Positions 1-50,989 of a stretch of 50,989 bases of DNA are shown here, one piece after another. How positions within the stretch are numbered: the stretch's first letter is position 1; each line of letters begins with the position of its first letter. Source of the stretch: Chloroflexota bacterium (GTDB taxonomy: Bacteria > Chloroflexota > Anaerolineae > B4-G1 > DUEL01); contig JADBJJ010000031.1 in assembly GCA_014874475.1 (NCBI GenBank), positions 1 through 50,989 on the forward strand. Direction: 5' to 3'. Made by a program: the position numbers and the translations under genes. Below the pieces are notes generated by a model. That model ran no database searches. It was given only the letters and a program-made list of their open reading frames with translations, and had not been told where the DNA came from.

Positions 1-219
1 GACCGACCATATTTGGACTGTTAAGGAGCTGTTAACGACGGTTGTGCTTCCCGTCAACACTGGATAGGGAGACTATCGACGCAGAGGGCACAGAGAAAAC
101 CCTGGAAAACTCGGCGTCCTCTGCACCTCGGCGGCGGAAAAACCGACTCTTCAGCCTCATTCCTGGCCCCCGGTGCCTTTTGCGATCCCTGCTCCTCTGC
201 TCCCCCACTCCCCTGCTAC
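1..219. other. Non-coding left edge with a palindromic repeat
   Basis: I see no convincing gene here. Bases 80-95 read CGCAGAGGGCACAGAG, and an imperfect inverted copy (CTCTGCACCTCGGCGG) follows at about 119-134, so the stretch looks like a short palindromic intergenic element. The reverse complement of the 16-mer recurs exactly at 34633-34648 inside another gene. The region lies just downstream of the minus-strand lipoprotein block, so it may hold that block's 3' end. No T-run terminator is visible. Confidence 0.5.
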
Positions 220-337
220 TTACGGGCTTACCATCTGCGTGACGCCCAACACGCCCAGGTAGTCCAGTGCGATCAAGTAGAAGATAGGGATCGGGCCGGT
301 GAGTTTGCAGCGGCTGCCGCCGGTGTATCGTCCTCTC
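220..337 (-). pseudogene. Out-of-frame C-terminal remnant of the adjacent lipoprotein
   Basis: After the stop codon of the lipoprotein gene at 338, the +1 frame of the minus strand stays open to TAA at 220-222. It ends in GPIPIFYLIALDYLGVLG plus seven more residues. This resembles the C-terminal end of the sigma-fusion protein encoded at 4417-6489 (VSYLMVLDYRGMWAVTVMVK). The likeness suggests that the lipoprotein once continued here and that a one-base indel near 338-345 cut it short. A sequencing error would look the same. Confidence 0.55.
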
Positions 338-1741
338 CTACGGAACTTCCCTCCACGTTCCCGAAGACGTATCCCAACCCGCGGCTCTGATCACCTTGCC
401 ATCCAGCCGGCGCACGAAGAATGGAACGCCGAGGGACTCGGCGATCTGCATCTGCCACTGGGTGGTGAACCCCTGCTCGGGGGCGGTGGCCCACCCCAAT
501 CGGTCACGCACGCTGGTGTTGGTGCGCCAGAGTTTGCCGAACCCCCGGATGGGCTGATACAGCCCTGCCGGGGGCACGATGGACGGGTCGCTCTCCGGCT
601 CGCCGTCCACAAAAGTATCGGCGTACTTCTCATAGCGGCCGTCGTTGTAGAAGACCAGGATGACTTTCTGATAGATACTGGACCCGGCGCGCACTTCCTG
701 CAGCCAGATCATCCGGCCCCGCTCAAAGGGCTCCTCGGCGGCCCAGGTTGTGCTAGCCTCATAGGCCGGGCAGGTACGATCATCGGTGGGGAAGAAATAA
801 GAGTATTGACATGCCCACGATACGACGGCGGTCGCCGAGACTTCATGACCTGCCCCATCGCGGGCCACCAGCGTCATCACGGGGTCACGGTAGTAGGTCG
901 TCCCGACATCCACGGTCAACGTTCCCTCGCCGGGCGGCGTCGCCTCCCAGTAGGTGGGGAAGCGCATGTGGGTGCCGCTCCAGATGCCCGCCTGCGTCGC
1001 ACCCGTCGTCCGCCAATAAAAGCGGAGCCGTTTGCCGGCCGGTGGCAGGTCCTGTACCACCTCTACGGTAAACGAGAGAATCGCCAGGCCGGTAGGTGGA
1101 GGAGTAGAGGTCGCGGTAGCCGCGCCCGGCACTACGATCTTGACGTAGATGATGGCGCCGAAGCGCGTGCCATCGGGGGCCTGCAACTGCCAGTTCCCCC
1201 TGTACGTTCCGGGCGCGGCCGGCGCGACCAGGCTCACGCTCACGTCGGTCTGGGCACCGGCTGCCGTCGCCGGCACGCTCACCGATGCCGGCCCGCCCAT
1301 CGGGTCGCCGGAGATGAAGGCCAGCCGGGTGCCCGGCTCCCAGGCGCAGGTGCCGGAGTTGCGCACGCGCCAGGTCTTGATAAAGGCGGTGCCCGGGGCG
1401 AAAGCGGTGTTGTCGGGGACGGTCATATCGGCGACCCAGCGGGCGCCCAGGGTGCAGCCCGCCGCCGTCGTCGGCTCAAAGGGGGTGGCCTCTTCGGTGG
1501 GCGGGGTGACCTCCGGCGCGGGCGAGGGAGTGGGCGTGACGCAGACCACGCCGCAGCCGCCCGGGCATTCGCTAGGGCAGAACAACACATGACCCTCCGG
1601 ACAGAGAGGTGGGGCGCAGGCAATCTGGGGCGTCGGTGTCGCGGTGACCACCAGGGTCGGGAGCGGCCCGCAGGCCAGCATGACCAGCAGAAGGCCAGTG
1701 GCCGCAAGAATGAGCACAAGCGAACGCTTTTTCCTTCTCAT
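338..1741 (-). CDS. NBR1-Ig domain lipoprotein (probably truncated by frameshift)
   Basis: Predicted surface lipoprotein of 467 residues with a lipobox cysteine at residue 24 (VMLAC). A Thr/Pro linker follows, with a Cys-rich patch at about 41-67. An NBR1-type Ig-like domain (about 95-205) holds the family hallmark TWRVRNSGTCAWEPGTRL. A second beta-rich segment covers about 218-310. The C-terminal region from about 330 contains PIRGFGKLW and LGWA, shared with the C-terminal domain of the sigma fusion at 4417-6489. I chose the ATG at 1741 because AAGGAG sits 8 bases before it. A TTG six bases further upstream is less well placed. The ligand is unknown. NBR1-Ig domains usually mediate protein or surface contacts. 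The C-terminus appears to continue out of frame to 220. Confidence 0.85.
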   Translation of the reverse strand: MRRKKRSLVLILAATGLLLVMLACGPLPTLVVTATPTPQIACAPPLCPEGHVLFCPSECPGGCGVVCVTPTPSPAPEVTPPTEEATPFEPTTAAGCTLGARWVADMTVPDNTAFAPGTAFIKTWRVRNSGTCAWEPGTRLAFISGDPMGGPASVSVPATAAGAQTDVSVSLVAPAAPGTYRGNWQLQAPDGTRFGAIIYVKIVVPGAATATSTPPPTGLAILSFTVEVVQDLPPAGKRLRFYWRTTGATQAGIWSGTHMRFPTYWEATPPGEGTLTVDVGTTYYRDPVMTLVARDGAGHEVSATAVVSWACQYSYFFPTDDRTCPAYEASTTWAAEEPFERGRMIWLQEVRAGSSIYQKVILVFYNDGRYEKYADTFVDGEPESDPSIVPPAGLYQPIRGFGKLWRTNTSVRDRLGWATAPEQGFTTQWQMQIAESLGVPFFVRRLDGKVIRAAGWDTSSGTWREVP

Positions 1742-1795
1742 AGCCAATACTCCTTTCTTGAGCGCAGAGCGGTCACGCTGCCGAAAGCGCGGCTA

Positions 1796-2518
1796 CTATG
1801 GACCCGGTACGAAAGTGGTCACGATCTGCACCAGCACAGGGCGTGTCGTCGCCAGATAGTCGGCGTAGGTGACACCCTCAACAGGCGCCGCTCCGTACTC
1901 GATGCGCGTGCCATCAGGCAATTGGAGCACCAAGGTCTCGTTGTGGCAAGGTAGAGTGTCGCAGGGTGTTTCCTCCCCCACAAATTCAAACCCCGTGGCG
2001 GTGTACATGCTCCCTGCGATCATGAGGGTGTTGCTCTTGTCCGTCATCGTGCCGACGCCGACCCCCGTGCGCCCGCAAATCGCGTAGCGGAACTCCTGAT
2101 TGGCCGACGCGGAGATGTTGACATAGCCCGCCCCGTAGCGGACGCCGACGCACAGGGTGTTGCCGTACATCGCTTGCAACTCGGCCATGTACTCGCTGGG
2201 CGTCTTGCCCGCCGGGAGTTCGTCGGTGGGAAATCCTTCTACGCCGGTCTCGGTGATGGTCGCCTCCGGCGGATAGTAGAACTGATAGCCGAACAGGGGG
2301 TTGGTGTAGAGAAGCCAACCGGCGGGGGCGGCCGGGCCGAGGGTTGGGGGTGTCGTAGGGGCGGCAGTGGGTGGTGGCAGGGTCGGTATGACCTCGGTAG
2401 CCTCAACGGGGGTCGGTTCCGGCGGCACAGTGACAATGACGGTGACCGTCGGGCCGCAGGCCAATGTAATCAGCAACAATCCAGCAGCCAGCATGGTTCG
2501 CAGATTCTTGTGATTCAC
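1796..2518 (-). CDS. Small lipoprotein, function unknown
   Basis: A 240-residue predicted lipoprotein. I start it at GTG 2518, preceded by a G-rich Shine-Dalgarno-like stretch, because the signal peptide begins there (NHKNLRTMLAAGLLLITLAC, lipobox Cys 21). An upstream ATG would add 40 polar residues unlike a leader. The first residues after the cysteine (GPTVTVIVTV) match the leaders of the two neighbouring lipoproteins, so all three share an export signal. A Pro/Thr linker follows to about residue 75, then one compact domain with four or five cysteines (LCVGVRYG, YAICGR, CDTLPC). I do not recognise the domain. It lacks the NBR1-Ig module. It lies 54 bases upstream of the next lipoprotein and is probably co-transcribed with it. 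Confidence 0.8.
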   Translation of the reverse strand: MNHKNLRTMLAAGLLLITLACGPTVTVIVTVPPEPTPVEATEVIPTLPPPTAAPTTPPTLGPAAPAGWLLYTNPLFGYQFYYPPEATITETGVEGFPTDELPAGKTPSEYMAELQAMYGNTLCVGVRYGAGYVNISASANQEFRYAICGRTGVGVGTMTDKSNTLMIAGSMYTATGFEFVGEETPCDTLPCHNETLVLQLPDGTRIEYGAAPVEGVTYADYLATTRPVLVQIVTTFVPGP

Positions 2519-2703
2519 CAAATTCCCCCCGTTGCTCGCAGGAGAGGTGTGCCGCGGACAACGTCCGCTGCACGTCTCCCTAAAGGGAACTGTTCCTATC
2601 GGTGGACAATTCACCCAGAAACGCGCCTCCGGAAACACCTCAGCTCATGTTCAAGTTTCGTGTGGGCGAAGGGCTTGGCCTTTAGCGCCCCCTCATCTCC
2701 CTG

Positions 2704-2739
2704 CCCCCTTCTCCCCCGCCGCGGCGGGGGAGAAGGGGG
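2704..2739. repeat. Perfect 36-bp palindrome
   Basis: Bases 2704-2721 (CCCCCTTCTCCCCCGCCG) are followed by their exact reverse complement to 2739. The hairpin lies between two lipoprotein genes, downstream of the stop at 2776 in the direction of transcription. There is no T-run, so it is not a standard intrinsic terminator, but it could stabilise or pause the transcript. It resembles the CCTCTCCC/GGGAGAGG palindromes elsewhere in the window. Confidence 0.9.
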
Positions 2740-2775
2740 AGAAAGAGTTGTAGTATTAGCGGCTGCTGGCACAAG

Positions 2776-4281
2776 TCAATCTGTATACGTGATGGTCAGC
2801 CTTGTATCGCCCAGCCGCACGGCATCAATTACTGCATCGCCATCGGTGTATCTCTCGTTAAACTGCAGCCGCACTTGAAATCGGGAAGCCCTTGCATTGA
2901 CTTTGGCCTGTAGTACACCGATGCCATCGGCAGCGAAGGCACAGGGGTTGCTCTGCTCCCCTGACAAGCAGAATCGGCACAGAGCTCCCAGAGGAGACCC
3001 GGTGAAGAAATCGCCGGAGTCCAAGGTTCCATAAGCATGCTCGTAGACCCGCAAACACCCAAGGCTGCCGTATGGGTCGCCTAGCTTGTCGCCGGTGCCT
3101 ATGAATAGAGAAACTGAGGTAATGGTCGCTCCAGCAGGTATCCCGGAGATATCAAAGCTCAGAAAGGCTTGCAAAGCGAGGTTTGCACTGTTGTCTCCGA
3201 CGTTTGGATAAGGGTTCACAGCTCCATCCTGCTTCACGTGGCCGTCTTCTGCGGCGACTGAGTATAGGGTCACTGTCCGCGGCACAGGAGTAATTGGCAT
3301 CATCACCCTGTCCTGGGTGTTATTTGCCTCATTGCTCTCAGCCACAGTATTCCCCGAATCGGCGACAGCGCGTGTGGTGTATAAGGCCCAGCCACCGTAA
3401 GTGTAATCACACTCAAGGATTCGCCCTCCACGGGCAGCCAGGGAAGGCACATTCCACGTGCAGCCAGGGCCAGGAGCAGCAATCGTTGCCCACCACTGTA
3501 CGGTAAAAGCGCCTGCATCGGCATTGCCCTGATTATATACACCAACGCGAATACGGCACGGCGAGCCCATAACACAGGGATCGGGGGTTAACGTATACTC
3601 GCTGATATACAGGTCAGGGGCTGGAACGGGAGTGGGCGTGGGCGGCAGCGGTGTATCGGTGGGCACCGGCGTGGGCGGCACCGGTGTAGGAGTGGGCACC
3701 GGCGTGGGCGGCAGTGGTGTATCGGTGGGCACCGGCGTCGCAGGTGCCGGCACGACAATCTGCACCCAGATGACGGCGCCGAAGCGGGTGCCGTCGGGGG
3801 CCTGGAACTGGTAATTGGCCCGATAGGTGCCGGGCGTGGCCGGCGCGACCAGGCTCACGCTCACATCCGTCTGGGCGCCAGGGGCCAGCGCGGGCATGTC
3901 CACCGCCGGAGGGCCGCCCATCGGGTCGCCGGAGATGAAGGCCAGCCGGGTGCCCGGCTCCCAGGCGCAGGTACCCGAGTTGCGCACGCGCCAGGTCTTG
4001 ATAAAGGCGGTGCCCGGGGCGAAAGCGGTGTTATCCGGCACGGTCACATCGGCGACCCAGCGGGCGCCCAGGGTGCAGCCCGCCGCGGTAGTTGGTTCGG
4101 GGGGTAGGGCTTCCGTCGGCGGAGTGGCGGTCAGGGCCGCGACGCCCGGCGTCGCGGTCGGGACCTCGGGCGGTGGCGTCGCCGTGACGACGACGGTGGT
4201 CACCGGCCCGCAGGCCAGCGCGGCCAGCAGCAGAAGAACCGCTGGCACGATCAGAATGGACAGGCACTTATTGGGGGTCAT
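2776..4281 (-). CDS. Multi-domain lipoprotein: NBR1-Ig, CARDB, DNRLRE-like
   Basis: A 501-residue predicted lipoprotein with lipobox ALAC (Cys 24) and the leader tail GPVTTVVVTATP shared with its neighbours. The NBR1-type Ig domain (about 68-180) is almost identical to those at 338-1741 and 4417-6489. It is followed by a low-complexity linker of PTPVPPTP and PTDTPLPP repeats (about 182-222). A CARDB-like adhesion domain follows (about 225-335: DLYISEYTLTPDP to AESNEANNTQ). The last domain (about 340-501: LSFDISGIPAGATITSVSLF) resembles the DNRLRE/CBM96-type modules of surface proteins. GGAGGAG 4-5 bases before the ATG supports the start. The architecture suggests a cell-surface binding protein. 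It has no enzyme signature. The gene lies 135 bases downstream of the sigma fusion on the same strand. Confidence 0.85.
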   Translation of the reverse strand: MTPNKCLSILIVPAVLLLLAALACGPVTTVVVTATPPPEVPTATPGVAALTATPPTEALPPEPTTAAGCTLGARWVADVTVPDNTAFAPGTAFIKTWRVRNSGTCAWEPGTRLAFISGDPMGGPPAVDMPALAPGAQTDVSVSLVAPATPGTYRANYQFQAPDGTRFGAVIWVQIVVPAPATPVPTDTPLPPTPVPTPTPVPPTPVPTDTPLPPTPTPVPAPDLYISEYTLTPDPCVMGSPCRIRVGVYNQGNADAGAFTVQWWATIAAPGPGCTWNVPSLAARGGRILECDYTYGGWALYTTRAVADSGNTVAESNEANNTQDRVMMPITPVPRTVTLYSVAAEDGHVKQDGAVNPYPNVGDNSANLALQAFLSFDISGIPAGATITSVSLFIGTGDKLGDPYGSLGCLRVYEHAYGTLDSGDFFTGSPLGALCRFCLSGEQSNPCAFAADGIGVLQAKVNARASRFQVRLQFNERYTDGDAVIDAVRLGDTRLTITYTD

Positions 4282-4416
4282 GGGTCTCCTCCATACATAG
4301 GCATCGGATTTTTGATTCTACCCGGATAGATGCTGGCTCTCTGCTACTTCTGAAACGTTCGGGAAGACAGATTTGTTACAGGAAAGACGCCAAACTTCAA
4401 TCCGTGAAATCGGCGG

Positions 4417-6489
4417 TTATTTCACCATAACGGTCACTGCCCACATCCCCCGGTAGTCCAGCACCATCAGGTAGGAGACCTGCAAAGCAGGGACCCGCAG
4501 GAGCAGACCGGCAGCGGTCGGCTGGACCAGCAGGGTGTTGCCCAACTCCCGCTGGTTGGGCCAGCCGATGGAGTCCCAGAGGCTGTTCGTGCACCAGACC
4601 TTGCCGAACCCCCGGATGGGCAACTGGTAGCCAGCGGGCGGTGTCATCTGGGCGCACTTCGGGGAAATTTCCGGTTGACTTTCGTCCCAGGTGTCGGTAT
4701 ATGCCCGGAATGGGCCCCGGGAGGCCGCCGTGTCCTCACCATCTACCACGTAGATTTCCCGGTTATCCGACCGCCAGACCATCAGGCTGCGGAAGTGGGT
4801 GTGAGGGTTCGGATCGGTCACGTTGGCCCAAAACTCCTGGATAGCGCCCTGGACGCTGAAGGCGGGCCCGGTCGGACAGCCGATGTCGGCTGTCGGATAG
4901 AGGCTCCGGAACCGGTCCAGGGCGGGCTGGAAGACGGGATCAACAGGGGTGGCGCACCCGCCGACGGGCGGAGGGGCGGTGGGGGAAAACGTCGGGGAGG
5001 GAGTGGGAGTCGGTGTCGCCGGCACCACAATCTGGGTCCAGATGATGGCACCGAAGCGGGTGCCGTCGGGCGCCTGCATCTGCCAGTTCCCCCTGTACGT
5101 TCCGGGCGCGGCCGGCGCGACCAGGCTCACGCTCACATCCGTCTGGGCGCCAGGGGCCAGCGCGGGCACGTCCACCGCCGGAGGGCCGCCCATCGGGTCG
5201 CCGGAGATGAAGGCCAGCCGGGTGCCCGGCTCCCAGGCGCAGGTGCCGGAGTTGCGCACGCGCCAGGTCTTGATAAAGGCGGTGCCCGGGGCGAAAGCGG
5301 TGTTATCCGGCATGGTCACATCGGCGACCCAGCGGGCATCCGGGATACAGGGCGTCGTTGTCGGCATCGGGGTGGGAATCTCCCCGGGCGGGAGCGCGGT
5401 GGGTGAGGGGACAGATTCCCCTGCCGCTGGCGTGGGAGAGAGGACAGCCAACGCCGCAGCAGCCTCTCCGGTCGTGGATGTAGGGGAGGAAGAGAGAAGG
5501 GAAGCGATGAGGTCCGGTGAGGGAGGAGCCTGCGAGGATGAGAGAGCGCGGAGTCCGGAGAGGAGCAGGAAGCCCAGCAGAACCCCGAGTGCCACCAGGA
5601 TAGCCCCGCCGATGACCGCCAGGGCGATCCAGCGGCCTCTTCCCGAAGAGGAGGGAGGTGCAGAGGGTGGTGATGGAGGGGATGGTCCGGAAGGGGGCAA
5701 TTGTCGGAGGCGGGCGAGAAACTTCGGCCTCAACGTCGGCGGCGGGAAGACGGGAGCCAGTGCGGCCAGCAGGCTGGAGACCGTCAACAATTCCTTCCGG
5801 GTGCGTTGGCAGACGGGGCATGCCGCGATGTGTTGCTGGACCTTGCGACGGGCGGCGCGGTCCAGTTCCCCATCCACTTCGGCGGAGAGGAGTTCGTTCA
5901 GCGCATCGCAGGCCAGTCGTCCTTCCTCTGCCATCACCTGCAGGCCGTAGAGGTCCCGGAAGGCCAGCCGGGCCCGGTGGAGGACAACCCGGACGTTTTC
6001 CAGCGAGATGCCCATAACGGATGCTATTTCCTGGTACGAGAGGCCTTCTAGTTCCCGCAGGAGGAGGGCATGACGGTACGTGTCAGGCAGGTGGTGGAGA
6101 GTCTGCCAGATGGCAGCGCGCCGTTCGGCCTGCCGGGCCTGATACTCGGGGTCCGCCGCCGGGCGGGTGTCCACAGGCTCCGGCGCGCCGGCATCCCAAT
6201 CCGGCAGGGGGACCTCCCGCCGATAACGCCGCAGGCCATCCCGGGCCAGATTGCCCGCGATGCGGTAGAGCCAGGACTTGAAGTCGTAGGGTGGGCCCAG
6301 ACGTCCCAGGTGCTGGTGGGCGCGGATGAATGCCTCCTGGGTCAGGTCCTCCGCCCACGCCCGGTCGCCCACCATGCGGTAGACGTACCCGAAGATGCGG
6401 CCCTCGTAGCGGGTAAACAGTTCGGCGAAGGCGTCCTTATCCCCGCGCTGGGCGCGGCGAACCAAGTTGCCATCAGACGGTGCAGACAT
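4417..6489 (-). CDS. Membrane-tethered ECF sigma factor fused to anti-sigma, NBR1-Ig and C-terminal sensor domains
   Basis: A 690-residue single-span membrane protein. Residues 10-92 are sigma region 2 (FAELFTRYEGRIFGYVYRMV; DLTQEAFIRAH; FKSWLYRIAGN). Residues 122-180 are sigma region 4 (LPDTYRHALLLRELEGLSYQ; helix-turn-helix near IASVMGISLENVRVVLHRAR). Residues 190-240 are a zinc anti-sigma domain with HX3CX2C at His220, Cys224 and Cys227. A Pro/Ser linker leads to one membrane helix (about 287-311), then a Pro/Thr/Ser stalk. The NBR1-Ig domain (381-490) and a C-terminal domain (512-690) with PIRGFGKVW and IGWPNQ follow, both shared with the lipoprotein at 338. With the N-terminus inside, the Ig domain lies outside. 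ECF sigma factors are normally free proteins of about 190 residues, held by a separate anti-sigma. Here all parts are one chain. I infer that release or rearrangement follows an envelope signal. The reading frame is uninterrupted, and AAAGGA precedes the ATG. Confidence 0.88.
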   Translation of the reverse strand: MSAPSDGNLVRRAQRGDKDAFAELFTRYEGRIFGYVYRMVGDRAWAEDLTQEAFIRAHQHLGRLGPPYDFKSWLYRIAGNLARDGLRRYRREVPLPDWDAGAPEPVDTRPAADPEYQARQAERRAAIWQTLHHLPDTYRHALLLRELEGLSYQEIASVMGISLENVRVVLHRARLAFRDLYGLQVMAEEGRLACDALNELLSAEVDGELDRAARRKVQQHIAACPVCQRTRKELLTVSSLLAALAPVFPPPTLRPKFLARLRQLPPSGPSPPSPPSAPPSSSGRGRWIALAVIGGAILVALGVLLGFLLLSGLRALSSSQAPPSPDLIASLLSSSPTSTTGEAAAALAVLSPTPAAGESVPSPTALPPGEIPTPMPTTTPCIPDARWVADVTMPDNTAFAPGTAFIKTWRVRNSGTCAWEPGTRLAFISGDPMGGPPAVDVPALAPGAQTDVSVSLVAPAAPGTYRGNWQMQAPDGTRFGAIIWTQIVVPATPTPTPSPTFSPTAPPPVGGCATPVDPVFQPALDRFRSLYPTADIGCPTGPAFSVQGAIQEFWANVTDPNPHTHFRSLMVWRSDNREIYVVDGEDTAASRGPFRAYTDTWDESQPEISPKCAQMTPPAGYQLPIRGFGKVWCTNSLWDSIGWPNQRELGNTLLVQPTAAGLLLRVPALQVSYLMVLDYRGMWAVTVMVK

Positions 6490-6504
6490 TCCGTCCTTTA
6501 ATTA

Positions 6505-6522
6505 GAACCGGGTCAGTGGTTC
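6505..6522. promoter_or_regulatory. Inverted repeat GAACC-N8-GGTTC before the sigma-fusion gene
   Basis: GAACC at 6505-6509 and GGTTC at 6518-6522 form a perfect 5-bp inverted repeat with 8 bases between. It is immediately upstream of the AAAGGA ribosome-binding site of the gene starting at 6489. On the minus strand the first half reads TTGAACC, which also resembles an ECF -35 element (GAAC core). It could be an operator, an autoregulatory ECF promoter or chance. Confidence 0.35.
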
Positions 6523-6683
6523 AAGGAGTTACAGGGAATGCACAGGAGAAACGTTGTAGTAGTAGGCAGGCCAGATGCATGCTGCCCAGGAGGGCATAGA
6601 CGAACAATTTGTAGGCTGCCGGTTAGTGGGGACACGGGGGGGCAGAATGTATTTGGACCCGCTTTCCCTGGTCTCTATTTAAG

Positions 6684-6711
6684 ATTATAACATGTTTGAG
6701 TGGCTTGTCAA
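6684..6711 (-). promoter_or_regulatory. Consensus vegetative promoter of the sigma-fusion gene
   Basis: On the minus strand TTGACA (6711-6706) and TATAAT (6689-6684) are separated by 16 bases. Both hexamers match the housekeeping consensus perfectly, the best promoter in the window. Transcription would start near 6677 and give a leader of about 190 bases before the ATG at 6489. The sigma fusion is therefore probably made by the housekeeping polymerase rather than only by itself. Confidence 0.75.
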
Positions 6712-6848
6712 GAAATTGGAGCAGACGGTTAACGAAAGCCCTGGCTTGCTGGACAATGTTCATCAGCAACCTCCTGGGCATATTTTTACCCAGAATGGCT
6801 ACCTCATTGCAAGTGCAGCAATCGTTTTTGCAACCGTCTGATCCCTAT

Positions 6849-9572
6849 CTACCGAACCGCATGCAGGAGAAGCGCTCCCGTCCGCGCGGCTTCATTGGGG
6901 TCAGGAGTATGCTCCAGAAGGACAACCACCGCATAACGGGGATTTCCGGCTGGGGCGACGCCCAGGAACCAGGCATGAGGCGGACGGTCCTCTCCAGCCA
7001 CCGCCGTCCCCAGGTGACCGAGGACATCCGTTGAGAAGGGCTCCCAGGCCGAGAGCAGGGCCCGTGCCGCGTCGGCAGGCAGTACTTCCCGGGGGCGGCT
7101 GGCGACTTCCGGTGTCTGCCAGGTCCCATCCGGCCCCTGTACCTCCAATACCAGGCGCGGCACCGGCATAACCCCGCCGTTCGCCAGAGTCGCGGCCACC
7201 AGAGCCATCCGCAGCGGCGAGACGGTGAGGCTTCCCTGCCCTATGGCCTCCATGACCGCGTCGTCGGGGACCCAGGCGGTCACCGGGGGCGAGGTGGGCG
7301 TGACCGACAACTCTCCGGTAGCGGCAGGCGCCCTCGTCCTCAATGTCTGACCTCCCGCCTCCGGGGCCCGCTCCGACGGCAACCCTTCCGTCAGTCCCCA
7401 GCTGAGAAAGCCCTCCCTCAGCCCAGACGTCCCCAGTTGCTGACCGAGCGCGGCGAAAGGACCCGGACAAGCCGCCCGCAGAGCGCCAATCATGAGTTCG
7501 TCTGCGGGGATTTCCTCACGACATCCCACAGTCACTTTGTTGACCCAGAGCGTGGCTGTCAGGTTCGGAGCGGGGGTGTAGAGGGTCGTCAGGCCGCGCC
7601 GGAGGGCCTCCGCCAGGACCACCGTCTCCAGCGCCGCTCCGGGCTGGTAGGGCTGGAGGGCCCGGTTCAGCAGCGGGCCGTTTGGGTCCTCCCGCAACCG
7701 GTCCCATTCTTCCTCCAGACGATTGGGGTCAAAGGTCGGTGAGGAAGCCATAGCCAGCACTTCCCCGCTGGAGGCGTCCAGCAGCACCACTGTCCCCGTC
7801 CGTCCCGCCAGGGACTGCTGGGCCAGCCGCTGGAGCGTCCCGTCCAATGCCAAGCGAACATCCCGGCCCTGGGGAGGACGGTGGAGAAGGGCGTCCCAGG
7901 CCGCCTTCCAGACGGAGCGGCCCGTCTCCCCGCGCAGGACCCGGTCAAAAGCCGCTTCTATCCCCCCGGTCCCGTGGCGCAGACTGGCGTAGCCGACAAC
8001 CGGCGCCGCCGCCGGCTCCGGGTAGGTGCGGGTGACCCGACCGTCCGGCCCCACCGTCACCCCGGCCAAGACGGCCCCATTCCGGTCCAGAATCTGGCCC
8101 CGAACGATGCGTCGCTCGTACTCCACCCGGCGGGGGTTATCCTCCCGCGCCACCAGCCAGCCCGCCCGGACCACCGACCAGTAGCCGCAGGCCAGGGCGA
8201 GTACTCCCAGGGCCAGCCCCAGGCCCAGGGCCAGCCGACAGATAGGCCGTACCCACTCCCGATCGCGAGGAGCGGAGGTCGCTCCGGCAGAAATCACCAG
8301 GAGCAGGCCGACGGCGATAAACGTTGCCAGCAGGGAAGAGCCGCCGTAGGACAGAAAGGGCAGAGTCACTCCGGCGATGGGTACTAGTTTGACATTGGCG
8401 GCCATGATGATCCAGGCCTGGATCCCCCAACCGGCAACCAGTCCGGCGGCCAGAAACCGCTCAAAGGGACGAGGGACGCGCAGGGCGGCCCGGAGCCCCC
8501 GGGCCAGCAGGACCCCGTAGAGGGCGATGAGGGCAAGGGCGCCCAGAAGGCCGAACTCTTCAGCGACGGCGGCGAAGACAAAGTCGGTGTGGACGGCGGG
8601 GATGTAGGTGGGGCGGCCCAGGCCCAACCCCTGGCCGAAAATCCCCCCGGCACCGAAGGCCAGCAGGCTCTGGACGACCTGGAAGGCCCGGTCGGCAGCG
8701 CCCGGCCAGGGAGAAAGCCATATCTGAATTCGCATCGCAACCCGATCCGAGCCGTAGTATCCGATGCTCCCGGCCAGGAGGAAGAGGGCCAGTCCCACGA
8801 CCAGGTACCCCCATTGGCCCGTCGTCAGGTAGAGCATGGCCAGAAACGTCAGGAAGAGAAGCATCGCAGCGCCCAGGTCCTGCTGAGCGGCCAAGAGGAG
8901 CACCGTCAGGCCAAACATGACCAGGAGGGGGCCGATGTAGGCCAGGGGAGGGAGGAGCAGGCGGCCAATGCGGTGCCCCGTCACTTTTAGCAATTCCCGC
9001 CGCTCGGCCAGGTAGGAAGCCAGGAAGACGACCAGGAGGAGTTTGAGCGGCTCCGATGGCTGGAAGTACGCGCCGCCGATGCCCAGCCAGAGGCGGGGGC
9101 CGGCGCCGCCCGGGTTGACGCCCAGGACGAGGGTCGCGGCCAGGAGGAGCAGACCGGCGAGGAGCCAAGTGTAGCGGTAGCGGCGCAGCCAGCGAAGAGG
9201 GATGGTATCCTGGGCGCCGATCTGGACGACGGCGATCATAGCCAGGGTGGAGAGAAGGAGCCAGGTCGCCTGGCGGGGCAGGAAGTTCGGCGCCAGACGG
9301 CCCACCATGAGCAGACCCCAGCCGGACAGGAAGGCAACGGTGGGAAGGATAAGCGGGTCGCGGTAGGGCAACCAGCGGGATAGGGTGACATGGGCAGCCG
9401 TGAAGGAGAGGGCAAAGGAGAGGAGCATGCCAGCGGCTCGCGCGGCGCCCAGCGCAGGAGAGGCAACCAGCAGGGTCGCGGTGCCCACTGCGACGAAGAG
9501 AAACGCCAGCAGGAGCAACTGCCGCTCCCGCCGGACAACAAAGGGCGGATAGGGTTCGGTAGGGCCTATCAT
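6849..9572 (-). CDS. FtsW/RodA-family SEDS protein fused to a degenerate penicillin-binding transpeptidase domain
   Basis: A 907-residue fusion. Residues 15-430 are a polytopic SEDS peptidoglycan glycosyltransferase. QQDLGAA (Asp232) and PAVHTDFVFAAVAEEFG keep Asp330, the position equivalent to the essential FtsW Asp297. A further membrane segment (about 443-470) leads to a class B PBP-like region (about 475-907: RGQILDRNGAVLAG; VVLLDASSGEVLAMASSPTF; PPHAWFLGVAPAGNPRYAV). The three transpeptidase motifs are all changed. SxxK is AALE (646-649), SxN is ACP (701-703), and KTG is HLG (853-855). The polymerase half looks active and the cross-linking half looks dead, perhaps kept as an activator. 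No Shine-Dalgarno precedes the ATG at 9572. The leader consists of an 8-bp tandem repeat. Confidence 0.88.
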   Translation of the reverse strand: MIGPTEPYPPFVVRRERQLLLLAFLFVAVGTATLLVASPALGAARAAGMLLSFALSFTAAHVTLSRWLPYRDPLILPTVAFLSGWGLLMVGRLAPNFLPRQATWLLLSTLAMIAVVQIGAQDTIPLRWLRRYRYTWLLAGLLLLAATLVLGVNPGGAGPRLWLGIGGAYFQPSEPLKLLLVVFLASYLAERRELLKVTGHRIGRLLLPPLAYIGPLLVMFGLTVLLLAAQQDLGAAMLLFLTFLAMLYLTTGQWGYLVVGLALFLLAGSIGYYGSDRVAMRIQIWLSPWPGAADRAFQVVQSLLAFGAGGIFGQGLGLGRPTYIPAVHTDFVFAAVAEEFGLLGALALIALYGVLLARGLRAALRVPRPFERFLAAGLVAGWGIQAWIIMAANVKLVPIAGVTLPFLSYGGSSLLATFIAVGLLLVISAGATSAPRDREWVRPICRLALGLGLALGVLALACGYWSVVRAGWLVAREDNPRRVEYERRIVRGQILDRNGAVLAGVTVGPDGRVTRTYPEPAAAPVVGYASLRHGTGGIEAAFDRVLRGETGRSVWKAAWDALLHRPPQGRDVRLALDGTLQRLAQQSLAGRTGTVVLLDASSGEVLAMASSPTFDPNRLEEEWDRLREDPNGPLLNRALQPYQPGAALETVVLAEALRRGLTTLYTPAPNLTATLWVNKVTVGCREEIPADELMIGALRAACPGPFAALGQQLGTSGLREGFLSWGLTEGLPSERAPEAGGQTLRTRAPAATGELSVTPTSPPVTAWVPDDAVMEAIGQGSLTVSPLRMALVAATLANGGVMPVPRLVLEVQGPDGTWQTPEVASRPREVLPADAARALLSAWEPFSTDVLGHLGTAVAGEDRPPHAWFLGVAPAGNPRYAVVVLLEHTPDPNEAARTGALLLHAVR

Positions 9573-9576
9573 AGGA

Positions 9577-9624
9577 GAATCGGGGAATCAGGGAATCACA
9601 GAATCAGGGAATCGGAGAATCGGC
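9577..9624. repeat. Six-copy 8-bp tandem repeat (GAATCnnn)
   Basis: GAATC recurs exactly every 8 bases at 9577, 9585, 9593, 9601, 9609 and 9617, with variable bases between (CGG, GGG-type or ACA). It fills the whole 5' leader between the predicted transcription start near 9626 and the ATG at 9572 of the FtsW fusion. It replaces any Shine-Dalgarno sequence. Confidence 0.9.
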
Positions 9625-9632
9625 ATAAAAGG

Positions 9633-9660
9633 ATTATAGCATCTTTGGGGCAGGAGGCAA
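9633..9660 (-). promoter_or_regulatory. Promoter of the FtsW/PBP fusion
   Basis: On the minus strand TTGCCT (9660-9655), 16 bases, then TATAAT (9638-9633). The same TTGCCT/TATAAT pair occurs before 12512 and at 38352-38380. The predicted start near 9626 gives a leader of about 50 bases. Confidence 0.7.
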
Positions 9661-9736
9661 CAGGGAGGAGTTCTGGGCATAGAGTTCTCCGGTGCTCCCT
9701 ATGAGAGAAGCCCGCCAACCAGCCCGTTCCATGCTC

Positions 9737-9924
9737 TCAGCCAGGCGTCCCGTTCCTGGCCTCAAGTTTATCCCGAAACCGCCGGTCATTTTTGCGGATG
9801 AGTTTGTCCAGTTCCGGGGTCAGATGGTCGCTCGTACCAGGCCACTGGGGAAGTGCTCGGCCTCAAAATCGGCCGCCGGCACGCGGGCATCCACCTCATC
9901 CATTCAATTTTTCCGCCCAGACAT
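9737..9924 (-). pseudogene. Broken small gene, family not recognised
   Basis: A strong ribosome-binding site (AGGAGGT, 9937-9931) precedes ATG 9924. The frame reads MSGRKN, then a stop, then MDEVDARVPAADFEAEHFPS plus a few residues to a second stop. A different frame continues with HLTPELDKLIRKNDRRFRDK and ends at TGA 9737-9739. Together the pieces look like one polar protein of about 60 residues with an in-frame stop and a frameshift. The size and charge would suit an antitoxin-like protein, but I do not recognise it. Confidence 0.4.
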
Positions 9925-9946
9925 CCTATCACCTCCTGGCAGACAA

Positions 9947-9978
9947 TTAAAAAGCCTCTACCCAAAGAGGCAGAGGCT
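9947..9978 (-). terminator. Intrinsic terminator downstream of the EF-G gene
   Basis: On the minus strand GCCTCT, TTGGGT loop and AGAGGC are followed by TTTTTAATT. A second upstream copy of the left arm (AGCCTCT, 9978-9972) can compete for the same right arm. It lies 180-200 bases after the stop of the EF-G-like gene and follows the hairpin array. Confidence 0.75.
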
Positions 9979-9980
9979 AT

Positions 9981-10059
9981 CCGCCGGTGAATCCGGCGGT
10001 TTCGGACAAGCGAGTCTCATCGCTTGGATCAACTGTCCATAGGCGAAGACTCCTTCGCC
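9981..10059 (-). ncRNA. Row of perfect hairpins before the terminator: candidate structured RNA
   Basis: Three perfect stem-loops occur in 79 bases. They are 9981-9999 (CCGCCGG, 5-nt loop), 10008-10025 (AAGCGA, 6-nt loop) and 10042-10059 (GGCGAAG, 4-nt loop). GGACA at 10004-10008 also pairs with TGTCC at 10034-10038 around the second hairpin. On the minus strand the array runs straight into the terminator at 9947-9978. This looks like a folded RNA end, either a 3' UTR of the EF-G transcript or a separate small RNA. No known RNA family was recognised and no promoter of its own is evident. Confidence 0.4.
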
Positions 10060-10089
10060 CAACAGTATATGCAGGACTTTGCCCCCACC

Positions 10090-10125
10090 CCTCCCTGCTG
10101 CCGCTTCGCGGCACGCGGAAGGAGG
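10090..10125. repeat. Palindromic intergenic element
   Basis: TGCCGC, TTC loop and GCGGCA (10099-10113) form a perfect hairpin, with outer arms CCTCC (10090-10094) and GGAGG (10121-10125). The composition is like the other CCTCC/GGAGG elements in the window. It lies just downstream of the EF-G stop at 10162. Confidence 0.65.
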
Positions 10126-10161
10126 AGAGCCCCCCTACCCTGTTTGGGGGGAGATATGCTC

Positions 10162-12237
10162 TTACTCCCGCTCCTGTTCCCGCTCCCGCTTGGCAGCCTC
10201 TATAATCGGCTGCGCCAAGTGCGGCGGGACCTCTTCGTAATGGCCAAACTCCATCCAGAACAGACCCCGTCCCTGGGTCATGCTGCGCAATTCGGTGGCG
10301 TACCGCTGCATCTCTGCCAGCGGGGCCAGGGCCGTGATGGTGCTCTTCCCCCCCTGCTGCTCCAACCCCAGCACGCGGGCCCGTTTGGTGTTCAGGTGGC
10401 CCATAACGTCGCCCGTAAACTCCTCCGGAACAGTGATGACGAACTTGCAGATCGGCTCCAGGAGCACCGGACCAGCGCCCAGCATCACTTTCTTGAATGC
10501 CTCCCGTCCGGCAATCTGGAAGGCGATGTCTTTGGAGTCCACCGGGTGCTCTTTCCCGTCGTAAACGACGGCCTTCACATCTACGACAGGATACCCGGCA
10601 ATGACGCCACTTTCCAGCATTTGTCGGATGCCCTTCTCAATGGACGGCTGGAAGGAAGAGGAAATAGCACCGCCGAAGACTTCCCACCCGTACTCAAAGC
10701 CAGTCCCACGCGGGAGCGGCTCCAGGCGCATATGCACTTCAGCGAATTGCCCCGCGCCTCCCGTCTGCTTCTTATGCCGGTAGTAGTCGGAATGGACGCG
10801 GGTAATGGTCTCCTGGTATGGGACTTTGGGAGTGGCAGTCTCCACACCAACGCCGAAGCGGTTCTCCATGCGCCGGACGGCGATCTCCACGTGTGCCTCG
10901 CCCATGCCCTCCAGAATCGTTTCGCGGGTGCTCGGCTCCTGCCGCCAGCGCAGGGTCGGGTCCTCCTCGCAGATGCGGGTGAGCGTGGGAGCCATCTTGG
11001 CCTGGTCGGCCTTGCTCTTGGGGCGGACAGCGACAGCAAAGAGCGGATGCGGGAAGACAGGGCCAAGTATCTTCACCGCATGGCCCCGGTCACAGAGGGT
11101 GTCGCCGGTAACTGTCTCGGAGAGTTTGGCGACCGCGCCGATATCGCCCGCGTGCAGGCGGGGGACGGCGATTTGCTCTTTGCCCCGCATCACGTAGAGA
11201 GTGCCCAGCCGCTCCTCGGTACTGGCGCGGCTGTTCCATACTCGCGTGTCCGATTCCAGCATCCCGCCGTAAACCCGGAAGTAGGTCAGTTTGCCCACGT
11301 AGGGGTCGGCGGCAGTCTTGAAGACCAGCGCGGCCAAAGGAGCGGTGTCGCTGGGATCAATCTCTTCCTCCTCACCGGTGGGGCCCTCAGCCTTGACCGG
11401 CCCTCGGTCCGCCGGGGACGGGGCGAAGGCGACCAGCGCGTCTAACAGTGCCCGGGTGCCAATGTTCTCCGTTGCCGCTGTCACCAGAACCGGGACGACG
11501 CTCCCTTTCAGAATGGCCGCCCGCAAGCCGCGCCGGATTTCCTCCTCTGTCAGTTCTTCGCCCTCCAGATACTTCATTATGAGTTCGTCCTCACCCTCGG
11601 CGGCGGCCTCAATCAGTTGGACGCGCGCTTCATCGGCCTGGGCTTTCATATCGGCAGGGATGTCGGCGACCTTTGCCTCAGGCCCCATCAGTGCCCGCAT
11701 CCGCACCAGGTCCACCACGCCAGCAAAGTGGACCTGGGAGCCCACAGGCAGTTGGAGGGGAACGAAATTGCGCCGGAACGCGTCCCGCAGCGCCTGCAGG
11801 GTGCGGGCAAAGTCGGCATTCTCCCGATTCATCTTGTTGACCACCACCATCCGGGGCAGGTCGTACTGGTCGGCGTAGTTCCAGACCAGTTCGGTGCCGA
11901 CCTCCACCCCACCCACCGGGTCCACCAGTACCAGCGCCAGATCGGCCACGCGGATGCTGCTGATCACCTCGCCAATAAAATCCAGGTAGCCGGGGGTATC
12001 CAGAACGTTCAGTTTGCACCCTTCCCATTCCACCGGAATCAGGGCAAGGCTCAGGGAGATACGTCGTCGGATTTCCTCTTCGTCAAAATCGGAGACGGTG
12101 GTACCGTCCTCCACCCGTCCCATGCGATTGGTGGCGCCACTGGTGAAGAGCATCGCTTCCGCCAGGGACGTCTTGCCGCTGCTGCCGTGGCCCAGCAAAA
12201 CCAGATTGCGAATATGTTGGGTCGTGTACTCCTTCAA
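10162..12237 (-). CDS. Elongation factor G-like GTPase (EF-G paralogue)
   Basis: A 691-residue translational GTPase with the length and domain order of EF-G. The G domain has P-loop GHGSSGKT (16-23) and DTPGYLDF. Domain II begins near TAPLAALVFKTAADPYVGKL. Domains III to V end with a C-terminus rich in Glu and Arg. DGTTVSDFDEEE in switch I is typical of the EF-G2-like paralogues rather than the main fusA product. The guanine-specificity motif NKxD reads NKMN (134-137; the codon is AAT), which is unusual. I chose TTG 12237 because CAGGAGG is 5 bases upstream and the protein then starts where EF-G normally does. A longer frame to 12342 would include the promoter. No ribosomal protein genes are adjacent. 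Confidence 0.88.
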   Translation of the reverse strand: MKEYTTQHIRNLVLLGHGSSGKTSLAEAMLFTSGATNRMGRVEDGTTVSDFDEEEIRRRISLSLALIPVEWEGCKLNVLDTPGYLDFIGEVISSIRVADLALVLVDPVGGVEVGTELVWNYADQYDLPRMVVVNKMNRENADFARTLQALRDAFRRNFVPLQLPVGSQVHFAGVVDLVRMRALMGPEAKVADIPADMKAQADEARVQLIEAAAEGEDELIMKYLEGEELTEEEIRRGLRAAILKGSVVPVLVTAATENIGTRALLDALVAFAPSPADRGPVKAEGPTGEEEEIDPSDTAPLAALVFKTAADPYVGKLTYFRVYGGMLESDTRVWNSRASTEERLGTLYVMRGKEQIAVPRLHAGDIGAVAKLSETVTGDTLCDRGHAVKILGPVFPHPLFAVAVRPKSKADQAKMAPTLTRICEEDPTLRWRQEPSTRETILEGMGEAHVEIAVRRMENRFGVGVETATPKVPYQETITRVHSDYYRHKKQTGGAGQFAEVHMRLEPLPRGTGFEYGWEVFGGAISSSFQPSIEKGIRQMLESGVIAGYPVVDVKAVVYDGKEHPVDSKDIAFQIAGREAFKKVMLGAGPVLLEPICKFVITVPEEFTGDVMGHLNTKRARVLGLEQQGGKSTITALAPLAEMQRYATELRSMTQGRGLFWMEFGHYEEVPPHLAQPIIEAAKREREQERE

Positions 12238-12313
12238 CTCAACCTCCTGACAAAATTCATTGCTGAAAAGGCGACCCCACAGACAGGTCGGTCGGGAACA
12301 ACTTTCCGCAGGT

Positions 12314-12342
12314 ATTCTAACGGAAAACTGCGAAACTGTCAA
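12314..12342 (-). promoter_or_regulatory. Promoter of the EF-G-like gene
   Basis: On the minus strand TTGACA (12342-12337), 17 bases, then TAGAAT (12319-12314). The predicted start near 12307 gives a 70-base leader to the TTG start at 12237. Confidence 0.75.
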
Positions 12343-12456
12343 TCTGGGTAACCCCTGACTTTACCCTTATCTTGTGGTCTCCCCATAGAGGGTTGCTGAA
12401 TGTTCACCGCCGTGCGAGAATGCCAAGTTCCGTTTCACGGTCAACCGTCGGGCAAC

Positions 12457-12484
12457 TTGCCTGCGTACCGGGCGGTGTTATAAT
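12457..12484 (+). promoter_or_regulatory. Promoter of the transporter and glycyl radical enzyme cluster
   Basis: TTGCCT (12457-12462), 16 bases, then TATAAT (12479-12484). AGGAG follows, 6 bases before the ATG at 12512. The genes to 18326, and perhaps to 20207, are closely spaced and could be read from here. Confidence 0.7.
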
Positions 12485-12511
12485 ATTTGCAACCGACCGC
12501 AGGAGTTACGA

Positions 12512-13945
12512 ATGGGAGAAACCTCAACAACCCGCCGCGTCGCTGTACTGGTCGCTACGTGCAGTTCATTCCTCACTCCCTTCATGGGCTCGGCGCTGAA
12601 TATTGCCCTTCCGTCCATCGGTCGGGAGTTCTCCGTCAGTGCGCTGTTGCAGGGATGGATTTCCACCGCCTACCTCCTGGCATCGGCTATGTTCTTGGTC
12701 CCTTTCGGCAAACTGGCCGACCAGCGAGGGCGGAAGCGCATTTTTGTCTGGGGACTGGTGGTCTACGCCGCCGGCGCGCTATTCTCTGGCCTGGCCTCCT
12801 CGGCGGGAACGCTGATCGCCGCCCGGGCTGTGCAAGGAGTCGGCGGAGCCATGATTTTCGGCACCGGGGTCGCCATTCTGACCTCCGTCTTCCCGCCCCA
12901 GGAGCGGGGGCGGGTACTGGGCATCAACGTCGCCGCTGTCTACGTGGGCCTCTCCGTCGGCCCCTTTCTGGGCGGCGTGCTCACTCAACAGTGGGGCTGG
13001 CGGAGCATCTTCTTCCTGAATGTCCCACTGGCGGCCCTCGTCGCCGCACTGGCCGCCGGGAAACTCCGAGGCGAGTGGCGGGCCGCCGAGAGCGAAGGCT
13101 TTGACTGGCCCGGTTCTGTCCTCTACGGCCTGGGACTGGTCGCCCTCATCTATGGCTTCTCCCGTCTCCCATCGGCCACTGGCGCGGCGCTGACCCTCGC
13201 CGGTATCCTGCTCCTGACCCTCTTCACCCTCTGGGAAAGGCGTGCGCGGACCCCGGTCCTGGAACTGAACCTTTTCCGGCATAACCCGGCGTTCACCTTC
13301 TCCAACCTGGCTGCGCTCATCAACTACAGCGCCACCTCCGCCGTAGGCTTCCTGCTCAGCCTGTACCTGCAATCGGTGCGTGGGGTGACTCCCCAGCGGG
13401 CAGGCGTCATCCTTCTGGCCCAGCCCGTCATTCAGGCCCTCTTCTCACCGCTGGCGGGCTGGATATCCGACCGGGTGGAGCCCCGCATTGTCGCCTCCAC
13501 CGGTATGGCGCTGACGGTGGTCGGACTGGCCCTGCTCTACCCGCTGGGACCGTCCACCGCCATCCCTTATGTCGTCGGCGTCCTGGCCCTGCTGGGATTC
13601 GGGTTTGCCCTCTTCTCTTCGCCCAACACGAACGCGGTGATGAGTTCGGTGGACCGCGCTCACTATGGCATCGCCTCAGCGACTCTGGGGACTATGCGAC
13701 TGACCGGGCAGATGCTCAGCATGGGCATCGTCATGCTGATTTTCGCGCTCTTTATGGGCGAGACGGCTGTGACGCCCGAGACCGCCGCCCGCTTCCTGAC
13801 CAGCGCGCGGGCCGCCTTCGGCGTCTTCGTTGTCCTCTGCATCCTGGGCGTCTTCGCCTCGCTGGCACGAGGGAACATCCGGGCCAACCATCAGCATCCG
13901 CTGCACGCTCCGGCCCCCACTCCCTTCACCGGGAGGAAGCAATGA
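12512..13945 (+). CDS. MFS transporter, DHA2 (EmrB/QacA-like) family
   Basis: A 477-residue polytopic membrane protein. About 14 hydrophobic segments fit the drug:proton antiporter-2 family. Motif A is seen near residues 66-78 (FGKLADQRGRKRIF), and motif C-like glycine-rich sequence occurs in VGLSVGPFLGGVLTQQWGWR. These proteins export small molecules using the proton gradient. The substrate cannot be read from sequence. Its stop overlaps the next ATG by four bases (ATGA), so it is translationally coupled to the iron-sulfur protein. Drug export would be an odd partner for the glycyl radical enzyme cluster, so export or uptake of a pathway compound is possible. Confidence 0.88.
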   Translation: MGETSTTRRVAVLVATCSSFLTPFMGSALNIALPSIGREFSVSALLQGWISTAYLLASAMFLVPFGKLADQRGRKRIFVWGLVVYAAGALFSGLASSAGTLIAARAVQGVGGAMIFGTGVAILTSVFPPQERGRVLGINVAAVYVGLSVGPFLGGVLTQQWGWRSIFFLNVPLAALVAALAAGKLRGEWRAAESEGFDWPGSVLYGLGLVALIYGFSRLPSATGAALTLAGILLLTLFTLWERRARTPVLELNLFRHNPAFTFSNLAALINYSATSAVGFLLSLYLQSVRGVTPQRAGVILLAQPVIQALFSPLAGWISDRVEPRIVASTGMALTVVGLALLYPLGPSTAIPYVVGVLALLGFGFALFSSPNTNAVMSSVDRAHYGIASATLGTMRLTGQMLSMGIVMLIFALFMGETAVTPETAARFLTSARAAFGVFVVLCILGVFASLARGNIRANHQHPLHAPAPTPFTGRKQ

Positions 13946-14946
13946 CCCGGTACGCAAATGCTGAGACTCTTCGCCAATGGCTGGACCGTCTGGCTCAGGA
14001 GGCCGACCTGATCGCCCCCCGGGATGTGGAGGGGCATGTCCTCTACCGCCCCATCCGCTCCGGCGCGGAGGTGCTGCTGGAGTACGAACGGCCCGAACTC
14101 TCGGCCAAAGAGTTTCTCTTTCCCTCTACCGAAGTCATCCTGCGCATTGAACAGCGCGGGAAGGAGGTGGCCTTAGAAGAGGTCCTGCCCGACCGTCGCC
14201 AGGTGGTCTTCGGCCTGCGCCCCTGCGACGCGCACGGTCTGGCCGCCATAGACGCGCTCTTCCTGAACCAGGACCCGACCGACGCCTACTACCGCCACCG
14301 CCGGGAGCGGACCACGCTGGTGGGCATAGCCTGCACCCAGATGTGGGACGGCTGTTTCTGTACCTCTATGGGCGGCGGCCCCGCCGACCCGACCCACCTG
14401 GATGTCCTGATCCGCGCCGCCGAGGACGGCGTCTACATCCTGCAGCCGGTCACCCCGAAGGGCGTGGCCGTCCTGGAAGGGTTGCCCCCGGTGGAGGTCC
14501 GGGGCGAACCCCGCCCGGTGGAAGAATACAACCCGCCGGTCCCCGTCATGCCCACCGAGAAATGGCGGACGCTTTTTGACAACCAGCGTCTCTGGATGCG
14601 CCACGGCGAACGATGCCTCAGTTGCCGCATCTGCACCTACGTCTGCCCCACCTGCCGCTGCTACGACGTGGTGGACCGGGTAGTAGACGTTCGGCCCGGA
14701 CGGGTCCTCACCGAACGCATCCGGGTGTGGGACGCCTGCACCAGCCCCAACTACCGGCGGGTGGCAGGCGGCCACAACCCCCGTCCCACTAACTGGGAAC
14801 GGCTGCGCAACCGCTTTATGTGCAAATTCTGCTACTACCCGGAGGACTTCGGTCCCCTGGGCTGTGTCGGCTGCGGCCGCTGCATTGTCGCCTGCCCGGT
14901 GGAAATTGACATCACCGAGGTGATGGAGGACGCAGCCAGAGTGTGA
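13942..14946 (+). CDS. 4Fe-4S dicluster protein, sulfhydrogenase beta / AsrA-like subunit
   Basis: A 334-residue protein related to the beta subunits of sulfhydrogenases and to anaerobic sulfite reductase subunit A. The middle carries the family motif FGLRPCDAHGLAAIDALF and a Cys-containing stretch (DGCFCTSMGGGP). The C-terminal third has two 4Fe-4S binding sites, CLSCRICTYVCPTC and CVGCGRCIVACP, plus an extra CKFC. In known complexes this subunit relays electrons between an FAD/NAD subunit and a catalytic subunit. Here the FAD/NAD-type partner is encoded at 17487-18326, and the gene between them is a glycyl radical enzyme rather than a hydrogenase or sulfite reductase. It overlaps the transporter by four bases. 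Confidence 0.82.
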   Translation: MTRYANAETLRQWLDRLAQEADLIAPRDVEGHVLYRPIRSGAEVLLEYERPELSAKEFLFPSTEVILRIEQRGKEVALEEVLPDRRQVVFGLRPCDAHGLAAIDALFLNQDPTDAYYRHRRERTTLVGIACTQMWDGCFCTSMGGGPADPTHLDVLIRAAEDGVYILQPVTPKGVAVLEGLPPVEVRGEPRPVEEYNPPVPVMPTEKWRTLFDNQRLWMRHGERCLSCRICTYVCPTCRCYDVVDRVVDVRPGRVLTERIRVWDACTSPNYRRVAGGHNPRPTNWERLRNRFMCKFCYYPEDFGPLGCVGCGRCIVACPVEIDITEVMEDAARV

Positions 14947-14995
14947 ACTTCAGGCCACAGGTTGTATGTCGCAAGTCGCAGAGGAGATATCTGCT

Positions 14996-17362
14996 ATGCC
15001 GATGGCCGACCGTGTCGCCCGACTGAGGGAACAGAGTCTGGAGGCCCGCCCCACCCTCTCCACCGAGCGGGCTGAACTGATGACTGAATTCTACCGCCAG
15101 GACCTGGGCCCGATTTCCGCGCCGATGCGCCGCGCCCTGGCTTTCCGCTACCTCATGGAGCATAAGACCATCTACATCGGCGAGGGCGAACTGATTGTCG
15201 GCGAGAAGGGCCCGTTCCCGAAGGCCGCCCCCACCTACCCCGAACTCTGCTGCCACAGTCTGGAGGACCTAGACATCCTGAACGCGCGGGAGAAGATTCC
15301 CTTCGCCGTGAGCCCTCAGGCCCGACAGGTCTACGCCGAGGTCATCATCCCTTTCTGGCGCGGGAAGTCTTTGCGCGACCTCATATTCCGGGAGATGACG
15401 GATGAGTGGAAGGCCGCGTACGAGGCGGGCGTCTTCACTGAATTTATGGAACAGCGGGCCCCCGGCCACACCGTCCTGGACGACAAAATCTACCACAAGG
15501 GCATGCGGGACTTCCAGGAAGACATCCGGCGCGCGCTGGCGAATCTGGACTATCTGAACGACCCGGAGGCCTACGACAAGCAGGAAGAACTGAAGGCGAT
15601 GCTCATCTGCGCGGACGCGCTGGTCCGTTTCGCCCAGCGGCACGCGGAGAAGGCGCGGGAACTGGCCGCCCGTGAGCCCAACCCCCAGCGGCGGGCGGAA
15701 CTCCTGCGCATCGCCGAAATCTGCACCCATGTCCCCGCGCACCCGCCGCGGGATTTCTGGGAGGCCATCCAGTATTACTGGTTTGTCCACCTGGGCGTGA
15801 CCACCGAACTGAACACCTGGGACTCCTTCAGTCCGGGGCGGCTGGATCAGCACCTCTACCCGTTCTATCGGAGGGGTCTGGAGGAGGGCACTCTCACGCG
15901 GGAACAGGCCGAAGAGTTGCTTCAGTGCTTGTGGATCAAGTTCAACAACCAGCCCGCGCCGCCCAAAGTGGGCGTCACGGCGGCGGAGAGCGCCACCTAC
16001 ACCGACTTCGCCCAGATCAACCTGGGCGGCCTGCGGGAAGACGGTTCCGATGGCGTCAACGAACTCACCTACCTCATCCTGGACGTGGTGGAGGAGATGC
16101 GGCTCCTGCAGCCCAGCGCGTCCATCCAGGTCAGCAAGAAGAGCCCGGACGCGTTCATCAAGCGGGCCGCCCGCATCATCCGCACCGGCTTCGGGCAGCC
16201 ATCGGTCTTCAATGCCGACCTGGTCGTCCAGGAACTCCTGCGCCAGGGCAAATCCCTGGCCGACGCCCGCAACGGCGGCACCAGCGGCTGCGTGGAGACG
16301 GGCGCCTTCGGCAAAGAGAGTTACATCCTGACGGGCTACCTGAACCTGCCCAAGATTCTGGAAATCACCCTGCACAACGGCGTAGACCCCCGCACAGGCC
16401 GTCGCATCGGCCTGGAGACGGGCGACCCCAGGGACTTCGCCTCGTTTGACGAACTCTCCGCCGCCTTTGAGCGGCAACTGCGCTATTTCGTGGACGTCAA
16501 AGTGCGCGGCAACAACGTCATAGAGCGATTGTACGCCCGCTACATCCCTGCGCCGTTCCTCTCCCTTCTGATTGACGACTGTATTGCGAAGGGAAAGGAC
16601 TATCACGCCGGCGGCGCCCGCTACAACACCACCTACATCCAGGGCGTCGGTCTGGGCAGCATCACCGACAGCCTGACCGCCATCCGCTACCACGTCTTTG
16701 ACCAGCGCACCGTCTCTATGGACGAACTGCTCTCGGCCCTGCGGAGCAACTTTGCGGGCTACGAGTCGCTCCGCCAGACCCTGCTCCACCGGACCCCCAA
16801 ATACGGCAACGACGACGACTACGCCGACAACGTGATGCGGGCCGTCTTTGAGGCCTACTTCCGGGCCGTGGACGGGCGTCCCAACACAAAGGGCGGGCGC
16901 TATCACATCAACCTGCTGCCGACCACCGTCCACGTCTACTTTGGCTCCGTCATCGGCGCGATGCCAGACGGGCGGAAGGCCAGGATGCCCCTCTCCGAGG
17001 GCATCTCCCCGGTCCAGGGCGCCGACCGGCGCGGCCCGACGGCTGTCCTTCGGTCTGCCGCCAAAATGGACCACGTCCGCACTGGCGGCACCCTGCTCAA
17101 TCAGAAATTCAACCCATCCCTGCTGAAGACGGAAGAAGGGCTGGATAAATTCGTCCAGTTGATCCGGACCTACTTCCGCCTGGACGGGCATCACATTCAG
17201 TTCAACGTGGTGGATGCGGCCACGCTGCGGGCCGCGCAGGAGCATCCGGAGGAATACCGGAGTCTGATCGTGCGAGTGGCCGGCTACAGCGACTACTTCT
17301 GCGACCTGACAAAGGCTCTGCAGGACGAAATCATCGCCCGAACGGAGCACGAGTCATTTTAA
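14996..17362 (+). CDS. hypD: Glycyl radical enzyme, trans-4-hydroxy-L-proline dehydratase-like
   Basis: A 788-residue glycyl radical enzyme. The radical loop RVAGYSDYF near the C-terminus carries Gly763, and the thiyl cysteine is in GGTSGCVETG (Cys432, with Glu434). As I recall the HypD active site, its residues are H160, D278, S334, F340, C434, E436, Y450 and T645. Each finds the same amino acid here at a constant offset of two: H158, D276, S332, F338, C432, E434, Y448 and T643. HypD dehydrates trans-4-hydroxyproline to pyrroline-5-carboxylate anaerobically. I start at ATG 14996 because GAGGAG lies 9 bases before it. An in-frame ATG at 14966 has no such site. No activating radical SAM enzyme and no proC are near. 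Another dehydratase or a PFL-like substrate remains possible. Confidence 0.8.
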   Translation: MPMADRVARLREQSLEARPTLSTERAELMTEFYRQDLGPISAPMRRALAFRYLMEHKTIYIGEGELIVGEKGPFPKAAPTYPELCCHSLEDLDILNAREKIPFAVSPQARQVYAEVIIPFWRGKSLRDLIFREMTDEWKAAYEAGVFTEFMEQRAPGHTVLDDKIYHKGMRDFQEDIRRALANLDYLNDPEAYDKQEELKAMLICADALVRFAQRHAEKARELAAREPNPQRRAELLRIAEICTHVPAHPPRDFWEAIQYYWFVHLGVTTELNTWDSFSPGRLDQHLYPFYRRGLEEGTLTREQAEELLQCLWIKFNNQPAPPKVGVTAAESATYTDFAQINLGGLREDGSDGVNELTYLILDVVEEMRLLQPSASIQVSKKSPDAFIKRAARIIRTGFGQPSVFNADLVVQELLRQGKSLADARNGGTSGCVETGAFGKESYILTGYLNLPKILEITLHNGVDPRTGRRIGLETGDPRDFASFDELSAAFERQLRYFVDVKVRGNNVIERLYARYIPAPFLSLLIDDCIAKGKDYHAGGARYNTTYIQGVGLGSITDSLTAIRYHVFDQRTVSMDELLSALRSNFAGYESLRQTLLHRTPKYGNDDDYADNVMRAVFEAYFRAVDGRPNTKGGRYHINLLPTTVHVYFGSVIGAMPDGRKARMPLSEGISPVQGADRRGPTAVLRSAAKMDHVRTGGTLLNQKFNPSLLKTEEGLDKFVQLIRTYFRLDGHHIQFNVVDAATLRAAQEHPEEYRSLIVRVAGYSDYFCDLTKALQDEIIARTEHESF

Positions 17363-17383
17363 GTGAAACGCTACTGGGATACC

Positions 17384-17452
17384 CCCGCAGGGTCATCGCC
17401 TCGCTCTGCGGGAAGGAAGAAAGGCCTATCGTGGCCCGGCGGTCTCCGCCGG
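17384..17452. other. Two intercistronic hairpins
   Basis: CCCGCAG (17384-17390) pairs with CTGCGGG (17406-17412). CCGGCGG (17436-17442) pairs with CCGCCGG (17446-17452) across a 3-base loop. No T-run follows. They sit in the 124-base gap between the glycyl radical enzyme and the FAD subunit and may adjust the ratio or stability of the two messages. Confidence 0.6.
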
Positions 17453-17486
17453 ATAGTTCGTGGAATCTGAAGTCGGGAGGCTGAGC

Positions 17487-18326
17487 ATGGCGCTGGCTAA
17501 CCCGATGCGCCCCTATCCGGGCCGGCTGGTCGGCGTACGCGACCTGGCGACCGGGATCAAGTTGTTCCAGGTGGAACTGCTGGAGCCGGAAGGCCAGGCC
17601 GCTTTCGCCGCCTATAAGCCCGGACAGTTTGCCTTCGTCTCCGCGTTTGGCGCTGGAGAGGCCCCTTTCGGCATCACGTCCACCTCGCGCCGGGGGCGGC
17701 TTCTGGAATTCGCCGTCAACGCTCTGGGGCATGTGACCTTCTCGCTTCACTCTCTGGACGTGGGCGACCCGGTGGGCGTGCGCGGGCCGCTGGGTAACTG
17801 GTTCCCTATGGACCAACTGCAGGGAAAGAATATCGTCATCCTGGGTGGTGGCATTGGCGGCGCTCCTCTGCGGCCCGTCATTCACACGATCCTGGACCAC
17901 CGCGAGGACTACGGCCATCTGACCATCCTCTGGGCCGCCCGTAGCCCGGACCTGCTGGTCTTTACCGAAGAGTTTGACGAGTGGCGCTCCGCCTGGGCCA
18001 CCGAACTCCACGTCACCGTAGATCAGGCCGGGCCGGGGTGGACGGGCCACGTCGGCCTGATCACCCAGTTGCTGGAAAAAGTGGCCCCGTCGCCGGAGAA
18101 CGCCGTCGCTATTACCTGCGGCCCGCCGATTATGATTCACTTCGTCTTCCTAACTCTGAAGAAACTGGGGTTCGCTCCGGAGCAGATGCTCACCACCCTG
18201 GAGGCCCGTATGCACTGCGGCATCGGCAAATGCGGGCGCTGCAACCTGGGGGAGAAATTCATCTGCAAGGACGGTCCTGTCTTCTGGCAGTACGAAATCG
18301 CTCGCTTCCTGGAAGGATTTTTGTAG
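17487..18326 (+). CDS. FAD/NAD(P)-binding oxidoreductase, sulfhydrogenase gamma / AsrB-like subunit
   Basis: A 279-residue ferredoxin-reductase-fold protein. It has an N-terminal FAD-binding barrel (about 10-105, with YKPGQFAFVSAFG and FGITSTS) and an NAD(P)-binding domain (GGGIGGAPLRPVI; CGPPIMIHF). The C-terminal 2Fe-2S site has the pattern CGIGKCGRCNLG then C, as in dihydroorotate dehydrogenase electron-transfer subunits and sulfhydrogenase gamma subunits. I start at ATG 17487 because GGGAGG lies 6 bases upstream. A GTG at 17460 is an alternative. With the protein at 13942-14946 it would form an NAD(P)H-linked electron-transfer pair. The catalytic subunit usually joined to such a pair is not present in the window. 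Confidence 0.82.
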   Translation: MALANPMRPYPGRLVGVRDLATGIKLFQVELLEPEGQAAFAAYKPGQFAFVSAFGAGEAPFGITSTSRRGRLLEFAVNALGHVTFSLHSLDVGDPVGVRGPLGNWFPMDQLQGKNIVILGGGIGGAPLRPVIHTILDHREDYGHLTILWAARSPDLLVFTEEFDEWRSAWATELHVTVDQAGPGWTGHVGLITQLLEKVAPSPENAVAITCGPPIMIHFVFLTLKKLGFAPEQMLTTLEARMHCGIGKCGRCNLGEKFICKDGPVFWQYEIARFLEGFL

Positions 18327-18366
18327 GAAATCGCAGGCGGTTGTCCTGCTTTTGAGGAGAAACGGA

Positions 18367-19257
18367 ATGACTCCACCGGTTGACCCGATTCTGGTACAGA
18401 TAGGTCCTTTCGCTATTCACTGGTACGGTGTCCTGATTACGATCGGCATCCTGCTGGGCGCGGTCTACGCGGCACGCCAGGCCCCCCGCAAGGGGATCCA
18501 CTCCGACCACATCTGGAACGGCCTGGTAGTGGCGATGATTCTGGGCATCATCGGCGCCCGGCTTTACCACGTCTTCTCCAGCCCGCGGGGCGGTGGCCTG
18601 GGTTGGGAGTGGTACCGGGAGCATCCGCTGGACATCCTGAAAATCTGGCAGGGCGGGCTGGGCATCTACGGCGCCATCATCGGCGGCGTTCTGGGCGTGG
18701 CGATCTACGCCTGGCGGAACAAACTCCCGCTGCTGGTTCTCCTGGACCTGGGCGCGCCGGGGCTGGCGCTGGGCCAGGCCATTGGCCGCTGGGGCAACTT
18801 CATCAACCAGGAACTCTATGGCCCGCCCACCGGCTCCTCATGGTGGGGCGTGAAGATAGACGCTGCGCACCGGCTGGAGATGTACCCCATCAGCCAGTAC
18901 CCACCGGATACCCTGTTCCATCCCACCTTCCTGTACGAGTCCCTCTGGTGCCTGATGCTCTTCCTGGTGCTGGCCTACCTGGCGAGGAAACGGGCGGACC
19001 GTCTGCGGGACGGGGATATTTTTGTGGGCTACATTGTGGGCTACGCGCTGGGCCGGTTCTGGATTGAGTTTTTCCGCCCGGATGCCTGGATGCTGGGCTC
19101 CCTGGCCGCCGCGCAGTGGTTCGGCCTGGCGCTGGCGATAGCGGGAGTGGCCCTGCTGGTCCTGCGGCGGCGCGACCGGGTTGCGCGCCCCGAAGTGATG
19201 GCGGACACGGAGACAGCCGAAAATGACTCATCTGCCGGAAATAGTAAAGTGCTGTGA
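18367..19257 (+). CDS. lgt: Prolipoprotein diacylglyceryl transferase
   Basis: A 296-residue polytopic membrane enzyme that moves diacylglycerol from phosphatidylglycerol onto the lipobox cysteine of prolipoproteins. The Lgt signature region is clear (GLALGQAIGRWGNFINQELY). So are the N-terminal FAIHWYGVLI, the HPTFLYESLW segment and the GRFWIEFFRPD motif near the end. I start at ATG 18367 (GAGGAG 7 bases before it), not at a TTG 15 bases upstream. It acts on all four lipoproteins predicted in this window (338-1741, 1796-2518, 2776-4281, 25571-27268), although it is not next to them. Its stop overlaps the following GTG start (GTGA). Confidence 0.95.
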   Translation: MTPPVDPILVQIGPFAIHWYGVLITIGILLGAVYAARQAPRKGIHSDHIWNGLVVAMILGIIGARLYHVFSSPRGGGLGWEWYREHPLDILKIWQGGLGIYGAIIGGVLGVAIYAWRNKLPLLVLLDLGAPGLALGQAIGRWGNFINQELYGPPTGSSWWGVKIDAAHRLEMYPISQYPPDTLFHPTFLYESLWCLMLFLVLAYLARKRADRLRDGDIFVGYIVGYALGRFWIEFFRPDAWMLGSLAAAQWFGLALAIAGVALLVLRRRDRVARPEVMADTETAENDSSAGNSKVL

Positions 19258-20207
19258 AACTGGACCGGGAAAAGAAAGTTCGGAATAGACGAGAGAAGGA
19301 GAGCGTTCGCGGGGGTACGAAATATCGGTCGGCGGCCATCGCTGTGGAGGAACCGCCGGAGATTCAACCGTTCATCAACACCATCATCGTCGGCGACGCG
19401 GAGAAGGTCCTGCAGGCCCTGCCCGCCGACAGCGCGGATATGGTCATCACCTCGCCGCCCTACAATTTCGGCCATTCCTACGCCGGAGACCAGACGGAGG
19501 ACACTCGCGAATGGAACGAGTATTTTGACAAACTCTACCGCATCTGGGCCGAATGCTACCGCATTCTGAAACCCGGCGGCCGCATCGCTGTCAACGTCCA
19601 GCCATTATTTTCCGACTACATCCCAACCCATCACATTATTTCCCACCAGTTGCAGCGGCTGGGCTTCCTGTGGAAGGCCGAGATTCTCTGGGAGAAGAGC
19701 AACTACAACGCCAAATACACCGCCTGGGGGAGTTGGCAATCGCCCTCTATGCCCTACATCAAGTACACCTGGGAGTTTATTGAAGTTTTTGATAAGGTCA
19801 CCCACCGCAAGGTCGGGCCCCGCGAGGCGATAGATATTACCGCCGATGAGTTCAAAGAATGGGTCTACGGACGCTGGAACATTGCGCCAGAGAGCCGGAT
19901 GAGGGAATTCGGACATCCGGCGATGTTCCCGGAAGAAATCCCGTACCGACTGATGCGGCTTTTCACCTACCGGGGCGACATCGTAGTGGACCCTTTCAAT
20001 GGGGCTGGGACGACGACGGTGGTCGCTTATCGGCTCCGGCGGCGGTTCATCGGGATAGACATCTCTCCGGAGTACTGCCGGACGGCCTATGAACGGGTCT
20101 GCCGGGAGGCCGCGCAGAGGCCGCTCTTTGAGTATGGGGAGGCGGGGGAAATCATCCTGCCCTCGCCGTATCCGGACCCCAGGTTGATCACGTGGGAAAA
20201 GTCGTAA
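19254..20207 (+). CDS. DNA methyltransferase, beta class (N4-cytosine or N6-adenine)
   Basis: A 317-residue methyltransferase. The catalytic motif TSPPYN is near residues 66-71. The AdoMet-binding motif DPFNGAGTTT is at about 247-256. That order (catalytic first) is the beta class, which includes many N4-cytosine and some N6-adenine enzymes. SPPY favours N4-cytosine. Other matches are LKPGGRIAVNVQ and the final RRRFIGIDISPEYC. No restriction endonuclease is adjacent, so it may be an orphan methylase. The GTG start overlaps the lgt stop. No good Shine-Dalgarno is seen, and the first 35 residues are basic and not conserved-looking, so the true start may be further in. A relative lies at 21187-22095. 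Confidence 0.88.
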   Translation: MKLDREKKVRNRREKESVRGGTKYRSAAIAVEEPPEIQPFINTIIVGDAEKVLQALPADSADMVITSPPYNFGHSYAGDQTEDTREWNEYFDKLYRIWAECYRILKPGGRIAVNVQPLFSDYIPTHHIISHQLQRLGFLWKAEILWEKSNYNAKYTAWGSWQSPSMPYIKYTWEFIEVFDKVTHRKVGPREAIDITADEFKEWVYGRWNIAPESRMREFGHPAMFPEEIPYRLMRLFTYRGDIVVDPFNGAGTTTVVAYRLRRRFIGIDISPEYCRTAYERVCREAAQRPLFEYGEAGEIILPSPYPDPRLITWEKS

Positions 20208-20255
20208 CGCCACGTACAACCTGATTGGCAATTCACAACTGAAAGGGGCAGCGAT

Positions 20256-20300
20256 GGCTCTCCTCTCTCCTGTCCGCAGGCCAGGGGAGAGGGGGATCAA
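20256..20300. repeat. Palindromic intergenic element
   Basis: CCTG, TCCG loop and CAGG (20269-20280) sit inside pyrimidine-rich CTCTCCTCTCTC on the left and purine-rich GGGGAGAGGGG on the right. The base pattern is that of the CTCTCCC/GGGAGAGG element at 50416-50480. The rest of the 232-base gap (20208-20439) shows nothing else convincing. Confidence 0.5.
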
Positions 20301-20439
20301 GGGGAATGAGAGGCAAAGAAACTCCCCGCCTACCCGGATTCAGGGCGATCCCAAAACTGTGCCTGTTGGGCTCAACAGACGCCCCTGTTCTAATCCGTAT
20401 CTGACTTTGATCTTCGTGTCTCTGTGCGAGAATTAGGCA

Positions 20440-21150
20440 ATGAATCGTGCTATCTCTCTCCACCGCCTTCAGCAGTTGGACCAGGAGGAGGAATCCCTTC
20501 GCCATCGCCTCCGGGAGGTCACGGCGGCACTGGGGGAGACCCCGACGTTGCAGGAAGCCCGCCAGGCGGTTCAGCGCGCCGCCAACGATGCCCACCGCTG
20601 GGCTGTTCGCCAGCGGGACCTGGAACTGGCCATCCGGGGTCTCAAAGACGAAATCACCTCGGCAGAACGGACCCTCTATAACGGCAGCGTCCGCAACCCC
20701 AAAGCCCTGGACGATCTGCAGAAAAAAGTCCTTTCCCTGAAGAAGTTGCAGGAGAAGCGGGAAGAGGAACTCCTGGAGGCGATGATTGCCCGCGAGGAGG
20801 CAGAGGAAGCGCAGAAGCAGGCCCAGGCCCATCTGGTGGAGGTGGAATCTGCCTGGCGGCGCGACCAGGCCGCACTGGAGGCCGAAAAGGGGCAACTGGA
20901 GGGACGGCTGGGGGAAATCCGCCGCGCTCGCGCTGCCCTGCTCCCCACCATCCCCCGGGAGGACCTGGAACTCTACCGCAACCTGCGCCGCACCAGGGGC
21001 GGAATGGCGGTGGCGGTGATGCGCTTCGGGGCTTGCACCGCCTGCGGTATGGAGGTCCCCTCGGGCCGGCTGGAACGGGCCCGGGAGATGGACCTCTTCT
21101 TCTGTGGCAACTGCGAGCGCATCCTCATCCCGGAGGAGGCACTCCTGTAG
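20440..21150 (+). CDS. C4-type zinc-ribbon coiled-coil protein (CT398-like)
   Basis: A 236-residue protein. A long charged coiled coil takes up residues 5-175, and a C-terminal four-cysteine zinc ribbon is formed by CTACGMEVP and FFCGNCERIL. This is the architecture of the widespread bacterial CT398/zf-RING_7 family, which often lies near RNA-processing or cell-envelope genes. The biochemical role is not settled. The family's usual segment near NGSVRNPKALDDLQKKV is present. Here it lies between two DNA methyltransferase genes, 37 bases upstream of the second. Confidence 0.85.
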   Translation: MNRAISLHRLQQLDQEEESLRHRLREVTAALGETPTLQEARQAVQRAANDAHRWAVRQRDLELAIRGLKDEITSAERTLYNGSVRNPKALDDLQKKVLSLKKLQEKREEELLEAMIAREEAEEAQKQAQAHLVEVESAWRRDQAALEAEKGQLEGRLGEIRRARAALLPTIPREDLELYRNLRRTRGGMAVAVMRFGACTACGMEVPSGRLERAREMDLFFCGNCERILIPEEALL

Positions 21151-21186
21151 CCTGCCACCGGCGACCCGCGTCTTGCGACCTGTGCT

Positions 21187-22095
21187 ATGGGTACCAAAAC
21201 CAGCGCCTTCGGCTCTCCCGGACGGATCGCCCACGACTCTTCTCCGTTCTACGCCAGTAGGCTGTACGAAGGGCTTCCCGAGGAGGAAATCATCCCATAT
21301 GTGGAAAACCCGATTCCGCCGGAATCGCTGGACCGGGTCTTCTGCAAGTCCAGCGAGCGGATGGAGGAACTGCCCGACTGCTCTGTTCATTTGATGGTTA
21401 CTTCTCCACCCTACAACGTGGGCAAAGAGTACGATGAAAACCTGACGCTGACCGAGTACCGGGCCTTCCTGAAGCGAGTCTGGAGCGAGGTTCAGCGAGT
21501 GCTGGTCCCCGGCGGGAGGGCCTGCATCAACATCGCCAACCTGGGCCGCAAGCCATACATCCCGCTCCACGCGTTCATCATTGAGGATATGCTGAACCTG
21601 GGTTTCCTGATGCGGGGGGAGATTATCTGGGACAAAGCCGCCAGCAGCAGCCCGTCCACGGCCTGGGGGACGTGGTGCTCTCCCAGAAATCCGACCCTGA
21701 GGGACACCCACGAGTACATCCTGGTCTTCTCTAAGGGGACGTTTACCCGAAACTCCCTTTCGGGCCGGAAAAGCACTATTTCCAGAGAGGAGTTTCTGGA
21801 ATTCACCAAAAGCGTCTGGGCCTTTCCCGCCGAGCCTGCGACGAAAGTGGGGCATCCGGCCCCATTTCCGGTGGAGTTGCCCTATCGGCTGATCCAACTT
21901 TACACCTTTGAAGGGGAGGTGGTTCTGGACCCGTTTATGGGAAGTGGACAGACGGCAATTGCAGCCATGCGGACAAAACGTCACTTTGTGGGGTACGATA
22001 TCAACGAGGAATACGTCCAACTGGCCGAACGAAGAATTGGAGCGACCCTATCGGCAGGGGCCGCGCCGCTGCAACAGAAACTGGCCATACCATAA
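21187..22095 (+). CDS. DNA methyltransferase, beta class, second copy
   Basis: A 302-residue methyltransferase with TSPPYN at 72-77 and the AdoMet motif DPFMGSGQTA at about 255-264, the same beta-class order as the protein at 19254-20207. Shared landmarks are WGTWCSP versus WGSWQSP, VGHPAPFPVELPYRLIQLYT versus FGHPAMFPEEIPYRLMRLFT, and the final FVGYDINEEY. The two are clear paralogues but far from identical, so they probably recognise different sites. No endonuclease, specificity subunit or vsr-like gene is adjacent. There is no clear ribosome-binding site before ATG 21187. Confidence 0.88.
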   Translation: MGTKTSAFGSPGRIAHDSSPFYASRLYEGLPEEEIIPYVENPIPPESLDRVFCKSSERMEELPDCSVHLMVTSPPYNVGKEYDENLTLTEYRAFLKRVWSEVQRVLVPGGRACINIANLGRKPYIPLHAFIIEDMLNLGFLMRGEIIWDKAASSSPSTAWGTWCSPRNPTLRDTHEYILVFSKGTFTRNSLSGRKSTISREEFLEFTKSVWAFPAEPATKVGHPAPFPVELPYRLIQLYTFEGEVVLDPFMGSGQTAIAAMRTKRHFVGYDINEEYVQLAERRIGATLSAGAAPLQQKLAIP

Positions 22096-22119
22096 ACCAT
22101 CGTATATGAGGAGGACAAA

Positions 22120-22509
22120 ATGAAACTGGATCCCCAAGCCCGTTACGCCAGAACTCACGAATGGGCCCGCTGGGACGGAGATGAAATCGTCTGCGGCATT
22201 TCTGACCACGCCCAGGAATCCCTCTCCGACATTGTCTACGTGGAACTGCCGGAGATAGGGGACACCTTCGCCCGGGGCGACACCTTTGGCTCAGTGGAGT
22301 CGGTGAAGGCCGCCTCCGACCTCTATATGCCGATGGGCGGCGAAATCACCGCCATCAACGAGGATCTCCAGAGTAAGCCGGAACTGGTCAACCAGGACCC
22401 CTACGGTGCAGGCTGGATGATCCGGTTCCGCCCCTCCAGCCCAGCCGAGTTTGACGACCTGATGGATGCTCAGGCCTACGAGGCGTTCGTGGCCGAAGAG
22501 GAAGGATGA
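22120..22509 (+). CDS. gcvH: Glycine cleavage system H protein
   Basis: A 129-residue lipoyl carrier protein. It has the usual length and the lipoylation site in GSVESVKAASDLYMP (Lys68). The start is fixed by GAGGAGG a few bases before the ATG. H protein shuttles the methylamine intermediate between the P, T and L enzymes of glycine cleavage. None of those genes is in the window, so this is an orphan copy. It could serve a distant glycine cleavage system or act as a lipoate carrier or donor. Its stop overlaps the ATG of the TPR gene (ATGA). Confidence 0.93.
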   Translation: MKLDPQARYARTHEWARWDGDEIVCGISDHAQESLSDIVYVELPEIGDTFARGDTFGSVESVKAASDLYMPMGGEITAINEDLQSKPELVNQDPYGAGWMIRFRPSSPAEFDDLMDAQAYEAFVAEEEG

Positions 22510-23063
22510 TGGCTGGCGCAACCGCAGAAAGCCTGAAAGCCGAAGGATTGCGGCTGTTCCAGGAGGGGCTATACGAAGAGGCACTCCGATGCTTCGGTCA
22601 GGCCCAGGAGCAATTCGCCGCGGAAGGGAACGACGCGGAAGCGGCAGAGATGCTCAACAACCAGGGCGTGGTCTACCGGATGCTCCACCGATGGGAGGAG
22701 GCCCGGGCCGCGCTGGAAGAGGCTCGCACCGCCTTCGCCCGCATCGGAGACCGACACCGGGAGGCTCAGGCGCTGGGCAACCTGGGCGGCCTGCTGGCCA
22801 GCCGGGGGAATGCCCTGCAGGCTCAGGAGTACCTCCGACGGGCCGCCGACCTCTTCGCCGAACTGGGGGATAACCAGCGGCGAGCGGAGACTCTGATGGC
22901 TCTGGGCGTCCAGATGTGGAAGGCGGGCGACCGCTGGGGTGGCATCGCCGCCTATCAGGCCGGCTTGGGGATGATAGAGCACCCCACACCCCAGCAGAAA
23001 ACCCTGCGCGGCTTGATTCAGGCGGCCAGCCGCGTCCTTCGGCTGCGGCTGCCGACGATATAA
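22506..23063 (+). CDS. Tetratricopeptide-repeat protein
   Basis: A 185-residue, mostly helical protein made of about four TPR units. Examples are AEGLRLFQEGLYEEALRCFG, AEMLNNQGVVYRMLHRWEEA, AQALGNLGGLLASRGNALQA and AETLMALGVQMWKAGDRWGG. There is no signal peptide, so it is cytoplasmic. TPR proteins bind partner proteins, and the partner here is not known. It is translationally coupled to gcvH. After it, a 159-base gap with CTCGGCGTGGCC direct repeats leads to the aldehyde oxidoreductase. Confidence 0.82.
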   Translation: MMAGATAESLKAEGLRLFQEGLYEEALRCFGQAQEQFAAEGNDAEAAEMLNNQGVVYRMLHRWEEARAALEEARTAFARIGDRHREAQALGNLGGLLASRGNALQAQEYLRRAADLFAELGDNQRRAETLMALGVQMWKAGDRWGGIAAYQAGLGMIEHPTPQQKTLRGLIQAASRVLRLRLPTI

Positions 23064-23222
23064 CTGGCCCCGACAGAGGGGACGACAGAGGAAAAGGAAG
23101 ATTCGGCGGCTGGCAGTGCCTCAGCCAAGCCTTCGGCGTGGCCCTCGCCACACGGCCAACCACAGCCCTCGGCGTGGCCCCTTGCCACCGCCAATCCTTT
23201 TCCTGAACTCAGAGGGTCCGAC

Positions 23223-24944
23223 ATGTCCCAGAAAATCTGGCGAATCAACGTACGAACCCAGGAATGGCGCCGCGAGCCCGTTCCTGAAGCCTGCCAGCGG
23301 CTGGGGGGACGTGGCCTGATCGCCCGCATCCTCCTGGAGGAAGTCCCACCGTCCAGCGACCCCCTGGGGCCGGATAACCGGCTCATCTTCGCCCCGGGCC
23401 TCCTGGGTGGACATATGCTCTCCAGCGCTGACCGCGTCTCCGTGGGCGGCAAGAGCCCCCTGACCGGCACGGTCAAAGAGGCCAACGCAGGAGGCCGAAC
23501 GGGACTTGCTCTGGCCCGCATGGGGATCAAAGCCCTGATCATAGAGGACTGGGCTCCAGAGGGCCAGTGGGTGCTCCATCTCAGCGCTCGGGGCGTCCGT
23601 TTTGACCCCGCCAACGACCTCTCCGGCCTGGGAGTCTATGAGACGGCGGCCCGTTTGCTGGAGCGATACGGCAAGAACATCGCCGCTGCCATCATCGGCC
23701 CCGCCGGTGAGCGCCGGATGCGGGCCGCCGCCATCCTCCACCTGGATAAAGACGGAGTCCCCGGGCGAGCCAGCGCTCGCGGCGGGCTGGGAGCACTGAT
23801 GGGCTCTCGGGGCCTCAAGGCGATAGTGGTGGACAGCCGGGGCGGCTCTTCGCCACCCCTCGCTGACCCCGAGGCCTTCCGCTCGCTGCGAAAACGGTAC
23901 AACCAGGCCCTGCTGGCCCACCCCCAGACCCACACCTATCACGACTATGGCACTCCGGCCATGGTCGCCATGTGCAACGCCTTCGGTGGCCTGCCGACCC
24001 GGGGCTTCTCCCAGGGGCAGTTTGAGGGCGCCGACCGTATCGGCGGTGAGGCCCTCCGGGAGATGATTCTGACACGGGGCGGCGAAGGAGACCCGTCCCA
24101 TGCCTGCATGCCCGGCTGCATCATCTGCTGCTCCAACGTGGTGCCCGACGCTCAGGGCCGGACCATCGTCTCACCACTGGAATATGAGACCATCGCCCTG
24201 ATGGGCTCCAATCTGGGGCTGGATGACCTGGAGACGATCGCCCGGCTGAACTGGCATGCCAACGACATCGGCGTGGATACCATTGAGGTTGGCGCAGCGC
24301 TGGGAGTGGCCGCCCGTGGCGGCGTCTGGTCTTTTGGGGACGGCGCGGCGGCGCTCCAGTTGATGGACGGAATCCGTCGCGCTACCCCTCTGGGGTGCAT
24401 CCTCGGCAGCGGAGCCGCCGTCACTGGGCAGGCCTTCGGCGTCCTTCAGGTACCGGCGGTCAAAGGCCAGGCCATCCCCGCCTACGACCCTCGCGCCATC
24501 AAGGGCACCGGGGTAACCTATGCGACCTCCCCTCAGGGCGCCGACCACACCGCAGGTCTGACCATTCGGGCCAAAATTGACCATCTGAAACCTGAGGGCC
24601 AGGTTGCCGTCTCCCGCCGGGCCCAGACCGCGATGGCCGCGTACGACTCACTGGGCATCTGCATCTTCGCCGGCTTCGGCCTCTCCACCGCGCCCGACCT
24701 GATCCCGGCCCTGCTCAACGCCCGCTACGGGTGGGAAGTGCGGGAGGATGCCCTGACCCGGTTGGGGGAGGAAACCCTCCGCCTGGAGCGGGCGTTCAAC
24801 CGACGGGTCGGCTTCGGCCCGCCCGACGATCGGATCCCCGAATGGATGACCTGGGAGCCGCTGCCCCCCCACCACACCGTCTTTGACGTCCCCCCGGACG
24901 AACTGGATGGGATTTTCGCTGACCTCGGGGCAACTGATCGCTAA
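23223..24944 (+). CDS. Aldehyde:ferredoxin oxidoreductase family protein (tungsten-type)
   Basis: A 573-residue AOR-family enzyme that would oxidise aldehydes to acids with ferredoxin as acceptor, or the reverse. The N-terminal beta domain is typical (GGRGLIARILLEEVPP; GLLGGHMLSSADRVSVGGKS, which holds cofactor-phosphate contacts). The 4Fe-4S ligands are Cys295, Cys299 and Cys302 in HACMPGCIICC, with the distant Cys480 in DSLGICIFAGF. The CX3CX2C spacing differs from the archaeal AOR CX2CX3C and fits a bacterial subfamily. GADHTAG in the cofactor region is conserved. Length is near the family's 600. Bis-pterin tungsten or molybdenum is inferred. Its stop overlaps the next start (TAATG). Confidence 0.9.
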   Translation: MSQKIWRINVRTQEWRREPVPEACQRLGGRGLIARILLEEVPPSSDPLGPDNRLIFAPGLLGGHMLSSADRVSVGGKSPLTGTVKEANAGGRTGLALARMGIKALIIEDWAPEGQWVLHLSARGVRFDPANDLSGLGVYETAARLLERYGKNIAAAIIGPAGERRMRAAAILHLDKDGVPGRASARGGLGALMGSRGLKAIVVDSRGGSSPPLADPEAFRSLRKRYNQALLAHPQTHTYHDYGTPAMVAMCNAFGGLPTRGFSQGQFEGADRIGGEALREMILTRGGEGDPSHACMPGCIICCSNVVPDAQGRTIVSPLEYETIALMGSNLGLDDLETIARLNWHANDIGVDTIEVGAALGVAARGGVWSFGDGAAALQLMDGIRRATPLGCILGSGAAVTGQAFGVLQVPAVKGQAIPAYDPRAIKGTGVTYATSPQGADHTAGLTIRAKIDHLKPEGQVAVSRRAQTAMAAYDSLGICIFAGFGLSTAPDLIPALLNARYGWEVREDALTRLGEETLRLERAFNRRVGFGPPDDRIPEWMTWEPLPPHHTVFDVPPDELDGIFADLGATDR

Positions 24945-25501
24945 TGGAAAGCATCCCCGTCAACAGCATTGAGTTTGAATACGTCTACGTGGCCAATCAG
25001 CGCTGCTCCTGTGGGGGCTATTTCGCCGCAGTTCGGCAGGAACTGCGCCAGGGTCCGTCCGGTCCGGTAGACCACCTGATCGCTCGCTGCGAAGGATGCG
25101 GGGCTGAGCGCCCCTTTGACTTTGACATCCGCTCCTTTTTCGGTCAGTGGGAAAAGTACGGCCGCTTCCGGCAGACGGAGGAGCGATTCCGGGAGGCGAT
25201 GTCCCAACTGCGCGCGGGGAGGCTAGCGGAGGCGGAAAGGGCCCTGCGACAGGTGGTGGACGCCGAGGAAGGGGAACCGGCTTTCGCCTGGGGGCACTAT
25301 CACCTGGGATGCGTCTTGCTGCTGGAGGGGCAAGCAGAGGAGGCCCAGTTCCACCTGGAGCAGGCCGTCGCCATCCAGCCACTGGAACCGGATATCCACG
25401 AGGCCCTGGCCCATGCGCTGCAGGCGACGGGGCTGGCGAAGGCCGCCCAATCCCACCTTCAGGAGAGCGTGGCCCTGAGGGAGCGGTTCTCCCCACAGTA
25501 G
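24944..25501 (+). CDS. Zinc-binding TPR protein, partner of the aldehyde oxidoreductase
   Basis: A 185-residue protein. The N-terminal part has two cysteine pairs (CSCGG near 21-25; CEGCGAERPF near 49-58) that would bind zinc. The C-terminal half holds two or three TPR units (MSQLRAGRLAEAERALRQVV; YHLGCVLLLEGQAEEAQFHL). The ATG shares its A with the stop of the AOR gene, so translation is coupled and a role in maturation or assembly of that enzyme is plausible but unproven. It is the last gene of the plus-strand block and is followed by a terminator. Confidence 0.78.
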   Translation: MESIPVNSIEFEYVYVANQRCSCGGYFAAVRQELRQGPSGPVDHLIARCEGCGAERPFDFDIRSFFGQWEKYGRFRQTEERFREAMSQLRAGRLAEAERALRQVVDAEEGEPAFAWGHYHLGCVLLLEGQAEEAQFHLEQAVAIQPLEPDIHEALAHALQATGLAKAAQSHLQESVALRERFSPQ

Positions 25502-25511
25502 CGGAGGATTG

Positions 25512-25554
25512 GCGGGGAGGGGTGTGGCTTCGCTGCCCCTCCTCCCCGCTTTTT
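25512..25554 (+). terminator. Intrinsic terminator after the AOR operon
   Basis: GCGGGGAGGGG, a short loop, then CCCCTCCTCCCCGC with a two-base bulge, followed by TTTTT. It separates convergent genes ending at 25501 and 25571. The loop segment GTGGCTTCGCTGCCC (25524-25538) is repeated exactly at 38424-38438. Confidence 0.75.
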
Positions 25555-25570
25555 CCTTCCAGGAGTGCAC

Positions 25571-27268
25571 CTACTGCCGTCGGACGGGGCTAGCGGCGAA
25601 GACAGCCTCCAGCAGAGCCCGCCGCTCCGGCGGCGCCATCGGCCGGGGCCGAGCCCCCTCCTCCAGCAGCGCCGTCCGCAAATCCACCCCCAGCAGACGC
25701 CCGTCGTAGAAGACCAGTCGGTCTATGAACTCCTGACGGGTCCCCAGCGATTGCATCTGGTCAAAGAACAGGTTCCCCAGGCCGTAGTGGATAAAAGCCC
25801 CGGCATGAAAATCAAATCCCTGCGGCTGGTGAGCCTGGCTTCCCTGAACGACCACCGCGCCAGCCTCTGCCAGAGCGCGGAAATCGGCCACCTGCTGGGA
25901 CGTGGGAAAGTACTCGTAGGTCTCATAGTACTGGACAGTGACGATAGGCAAGTACCCTTCCGCTCGCAGAGCCGCCACCTTCTCCCGAATCCAGGCCCAG
26001 TCCCCACAGGGGGCGGCGCCTGGAGAGTCCTCATCGGCGTAGGCGTAGGACGGGCCGACGGAGTTGCACCCGATGAAGGCCAGCCGGTTCGGCCCCAGAG
26101 TGACCGTGACCGGGGTCATCGCCTCGGCCAGGTTGGCGCCGCCACCAAACCACCGCCACCCGCGCTGACGGAAGAGTTCCAGCGTGTGCAGGTTGGGGCC
26201 GGTCCCGTAGTCATTGTTGTGGTTACCGGTCAGTTCCACGATGTCTGTCCCCACCGCCTCCAGCAGTTCTATGTACCGCTCGTGGGAGCAGAAGGTCATC
26301 GTTCCCAGGCGGGGCGGGACGGGACAATCGGGAGTGAAGGAGACCTCGTTGCTGATGTGGGTCAGGTCGGCCTCCAGAAGCCACTGGGCGATGTCCCGGG
26401 CCGGATAGGTGACCCCTTTCCGCTCCATCGTCTGAGCCGTCCCCCGGGTGAGCGCAGTGACGCCCGTCATCGCCACGATCGCCATGCGGGACTCATCCCG
26501 GTTGGAGAGGTCGGGAGGGAGAAGAGGGAACGCGTCGGTGCGGCGTTCAGCGCCCAGGTAAAGGGGGACGGAGAGCCCGTAATCCGTCAGTCCCTTCTCC
26601 AGGGGCGAGCGGCCATCCACCCGCAGGACTTTCCAGCGGGGCTCCAGTTCATGGAAGGGGACGATGGCCCAGCCGTTCAGAGAGAGGGCTTCGGTGAGCA
26701 GGGCTCTGGGCTCCACGACCCGGACCGCCTGGCCTGTGGGCGGGCCCCATCGGGCGGAGAGAACCTCCAGGGTGTCGGTAGTGACCAGCAGAGGGCGGAG
26801 GGCAAAGGGGCCGGTCGGGGCGCCCGTCCATGTGGCCTGCAGGTCCAGAAGGGCCACTTCGTCGTCCAGGGTGAAGAAGGGGGCCGCCAGGGCGTAGGTC
26901 CAGGCGCCAGCGGGGCGGGCATTGGGAAGGGCTTCTCCACCCAGCCGGACCTGGGCACCGGCAGGCTCATCGGTCCAGAGGAAGTGAGCCGGATCGGCCT
27001 GTACGGCCTCCCGCAGGCGGGCGCAGGCGTCGGCGGGGACAGCAGGCCCACACCCCACGGTCACCGGCCAGGCCGGGGTGGGCGTGGGCGCGGGAGTGGG
27101 GGTAAGCGTGGGCGTCGGGGTGGCAGTGGGCCGGGGGGTCCGCGTCGGCGTGGGCGTGAATGCGGGGGTGAACAGCGCATCGCAGGCCACCAGCGCCGCC
27201 AGACCCAGTGCGAGGGTGAGGAAGAGCAATAGCCAAAAGAGGGCACGGTTGTGGGTCATTGGATGCAT
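25571..27268 (-). CDS. CapA-family (PGA_cap) metallophosphatase-like lipoprotein
   Basis: A 565-residue predicted lipoprotein. The signal ends at LVAC (about residue 29), then a TPTP-rich linker runs to about 70. A domain of unknown type (about 75-250) precedes the CapA domain (about 260-565). The CapA metallophosphoesterase-like motifs are visible: AMTGVTAL, HISNEVSF, ELTGNHNNDYG, HQPQGFDFHAG and YGLGNLFFDQ. CapA relatives take part in making or anchoring poly-gamma-glutamate or other surface polymers. No capB or capC is here, so the substrate is open. ATG 27268 and ATG 27259 are both possible, and neither has a clear ribosome-binding site. The gap to the upstream aminotransferase-like gene is 26 bases, so they are probably one operon. 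Confidence 0.82.
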   Translation of the reverse strand: MHPMTHNRALFWLLLFLTLALGLAALVACDALFTPAFTPTPTRTPRPTATPTPTLTPTPAPTPTPAWPVTVGCGPAVPADACARLREAVQADPAHFLWTDEPAGAQVRLGGEALPNARPAGAWTYALAAPFFTLDDEVALLDLQATWTGAPTGPFALRPLLVTTDTLEVLSARWGPPTGQAVRVVEPRALLTEALSLNGWAIVPFHELEPRWKVLRVDGRSPLEKGLTDYGLSVPLYLGAERRTDAFPLLPPDLSNRDESRMAIVAMTGVTALTRGTAQTMERKGVTYPARDIAQWLLEADLTHISNEVSFTPDCPVPPRLGTMTFCSHERYIELLEAVGTDIVELTGNHNNDYGTGPNLHTLELFRQRGWRWFGGGANLAEAMTPVTVTLGPNRLAFIGCNSVGPSYAYADEDSPGAAPCGDWAWIREKVAALRAEGYLPIVTVQYYETYEYFPTSQQVADFRALAEAGAVVVQGSQAHQPQGFDFHAGAFIHYGLGNLFFDQMQSLGTRQEFIDRLVFYDGRLLGVDLRTALLEEGARPRPMAPPERRALLEAVFAASPVRRQ

Positions 27269-27294
27269 CGGTGCATCGGGTACTGGTAGATGGG

Positions 27295-28476
27295 TCAGTG
27301 GATAATACCCAGCGATTTTCCTACCCGCTCAAAGGCCTCTAGGACGAACTCCAGATGCTCGTCAGTGTGGGTGGCCATATAGGACGTCCGCAGGAGTTCC
27401 TGGCCTACCGGCACGGCGGGGGAAAAGACGGGGTTGGTATAGACACCGGCGTCAAAGAGCATCTTCCAGGTCAGGAGGTTGAGGTTACGGTCGCCAATGA
27501 TGATAGGGATGATGGGGGTCTGGCTGTTGCCGATGTTGAAGCCCAGACGACGGAACTCCGCCCGCATCCGCTCGGCGATCGCGACGACCCGCCGGGAGTG
27601 CTCCGGCTCCGTCTCCATGACCTCCAGCGCGGCCAGGGCAGCGGCAGCGTTGGCGGGGGGGATGCTGGCGCTGAAGATGAGGGAGCGGGCGAAGTGCTGA
27701 ATGTAGTGGATGACATCGGCGTCTCCGGCGATGAAGCCGCCCAGGCTGGCGAAGGACTTGCTGAAAGTGCCCATAATGAGGTCCACCTGGTCGGTGACGC
27801 CGAAGTAGGCTGCTGTGCCCCGCCCGTCGGCCAGGACGCCAACGGAGTGGGCGTCGTCTACCATAAGCCGCGCGCCGTACTTCTGGCAGACCCGGATGAG
27901 GTCGGGGAGGGGGGCAATGTCACCGCCCATGCTGAAGACGCCGTCCACCACGACCAGTTTTCCGGCCTCTTCGGGCAGGCGCGAGAGCACCCGTTCCAGC
28001 GCGTCCACGTCGTTGTGGGCGAAGCGACGCATCTCGCCGTAGGAGAGGCGGCAACCGTCAATGATACTGGCGTGGTCTTCTTTGTCGGTGATGACGAAAT
28101 CGCCCCGGCCCACCAGCGCCGAGATAGTGCCGACGTTGGTCTGGTAGCCGGTAGAGAAGACCAGGGCCGCCTCCTTGCCGACAAAGCGGGCCAGCCGCCG
28201 CTCCAGTTCCAGGTGCAATTCCAGGGTGCCGTTGAGGAATCGGGAGCCCGTGCAACTGGTGCCGAAGCGCTGGATCGCGTCCAAGGCAGCCTGTCGGACT
28301 TTGGGGTGCATAGTGAGGCCCAGGTAGTTGTTGGAACCAATCATAATCAGGCGATGATCGCCCACCCAGGCAACCGGCCCCTCACTTCCGGTGAGAGGGA
28401 TGAAGTAGGGATAGAGCCCCATTGCCTGGGCTTCCTTGGCCTCAGTAAAGGTTGCGCATTTAGCAAACAGGTCCAT
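27295..28476 (-). CDS. Alpha-oxoamine synthase, serine palmitoyltransferase-like
   Basis: A 393-residue PLP enzyme of the family that condenses an amino acid with an acyl-CoA. Landmarks are GSNNYLGLTMHP, TSCTGSRFLNGTLELHLELE, His135 in DKEDHASIIDG, MVDDAHSVG and the PLP lysine 240 in MGTFSKSFASLGGF. The GTFSKSFAS form of the lysine motif is that of bacterial serine palmitoyltransferases. 2-amino-3-ketobutyrate ligase and BioF usually have a different motif. That would mean sphingoid-base synthesis, but ketobutyrate ligase cannot be excluded. ATG 28476 is chosen because AAAGGGG lies upstream. The downstream gene is a CapA-type surface protein. Confidence 0.85.
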   Translation of the reverse strand: MDLFAKCATFTEAKEAQAMGLYPYFIPLTGSEGPVAWVGDHRLIMIGSNNYLGLTMHPKVRQAALDAIQRFGTSCTGSRFLNGTLELHLELERRLARFVGKEAALVFSTGYQTNVGTISALVGRGDFVITDKEDHASIIDGCRLSYGEMRRFAHNDVDALERVLSRLPEEAGKLVVVDGVFSMGGDIAPLPDLIRVCQKYGARLMVDDAHSVGVLADGRGTAAYFGVTDQVDLIMGTFSKSFASLGGFIAGDADVIHYIQHFARSLIFSASIPPANAAAALAALEVMETEPEHSRRVVAIAERMRAEFRRLGFNIGNSQTPIIPIIIGDRNLNLLTWKMLFDAGVYTNPVFSPAVPVGQELLRTSYMATHTDEHLEFVLEAFERVGKSLGIIH

Positions 28477-28554
28477 GATCAGTTCCCCTTTCAAGTGATA
28501 AAATAGGCTGACCTTTGAGCCATTATGTGTACCGGCTAACAGCCTGCACCTCGC

Positions 28555-29025
28555 CTATCCGACGTTTTGGGACGGGGTGCCCCCTCCCCAGCGCAGGCGG
28601 AGGGCGCGGTCCACCATTTCCCGCTCCAGCGGCTTCAAGCCGTCCGGCAGAGCGTCTGGCGGGACCCAGCGAGCAGCCAGAATCTCGCCACTGAGCAGGC
28701 CCACGTCCCCTTCCACTTCGCACAGGAAGGCCGTCTCCAGATGGCCCGGAAGGTCGTCCAGGTCCACCAGCAGGGGCAGGCCCACCCGGACGTCCAATCC
28801 CACCTCTTCCACTAACTCCCGCCGGAGCGCATCCTGGGGCCGTTCATGCCACCTCACCCAGCCGCCCGGCAATCCCCAGGGATATCGCCCCCGAAAGACG
28901 TGCTCCAGTAGCAGAATCTCTCCCCGTTCGTTGAAGACGACACCCGTCACGCCGACGGTAAACCGGGCAGCAAAAAGCCCGATGAAACGGCTCAGCAGTG
29001 GATACAGGAAGGGAAACCGGCGCAT
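28555..29025 (-). CDS. Nudix hydrolase
   Basis: A hydrolase of nucleoside diphosphates linked to another moiety. The Nudix box fits GX5EX7REUXEEXGU: G(WVRWH)E(RPQDALR)RELVEEVGL. An N-terminal amphipathic helix (RRFPFLYPLLSRFIGLF) is typical of one subgroup. I place the start at ATG 29025. The frame extends to 29124, but those extra codons fall in a palindromic repeat (29051-29142) and look non-native. The substrate is not predictable. Genes before and after are on the same strand (asnS upstream; the alpha-oxoamine synthase 78 bases downstream). Confidence 0.82.
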   Translation of the reverse strand: MRRFPFLYPLLSRFIGLFAARFTVGVTGVVFNERGEILLLEHVFRGRYPWGLPGGWVRWHERPQDALRRELVEEVGLDVRVGLPLLVDLDDLPGHLETAFLCEVEGDVGLLSGEILAARWVPPDALPDGLKPLEREMVDRALRLRWGGGTPSQNVG

Positions 29026-29050
29026 CACCCCGGCCACTCGCTGTTTTAAA

Positions 29051-29142
29051 GGACGCGAACGAACGCGGACGAGCGCGGATTTTTCTCGACTCATTCCCAT
29101 CTGATCGCCTTGACCTGCGTCCATCCGCGCAAATCCGCGTCC
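29051..29142. repeat. Imperfect palindromic repeat, CGCGGAT-rich
   Basis: The outer ends are GGACGCG (29051-29057) and CGCGTCC (29136-29142). Inside are repeated CGCGGA/TCCGCG words on both arms (for example CGAGCGCGGATTTTT and CATCCGCGCAAATCCGCG). It looks like a mobile miniature palindromic element that entered between asnS and the Nudix gene and can be read as a false N-terminal extension of the latter. Confidence 0.6.
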
Positions 29143-29151
29143 TTTTCATCC

Positions 29152-30489
29152 CTACGGGTACACCCGCTTCAGGGTGCGGGGGAAGGGGATGGCCTCCCTC
29201 AAGTGGTCAATGCCGCAAATCCAGGCCACCGTCCGCTCCACGCCCAGGCCAAAGCCCGAGTGAGGCACCGACCCGTACCGGCGCAGGTCAATGTACCACT
29301 CAAAGGCCTCCCGGGGTAGGCCCCACTCTCTCAGCCGCTGCACCAGTAGGTCCGGGTCGGAGATGCGTTCGGAGCCGCCGATAATCTCGCCGTACCCCTC
29401 CGGCGCCAGCAGGTCCACGCTCTTGCAGACCTCGGGCCGTCCCGGCCAGGGCTCCATGTAGAACGCTTTGGCCCGGGTGGGATAACCGTAGACAAACACC
29501 GGCTTCTCAAACCGCTTCGTCAATTCCGTCTCGTGCGGTGAACCGAAGTCGTCCCCCCATTCTATCCTCAGCAGTTCCCGCAGTTCCTCGTCTTCCGTCT
29601 CCTCCCGGATACGGGCCAGGATGGCCAGCGCCTCGTCGTAGGAGATGCGGGGGAACGGCGGTTCCACTTTCTCCAACGGTCGGAGGTCCCGTTCCAGGAG
29701 CGCCAGTTCCTGCGCCCGCTCCCGCAGGCAGGTCTGCACGATGTAGGTGACGAACTGCTCCTCTATCTCCATCAACTGGTCCAAATCACAGAAGGCAATT
29801 TCCGGCTCCACCATCCAGAATTCGGTGAGGTGGCGGCGGGTTTTGGACTTTTCGGCGCGGAAGGTGGGACCAAAGCAGTAAACCCGACCAAAGGCATAGA
29901 TGTTGGCCTCGTTATATAACTGGCCCGACTGGCTGAGATACGCCGGTTCGCCAAAGTAGTCCGTCTGGAAGAGGGTGGTCGTCCCCTCGCAGGCTGCCGG
30001 AGTGATGATGGGGGTGTCCATGTTGATGAAACCGTGACTATCCAGCCAGTCCCGGATGGAGCGGATGACCGTGGCGCGCACTCGCAGAACCGCCCACTGC
30101 CGCCGGGAGCGAATCCAGAGGTGGCGATGGTCCAGCAGGAAATCCACCCCGTGCTCTTTGGGCTGGATGGGGTACTCGTCGGCAATCTGCACCACCTTCA
30201 AGTCGGTGACGCTCATTTCGTAGCCCGGAGGGACGCCCGGCGCGCGGGGGTCCTGCCGGACCACACCCGTCACGATCAGGGACGATTCCTGGGTCAGCCG
30301 GGCCGCCGCCGCAAAAACCTCCTCCGGCACATCTTTCTGAAAGACGACACACTGGATGAACCCCGTGCCGTCCCGCACCTGAAGGAACTGGAGTTTGCCC
30401 TTATCGGTACGATTATAGAGCCAGCCCTGGAGGGTAACTTCCTGACCGACGTGCCGGGCAATATTCTCAATCCGGACGATTTCTGCCAT
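29152..30489 (-). CDS. asnS: Asparagine--tRNA ligase
   Basis: A 445-residue class II aminoacyl-tRNA synthetase. The N-terminal OB-fold anticodon-binding domain ([20 protein letters not shown]) is followed by motif 2 ([20 protein letters not shown]) and motif 3 ([15 protein letters not shown]). The Asn enzyme is favoured over Asp by length (Asp enzymes of bacteria are about 590 residues) and by [11 protein letters not shown]. It charges tRNA-Asn with asparagine. The start ATG 30489 is preceded by GGGGGG. It has its own promoter at 30545-30572 and probably leads a four-gene minus-strand transcript ending at 25571. Confidence 0.95.
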
Positions 30490-30544
30490 TGCGCGCCCCC
30501 CAAAAAGAAGATGCAGGATGCAGGAGTTTCCTTTACTTCCCCTG

Positions 30545-30572
30545 ATTGTACCGCAAAACGACCAGGGCGCAA
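30545..30572 (-). promoter_or_regulatory. Promoter of asnS
   Basis: On the minus strand TTGCGC (30572-30567), 16 bases, TACAAT (30550-30545). It is back to back with the plus-strand promoter at 30581-30609. Only 8 bases separate the two -35 elements. Confidence 0.6.
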
Positions 30573-30580
30573 CCGAACTC

Positions 30581-30609
30581 TTGCGAGAAACCCCGCTTCG
30601 GTTTATAAT
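30581..30609 (+). promoter_or_regulatory. Promoter of the SpoIIE-type phosphatase gene
   Basis: TTGCGA (30581-30586), 17 bases, TATAAT (30604-30609). Transcription would start near 30616, only about 14 bases before the ATG at 30630, in a C-run/G/T-run stretch with no real Shine-Dalgarno. The message is therefore nearly leaderless. Confidence 0.7.
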
Positions 30610-30629
30610 GCCCCCCAGCGGGTTTTTTT

Positions 30630-31337
30630 ATGTACATAGAAGTCGCGGTTGCCAAAGTGCCCAAATGGGCCAGCCAGGAAAGCGGGGACACGCTGGAGAT
30701 GATTGAACGTCCCCGGGGCGGCTTATCCTTCGTGCTGGCCGACGGACAGGGGTCAGGGCGGGCCGCGAAGGCCATCAGCCAGCAGGTGGCCCGCAAGGCT
30801 GTCGCCGAACTGGCGGAGGGCGTGCGAGACGGCGCCGCCGCCCGGGCGGCCCACGACTTCCTCTACACCCACAAAGGCGGACGAGTCTCCGCGACCCTGA
30901 ACATCCTCTCCGTAGACCTGACGACCAACACGCTGGTCCTCTCCCGCAACAACCCCCATCCGGTCATCGTGGTGAAGCCGAACGGAGAAGTGGGGTTGCT
31001 GGACGCGCCGTCCCAGCCGGTGGGGATTTATCCCCGCACCCGCCCGGTCATCACCGAGGTGGCGCTGGAACCCGGCCTGGCGGTCGTCGTCTACACCGAC
31101 GGGCTGGCGCTGGCTGGTGAGGGTCGGGGCGGGCCGATGGACCTCCCCGCCGTTGTCGGGGAGATGTCTGCGCGCGGACTGGACGCCCGGCAGATGGCAG
31201 ACGAGTTGCTGGCCCGCGCGCTGGCGCTGGAAGCCAACCGCCCCCGCGACGACATTAGCGTCCTGGTCCTCTGCGCCCATCCCGAGACCGGCGACCCGGT
31301 CCGCCGTCTGCACGTTCAGGTCAGCACAGGCACGTAG
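30630..31337 (+). CDS. SpoIIE-type serine phosphatase (PP2C-like), stand-alone
   Basis: A 235-residue catalytic domain of the SpoIIE/RsbU class, which dephosphorylates serine or threonine on regulators such as anti-anti-sigma proteins. Metal-binding aspartates are in FVLADGQGSGRAA (Asp38), VVVYTDGLALAG and RPRDDISVLVL. It has no sensor, PAS or HAMP domain, so a separate protein must control it. No STAS-domain target or kinase is in the window. The next gene begins directly after its stop (TAGATG), so it is coupled to the RCK membrane protein. It is the first gene after the divergent promoter. Confidence 0.87.
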   Translation: MYIEVAVAKVPKWASQESGDTLEMIERPRGGLSFVLADGQGSGRAAKAISQQVARKAVAELAEGVRDGAAARAAHDFLYTHKGGRVSATLNILSVDLTTNTLVLSRNNPHPVIVVKPNGEVGLLDAPSQPVGIYPRTRPVITEVALEPGLAVVVYTDGLALAGEGRGGPMDLPAVVGEMSARGLDARQMADELLARALALEANRPRDDISVLVLCAHPETGDPVRRLHVQVSTGT

Positions 31338-32450
31338 ATGAGACGGATAGACCCCCGCACCCTTCGGGCCTACCTTCGGGATACCCGGCTGCTGGTCCGG
31401 GAATTCCGTTATTCCCTTCTGCTCTTCGCAGTGTTGCTTCTCATCGGGACGGTCACCCTGCGATTCACATATGATGCCGACCAGCCATTGGGCTGGGGAG
31501 AGGCACTGGATACCACCGTCAAATTGATGTTCTTTGAGACCACCCACGAGTACCCCCGAGGCTGGCCGGCCCAAATCGTCTTCTTCCTCTGGCCTCTCCT
31601 GGGACTGGGGCTGGTCGTGAACGGGGTCGTCCAGTTCTGGAGTGCCCTCTTCAACCGGCGGGAGCGGCGAGAGGCATGGGAGGTGGCTGTGGCATCTACC
31701 TATCGGAACCACGTCGTGGTCTGCGGTCTGGGCAAGGTGGGCTACCGGGTGACCCTTCACCTGCTGGGCATGCAGCAGGAAGTGGTTGGGGTGGAAAAGG
31801 ACCCCGGGGCAAGATTCCTCTCCCTCATCCGTAAGAAGAAGGTGCCGGTCATCATAGGGAATGCCCGCCAGCAGGACGTTCTGGAGAAGGCCGGGGTCCG
31901 CTTCGCCTCCGCCCTCGTCGCCGCCACCGAGGACGACCTGACCAATCTGGACATCGCGCTGGCGGCTCGGCGGCTGAACCCCAATATCCAGGTCGTCCTG
32001 CGGATGTTTGACCATGAATTGGCCGAACGGGTCCGGGAGGGGTTTGATCTCTATGCCACCTTCAGCACGTCGGCGCTGGCGGCCCCGGCCCTGGCGGTCG
32101 CCGCCACCCGCGCGGCGGTGGAGTACTCGTTCTACCTGAACGACGTCCTTCTCAACGTCAGCCGTCTGACCGTGAACTCCGGCTCGGCGCTGGTGGGCCG
32201 CCGGGTGGAAGAGGTGGAGCAGGAACTGGACCTCTCTATTTTGCTGATTTCCGATACGTCGGGAACGGATTTCCATCCGCCAGCCGACCGGGTGTTGAAG
32301 ACGGGAGACCAACTGGTGGTCTTTGCCTCGCTGGAGGCGCTAGCATGCCTGAACCGGATGAACCGGGCAGAAGAATGTCCACCGGAGCGGCGGAAGCGTC
32401 TGGGCTGGCTGAGCCGACGGGGGAAGCAGACGACGGACCACCGACCATAG
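31338..32450 (+). CDS. RCK-domain membrane protein without a canonical K+ filter
   Basis: A 370-residue protein laid out like an RCK potassium channel. There are two membrane segments (about 25-42 and 78-100), an RCK_N Rossmann domain (GLGKVG at 130-135; VIIGNARQQDVLEKAGV) and a C-terminal RCK_C domain (about 255-345; VGRRVEEVEQEL, GDQLVVFASLEAL). Between the membrane segments, where TVGYG should be, the sequence reads TTVKLMFFETTHEYP. The flanking TTV and YP fit channels, but the filter itself is replaced. Ion conduction is doubtful, and it may be a nucleotide-sensing membrane protein. The last residues (KQTTDHRP) are encoded by a palindromic repeat. Confidence 0.82.
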   Translation: MRRIDPRTLRAYLRDTRLLVREFRYSLLLFAVLLLIGTVTLRFTYDADQPLGWGEALDTTVKLMFFETTHEYPRGWPAQIVFFLWPLLGLGLVVNGVVQFWSALFNRRERREAWEVAVASTYRNHVVVCGLGKVGYRVTLHLLGMQQEVVGVEKDPGARFLSLIRKKKVPVIIGNARQQDVLEKAGVRFASALVAATEDDLTNLDIALAARRLNPNIQVVLRMFDHELAERVREGFDLYATFSTSALAAPALAVAATRAAVEYSFYLNDVLLNVSRLTVNSGSALVGRRVEEVEQELDLSILLISDTSGTDFHPPADRVLKTGDQLVVFASLEALACLNRMNRAEECPPERRKRLGWLSRRGKQTTDHRP

Positions 32451-32878
32451 ACCATAGGCCAGGGAGAACCGTAGTCGTTGGCCCATCATCGGTGGTCAAT
32501 CGTCCGTCGTCCGGGGTCAAAATCGGGGTTGTCGGGCCGTGCGGAGCAGGCAAGAGCACGCTGGTACGGGCTCTGCGCGAGCATAACCTGGACGCCCACG
32601 AGGTCGCCCAGGAGCACTCCGGCGTCCCTGCGATGTGGCAACGCATCACCCGGCCCGACCTCCTGGTCTACCTGGACGTCTCCCGGGAGACAGCGGAGCG
32701 GCGGCTGGAGCGGGAACTCCCCCTGGCCTGGTGGGAGGAGATGGCCGCCCGACTGGCTCATGCCCGCGCCCACGCTGACCTGATCGTGGAGACCGATGGC
32801 CTGACGCCCGAAGAAGTTGCCGAGCGGGTTGCGGAATTTCTGGCTGCGGTGGGAGAATCCGCCTTCACTACCACATGA
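32345..32878 (+). CDS. P-loop NTPase / kinase-like protein
   Basis: A small nucleoside-triphosphatase. The Walker A motif is KIGVVGPCGAGKST (residues 59-72 from this start). It is followed by ITRPDLLVYLDVSRETAERR, like the base-binding and lid region of small kinases. The frame from ATG 32345 has GGAGG 7 bases upstream but overlaps the previous gene by 106 bases. Residues 28-57 come from a palindromic repeat, so the native start may be the GTG at 32492. The substrate is unknown. The stop overlaps the next ATG (ATGA). Confidence 0.7.
   Translation: MPEPDEPGRRMSTGAAEASGLAEPTGEADDGPPTIDHRPGRTVVVGPSSVVNRPSSGVKIGVVGPCGAGKSTLVRALREHNLDAHEVAQEHSGVPAMWQRITRPDLLVYLDVSRETAERRLERELPLAWWEEMAARLAHARAHADLIVETDGLTPEEVAERVAEFLAAVGESAFTTT
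32429..32511. repeat. Palindromic repeat spanning a gene junction
   Basis: GACGACGGAC (32429-32438) and GTCCGTCGTC (32502-32511) are perfect inverted ends, with more partial complementarity inside (GGACCACCGACC versus ATCGGTGGTCAATC). It supplies the stop codon and tail of the RCK gene and the reading frame of the N-terminus of the P-loop gene. This is typical of a miniature element that landed in a gene junction. Confidence 0.7.
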
Positions 32879-35800
32879 ACCGACGCGCCGACGTTTTCCC
32901 TCTGATTCTGCTCCTGGCCGTCGTTCTGGCGGCAGCGGCCCCCCTCTGGGGACCGGGCATCGTGAACACGCGCGGCGGGGGAGATAGCCCCTTCCTCCTC
33001 CAGCGCGTCCACCAGATGGCCGTCAACCTGCAGGCCGGCGTGTTTCCTATCCGCTGGATGCCAGACGCCGCCTACGGCCTGGGCTACCCCTTCTTTAGTT
33101 ACTACGCCGCCCTCCCCTACTATCTGGCGGGCCTGTTCGTGGTGGTCGGGCTGGATATCCTCACCGCCATCAAAATGACCCAGACCCTGGGCTTTCTGGC
33201 GGCCGCGCTGGCCATGTACGGCTGGATGCGCCGCCTGACCGCCCGCCCCTGGGCTGCCTGGCTGGGGGCCGTCGCCTACACCGTCGCCCCTTTTCATCTG
33301 GTCAACGTCTACGTGCGGGGCGACTCTCTCTCCGAGTTCTACGCCTTTATCTTCTACCCCCTCATCCTCTGGGCACTGGCCCTCCCCGAAGGTCGCCCGC
33401 TCCGCCGGGTTGGGGTCGCCCTGGCCTATGCGGGCCTCCTGCTCACCCACAACATCTCCGCTTTCATCTTCACCCCCTTTGTGCTCCTGTATGTGCTGAT
33501 CCGCCACCGCCTGGACCGGCAAACGCTGAAAGACCTGGGCGCTCTCGGCCTGGGACTGCTCCTCTCTGCCTGGTTCTGGCTCCCCGCCCTGGGGGAGAGT
33601 CATCTGGCCCAGTTGGGGACGGTCACCCAGGGGTATTTCCACTACGTCAACCACTTCCGCGCTCTGAATCTGGTGCAGAATCGCTTTCTATTTGACTATT
33701 CCCTCTCCTCCCCAGACCGGACTCCCTTCGCAATGGGGCTCCCCCAGGCCATCGGAGCGGCGCTGGGGGCAGGGGTACTGCTGATCCGGTTGGCCACTGC
33801 ACGGAGTAGGTGGCCGCAAGAGTCGCCCCTGCAGACCACCGCGTACCTGCTGCTGGGGCTGGTCATCGCCACCCTGATGATCACCCCCCTCAGCAAACCC
33901 CTCTGGGACCATCTGCCGCTGTTGCCGATGGTCCAGTTCCCCTGGCGCTTTCTCTCCGTACAGGCCTTCTTTGCGGCCGCTGTGCTGGGGATGGTCTTTG
34001 CTGCCGACGCGCCGGACATTTCCAAAGTGCCTGGCACGTTGTACATTGTGCTTCTTTGCGGTCTGGTTCTCACCGCCGCCGTGCTGCTCCCCCTCCAGCC
34101 CGACCGACTCCCCATCGGCCCAGAGGATGTGACGCGGGAGCGGCTTCTTCTCTACGAACTCTTCACCGGAAACATCGGGACTACGATACGGCACGAGTAC
34201 CTTTACCGCGCGGTCATCCCCCGCCCCTACACGTCCGACGCAGTGGTGAATCCGGACGAACCGCCGAGGGCGATCCCGCTGGACGGAGCGCGCCTGGAGG
34301 CGACACCGGTGGAATCCACCCCCACCCGTCAGGTCTGGCGGGTGGCCGGTGAAGGGGGCAGCATCGCCTTCCCCCTCCTCTACTGGCCCGGCTGGCGGGC
34401 CAGCGTGGACGGCGAACCGGTGGAGGTCGGTCCAGTGGAGGGGTCGGGCTACCTGGCCCTACAGGTCCCACCTGGCGAACACACCCTCATCCTCTGGCTG
34501 GGCCGCACACCCATGCGCGCCATCGCGGAAGGGCTCTCCCTGGCCACCGTCCTGGGGATGGCGGTCGCGGGAATCCGGCGCCACTCCGCTTCGCTTCGCA
34601 GCGCCCTGCGAACATTCATCCTTCTCTGCGCCCTCTGTGCCCTCTGCGGCTTCTCTTCCCTGTACGCCTCTTCCAGCGCCAGCCACCCGGCGCCCGACGC
34701 CCATCAGAACCTGACGATGGATTTCATCCAGATGCCCTACCTTCACCCTAACCCCGATGGGGTCCGGTTTGAGGGCAGGGACGGGTGGGCCGAACTGCTG
34801 GGGTACACCCTCTCGGACGACACGCTATCCCCAGGCGACCCTCTGACCGTGACGGTGAAAATAGAGAGCAATCTCTCCTTCACGGTGACGCTGGCGCTGG
34901 TGTCCCCGGCGGCGGTGCGGTACGACCTGCCCCCACTGGCGGAGGTGGTTTGCGCGGCCCACCTGTGCCCCCTGACCGTCCCGCCCGACGCCCCGCGCGG
35001 CCTCTACCTCCTGCGCCTGCAGGTCTTCGGTCCGCAGGGGGAACTGACCGCCCAGACGTCCTCCGAGGCGGAGATGGGAACGATCTATCTGGCCCCCATC
35101 CGGGTGGCGGCCGGTCCCCCACTCCCGCCAGAGGCGGCGGTCCTGCACCCCTTCGGCCCCGAAATCCGGCTCTATGGGGCCACGGTTGTCCAGAGTGGGC
35201 CTGACCGCCTGACGGTGAAACTGGTCTGGGGAGCCCGCTATCCCATTGGGGCCAACTACGGCATCTCTCTGCGCCTGCGAGACGCCTGGGGGCAGGAGGT
35301 CCAGGTGATGGATACCCAGCCCGGCTACGGCTTCCTCCCCACCAGCCTCTGGCGCCCCGGCGAAATGGTGACCGACCGGTACGAGTTTCCCCTTCCCGCT
35401 GACCTTCCCCAGGGCGAAGCGTACACTCTGTATGTCGTCCTCTACCGTTTCCCATCCCTGCAGGCGGTCGGAGAGCGGCCTGTGGGGCCGTTCACCGTCC
35501 CCCTGGAAATGCCCTACGAGGAAAAGCCCACCCCGCGCCAGTTCACGATGCCCCCCGTCCCCCATCCCGTGGAGGTCACCTTTGGCGGGGAGATTCGTCT
35601 GGCGGGCTATGAAGTGGAGCAGGAGAGCGACCGTCTGCATCTGACCCTGTACTGGCAAGCGCTGACGGCCCCCCGGGGAGATTACACCCGCTTCGTCCAC
35701 CTCCTGGAACCGGCAACAAAGACCGTGGCGGTCCAGAACGACTCGCCGCCCCGCGGGGGGAAATACCCGACCTCCTGGTGGGTCGCCGGGGAGGTGGTGA

Positions 35801-35979
35801 TGGAGACCGTCACCCTGCCCCTGGAGAGGGTGCCGCCGGGGACCTACCGGCTGGGAGTGGGACTCTACCACTACAACCCCGACGCCACGACGACCCGGCT
35901 CCCGGCCACAGGAGCAGATGGGACACCTGTTCCGGATGACTATTTCGTGCTTCCGCTGGAAATCCGCATAGAACCCTGA
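32875..35979 (+). CDS. Large polytopic membrane protein, YfhO / 6-pyruvoyl-tetrahydropterin synthase-related type
   Basis: A 1034-residue protein. About ten to eleven membrane helices fill residues 8-420, with GT-C glycosyltransferase-like features. These are an acidic loop after the first helix (NTRGGGDSPFLLQRVHQM), PYYLAGLF and the ILTAIKMTQTLGFLAAALAM helix. The next part (about 440-545) is a beta-rich extracytoplasmic domain (YWPGWRASVDGEPVEV). Two more hydrophobic segments follow (about 548-600). The C-terminal 430 residues are beta-sandwich-like modules repeating RLYGATV/RLAGYEV and LTVKLVWGA/LHLTLYWQA. Such proteins are thought to transfer or handle lipid-linked sugars, but no activity is proven for this group. 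Part of the second hydrophobic segment is encoded by a repeat-like sequence at 34633-34648. Confidence 0.75.
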   Translation: MNRRADVFPLILLLAVVLAAAAPLWGPGIVNTRGGGDSPFLLQRVHQMAVNLQAGVFPIRWMPDAAYGLGYPFFSYYAALPYYLAGLFVVVGLDILTAIKMTQTLGFLAAALAMYGWMRRLTARPWAAWLGAVAYTVAPFHLVNVYVRGDSLSEFYAFIFYPLILWALALPEGRPLRRVGVALAYAGLLLTHNISAFIFTPFVLLYVLIRHRLDRQTLKDLGALGLGLLLSAWFWLPALGESHLAQLGTVTQGYFHYVNHFRALNLVQNRFLFDYSLSSPDRTPFAMGLPQAIGAALGAGVLLIRLATARSRWPQESPLQTTAYLLLGLVIATLMITPLSKPLWDHLPLLPMVQFPWRFLSVQAFFAAAVLGMVFAADAPDISKVPGTLYIVLLCGLVLTAAVLLPLQPDRLPIGPEDVTRERLLLYELFTGNIGTTIRHEYLYRAVIPRPYTSDAVVNPDEPPRAIPLDGARLEATPVESTPTRQVWRVAGEGGSIAFPLLYWPGWRASVDGEPVEVGPVEGSGYLALQVPPGEHTLILWLGRTPMRAIAEGLSLATVLGMAVAGIRRHSASLRSALRTFILLCALCALCGFSSLYASSSASHPAPDAHQNLTMDFIQMPYLHPNPDGVRFEGRDGWAELLGYTLSDDTLSPGDPLTVTVKIESNLSFTVTLALVSPAAVRYDLPPLAEVVCAAHLCPLTVPPDAPRGLYLLRLQVFGPQGELTAQTSSEAEMGTIYLAPIRVAAGPPLPPEAAVLHPFGPEIRLYGATVVQSGPDRLTVKLVWGARYPIGANYGISLRLRDAWGQEVQVMDTQPGYGFLPTSLWRPGEMVTDRYEFPLPADLPQGEAYTLYVVLYRFPSLQAVGERPVGPFTVPLEMPYEEKPTPRQFTMPPVPHPVEVTFGGEIRLAGYEVEQESDRLHLTLYWQALTAPRGDYTRFVHLLEPATKTVAVQNDSPPRGGKYPTSWWVAGEVVMETVTLPLERVPPGTYRLGVGLYHYNPDATTTRLPATGADGTPVPDDYFVLPLEIRIEP
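34633..34648. repeat. 16-bp repeat shared with the left edge
   Basis: CTCTGTGCCCTCTGCG here is the exact reverse complement of bases 80-95. It is preceded by a near copy (CTCTGCGCC) at about 34624-34632. Here it is translated as LCALCALCG in a hydrophobic segment of the large membrane protein, so an intergenic-type repeat seems to have been captured as coding sequence. Confidence 0.6.
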
Positions 35980-35993
35980 ACAGGGAGGACCCA

Positions 35994-37037
35994 ATGGACC
36001 AAATCCGCATTCAGGCTTCAGGCCCGCTTCTGACCCCCCACGGTTCGCTGAGCGCAGTGGGCTGGTCGCCCCATCCGCTCCTGGACTGCAACCTGGAACG
36101 GGTCCGCTTCTATCCCCTCCCCCTGCGTCCGCTCCAGTTCCTGCGCATCAAGCGCTGGGATTACTATGCCATCTTCACCCCCCAGCGCTTCTTCTCCGCC
36201 ACCATCGCCCACCTGGGATACGCCGGCAACCTCTTCGTCTACACCCTGGACTGGGAGACGGGCGCGCTCCACGAAGAAGGACTGGTCATCCCCCTGGGGC
36301 GCGGAATCCAACTCCCCCGGAACAGCACGGAGGGGGAGAGCCGTTTTGAGGACCGGCGCGTCCGCCTGATATTTCGCGCCGAAAAGGGATTCCGGAGCAT
36401 TCAGGTGGAGTGGCCCTCGTTCCACGACGGGCGGGGCATCCGGGCGGATATTCGCCTGGAATGTCCGCCGAATCACGAGTCTATGACCATTGTCATCCCG
36501 ATCGGACAACGGCGGTTCTACTACAACCGCAAAATCAACTGTATGCCTGCGACCGGGTGGCTTCGGTACGGCGATGAGGAAGAGGAACTGCGACCGGACC
36601 AGAGCCTGGGGTCCCTGGACTGGGGGCGGGGCGTCTGGGAGTACAGCAGTTTCTGGAACTGGGCCAGCGCCTCTGGCTTCCTGCCCGATGGCAGACAGGT
36701 GGGCCTGAACCTGGGGTGCGGCTTCGGTGACCTCTCCGCCGCCACCGAGAACTGCCTGGTTCTGGAGGGACGGGTGCACAAACTGGGCGCCGTCCGTTTT
36801 GACTACCACTCCGGCGACTATATGCACCCCTGGCACTTCACGGACGACGAGGGCCGTCTGGACCTGACGCTGGTACCCTTCAAAGAGCGAGTGGCGCGCA
36901 CCAACCTGGGAGTCATCTTCAGCGAGGTCCATCAGATGTTCGGTCGCTACCAGGGGCGGGTGGTCGCCGATGACGGAGAGGTCATCTCCATCCAGGGACT
37001 GATCGGGTTTGCCGAAGAACATCAGGCACGGTGGTAG
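35994..37037 (+). CDS. DUF2804 domain protein
   Basis: A 347-residue protein that matches the DUF2804 family over its whole length. Recognisable stretches are LLDCNLERVRFYPLPLRPLQ, RIKRWDYYAIFTPQRFFSAT, YYNRKINCMPATG and WNWASASGFLPDGRQVGLNL. Conserved Trp, Tyr and Asp-Trp pairs suggest a lipocalin- or beta-barrel-like fold. The function is unknown. There is no signal peptide. It lies 14 bases after the large membrane protein and 1 base before the M48 protease, so the three are probably co-transcribed. GGGAGGA is upstream of the ATG. Confidence 0.85.
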   Translation: MDQIRIQASGPLLTPHGSLSAVGWSPHPLLDCNLERVRFYPLPLRPLQFLRIKRWDYYAIFTPQRFFSATIAHLGYAGNLFVYTLDWETGALHEEGLVIPLGRGIQLPRNSTEGESRFEDRRVRLIFRAEKGFRSIQVEWPSFHDGRGIRADIRLECPPNHESMTIVIPIGQRRFYYNRKINCMPATGWLRYGDEEEELRPDQSLGSLDWGRGVWEYSSFWNWASASGFLPDGRQVGLNLGCGFGDLSAATENCLVLEGRVHKLGAVRFDYHSGDYMHPWHFTDDEGRLDLTLVPFKERVARTNLGVIFSEVHQMFGRYQGRVVADDGEVISIQGLIGFAEEHQARW

Positions 37038-37038
37038 C

Positions 37039-38319
37039 ATGGCTGTTATCGTTCTGCTGTTGCTGCTGGATTTTGCTCTGACGACTGCGCTCTCGTGGTT
37101 CAATCTGGCCTTTCTGAAGCGGCGGGCGTCGTCGCCCCTGCCGTCGGAATGGGCGGCCCTCCTGGACACCTCCCGGTTCCCGCAGATGGTCGCGTACCGG
37201 CAAGCCCACACGTGGCTTGCCCAGGGCGCTCGCGTCACCGACCTGGCGGTGACGCTGGGGATTCTCCTTTCCGGCCTGCTCCCCGCGCTGGCCCACTGGG
37301 CCGCCGCGCTGCCGGCCGCGCGCGTCGTCCAGGGACTGGCCGTGCTGGTCGTCCTCGGGGCCATCTCCTACCTGGTTGGCCTGCCCTGGGGCCTTCTCTC
37401 CGACTTCGGGATGGAGCGGAAGTTCGGATTCAGCACCATCACCTGGAAAACGTGGCTCTCAGACCAGGTCAAATCCCTGTTTCTGGCCCTGGTACTGGGG
37501 GGCCCGTTGGCGGGCGTCCTGCTCCTTCTGATAGAACGAGCCGGAGAGATGTGGTGGCTTCCGGCCTGGGTGTTTGTCACGCTCTTTCAGTTGCTGATCG
37601 CCTACATCGCGCCTGTGGTCATCTTCCCGCTCTTCAACAAGTTTGAGCCGCTCCAGGACGAGGCCCTGAGGGACGATATCTTCGCGCTGGCCCGGAAGGC
37701 TGGCTTCCCCCTGGGCGGCGTTTTCCAGGTGAACGCATCCCTGCGCAGCACCCACTCCAACGCCTATTTCGCTGGCTTCGGGAAGAACCGCCGCATTGCC
37801 CTCTTTGACACGCTGCTGGAACAACTCCATCCCCATCAGATTCTGGCTGTCCTGGCCCACGAAATCGGGCACTGGAAGAAGCGACATGTCCTGAAAGGAC
37901 TGGTGGAAGGGATTCTGCTCTCCGGCCTGGGGCTGGCGGTGGTAGCCTGGGTGCTGGATCGTCCCTGGCTCTATACCGTGGTGGGGATGGAGGACCTGTA
38001 CCGCACGGTGGGGCCGGTCGGGCCAGTGGCGGCAGTGGGGCTATACGTCTTTGGCGTTGTCGCTTCGCCGCTGGGGCTGCTGCTCTCCCCGATTGCCAAC
38101 GGGATTTCCCGCCGCCGGGAGTATGAGGCCGATGCCTACTCCCTGGAGTTGTACGACCACCCCACCGCGCTGGAGGAAGGGCTGATCCGCTTGACCGAAA
38201 AGAATCTATCCAATCTCTTCCCCCACCCTCTGGCGGTCATCTTCTACTACTCCCATCCGCCCCTCCTGCAGCGGGTGGAGGCGATCCGGCAGCATGTGGC
38301 GGCTCGGAGGAGGGAGTGA
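37039..38319 (+). CDS. M48 family metallopeptidase (Ste24/CAAX protease-like)
   Basis: A 426-residue integral membrane zinc protease. Zinc ligands are His274 and His278 in VLAHEIGHWK, with Glu275 as catalytic base and a third ligand in REYEAD (Glu361). Around six or seven membrane helices match Ste24-type enzymes (KFGFSTITWKTWLSDQVKSL is the family's conserved amphipathic segment). In eukaryotes Ste24 cleaves prenylated proteins. In bacteria these enzymes handle membrane protein quality control or signal-peptide debris. ATG 37039 follows the previous stop by one base. A TTG at 37009 would overlap the previous gene. Confidence 0.9.
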   Translation: MAVIVLLLLLDFALTTALSWFNLAFLKRRASSPLPSEWAALLDTSRFPQMVAYRQAHTWLAQGARVTDLAVTLGILLSGLLPALAHWAAALPAARVVQGLAVLVVLGAISYLVGLPWGLLSDFGMERKFGFSTITWKTWLSDQVKSLFLALVLGGPLAGVLLLLIERAGEMWWLPAWVFVTLFQLLIAYIAPVVIFPLFNKFEPLQDEALRDDIFALARKAGFPLGGVFQVNASLRSTHSNAYFAGFGKNRRIALFDTLLEQLHPHQILAVLAHEIGHWKKRHVLKGLVEGILLSGLGLAVVAWVLDRPWLYTVVGMEDLYRTVGPVGPVAAVGLYVFGVVASPLGLLLSPIANGISRRREYEADAYSLELYDHPTALEEGLIRLTEKNLSNLFPHPLAVIFYYSHPPLLQRVEAIRQHVAARRRE

Positions 38320-38351
38320 CTCACAGGCGCCGGATTGCACCCTCTCCACTG

Positions 38352-38380
38352 TTGCCTCTGATTGCGATTGGGTGTATAAT
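38352..38380 (+). promoter_or_regulatory. Promoter, probably for the AmmeMemoRadiSam block
   Basis: TTGCCT (38352-38357), 17 bases, TATAAT (38375-38380). A second TATAAT at 38395-38400 sits in a 20-bp direct repeat (TGTATAATTAAAGA / TGTATAATTTAAAGA), giving two possible -10 elements. The first gene downstream starts at 38617, so the leader would be about 230 bases and would contain the repeat at 38415-38590. Confidence 0.55.
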
Positions 38381-38414
38381 TAAAGAAGTGGTTGTATAAT
38401 TTAAAGAGGAGCAC

Positions 38415-38590
38415 TTGAGGGTGGTGGCTTCGCTGCCCTCAAACCCTGTGCCCTGCCCCTCAGGGCTTGCCCGAGGCGAGGGGATGGGCGGGATAAGGGC
38501 GAAAATCGGCAGGTTACCGGAGCCATTTTCAGGTTGCAACACCCAACCGGACATCCCCACCCCTCCCCCAGCAAGGGCAAGGGTCGTCTA
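38415..38590. repeat. Intergenic repeat cluster with hairpins
   Basis: A perfect hairpin TTGAGGG/CCCTCAA (38415-38442) carries in its loop GTGGCTTCGCTGCCC, identical to 25524-25538. Further CCCTCAGGG-, CCCCACCCCTCCCCC- and GGGCAAGGG-type words follow to about 38590. A 63-codon frame starting with TTG at 38415 after an AGAGGAG site covers this stretch, but its composition looks non-coding. Confidence 0.55.
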
Positions 38591-38616
38591 TGGTCTTGTG
38601 TCCTAAGGAGGTCAGG

Positions 38617-39483
38617 ATGCGCGTCAGACGTCCTGTAGTCGCTGGTCAATTCTACCCCTCCGACCGCGCGGCTTGTATCCGGATGATGGAAGAGTGCCTC
38701 CCTCGCCAGCCGCTCACGGGCTTGCCGGAGACCATTGTCGCCGGGGTCGTTCCCCACGCCGGATGGGTCTTTTCCGGCCCCACTGCCGCCAAAGTCTTCT
38801 ACGCCATCTGCTCCCAGTTCACGCCGGATACGGTCGTCCTCCTCAGCGCCAATCACCGCTGGGGGGGATTCCGACCTGCGGTATACGGGAGCGGGGCATG
38901 GCTGACCCCGCTGGGGGAAGTAGAAGTGGATGCAGACCTGGCCCAGGCCGTCATCCGGGAGGGTGATGGAATGCTGGTGGACGCTCCAGAGGCCCATGCG
39001 GGCGAGCATTCCGCCGAGGTACAAGTTCCGTTCATCCAGTACCTCTTCCCCCAGGCACGGATTCTCCCCATTCTGGTCTCACCGGACGACTCGGCTGTGG
39101 GAGCCGGGGAGGTCATCGCCCGGGCCATCGCCGGGTCCGGGAAACGGGCGGTCGTGGTCGGCACCTCCGACCTGACCCACTACGGGGCGATGTACTACGG
39201 CTTTGCTCCGGCCGGCACCGGCGAACGGGCGCTGGCGTGGGCCCGCGCCAACGATGAGCGGGTCATCCGTTTGATGCTGGAAATGCGGGCCAAAGAGGTC
39301 ATCCCCGAGACAGAGACCCACCATAACGCCTGCGGCGGAGGAGCCATCGCGGCCACCATCGCCGCTGCCCGCGCGCTGGGCGCCAGCCAGAGCGTGCTGC
39401 TGGAGTACACCAACAGCCATCAAGTGATGCCCCGGGGCCCCGCCACCGACTTCGTCGGATACGCCGCCGTGGTATTCGGATAG
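38617..39483 (+). CDS. amrB: AmmeMemoRadiSam system protein B (MEMO1 family)
   Basis: A 288-residue MEMO-family protein related to LigB-type dioxygenases. Landmarks are RRPVVAGQFYPSD at the start, PHAGWVFSGPTAA, SANHRWGG, the EHSAEVQVPFIQYLFP segment, and GTSDLTHYG. The metal-site histidines of this superfamily are the His in PHAGW, NHR and EHSAE. The start is fixed by AAGGAGG 7 bases before ATG 38617. In bacteria it normally occurs with protein A and a radical SAM enzyme. Protein A follows, but the radical SAM gene does not. The biochemical role is not established. Confidence 0.93.
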   Translation: MRVRRPVVAGQFYPSDRAACIRMMEECLPRQPLTGLPETIVAGVVPHAGWVFSGPTAAKVFYAICSQFTPDTVVLLSANHRWGGFRPAVYGSGAWLTPLGEVEVDADLAQAVIREGDGMLVDAPEAHAGEHSAEVQVPFIQYLFPQARILPILVSPDDSAVGAGEVIARAIAGSGKRAVVVGTSDLTHYGAMYYGFAPAGTGERALAWARANDERVIRLMLEMRAKEVIPETETHHNACGGGAIAATIAAARALGASQSVLLEYTNSHQVMPRGPATDFVGYAAVVFG

Positions 39484-39544
39484 GATTCGGAGGCAGGAAC
39501 GTTCCCGGGAGCGGGGAGTGGAACTGACCCAAGGGAGGTGGGAT

Positions 39545-40120
39545 ATGGCCCTCTCTCCAGAAGACCGAAAGTTCTTGCTCACCCTGGCCCGCCAGACCAT
39601 CACCAGGACTCTGGAAGGCCAGAACCCGCCCGAGGTGAACTTAAGTACGCTCTCGGAGGCGCTGCGACGGCCCGGCGCCTCCTTCGTCACCCTGACCATT
39701 GGGAGGGAACTGCGGGGATGCATCGGCTCCATAGAGCCGCGTCGCCCGCTGGCCCTGGATGTGCAGGGAAACGCCATCGCCGCCGCCTTCCATGACCCCC
39801 GCTTCCCCCCGTTAACCCACCGGGAACTGGACCGGACCCACATAGAGATTTCTGTCCTGACCATCCCTCAGCCGCTGGAGTACGAAGGGCCAACAGACCT
39901 TCTGGCCAAACTCCGCCCGGAAGTGGATGGGGTCATCATTGAGCGGGGCTGGCACCGGGCCACCTTCCTGCCGCAGGTCTGGGAGAAATTGCCCGACCCC
40001 CACGAGTTTATGGCCTATCTCTGCTTGAAAGCCGGCCTCTCCGCCGAAGACTACTGCCGTCCGGGGCTGCGGGTATACACCTACCAGGTAGAGAAGTTTG
40101 AGGAGGGGCCAGAAAAGTGA
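39545..40120 (+). CDS. amrA: AmmeMemoRadiSam system protein A (AMMECR1 family)
   Basis: A 191-residue AMMECR1-domain protein. The hallmark LRGCIGSIEPRRPLALDVQ (an LRGCIG motif) and HIEISVLTIPQPLEY are both present, as is the EDYCRPGLRVYTYQVEKF end. ATG 39545 has GGGAGG upstream. A GTG at 39518 is less likely. It is 61 bases after amrB. Its last bases overlap the GTG start of the receiver-kinase gene (GTGA), so the signalling protein is coupled to it. Confidence 0.92.
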   Translation: MALSPEDRKFLLTLARQTITRTLEGQNPPEVNLSTLSEALRRPGASFVTLTIGRELRGCIGSIEPRRPLALDVQGNAIAAAFHDPRFPPLTHRELDRTHIEISVLTIPQPLEYEGPTDLLAKLRPEVDGVIIERGWHRATFLPQVWEKLPDPHEFMAYLCLKAGLSAEDYCRPGLRVYTYQVEKFEEGPEK

Positions 40121-41259
40121 CCGCGCCGCGCATCCTGGTCGTGGAAGACCACGAGCCCCTGCTCCACGCCATTCAGAAAGTGCTGGAGCGAGCCGGCTAC
40201 TCCGTCCTGACTGCCACCGACGGCCAGAAAGGGCTGGAGGTGATGGAGCGAGTCCGACCGGACCTCATCGTCGCCGACATCATGATGCCGAATATGGACG
40301 GCTATGAGTTCTACCACGCGGTGCGCGCCCGCCCCGACGGCCTGACCATCCCCTTTATCTTCCTCACCGCGCGGACAACCCGGGAGGACATTCTGCAGGG
40401 CAAGGAGTTGGGCGCGGAGGACTACCTCACCAAGCCCTTTGACCCGGAGGAACTCCTGGTCGTGGTGCGCTCCCGCCTGAAGCGGGCTGAGGAGGTCCAA
40501 CGGGCTACCGCCAGCGAATTTGACCGCCTGAAGCAGCAGATTATCACCACCCTGAGCCACGAACTGCGCACGCCGCTGACCTACATCACCGGCTACACCG
40601 AACTGGCTCTGGAGGAACTCCATTCGCTATCTCCGGAGGCCCTTCAGCAATTTCTGGAGGGAATCCAGCGCGGTTCGGAACGGCTCAATCGGTTAGTCCA
40701 GGACTTCTTGACCATCATCCGGCTGGATACCGGTCAGGCGGCCACAGAATTCCACCTGCTGGTCCGCCCCCACGAAAACATCGCCGAACTGGTCCGGCGG
40801 ACGGTGATCCGGTATGAGCCTCTGGCTGCCCAACACGGCATTCAACTGAAAGTGCGCGTGCCCTCCGAACTACCGCCCGTGCCCCTTTGCGAGCCGTTCT
40901 TCACCGACGCTCTGGAACGCCTGGTGGACAACGCAATCAAATTCTCGCGCGGGAAGGGGAAATGGATTGTGGTGGAAGCCAGCGTATCCGGAGAATGGAT
41001 GGAAATCAGCGTGGCCGATAACGGCATAGGCATCCGCGCGGAGGCGATCCCTCACATCTTTGAGCGATTCCGGCAGATAGACCGGGAGCGAATGGAGCAG
41101 CAGGGGGCCGGTTTGGGGCTGGCCATTGCCCGCGAACTGATCCGCCTCCACGGCGGCGAGATTACCGTGGAGAGCGTGTACGGCGCCGGAAGCCGGTTCA
41201 CCATCCGCCTGCCGCTGAACCCACCCCATCAGGAGAACCTATGGCAGACCTTTCCGTGA
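40117..41259 (+). CDS. Hybrid response regulator-histidine kinase (receiver first)
   Basis: A 380-residue cytoplasmic signalling protein. The N-terminal receiver domain (1-118) has the acidic pocket VVEDHE and phospho-acceptor Asp54 in VADIMMPNMDGYEF. The HisKA dimerisation helix follows, with His148 in TTLSHELRTPLTYITGYTEL. The HATPase_c domain has N box (VDNAIKFS), G1 (VADNGIGI) and G2 (GAGLGLAIAREL). There is no membrane segment. A receiver fused in front of a kinase can gate its activity, and the input kinase and output regulator are not encoded nearby. It starts at GTG, overlapping the amrA stop, and its 3' end overlaps the next gene by 19 bases. Confidence 0.92.
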   Translation: MTAPRILVVEDHEPLLHAIQKVLERAGYSVLTATDGQKGLEVMERVRPDLIVADIMMPNMDGYEFYHAVRARPDGLTIPFIFLTARTTREDILQGKELGAEDYLTKPFDPEELLVVVRSRLKRAEEVQRATASEFDRLKQQIITTLSHELRTPLTYITGYTELALEELHSLSPEALQQFLEGIQRGSERLNRLVQDFLTIIRLDTGQAATEFHLLVRPHENIAELVRRTVIRYEPLAAQHGIQLKVRVPSELPPVPLCEPFFTDALERLVDNAIKFSRGKGKWIVVEASVSGEWMEISVADNGIGIRAEAIPHIFERFRQIDRERMEQQGAGLGLAIARELIRLHGGEITVESVYGAGSRFTIRLPLNPPHQENLWQTFP

Positions 41260-42329
41260 CCATTGCTGGCCTCTCTCTGAAGAACCCCGTCCTTCCGGCC
41301 GCCGGGCCGCCGGTCTGGAACGGGGAGGCGATGAAGGCCTGCGCCGCTGGCGGAGCTGGCGCCCTGGTCTCCAAGACGGTTTCGGTCCGCCCCGCCGTCG
41401 TCCCCACGCCCAACATGGCCGAAATCAACGGCGGCTTCCTGAACACCGAACTCTGGTCGGAACTGCCGGTGGAGCAGTTCATCCAGCGAGAGTACCCGCT
41501 GGCGAAGGAGACCGGACTGCCCCTCATTATCAGTATCGGCTACACCGCCGAGGAGATCGCCGAACTGGCCCCCCGGGTGCGCCCTTTTGCCGATGCGCTG
41601 GAACTCTCCACCCACTACATCGGCGACGACCCGACCCCGATGCAGGAAGCCATCCGGGCGGCGAAGGCGGCGGCGGATGTGCCGGTATTTGTCAAACTGA
41701 GCCCCTTCCGGGATATGAAGACCGCCGCCCGCGCCGCCGCCGAGGCCGGAGCCGATGGCATCGTCGCCATCAACTCCTTCGGCCCCTGCCTGGGAGTGGA
41801 CGTGGAGACGGGACGGTTACTGATGGGCAGCCAGGAGGGATACGGCTGGCTCTCCGGCCCGGCGCTGAAGCCCCTGGCCCTCCGCTGCGTCTTTGACATC
41901 GCCCGCACGGTGGACCTGCCCATCATCGGCGTGGGCGGCATCAGCAAGGGGACCGACGCCATAGAATTCTTCATGGTCGGCGCCAGCGCAGTGGGGATTT
42001 GTACGGCCGCTATCCTCAAGGGGCCCCGCATCTTCGGCCGGGTCGCCCGGGAAATAGAAAAATGGCTGGACGACCACGGGTACGCTTCGGTGGAAGAGGT
42101 GCGGGGGCTGGCCATCCGCCGCTGGGAGGAGTGGACGTTCCGGACCGCGCACATCCCGCCCATTCTGGACGTAGATACCTGCACGGGCTGCGGCCTCTGC
42201 GAGGCCAGTTGCGTCTACGACGCCATCCACGTCGTGGAGAAAAAAGCGGTACTGACGCCGGAGAAGTGCTACGGCTGCGGCCTCTGCGTCACCCGCTGTC
42301 CGGTGCGCGCGCTGAATATTGCCGGATAG
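41241..42329 (+). CDS. Dihydroorotate dehydrogenase-like flavoprotein with two 4Fe-4S clusters
   Basis: A 362-residue protein. An FMN TIM barrel of the PyrD / dihydropyrimidine dehydrogenase type covers residues 1-290 (LKNPVLPAAG; GALVSKTVS; VFVKLSP; IIGVGGIS; GASAVGICTAAI). A C-terminal ferredoxin module follows, with CTGCGLCEASC and CYGCGLCVTRCP. Fusion in this order is that of PreA-type dihydropyrimidine dehydrogenases. However, the loop that carries the catalytic Cys in those enzymes is short here (ELSTHYIGDDPTP) and has no Cys, so the substrate may differ. AGGAG precedes ATG 41241. Its 3' end overlaps the convergent transporter gene by 41 bases. Confidence 0.85.
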   Translation: MADLSVTIAGLSLKNPVLPAAGPPVWNGEAMKACAAGGAGALVSKTVSVRPAVVPTPNMAEINGGFLNTELWSELPVEQFIQREYPLAKETGLPLIISIGYTAEEIAELAPRVRPFADALELSTHYIGDDPTPMQEAIRAAKAAADVPVFVKLSPFRDMKTAARAAAEAGADGIVAINSFGPCLGVDVETGRLLMGSQEGYGWLSGPALKPLALRCVFDIARTVDLPIIGVGGISKGTDAIEFFMVGASAVGICTAAILKGPRIFGRVAREIEKWLDDHGYASVEEVRGLAIRRWEEWTFRTAHIPPILDVDTCTGCGLCEASCVYDAIHVVEKKAVLTPEKCYGCGLCVTRCPVRALNIAG

Positions 42330-43245
42330 GCCTCTCCAGCACGCCCAGCAGAATGCTGCCGATCAGGATGATGCCGCCACCCCACTGCAGAGGGGTCATC
42401 CGCTCCCCCAGGAGCAGAAAGGCCAATCCAAGGGAGACAATCAGTTCCAGCAGGCTGATGAGGGCCGTCTCAATGCCGCCCAGCCGCCGCAGGCCCGCAA
42501 ACATCAGGAGACGAGAGATGGCGGTGGTGGCCCCGAGGGCGATGATGGCCCCCCACCCTTCTCCCGAGATGGGCTCCACCGGCCTTCCCTGCAGCACCCG
42601 CGCCAGCCCCACCGTCGCGGCCATCGCCGTGAGGATGTAGGGCGTCGCGGCATAGGAGGGGACATCCGCCAGGAGCCACTGGCCCATCACCAGATGCCAC
42701 CCGAACGTCGCCGCCGAGGCCACCATCAGCATCGCACCCAGCCAGTTCGGCTCCCCTTTGCTCCCCCCCGTGAGGAGATAGACGCTGCCGGTGGCCAGCC
42801 CGATCCGCAGCAGCGTGATCCGTCCGACCGGCTGACCGGAGGCCGCCAGAAAGAGCACCACCCACAGGAGATAGAGGGTGTTCAGAAACGAGGCCAACGA
42901 CGCATCCAGACGAGAGAGGCCGGAGTAATAGAGCAGGGAACCGATGCCGTTGATGGTGCCGACAGCAACGCAGCCGATCAGTTCCCCCCAGCGCAGCCGG
43001 GTCAGCCACTCTCGCCGGAAGAGGAGATACCAGCCCCAGAGCAGGAGAACCGCGACCAGCGTGCGGAAGGCGGCCAGGCTGAACGGGGTGACGCCCTGAG
43101 CGTAGGCCAGTTTACCCAGTATAGGCGCCCATCCCAGGAAGAAACTGGAGAGGGCCGTATTGCGGATCCCCTTCCGGAGAGTGGGGTCTGCGGGGAAAAT
43201 CGCTATACGGATCCAGGAGAACGATGACTTCTCGCCCGATTTCAC
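42289..43245 (-). CDS. EamA/DMT-family transporter
   Basis: A 318-residue membrane protein with ten predicted helices formed by two EamA repeats (first GKLAYAQGVTPFSLAAFRTL; second SRLLMFAGLRRLGGIETALI, LLLGERMTPLQWGGGIILIG). Such proteins export metabolites or amino acids. The substrate is not predictable. GTG 43245 is the only reasonable start codon before the first helix. It makes the 5' end overlap the divergent DUF2007 gene by 22 bases. No ribosome-binding site is clear. Confidence 0.85.
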   Translation of the reverse strand: MKSGEKSSFSWIRIAIFPADPTLRKGIRNTALSSFFLGWAPILGKLAYAQGVTPFSLAAFRTLVAVLLLWGWYLLFRREWLTRLRWGELIGCVAVGTINGIGSLLYYSGLSRLDASLASFLNTLYLLWVVLFLAASGQPVGRITLLRIGLATGSVYLLTGGSKGEPNWLGAMLMVASAATFGWHLVMGQWLLADVPSYAATPYILTAMAATVGLARVLQGRPVEPISGEGWGAIIALGATTAISRLLMFAGLRRLGGIETALISLLELIVSLGLAFLLLGERMTPLQWGGGIILIGSILLGVLERPIRQYSARAPDSG

Positions 43246-43550
43246 CCTTGACCTGCTACGAAGTGATCGCCGTCACCCAGGGGCTGCTGCAGGCCGAGGT
43301 CGTCCGGACCTACCTCCGGAGCCACGGCATTCCCGCCCTGCTCCGCTACGAGAGCGCCGGGCGGGCCCTGGGAATCACCGTGGACGGACTGGGGGAAGTC
43401 CAGGTGCTGGTCCCTGCCCGCTGGAAGCAACGGGCCCGCCGGCTGCTCCGGGCCCGCGAGCGTCCCAGACGCCTCCTCAGGGCGCGCCGGCCCTCTCAGG
43501 CGCGGCCCCGGGGCCGTCGGCGGCGACCCACCGCAGGCCGTTCACGTTGA
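43224..43550 (+). CDS. DUF2007-family small protein with Arg-rich tail
   Basis: A 108-residue protein. Residues 10-73 match the DUF2007 (putative signal-transducing) domain: CYEVIAVTQGLLQAEVVRTY, SHGIPALL and VQVLVPARWKQRARRLL. CAGGAG lies just before ATG 43224. The tail (74-108) is almost pure Arg/Pro/Ala. It is read antisense to the end of the M23 peptidase gene (overlap 43477-43550), so it may be a run-on rather than a functional tail. The function of the domain is unknown. Confidence 0.75.
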   Translation: MTSRPISPLTCYEVIAVTQGLLQAEVVRTYLRSHGIPALLRYESAGRALGITVDGLGEVQVLVPARWKQRARRLLRARERPRRLLRARRPSQARPRGRRRRPTAGRSR

Positions 43551-44913
43551 TGCCCCCCACCCAGAAATCCCAGTGCAGGTGGGCGCCCGTGGAGAGGCCG
43601 GTATTCCCGACCCGTCCAATCACATCCCCCGCGCGCACCGGCTGCCCCACCGACACCTCTATCTGGGAAAGATGCCAGTAACCAGTCAATACGCCCCAGC
43701 CGTGGTCTATGACAACCGCATTCCCGCGCACCGCCAGCGGCTCCGCCAGGACGACGACGCCATCGGCCGGCGCGTACACCGGCGCCCCCGCCCCGACGTC
43801 AAAATCCACCCCCTCGTGGTAACTGTTGTACGGCCCGCCGTTATAGGAGCGACGGGTCCCAAAATATGAACTGATCGCCGCATCCACTGGCAGCCGGAAC
43901 GGCCCCCGCCAGTACCGCTGCGGCGTGAAGAGCGCCCGGACTTCCTTCAACCGTTGCCGTTCGGCGGCAATGACCGCCGCGTCCAGCAGAGTGGCGCGGC
44001 TGGGGGGAACATCTATCCGCTCGTAGCCGTACCTCCCGTCCTCCACCCGGACCCCCACAGTGACGGTCGCGCTCTCCCCCTCCGCCGTGGCCGTCAACGT
44101 CATCTCGTAGAGGCCCGGCTCGGTGAACGCGTGGACACCGATATAGGCATAATAGACGCCGTTCTCTTCGGCAAAGGGGACCGCGCGGTCAAAAAGGCGG
44201 CCCTCCAGGGTCACCGGCTTCGTGGTGTGGACGACGACGGTGAGCGTATCCCCCTGGCGCGCCGGAATCGGGCTGACCTCTACTTTCTGGAAGGGGGACG
44301 GCATCCACGTCGGCCGCGCGCCGGGGACCAGCAGCCACTGCCCGGAAAGAGCGACGGGGGGCCGGTCGGTCCAGTTGGCCGCCAGAAGGTCCCAGAAAGA
44401 GACCCCGTGCCGGAAGGCGACATGCCACAGCGTCTCTCCGGGCTGGACGGCATATAGAGCACCCGCTGCCCCCTCCCGCCCAGCCGGTATCCGCACCACC
44501 TGTCCGACAGCCAGCAGGCTCGGGTTGACCAGGTGGTTGGCCAGCGCCACCGTTTCCCAATTCAGGCCGTACTGGCGGGCGATGCCCGCCAACGTCTCAC
44601 CGGGGCGGACGATGTGGGTAGTCCAGACGTCCACCGGCCCCAACGCCCCCGGAACCATCAACCGCTGCCCGATGAAAATCTGGCTCGGGTCGGCGATTCC
44701 GTTGGTATGCGCGATGGCGTCCACCGTGGTGCCGTACCGCCGGGCGATGGAGAAGAGCGTCTCCCCCGGGGCGACCACGTGCTCCTGAAAGGGGGGCGTG
44801 CTGGCGGTCTCCCCCGGCCCGCCGGACTGGGCCAGGACCGGCAGAGGAAACATCACCAGGAGCAAGAGGACGGCGGCCACCAGCCGCATGCGGACCGTCC
44901 TTTCACTGGTCAT
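43477..44913 (-). CDS. LysM-repeat M23 metallopeptidase
   Basis: A 478-residue secreted cell-wall hydrolase-type protein. A signal peptide (RLVAAVLLLLVMFPLPVLAQ) is followed by three LysM domains (HVVAPGETLFSIARRYGTTV; HIVRPGETLAGIARQYGLNW; YAVQPGETLWHVAFRHGVSF). A beta-sandwich spacer follows, then the M23 domain with HEGVDFDV (zinc ligands His and Asp) and GAHLHWDF. Such enzymes cut or bind peptidoglycan. I start at ATG 44913 because GGGGAAGG lies just upstream and the signal peptide follows. The longer frame to 45021 would add 36 residues. Confidence 0.9.
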   Translation of the reverse strand: MTSERTVRMRLVAAVLLLLVMFPLPVLAQSGGPGETASTPPFQEHVVAPGETLFSIARRYGTTVDAIAHTNGIADPSQIFIGQRLMVPGALGPVDVWTTHIVRPGETLAGIARQYGLNWETVALANHLVNPSLLAVGQVVRIPAGREGAAGALYAVQPGETLWHVAFRHGVSFWDLLAANWTDRPPVALSGQWLLVPGARPTWMPSPFQKVEVSPIPARQGDTLTVVVHTTKPVTLEGRLFDRAVPFAEENGVYYAYIGVHAFTEPGLYEMTLTATAEGESATVTVGVRVEDGRYGYERIDVPPSRATLLDAAVIAAERQRLKEVRALFTPQRYWRGPFRLPVDAAISSYFGTRRSYNGGPYNSYHEGVDFDVGAGAPVYAPADGVVVLAEPLAVRGNAVVIDHGWGVLTGYWHLSQIEVSVGQPVRAGDVIGRVGNTGLSTGAHLHWDFWVGGINVNGLRWVAADGPGAAPERAGAP

Positions 44914-45084
44914 CGGGCCTTCCCCGCAACGGCCCCCTATGTCCCTGCGAGCGACGCGGACTCCCAGCGCCCTCCAGAGTTTTGCAGTCAACCAGGAAAC
45001 GGAGTGATGCTCCGGGTTCACAACGGCCCTCCTTTCATTCCGTGCCTCCCCGCGAACCCCACCGCCCGGCCGTCCGATCGCAGG

Positions 45085-46119
45085 TCACTCCCCCAGCCGA
45101 TGCCGCTCTTTCAGACGAGCCAGCAGAGCCTCAATATCCGGCTCGCTGGCGGGGAACGGCGGGCCGAAGGGGTCGGAGACCGTCTCCTCCCCCAGCAGGG
45201 CGTAGAAGGCGTTCAGCACCCCATGCGCCAGCACGTCCAGGTGGTAGCCCCCCTCCAGGGCGAAGACGATCCGCCCTCCGCAGAGTTCCTCCGCCATGGC
45301 GACCAGTTCCCGCGCGATGCGGGCGTAGCCCGTCAGCGAAAGTTGCATCATCGCCAGGGGGTCCTGCCAGTGGGAGTCGTATCCGGCGGAGACCAGGATC
45401 AGGTCGGGGCGGAAGCGGCGGACCAGCGGCCAGACCAGTTCTTCGTACACGCGCAGATACCCCCGGTCCCCCACGCCGGCAGGCAGGGGGACGTTGAGGA
45501 TCGCGCCTTCCCCCTCGCCGACGCCCACTTCGCTCCAGTGGCCGGTGCCGGGGTAGTAGGGATACTCGTGGGTGGAGAAGTAGAAGACGGTGGGGTCGGC
45601 CTCAAAGATGGCCTGAGTGCCGTTGCCGTGGTGGACGTCTATATCGGCGATGAAGACGCGCTGGATGCCGGGGAAGGTCTGGGCGTGGCGGGCAGCGACG
45701 GCCACATTGTTGAAGAGACAAAACCCCATGCCCCGGTCGGAGAGGGCATGGTGGCCCGGCGGGCGGACCAGAGCGAAGCCGTTGCGGACCCGTCCCTCCA
45801 GCACCGCCTCCACCAGGGCCAGGAGCCCTCCGGCGGCCATGACGGCGGCATCGTAGGAGCGCGCGTTCATATAAGTGTCGGCGTCCAGATGCCCGCCGCC
45901 CCGCTCCGCCACCCGCCGCACCAGGGCGATGTGGGCCGGCGTGTGCACCCGGGCCAGTTCCTCCTCGCTGGCGGGACAAGCCTCTACGGGCGTCAGCCGC
46001 TCCAGCATCCCCGCCTCCCGGAGAGCGGCCATAATGCGCTCCAGGCGACGGGCGTTCTCCGGATGGCCGGGCTGATGGTGCTCCAGATAAATGGGATGAT
46101 AGACGTAACCGGTTGCCAC
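45085..46119 (-). CDS. Histone deacetylase / acetoin-utilisation (AcuC-like) family hydrolase
   Basis: A 344-residue zinc-dependent deacetylase fold. The active-site motifs are intact: RPPGHHAL (charge-relay histidines), FIADIDVHHGNGTQ (zinc ligands Asp and His), and SAGYDSHWQDPL with the third Asp. The family removes acetyl groups from lysines, polyamines or small substrates. The substrate is not known here. GTG 46119 is chosen because CAGGAGG lies 6 bases upstream. Its promoter is visible at 46169-46196, so it is read separately from the radical SAM gene behind it. Confidence 0.9.
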   Translation of the reverse strand: MATGYVYHPIYLEHHQPGHPENARRLERIMAALREAGMLERLTPVEACPASEEELARVHTPAHIALVRRVAERGGGHLDADTYMNARSYDAAVMAAGGLLALVEAVLEGRVRNGFALVRPPGHHALSDRGMGFCLFNNVAVAARHAQTFPGIQRVFIADIDVHHGNGTQAIFEADPTVFYFSTHEYPYYPGTGHWSEVGVGEGEGAILNVPLPAGVGDRGYLRVYEELVWPLVRRFRPDLILVSAGYDSHWQDPLAMMQLSLTGYARIARELVAMAEELCGGRIVFALEGGYHLDVLAHGVLNAFYALLGEETVSDPFGPPFPASEPDIEALLARLKERHRLGE

Positions 46120-46168
46120 CGGGCACCTCCTGATGGCGTCTCCCCCAACGACGCAAACGCACGGAGAT

Positions 46169-46196
46169 ATTGTAGGCCAACGGGGCGGCTTGTCAA
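46169..46196 (-). promoter_or_regulatory. Promoter of the HDAC-family gene
   Basis: On the minus strand TTGACA (46196-46191), 16 bases, TACAAT (46174-46169). The predicted start lies about 40 bases before the GTG at 46119. Confidence 0.7.
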
Positions 46197-46233
46197 ATCC
46201 ACCGTTCCGGGGTACGCCCGACGGGGCGGCCGT

Positions 46234-47457
46234 TCAGGTCCCGATGAAACAGGTGGGGTCCGCCTCCATATAGTCCCCCGTCAGCGCCCGCGCGCGCCCC
46301 CGGCATCCCCCGCAAATCCCGTTGTAGCGACACTGGCCACATTTGCCCTTCAGCCGGGTCTCCCGATGGCGCAGGTCGTCAAAGACCGGGGAGTTCTGCC
46401 ATATTTCGCGGAACGGCTGCTCCCGCACGTTCCCGCAATAGACGTCCACAAACGGGCAGGGCCAGACGTCGCCGTTCGGCTTGATGTAGACAAACCCTCG
46501 CCCGGCAGAGCAGCCGTGGAAGAGGGGCCGGGCCAGGCGGAGCCAGAGGCCATCCTTCAGCCCTCGCCGATCCAGGAGATGGGGCCAGTACTGGGGACCG
46601 GCGACCGGCTCCACGATGGGGTGAATCGTCCGCTGTTTCTCGGCCAGGAAGCGCAGCAGCCGCTCGTTCTCCGTCAGGTCCAGGGAAGCGGCAGCGATAT
46701 TCTCGCCTCGCCCTACGGGGACCAGTTGGTAGAGCAGCATGATGCTGGAACCCAGTTCGTCCGAAAGGGCCAGCAGTTCGTCCAGCAGGTCCATATTGTA
46801 CTTCATCGCCGTCACGTTGATCTGGAGGAGGATGCCGGCCCGACGGAGGGCGCGCATCCCCTCTATGGCCCGCTCGTACGCGCGGGCGCTGCCGCGCACG
46901 AAGTCGTGGACCTGCTCGTCGGGAGCGTCCAGGCTGACGGCGGCTCCGACGACGCCGACCCGCCGCAAATCGCGGGCCACCGGGTCGTCAATGAGGGTGG
47001 CGTTGGTGGCGATGACGTTGGCGAAGCCGACCCGCCGGGAATAGTCCATTAACTCAAAGACATCCGGGCGGACCAGGGGCTCGCCGCCGGTGTAGACCAG
47101 CATCCGGAACTCCCGCACGTCCGCCAGGTCGTCTATGAACCGCTGGGCCTCGGCGGTAGTTAACTCATCGGGGGCGGGGCGTCCGCCGGAAGCGTGGCAG
47201 TGGATACAGTGGAGGTTGCAGGCGGCGGTGACTTCCCAGGCCGGATGGGCCGGGAAGCCGATGCACCCCATCCCGATCGCCCCGGCGGCCACGGGCATAG
47301 ACCGGACGCTTTCCCGGATGAGCCAGTGGGGCAGGTACCGCCACCCCACCAGCAGGCCAAAGTAGATGGTGCTGGCCCCCTGCCGCAGGAGCAGCGAAGG
47401 GGGCCAGAAAAACGGCTGAACTTTGCGCTGAGGGTACCGGCGATGGTCGCTCATCAT
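46234..47457 (-). CDS. Radical SAM/SPASM protein (AhbC/AhbD/NirJ-like)
   Basis: A 407-residue radical SAM enzyme. The AdoMet cluster site is CNLHCIHC (CX3CX2C). The C-terminal SPASM-type region has CSAGRGFVYIKPNGDVWPCP and CGQCRYNGICGGCRGRAR with a last Cys in ADPTC, as in haem-biosynthesis enzymes AhbC, AhbD and NirJ. A basic and aromatic N-terminal extension (about 60 residues, FWPPSLLLRQGASTIYFGLL) precedes the barrel. It is not a glycyl-radical activase, because it lacks the small activase architecture. The downstream role may be haem-type or peptide modification. Two in-frame ATGs (47457, 47454) are possible. The UbiA gene upstream is on the same strand. Confidence 0.85.
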   Translation of the reverse strand: MMSDHRRYPQRKVQPFFWPPSLLLRQGASTIYFGLLVGWRYLPHWLIRESVRSMPVAAGAIGMGCIGFPAHPAWEVTAACNLHCIHCHASGGRPAPDELTTAEAQRFIDDLADVREFRMLVYTGGEPLVRPDVFELMDYSRRVGFANVIATNATLIDDPVARDLRRVGVVGAAVSLDAPDEQVHDFVRGSARAYERAIEGMRALRRAGILLQINVTAMKYNMDLLDELLALSDELGSSIMLLYQLVPVGRGENIAAASLDLTENERLLRFLAEKQRTIHPIVEPVAGPQYWPHLLDRRGLKDGLWLRLARPLFHGCSAGRGFVYIKPNGDVWPCPFVDVYCGNVREQPFREIWQNSPVFDDLRHRETRLKGKCGQCRYNGICGGCRGRARALTGDYMEADPTCFIGT

Positions 47458-47500
47458 CTGCAAGCGGCGACGGCCTTTGGCCGCCGCAAAATCCGTATAC

Positions 47501-48433
47501 TTACACCCAAAAGCCCAGGATGTAGGCCAGAGTAGTGCCCAGATTGACGGCGATATTCAGCCCGCAGGCCACCTCCAGGCGGCGGGGATGGTGATAGACC
47601 CCGCGCAGCACGGCCACCACCAGTCCCGCAGAGAGAAGAAAGATGGGCGCGTAGAACAGGAGAGTCCGGGCCGGGACTCCGGCCATCACGGAGCCGACCA
47701 TCCCCAGCCACCCGAGCCCGTGGACGAGGGCGAAGAGGCGGGCGCTCTTCTCCAGCCCCAGGCGCAGCGGGATGTTGCGCTTGCCGACCGTCTGGTCCGC
47801 CAGATAATCGGGGAACTCGTTCAGCAGGATGACATTGAAGATGGTGGCCGCGATGGGAATACTGACCCAGTGGACCAGGGGATCAAACCGTCCGGTGGGC
47901 AGATAGTAGGCCACAGCGACCGGCAGCCAGCCGTAGCAGAACGCGATCCACAACTCGCCGGTGCCGGTGGCGACCCAGCGGACCGGCGGGACGGAGTAGA
48001 AGAAACCGCCGATCATCCCAATGATGCCCAGGGGGATAGTCCAGGGACCGGTGTCGTATCCCAGCCAGATGACCAGCCCCACCACCCCCGCCAGGGCCAG
48101 CGCGATGAAACTCCCGATCAGAGAGACCTTGCGGTCTACCGCGCCGGTGGGCAACACACCCGACCCCCCGGCGAACCGGTTGGGGTTCACCCGACGGGAG
48201 ATGCGGTCTCCCTCATAGTCAAAGTACTCTCCGGCCAGATAAGTGCTGAGCATAATCAGCACCACCGCCAGGGTGCCCCAGCCCCAAAGAGCCCAGTGGA
48301 ACACACCGGTCGCCTGGTATGCCATAACGGCCCCCAGCGCGAAGGGCAGGACGCCCACCGTGTGAAAGGGAGGGCGGGCAAGCGTTATCAAACTCTTGAT
48401 TTTCTGAACTTTCGAGACGGTTACAGCACTCAC
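47501..48433 (-). CDS. UbiA-family prenyltransferase
   Basis: A 310-residue polytopic membrane enzyme with about nine helices. The two Asp-rich motifs that bind prenyl diphosphate through magnesium are present: GEYFDYEGDRISRRVNPNR and NEFPDYLADQTVGKRNIPLR. The second form (DQTVGKR) resembles MenA-like and other aromatic or lipid prenyltransferases. The acceptor cannot be told from sequence; menaquinone, haem and archaeal-type lipid options remain. GTG 48433 has CAGGAGG 6 bases before it. It lies 44 bases upstream of the radical SAM gene, so they may share a transcript. A GGCC-rich hairpin lies between them. Confidence 0.88.
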   Translation of the reverse strand: MSAVTVSKVQKIKSLITLARPPFHTVGVLPFALGAVMAYQATGVFHWALWGWGTLAVVLIMLSTYLAGEYFDYEGDRISRRVNPNRFAGGSGVLPTGAVDRKVSLIGSFIALALAGVVGLVIWLGYDTGPWTIPLGIIGMIGGFFYSVPPVRWVATGTGELWIAFCYGWLPVAVAYYLPTGRFDPLVHWVSIPIAATIFNVILLNEFPDYLADQTVGKRNIPLRLGLEKSARLFALVHGLGWLGMVGSVMAGVPARTLLFYAPIFLLSAGLVVAVLRGVYHHPRRLEVACGLNIAVNLGTTLAYILGFWV

Positions 48434-48643
48434 TTCCTGCCTCCTGATACTTTGTCAGATGTTTTCATTGGACTTCGCAGTGGTTCACCTCTCATTGGTT
48501 TTTAGAGCCGCATCCAAGGGAAACATCGGTATCCGGAGATTCCGCCCTGAGAGAGCAGCCGGCTCTTGTGGAAAAGGCGACCGGGTAGCACTCCAGCGGG
48601 CCACGGGATGATACCGGGATACGGCGGTTTCACCGGCCACCCC

Positions 48644-50989
48644 CTATAATAGCCTCTGTTGGGCCTGGCGAAGAGAGGTCCTGCGTCCGTATAAAAGCCC
48701 CTGCAGCACCTGCTTCTCCTTATCCCCCTCCGGCAGCACCTCGCTGATGGCCTGCACCACCTGCCAGAACACCTCATTGCCCCCGTAGGTCATCGCCAGA
48801 TGCTCCTGCAACTCCTGCTGACGGTTCCTCTCCCACAGCGCCACCGCCCGGTGCAGCGCATCTATCATCGTCGTGAACCGGCTCTGCTTGGCAAAGCGGG
48901 GGTCTCTGGCCCGCACCTGCGGCGTGGGCACCAGCACATACTCCTTCTGCTTCTCCACCAGCCCCCCAGCCCCCCACGCCTCCTCCAACTCCACCCCCAC
49001 ACTGGTGGCCAGTTTGCGCGCCTCGTCAAAGGGCACCCGGGCGTGGTTATAAGTCCAGCGCCACAGCAGATAAAAGCGCGTCGGCGCATCCACCCCGCCC
49101 AACTGGGCGCCCTGCAAAATCCGCTGCAGGGCAAACTCGCTCACCACCTTGCGCACGTATTCCAACAGTTCCGCCACCGTCACCCGCTCCCCAGAGAGCC
49201 GCTCCACCCACGCATACTGGCCAAAGGCCTCCACCGCCGGCCCGATGGCGCTCATAAAGAAATCCGCACCCCGGATACCCTCATCCCAGAACTGGGCCAG
49301 TTTCTGCCCCACGCGCGCCTCAATCTCCCGGCGCACCTGGCCGAAATCCCCCACCGCCTGGCTGGTGCGCTTGCGGCAGACCATGTAGATGCTGGAGGCC
49401 AGCGAAGCCGTCTCCTGCGCGTTGAGGCGCGCCTGCATCTCGGTATACACCGGCCAGGAGGCGGTCATATAGAGGCCGGCGTCCAGCAGCGCCTGGATGA
49501 CCGCCTCCCAGGCGGCGGTGGTCTTATGGGCAAAGACGATGACGGCAATGCCATCGGGCCGCAGCACACGGGCGATTTCCCGAAAGGCCTGGGTGAGCCT
49601 TTCCTCAAAGAACCGCCGGGACTCTTCGCGTCCGCCCTGGCGGTTCGGGTCGGCCACGATTTCATCGGACTTAGGCGCAAGCGGCGTGGCGAAGAGGTCG
49701 GGGTAGAGGTCGCCCACCGTGCGCTTGAGCCAGACGTAGAAGAAATCGGAAAGCGCCGAATAGTTGACGTTATCGTAGTAAGGCGGGTCGGTGAGCACGG
49801 CGTCGAAGTAGTTATCCGGCCAGGGCAGGCGTGTGGCGGAGCCGTGGTCTACTTGTGGAACTTTGCCAATTCCACTTCTAAGGTTATCTTCAGACGGGAA
49901 ATTAAGCAATAGTCCACCTAATGTGCCCAAAATATAACTGAATTGCTTTTCCCAGCCTTGTAGCCCAAAAATCACATTGGTTTCTGCATAATCCCAGACA
50001 AAAGGCAAGGCTTGCCTTCCAAAAGTGTGTTCCTGCTTCTCAGCAATGCTATTCCAAACCGATAATGATGAATTCCTATCAGCCAACCTATCCACTCCAA
50101 GCGCCAAATACGTCGCCACCGCCTTGGCGAAGTCGGGGTCGGCGCCGGCGGCAAGCATCTGGCCGTGCGCCTGCCGCACCTTCTCCGCAAAGGTGATGAG
50201 CGCCAACTTCTGGCGAGGGTTGAACAGGTCGCCCCAGGTAGGCATACCGTACATCGGAGGGCGGTCAACCTCATGACACGGCGTTATGATTTGCTCATCC
50301 GGCACGGGGTCCATCCCCCACTCATCCCAGAGCGCCCGGCGTTTGGCCTCCAGCGCCTCCTCCGCGGCGCGGTAGGCCGCCTGGTCGCGCTCGGTGGGCA
50401 GGCGGTAGGCCTTGCCCCTCACCCCCGATCCCTCTCCCGCAGCCGCGGGAGAGGGGTGGCGCGCAGCGCCGGGGTGAGGGTAATGCAGCACCACCGCCAT
50501 CATCCGCTGCCCAGCCTTGCCCTCGCGGAAGAGCCGCCGGGTGGTCTTGTCGTCTATGGTCCCGTCGCACACAGGGCAGCGCACCTTGGCGCGGCTCACC
50601 GTGCCCTCTTCGGGGTCAAAGTTTATGGCGCTCCCCTCCACAATCACCGCCTCCACGCGGCGCTCCGCCCTGTTCGGGATCAGTTTCAGCGCCACCCTCT
50701 TCTTATCCTTCTTGGCCAGCCACAAGTTTGTAGTGAGCGGGATCTCCGCCCCGCAGGCCGGGTTCTGGCAGGGAATTGTGCGCATCCAATAGTAGCCCAC
50801 GGGGATGGCGCCGTCGGGGTCGGGCGGGTAAAAGCGTTCCAGTTCCTTGCGCGCCTCCTCCAGCACCCACGCGCCCCAGGCCCGCACGGCCTCCAGCAGC
50901 GGGTTGGCAGCGGGCCGGGCCTCGCTTTCGAACAGGGTCGGTTGCGGCTCGGGCCGCTGGGCCGCGGGCGGCATGGGCACGAAGGGGAC
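48644..50989 (-). CDS. DUF1156-type DNA methylase, N-terminus outside the window
   Basis: A frame open to the right edge (at least 781 codons). Related proteins are about 900-1000 residues, so the N-terminal DUF1156 part is probably cut off. Features numbered from GTG 50980 include the zinc-binding pairs CQNPAC (71-76) and CPVC (135-138). The catalytic motif [13 protein letters not shown] of an amino-methyltransferase is at 398-410. [20 protein letters not shown] and [10 protein letters not shown] also fit the family. Such methylases commonly sit in defence islands with a DUF499 ATPase and helicases. None is present to the left, so partners would lie beyond the right edge. Residues 167-190 come from an inserted palindromic repeat. 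Confidence 0.82.
50416..50480. repeat. Palindromic element inside the methylase gene
   Basis: Outer perfect arms are CCCTCACCCC (50416-50425) and GGGGTGAGGG (50471-50480). Inner perfect arms are CCTCTCCCGC (50431-50440) and GCGGGAGAGG (50445-50454), and a third small hairpin GGCGC/GCGCC follows. It reads through in frame as [20 protein letters not shown], adding about 22 low-complexity residues to the protein. It is the same style as the intergenic palindromes at 2704, 10090 and 20256. Confidence 0.85.

Follow-up and report, generated by a model that had tools for sequence, protein, structure and literature searches.

A one-chain transmembrane ECF sigma factor in Chloroflexota carries surface modules shared with lipoproteins of its predicted regulon

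The minus strand of the window (the whole 50,989-nt stretch of Chloroflexota DNA analysed here) encodes a sigma factor, its anti-sigma domain, a membrane anchor and an external sensor in one chain of 690 amino acids (positions 4417-6489). From sequence comparison, this one-chain architecture is conserved in related genomes, its ectodomain modules are shared with lipoproteins and exchanged among orthologs, and a predicted promoter element precedes both the sigma gene and lipoprotein genes. We consider it reasonably probable that the protein is a self-inhibited, tethered ECF sigma factor that is freed by proteolysis and drives expression of itself and of the lipoproteins sharing its sensor modules.

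The frame starts with ATG, contains no internal stops and has a high third-position GC content along its entire length. All Pfam domain matches in the protein exceeded their gathering scores. Sigma region 2 (Sigma70_r2, PF04542, 65 bits) occupies residues 24-91 (6217-6420, minus strand, as for all features of this gene) and region 4 (Sigma70_r4_2, PF08281, 59 bits) residues 125-175 (5965-6117). With regions 2 and 4 and no region 3, this is an ECF sigma factor (sigma-70 family group 4), and NCBIfam matches of the sigma part were to general ECF models only. A zinc anti-sigma domain (ZAS; zf-HC2, PF13490, 34.3 bits against a cut-off of 22.2) follows at residues 194-228 (5806-5910). Its sequence HIAACPVC fits the HX3CX2C pattern, of which the histidine and both cysteines are invariant in nine sequences, and as a small helical domain after the sigma part it is a class I anti-sigma domain. 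A single membrane helix at about residues 286/287-311 (5557-5631; hydropathy up to 2.79), found in all orthologs, is followed by a Pro/Ser/Thr-rich linker. The ectodomain comprises an N_BRCA1_IG (NBR1 Ig/FW-like) domain at residues 392-489 (5023-5316; PF16158, 106 bits against a cut-off of 28, over the full model length) and a C-terminal domain of 175 residues (516-690; 4420-4944) that has no Pfam name and resembles parts of Ig lipoproteins elsewhere; we refer to it as GFG, from its motif RGFGKVW. The initial annotation, which gave no strand, had proposed just this single frame of sigma regions, zinc domain, helix, Ig domain and C-terminal domain, and the Pfam matches, the hydropathy profile and the lack of stops confirmed it; its view that sensor, anchor and sigma factor form one chain was likewise borne out by the Pfam domains and the helix.

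The part spanning sigma regions, ZAS and membrane helix was also an unbroken frame in nine further genomes, giving ten genomes from three families, with the sigma-ZAS part 69-92% identical among orthologs. The named hosts of the orthologs are uncultured Thermoflexus, Thermoflexales and Anaerolineae. Since only 10 of 396 genomes sampled from the class gave strong matches, this one-chain family is, by sequence, restricted to one lineage. The nine other genomes that keep one frame, together with the high third-position GC throughout, make it very unlikely that sequencing joined two genes, and we rejected a fusion artefact on the strength of the unbroken, conserved sigma-ZAS frame in other genomes. 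Across the phylum, 84 of 400 genomes contained a match at E 1e-35, and many of these matches span the ZAS within a single frame; some of the proteins are soluble and of around 290 amino acids, others longer. Soluble sigma-ZAS frames of about 260-295 amino acids that lack the helix are frequent in other Chloroflexota classes (loci L220-L227, L229, L232-L234, L236). Such one-frame proteins being frequent, sigma-ZAS fusion by itself is, judged from these genomes, not unusual in Chloroflexota. The joined sigma/anti-sigma chain, presented earlier as a departure from the usual separate anti-sigma factor, is thus not the novelty here; IutY (ECF243), ECF48, ECF52 and ECF53 have already been described, and fused frames are frequent in this phylum.

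To model how the fused domain is placed, residues 1-265 were submitted to AlphaFold (pLDDT 84, pTM 0.78). The model superposed on Bacillus subtilis SigW held by RsiW across both sigma domains (Z 18, 2.3 Å, 155 residues), whereas RNA-polymerase-bound ECF chains aligning over both sigma domains fitted it at 22-28 Å. Because the modelled sigma placement matches SigW-RsiW and not the polymerase-bound chains, regions 2 and 4 of the sigma part are probably clamped by the ZAS fused to them, and the clamped pose may partly reflect AlphaFold training on SigW-RsiW. SigW/RsiW, the best structural match, resembles our protein in this inhibited pose and in carrying the ZAS on a membrane helix; it differs in that the anti-sigma factor is separate, the sensor part is short and the promoter sequence is another. 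In the ectodomain model the Ig part formed a confident beta fold and GFG remained below pLDDT 50 (five sequences). For the ectodomain, a sequence search of solved structures returned nothing meaningful (antibody chains, E 0.03).

Three lipoprotein genes lie downstream of the sigma gene on the same strand. Lipoprotein 1 (2776-4281, 501 amino acids), a predicted target, has a lipobox, an N_BRCA1_IG domain and CARDB. Lipoprotein 2 (1796-2638) has a lipobox and no Ig domain, and the true start of its 280-amino-acid ORF is probably internal. Lipoprotein 3 (338-1747, 469 amino acids) has a lipobox, N_BRCA1_IG and a C-terminal part that is GFG-like by a weak match. The initial annotation held that the external parts of the sigma protein are common to the downstream lipoproteins. 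This stood for the Ig module, present in lipoproteins 1 and 3, but only in part for GFG, matched in lipoprotein 3, and lipoprotein 2 lacks the Ig domain. GFG is clearly shared with lipoproteins of other genomes, where it matches the C-terminal part of Ig lipoproteins at 47-60% identity. Three of the five N_BRCA1_IG copies in the whole 3.0-Mb genome are in the window. These three are 86-93% identical in DNA, compared with 85% for the sigma Ig of the ortholog in a sister genome, which suggests from sequence that the Ig neighbours were recently duplicated or converted. The gap between lipoproteins 1 and 2 (2639-2775) contains a long G+C-rich inverted repeat. In L058 (about 11380-11480) and L131 (about 2095-2170) the corresponding gap contains repeated palindromes, GGTGACSGTCACC, which may be either a site for a regulator or a palindromic element that is mobile. 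Next to the sigma gene, on its upstream side, a single 907-amino-acid frame (6849-9572, minus strand) encodes a SEDS-PBP fusion with FtsW/RodA (residues 97-429), penicillin-binding transpeptidase (593-890) and PBP dimerisation domains. This FtsW/PBP gene was considered as a member of the system and rejected, its synteny with the sigma gene not being kept in L053 and L058.

Upstream regions of the ten sigma genes were then aligned. GTAAC was invariant, the -10 sequence CGTT nearly so, and the 17-nt spacer variable; the resulting element, TGTAAC-N17-CGTT, has the form of a predicted ECF promoter and is presumably close to the SigX consensus of B. subtilis. In the window, a degenerate copy (TGTAAC-N17-CGGT; 6507-6533, minus strand) lies 17 nt before the ATG of the sigma gene, as recognised from the alignment with the nine orthologs, and a predicted housekeeping promoter (TTGACA-N16-TATAAT; 6684-6711, minus strand) further upstream is conserved throughout the genus (four genomes). 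The -10 element of L054 and L055 lies immediately against the sole plausible ATG, so that transcription from the autoregulatory promoter would begin inside the frame. An exact TGTAAC-N17-CGTT (4354-4380, minus strand) is predicted ahead of the lipoprotein 1 gene, and the element occupies the equivalent position in L058 (N17) and L131 (N16). The number of exact matches expected in the window is 0.02, and the 3.0-Mb genome contains two only. The other one (L151, G000 C11:110227) overlaps the beginning of what looks like a peptidyl-tRNA hydrolase gene; this match is probably due to chance. GAAC-type promoters had been anticipated before the lipoprotein genes; the conserved element is TGTAAC-N17-CGTT instead. 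In other classes, the upstream regions searched for distantly related one-frame sigma-ZAS proteins did not contain the element, and we therefore claim the promoter link for this sigma family alone.

To extend the prediction beyond the window, exact matches were counted in genomes with and without the sigma gene; these are related draft assemblies, MAGs or genome sequences, so the counts are not independent. The ten sigma-bearing genomes had 38 matches against 16 for a reversed control pattern, and ten relatives in which no sigma gene was detected had 6 against 17 (Fisher p 4e-4, with related genomes treated as independent). Eighteen of the 38 matches precede sigma genes (7), Ig lipoproteins (7), lipoproteins with WAD (a beta module beginning 'FWAD') and an FN3-like module (2) or contig-cut lipoproteins (2). 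The remaining 20 are close to the control number and look like background. Among N_BRCA1_IG genes, collected regardless of the element, 12 of 43 carried it in sigma-bearing genomes (9 of 39 once sigma genes are set aside) and 0 of 28 elsewhere (p 0.001, and 0.005 excluding sigma genes, again taking related genomes as independent). Many Ig genes of sigma-bearing genomes have no element. In G023, five of seven matches, spread over four contigs, precede the sigma gene, whose ectodomain is of the WAD+FN3 type, two lipoprotein genes of that same type and two genes for Ig lipoproteins; the two WAD+FN3 lipoproteins sit on contigs other than that of the sigma gene, and two Ig lipoproteins after the sigma gene lack the element. 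G010 is an exception, with the element before an FN3 lipoprotein and no sigma ortholog found in its 88%-complete assembly. The element also precedes genes of other exported proteins without an Ig match (L172 in G003, L187 in G030), and the regulon may therefore include further surface proteins. Control of its own lipoprotein set, which the initial annotation had offered as a possibility, gains support, as a prediction from sequence, from the presence in several genomes of this conserved ECF-type element ahead of the sigma gene and of lipoprotein genes that share its modules.

The sigma-ZAS part is constant among orthologs in its layout, and the ectodomain is of several types. All four genomes of the genus have Ig+GFG. 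WAD+FN3 is found in L054, L055, L059 and L060, FN3 only in L056, and L057 ends at a contig edge ahead of the ectodomain. More distant one-chain proteins carry SH3_3 (L061) or Cys-rich repeats (L050). Two genes downstream of the WAD+FN3 sigma gene L059 lies a gene for a free Ig+GFG lipoprotein that is 56-58% identical to the sigma ectodomain of the window, and free Ig+GFG lipoproteins also occur in relatives without a detected sigma gene (L142, L143, L144, L145). The simplest inference from these sequences is that the ancestor of the genus swapped its sigma ectodomain for the mature part of a lipoprotein.

In the mechanism that we propose, the ZAS would clamp sigma regions 2 and 4 in the cytoplasm while the Ig+GFG ectodomain would sense the state of the cell surface outside. 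A signal would lead first to cleavage at the surface and then to site-2 protease cleavage within the membrane helix, setting the sigma part free; homologs of site-2 proteases are present in the source genome, which is weak evidence since they are near universal. The freed sigma factor would recognise TGTAAC-N17-CGTT promoters. It would thereby transcribe its own gene, a positive autoregulation added to the housekeeping promoter, as well as the genes of lipoproteins that carry the sensor's modules. The one-chain design implies that degradation after release would have to halt short of the sigma part. We infer that this sigma factor reads the element, that proteolysis releases it, and that a signal and a ligand act on the ectodomain; the element could instead be recognised by a different ECF factor.

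Three other explanations have to be weighed. The protein and its regulon could be as proposed but activated without cleavage, through a transmembrane conformational change, a sigma part working while tethered, or loss of zinc or oxidation at the ZAS. In RsrA-type anti-sigma factors the ZAS acts as a redox switch, and the HX3CX2C motif is kept in the ZAS of all orthologs. Soluble, helix-less sigma-ZAS fusions, common elsewhere in the phylum, also speak for activation without cleavage. The fused regulatory domains of ECF41 and ECF238, too, work by conformational change (PMC8999054). However, the conserved membrane helix and the exported, exchanged ectodomain point to an outside signal, and IutY, the studied one-chain case, is freed by proteolysis (PMC8999054). 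By analogy with IutY and with RsgI (PMC12203970), which act in that way, cleavage is the likelier opening route, and we give activation without cleavage roughly a one-in-five standing.

Somewhat less probable still is that the shared Ig domain carries no regulatory meaning, reflecting mere duplication or shuffling of common Chloroflexota surface domains while the targets of the sigma factor lie elsewhere. Local duplication or conversion does occur, as the Ig copies of the window are at least as alike as the sister-genome sigma Ig, and relatives that lack this sigma factor widely have N_BRCA1_IG lipoproteins; but the promoter element ties the sigma gene to both Ig and WAD/FN3 lipoproteins, including those on other contigs and those accompanying other sigma ectodomain types. 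We regard it as highly improbable that the fusion has no function and represents a sigma/anti-sigma pair that decayed or was wrongly assembled. The source genome does contain a sigma gene with its own anti-sigma gene directly after it (L040), and loss of a stop codon in such a pair could yield a fusion, but the frame is unbroken in ten genomes with sigma and ZAS residues strongly conserved, and base composition is coding-like along the whole of it.

By its architecture, the 690-amino-acid protein belongs with the one-chain sigma/transmembrane anti-sigma factors (IutY; ECF48, ECF52, ECF53), since a single frame encodes its sigma regions, ZAS and membrane helix. In IutY (ECF243) of Pseudomonas putida and related one-chain sigma factors for iron signalling, sigma and membrane-bound anti-sigma are likewise joined, and release of IutY by Prc and RseP has been shown (PMC8999054). 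They differ in serving iron-siderophore signalling via an outer-membrane receptor in a Gram-negative, and the parts of PMC8999054 consulted report neither an Ig ectodomain nor sharing of modules between sensor and targets. ECF48, ECF52 (SCO4117) and ECF53 of Actinobacteria have a C-terminal ZAS extension with one or two membrane helices, for which proteolysis was proposed, and in SCO4117 an external part rich in proline is accompanied by a carbohydrate-binding domain (PMC8999054). The likeness to these groups, a sigma factor with C-terminal ZAS and membrane helix, is one of architecture; they come from another phylum and their ectodomain is not N_BRCA1_IG+GFG. By its proposed logic our protein resembles SigI/RsgI, in which the anti-sigma factor displays a sensor module at the surface that belongs to the family of the controlled proteins. 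In Clostridium thermocellum the GH10 module of RsgI6 is 57% identical to the target Xyn10D (PMC4711584), and SigI/RsgI is autoregulated, with cleavage by RseP and then ClpXP (PMC12203970). That system, however, consists of two proteins, with a SigI that is not ECF, an RsgI_N domain that is not a ZAS, polysaccharide-binding modules and cellulosomal enzymes as targets. We considered membership of SigI/RsgI for our protein and rejected it, having found a single chain with ECF regions and zf-HC2 and no RsgI_N in the Pfam scan. In the present case module sharing between sensor and lipoproteins is observed, and control by the sigma factor is predicted from promoter elements alone.

Because the ectodomain copies a lipoprotein module, competition between sensor and lipoproteins for a ligand, or direct contact between them, are natural hypotheses. 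More tentatively, as a possibility that we hold to be rather unlikely in its full form, the sensor may be a molecular copy of its targets (Ig, WAD or FN3) that competes for a surface ligand or partner and so gauges whether surface lipoprotein suffices. The swapped ectodomains would then come from the regulon's own lipoprotein pool, and the polypeptide would be a self-referencing homeostat.

A literature search on Thermoflexus sigma factors and lipoproteins found no papers. As far as the literature found shows, the N_BRCA1_IG+GFG sensor is new, and so are the swapping of ectodomains whose modules come from the predicted regulon and a promoter element by which lipoproteins that share modules are predicted to be targets of a one-chain sigma factor. 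If our reading is true, every layer of surface-to-gene signalling would be contained in one protein, and the predicted regulon, the sigma factor itself and the lipoproteins built of its sensor modules, would be readable from sequence. The promoter element could be used for regulon assignment in Chloroflexota, for which genetic tools are scarce. The principle of a sensor that resembles its targets, as in clostridial RsgI, would now also cover a one-chain protein and lipoproteins whose function is unknown, and the family, with its exchangeable ectodomains, would offer a simple, testable system for how bacteria sense their own surface coat.
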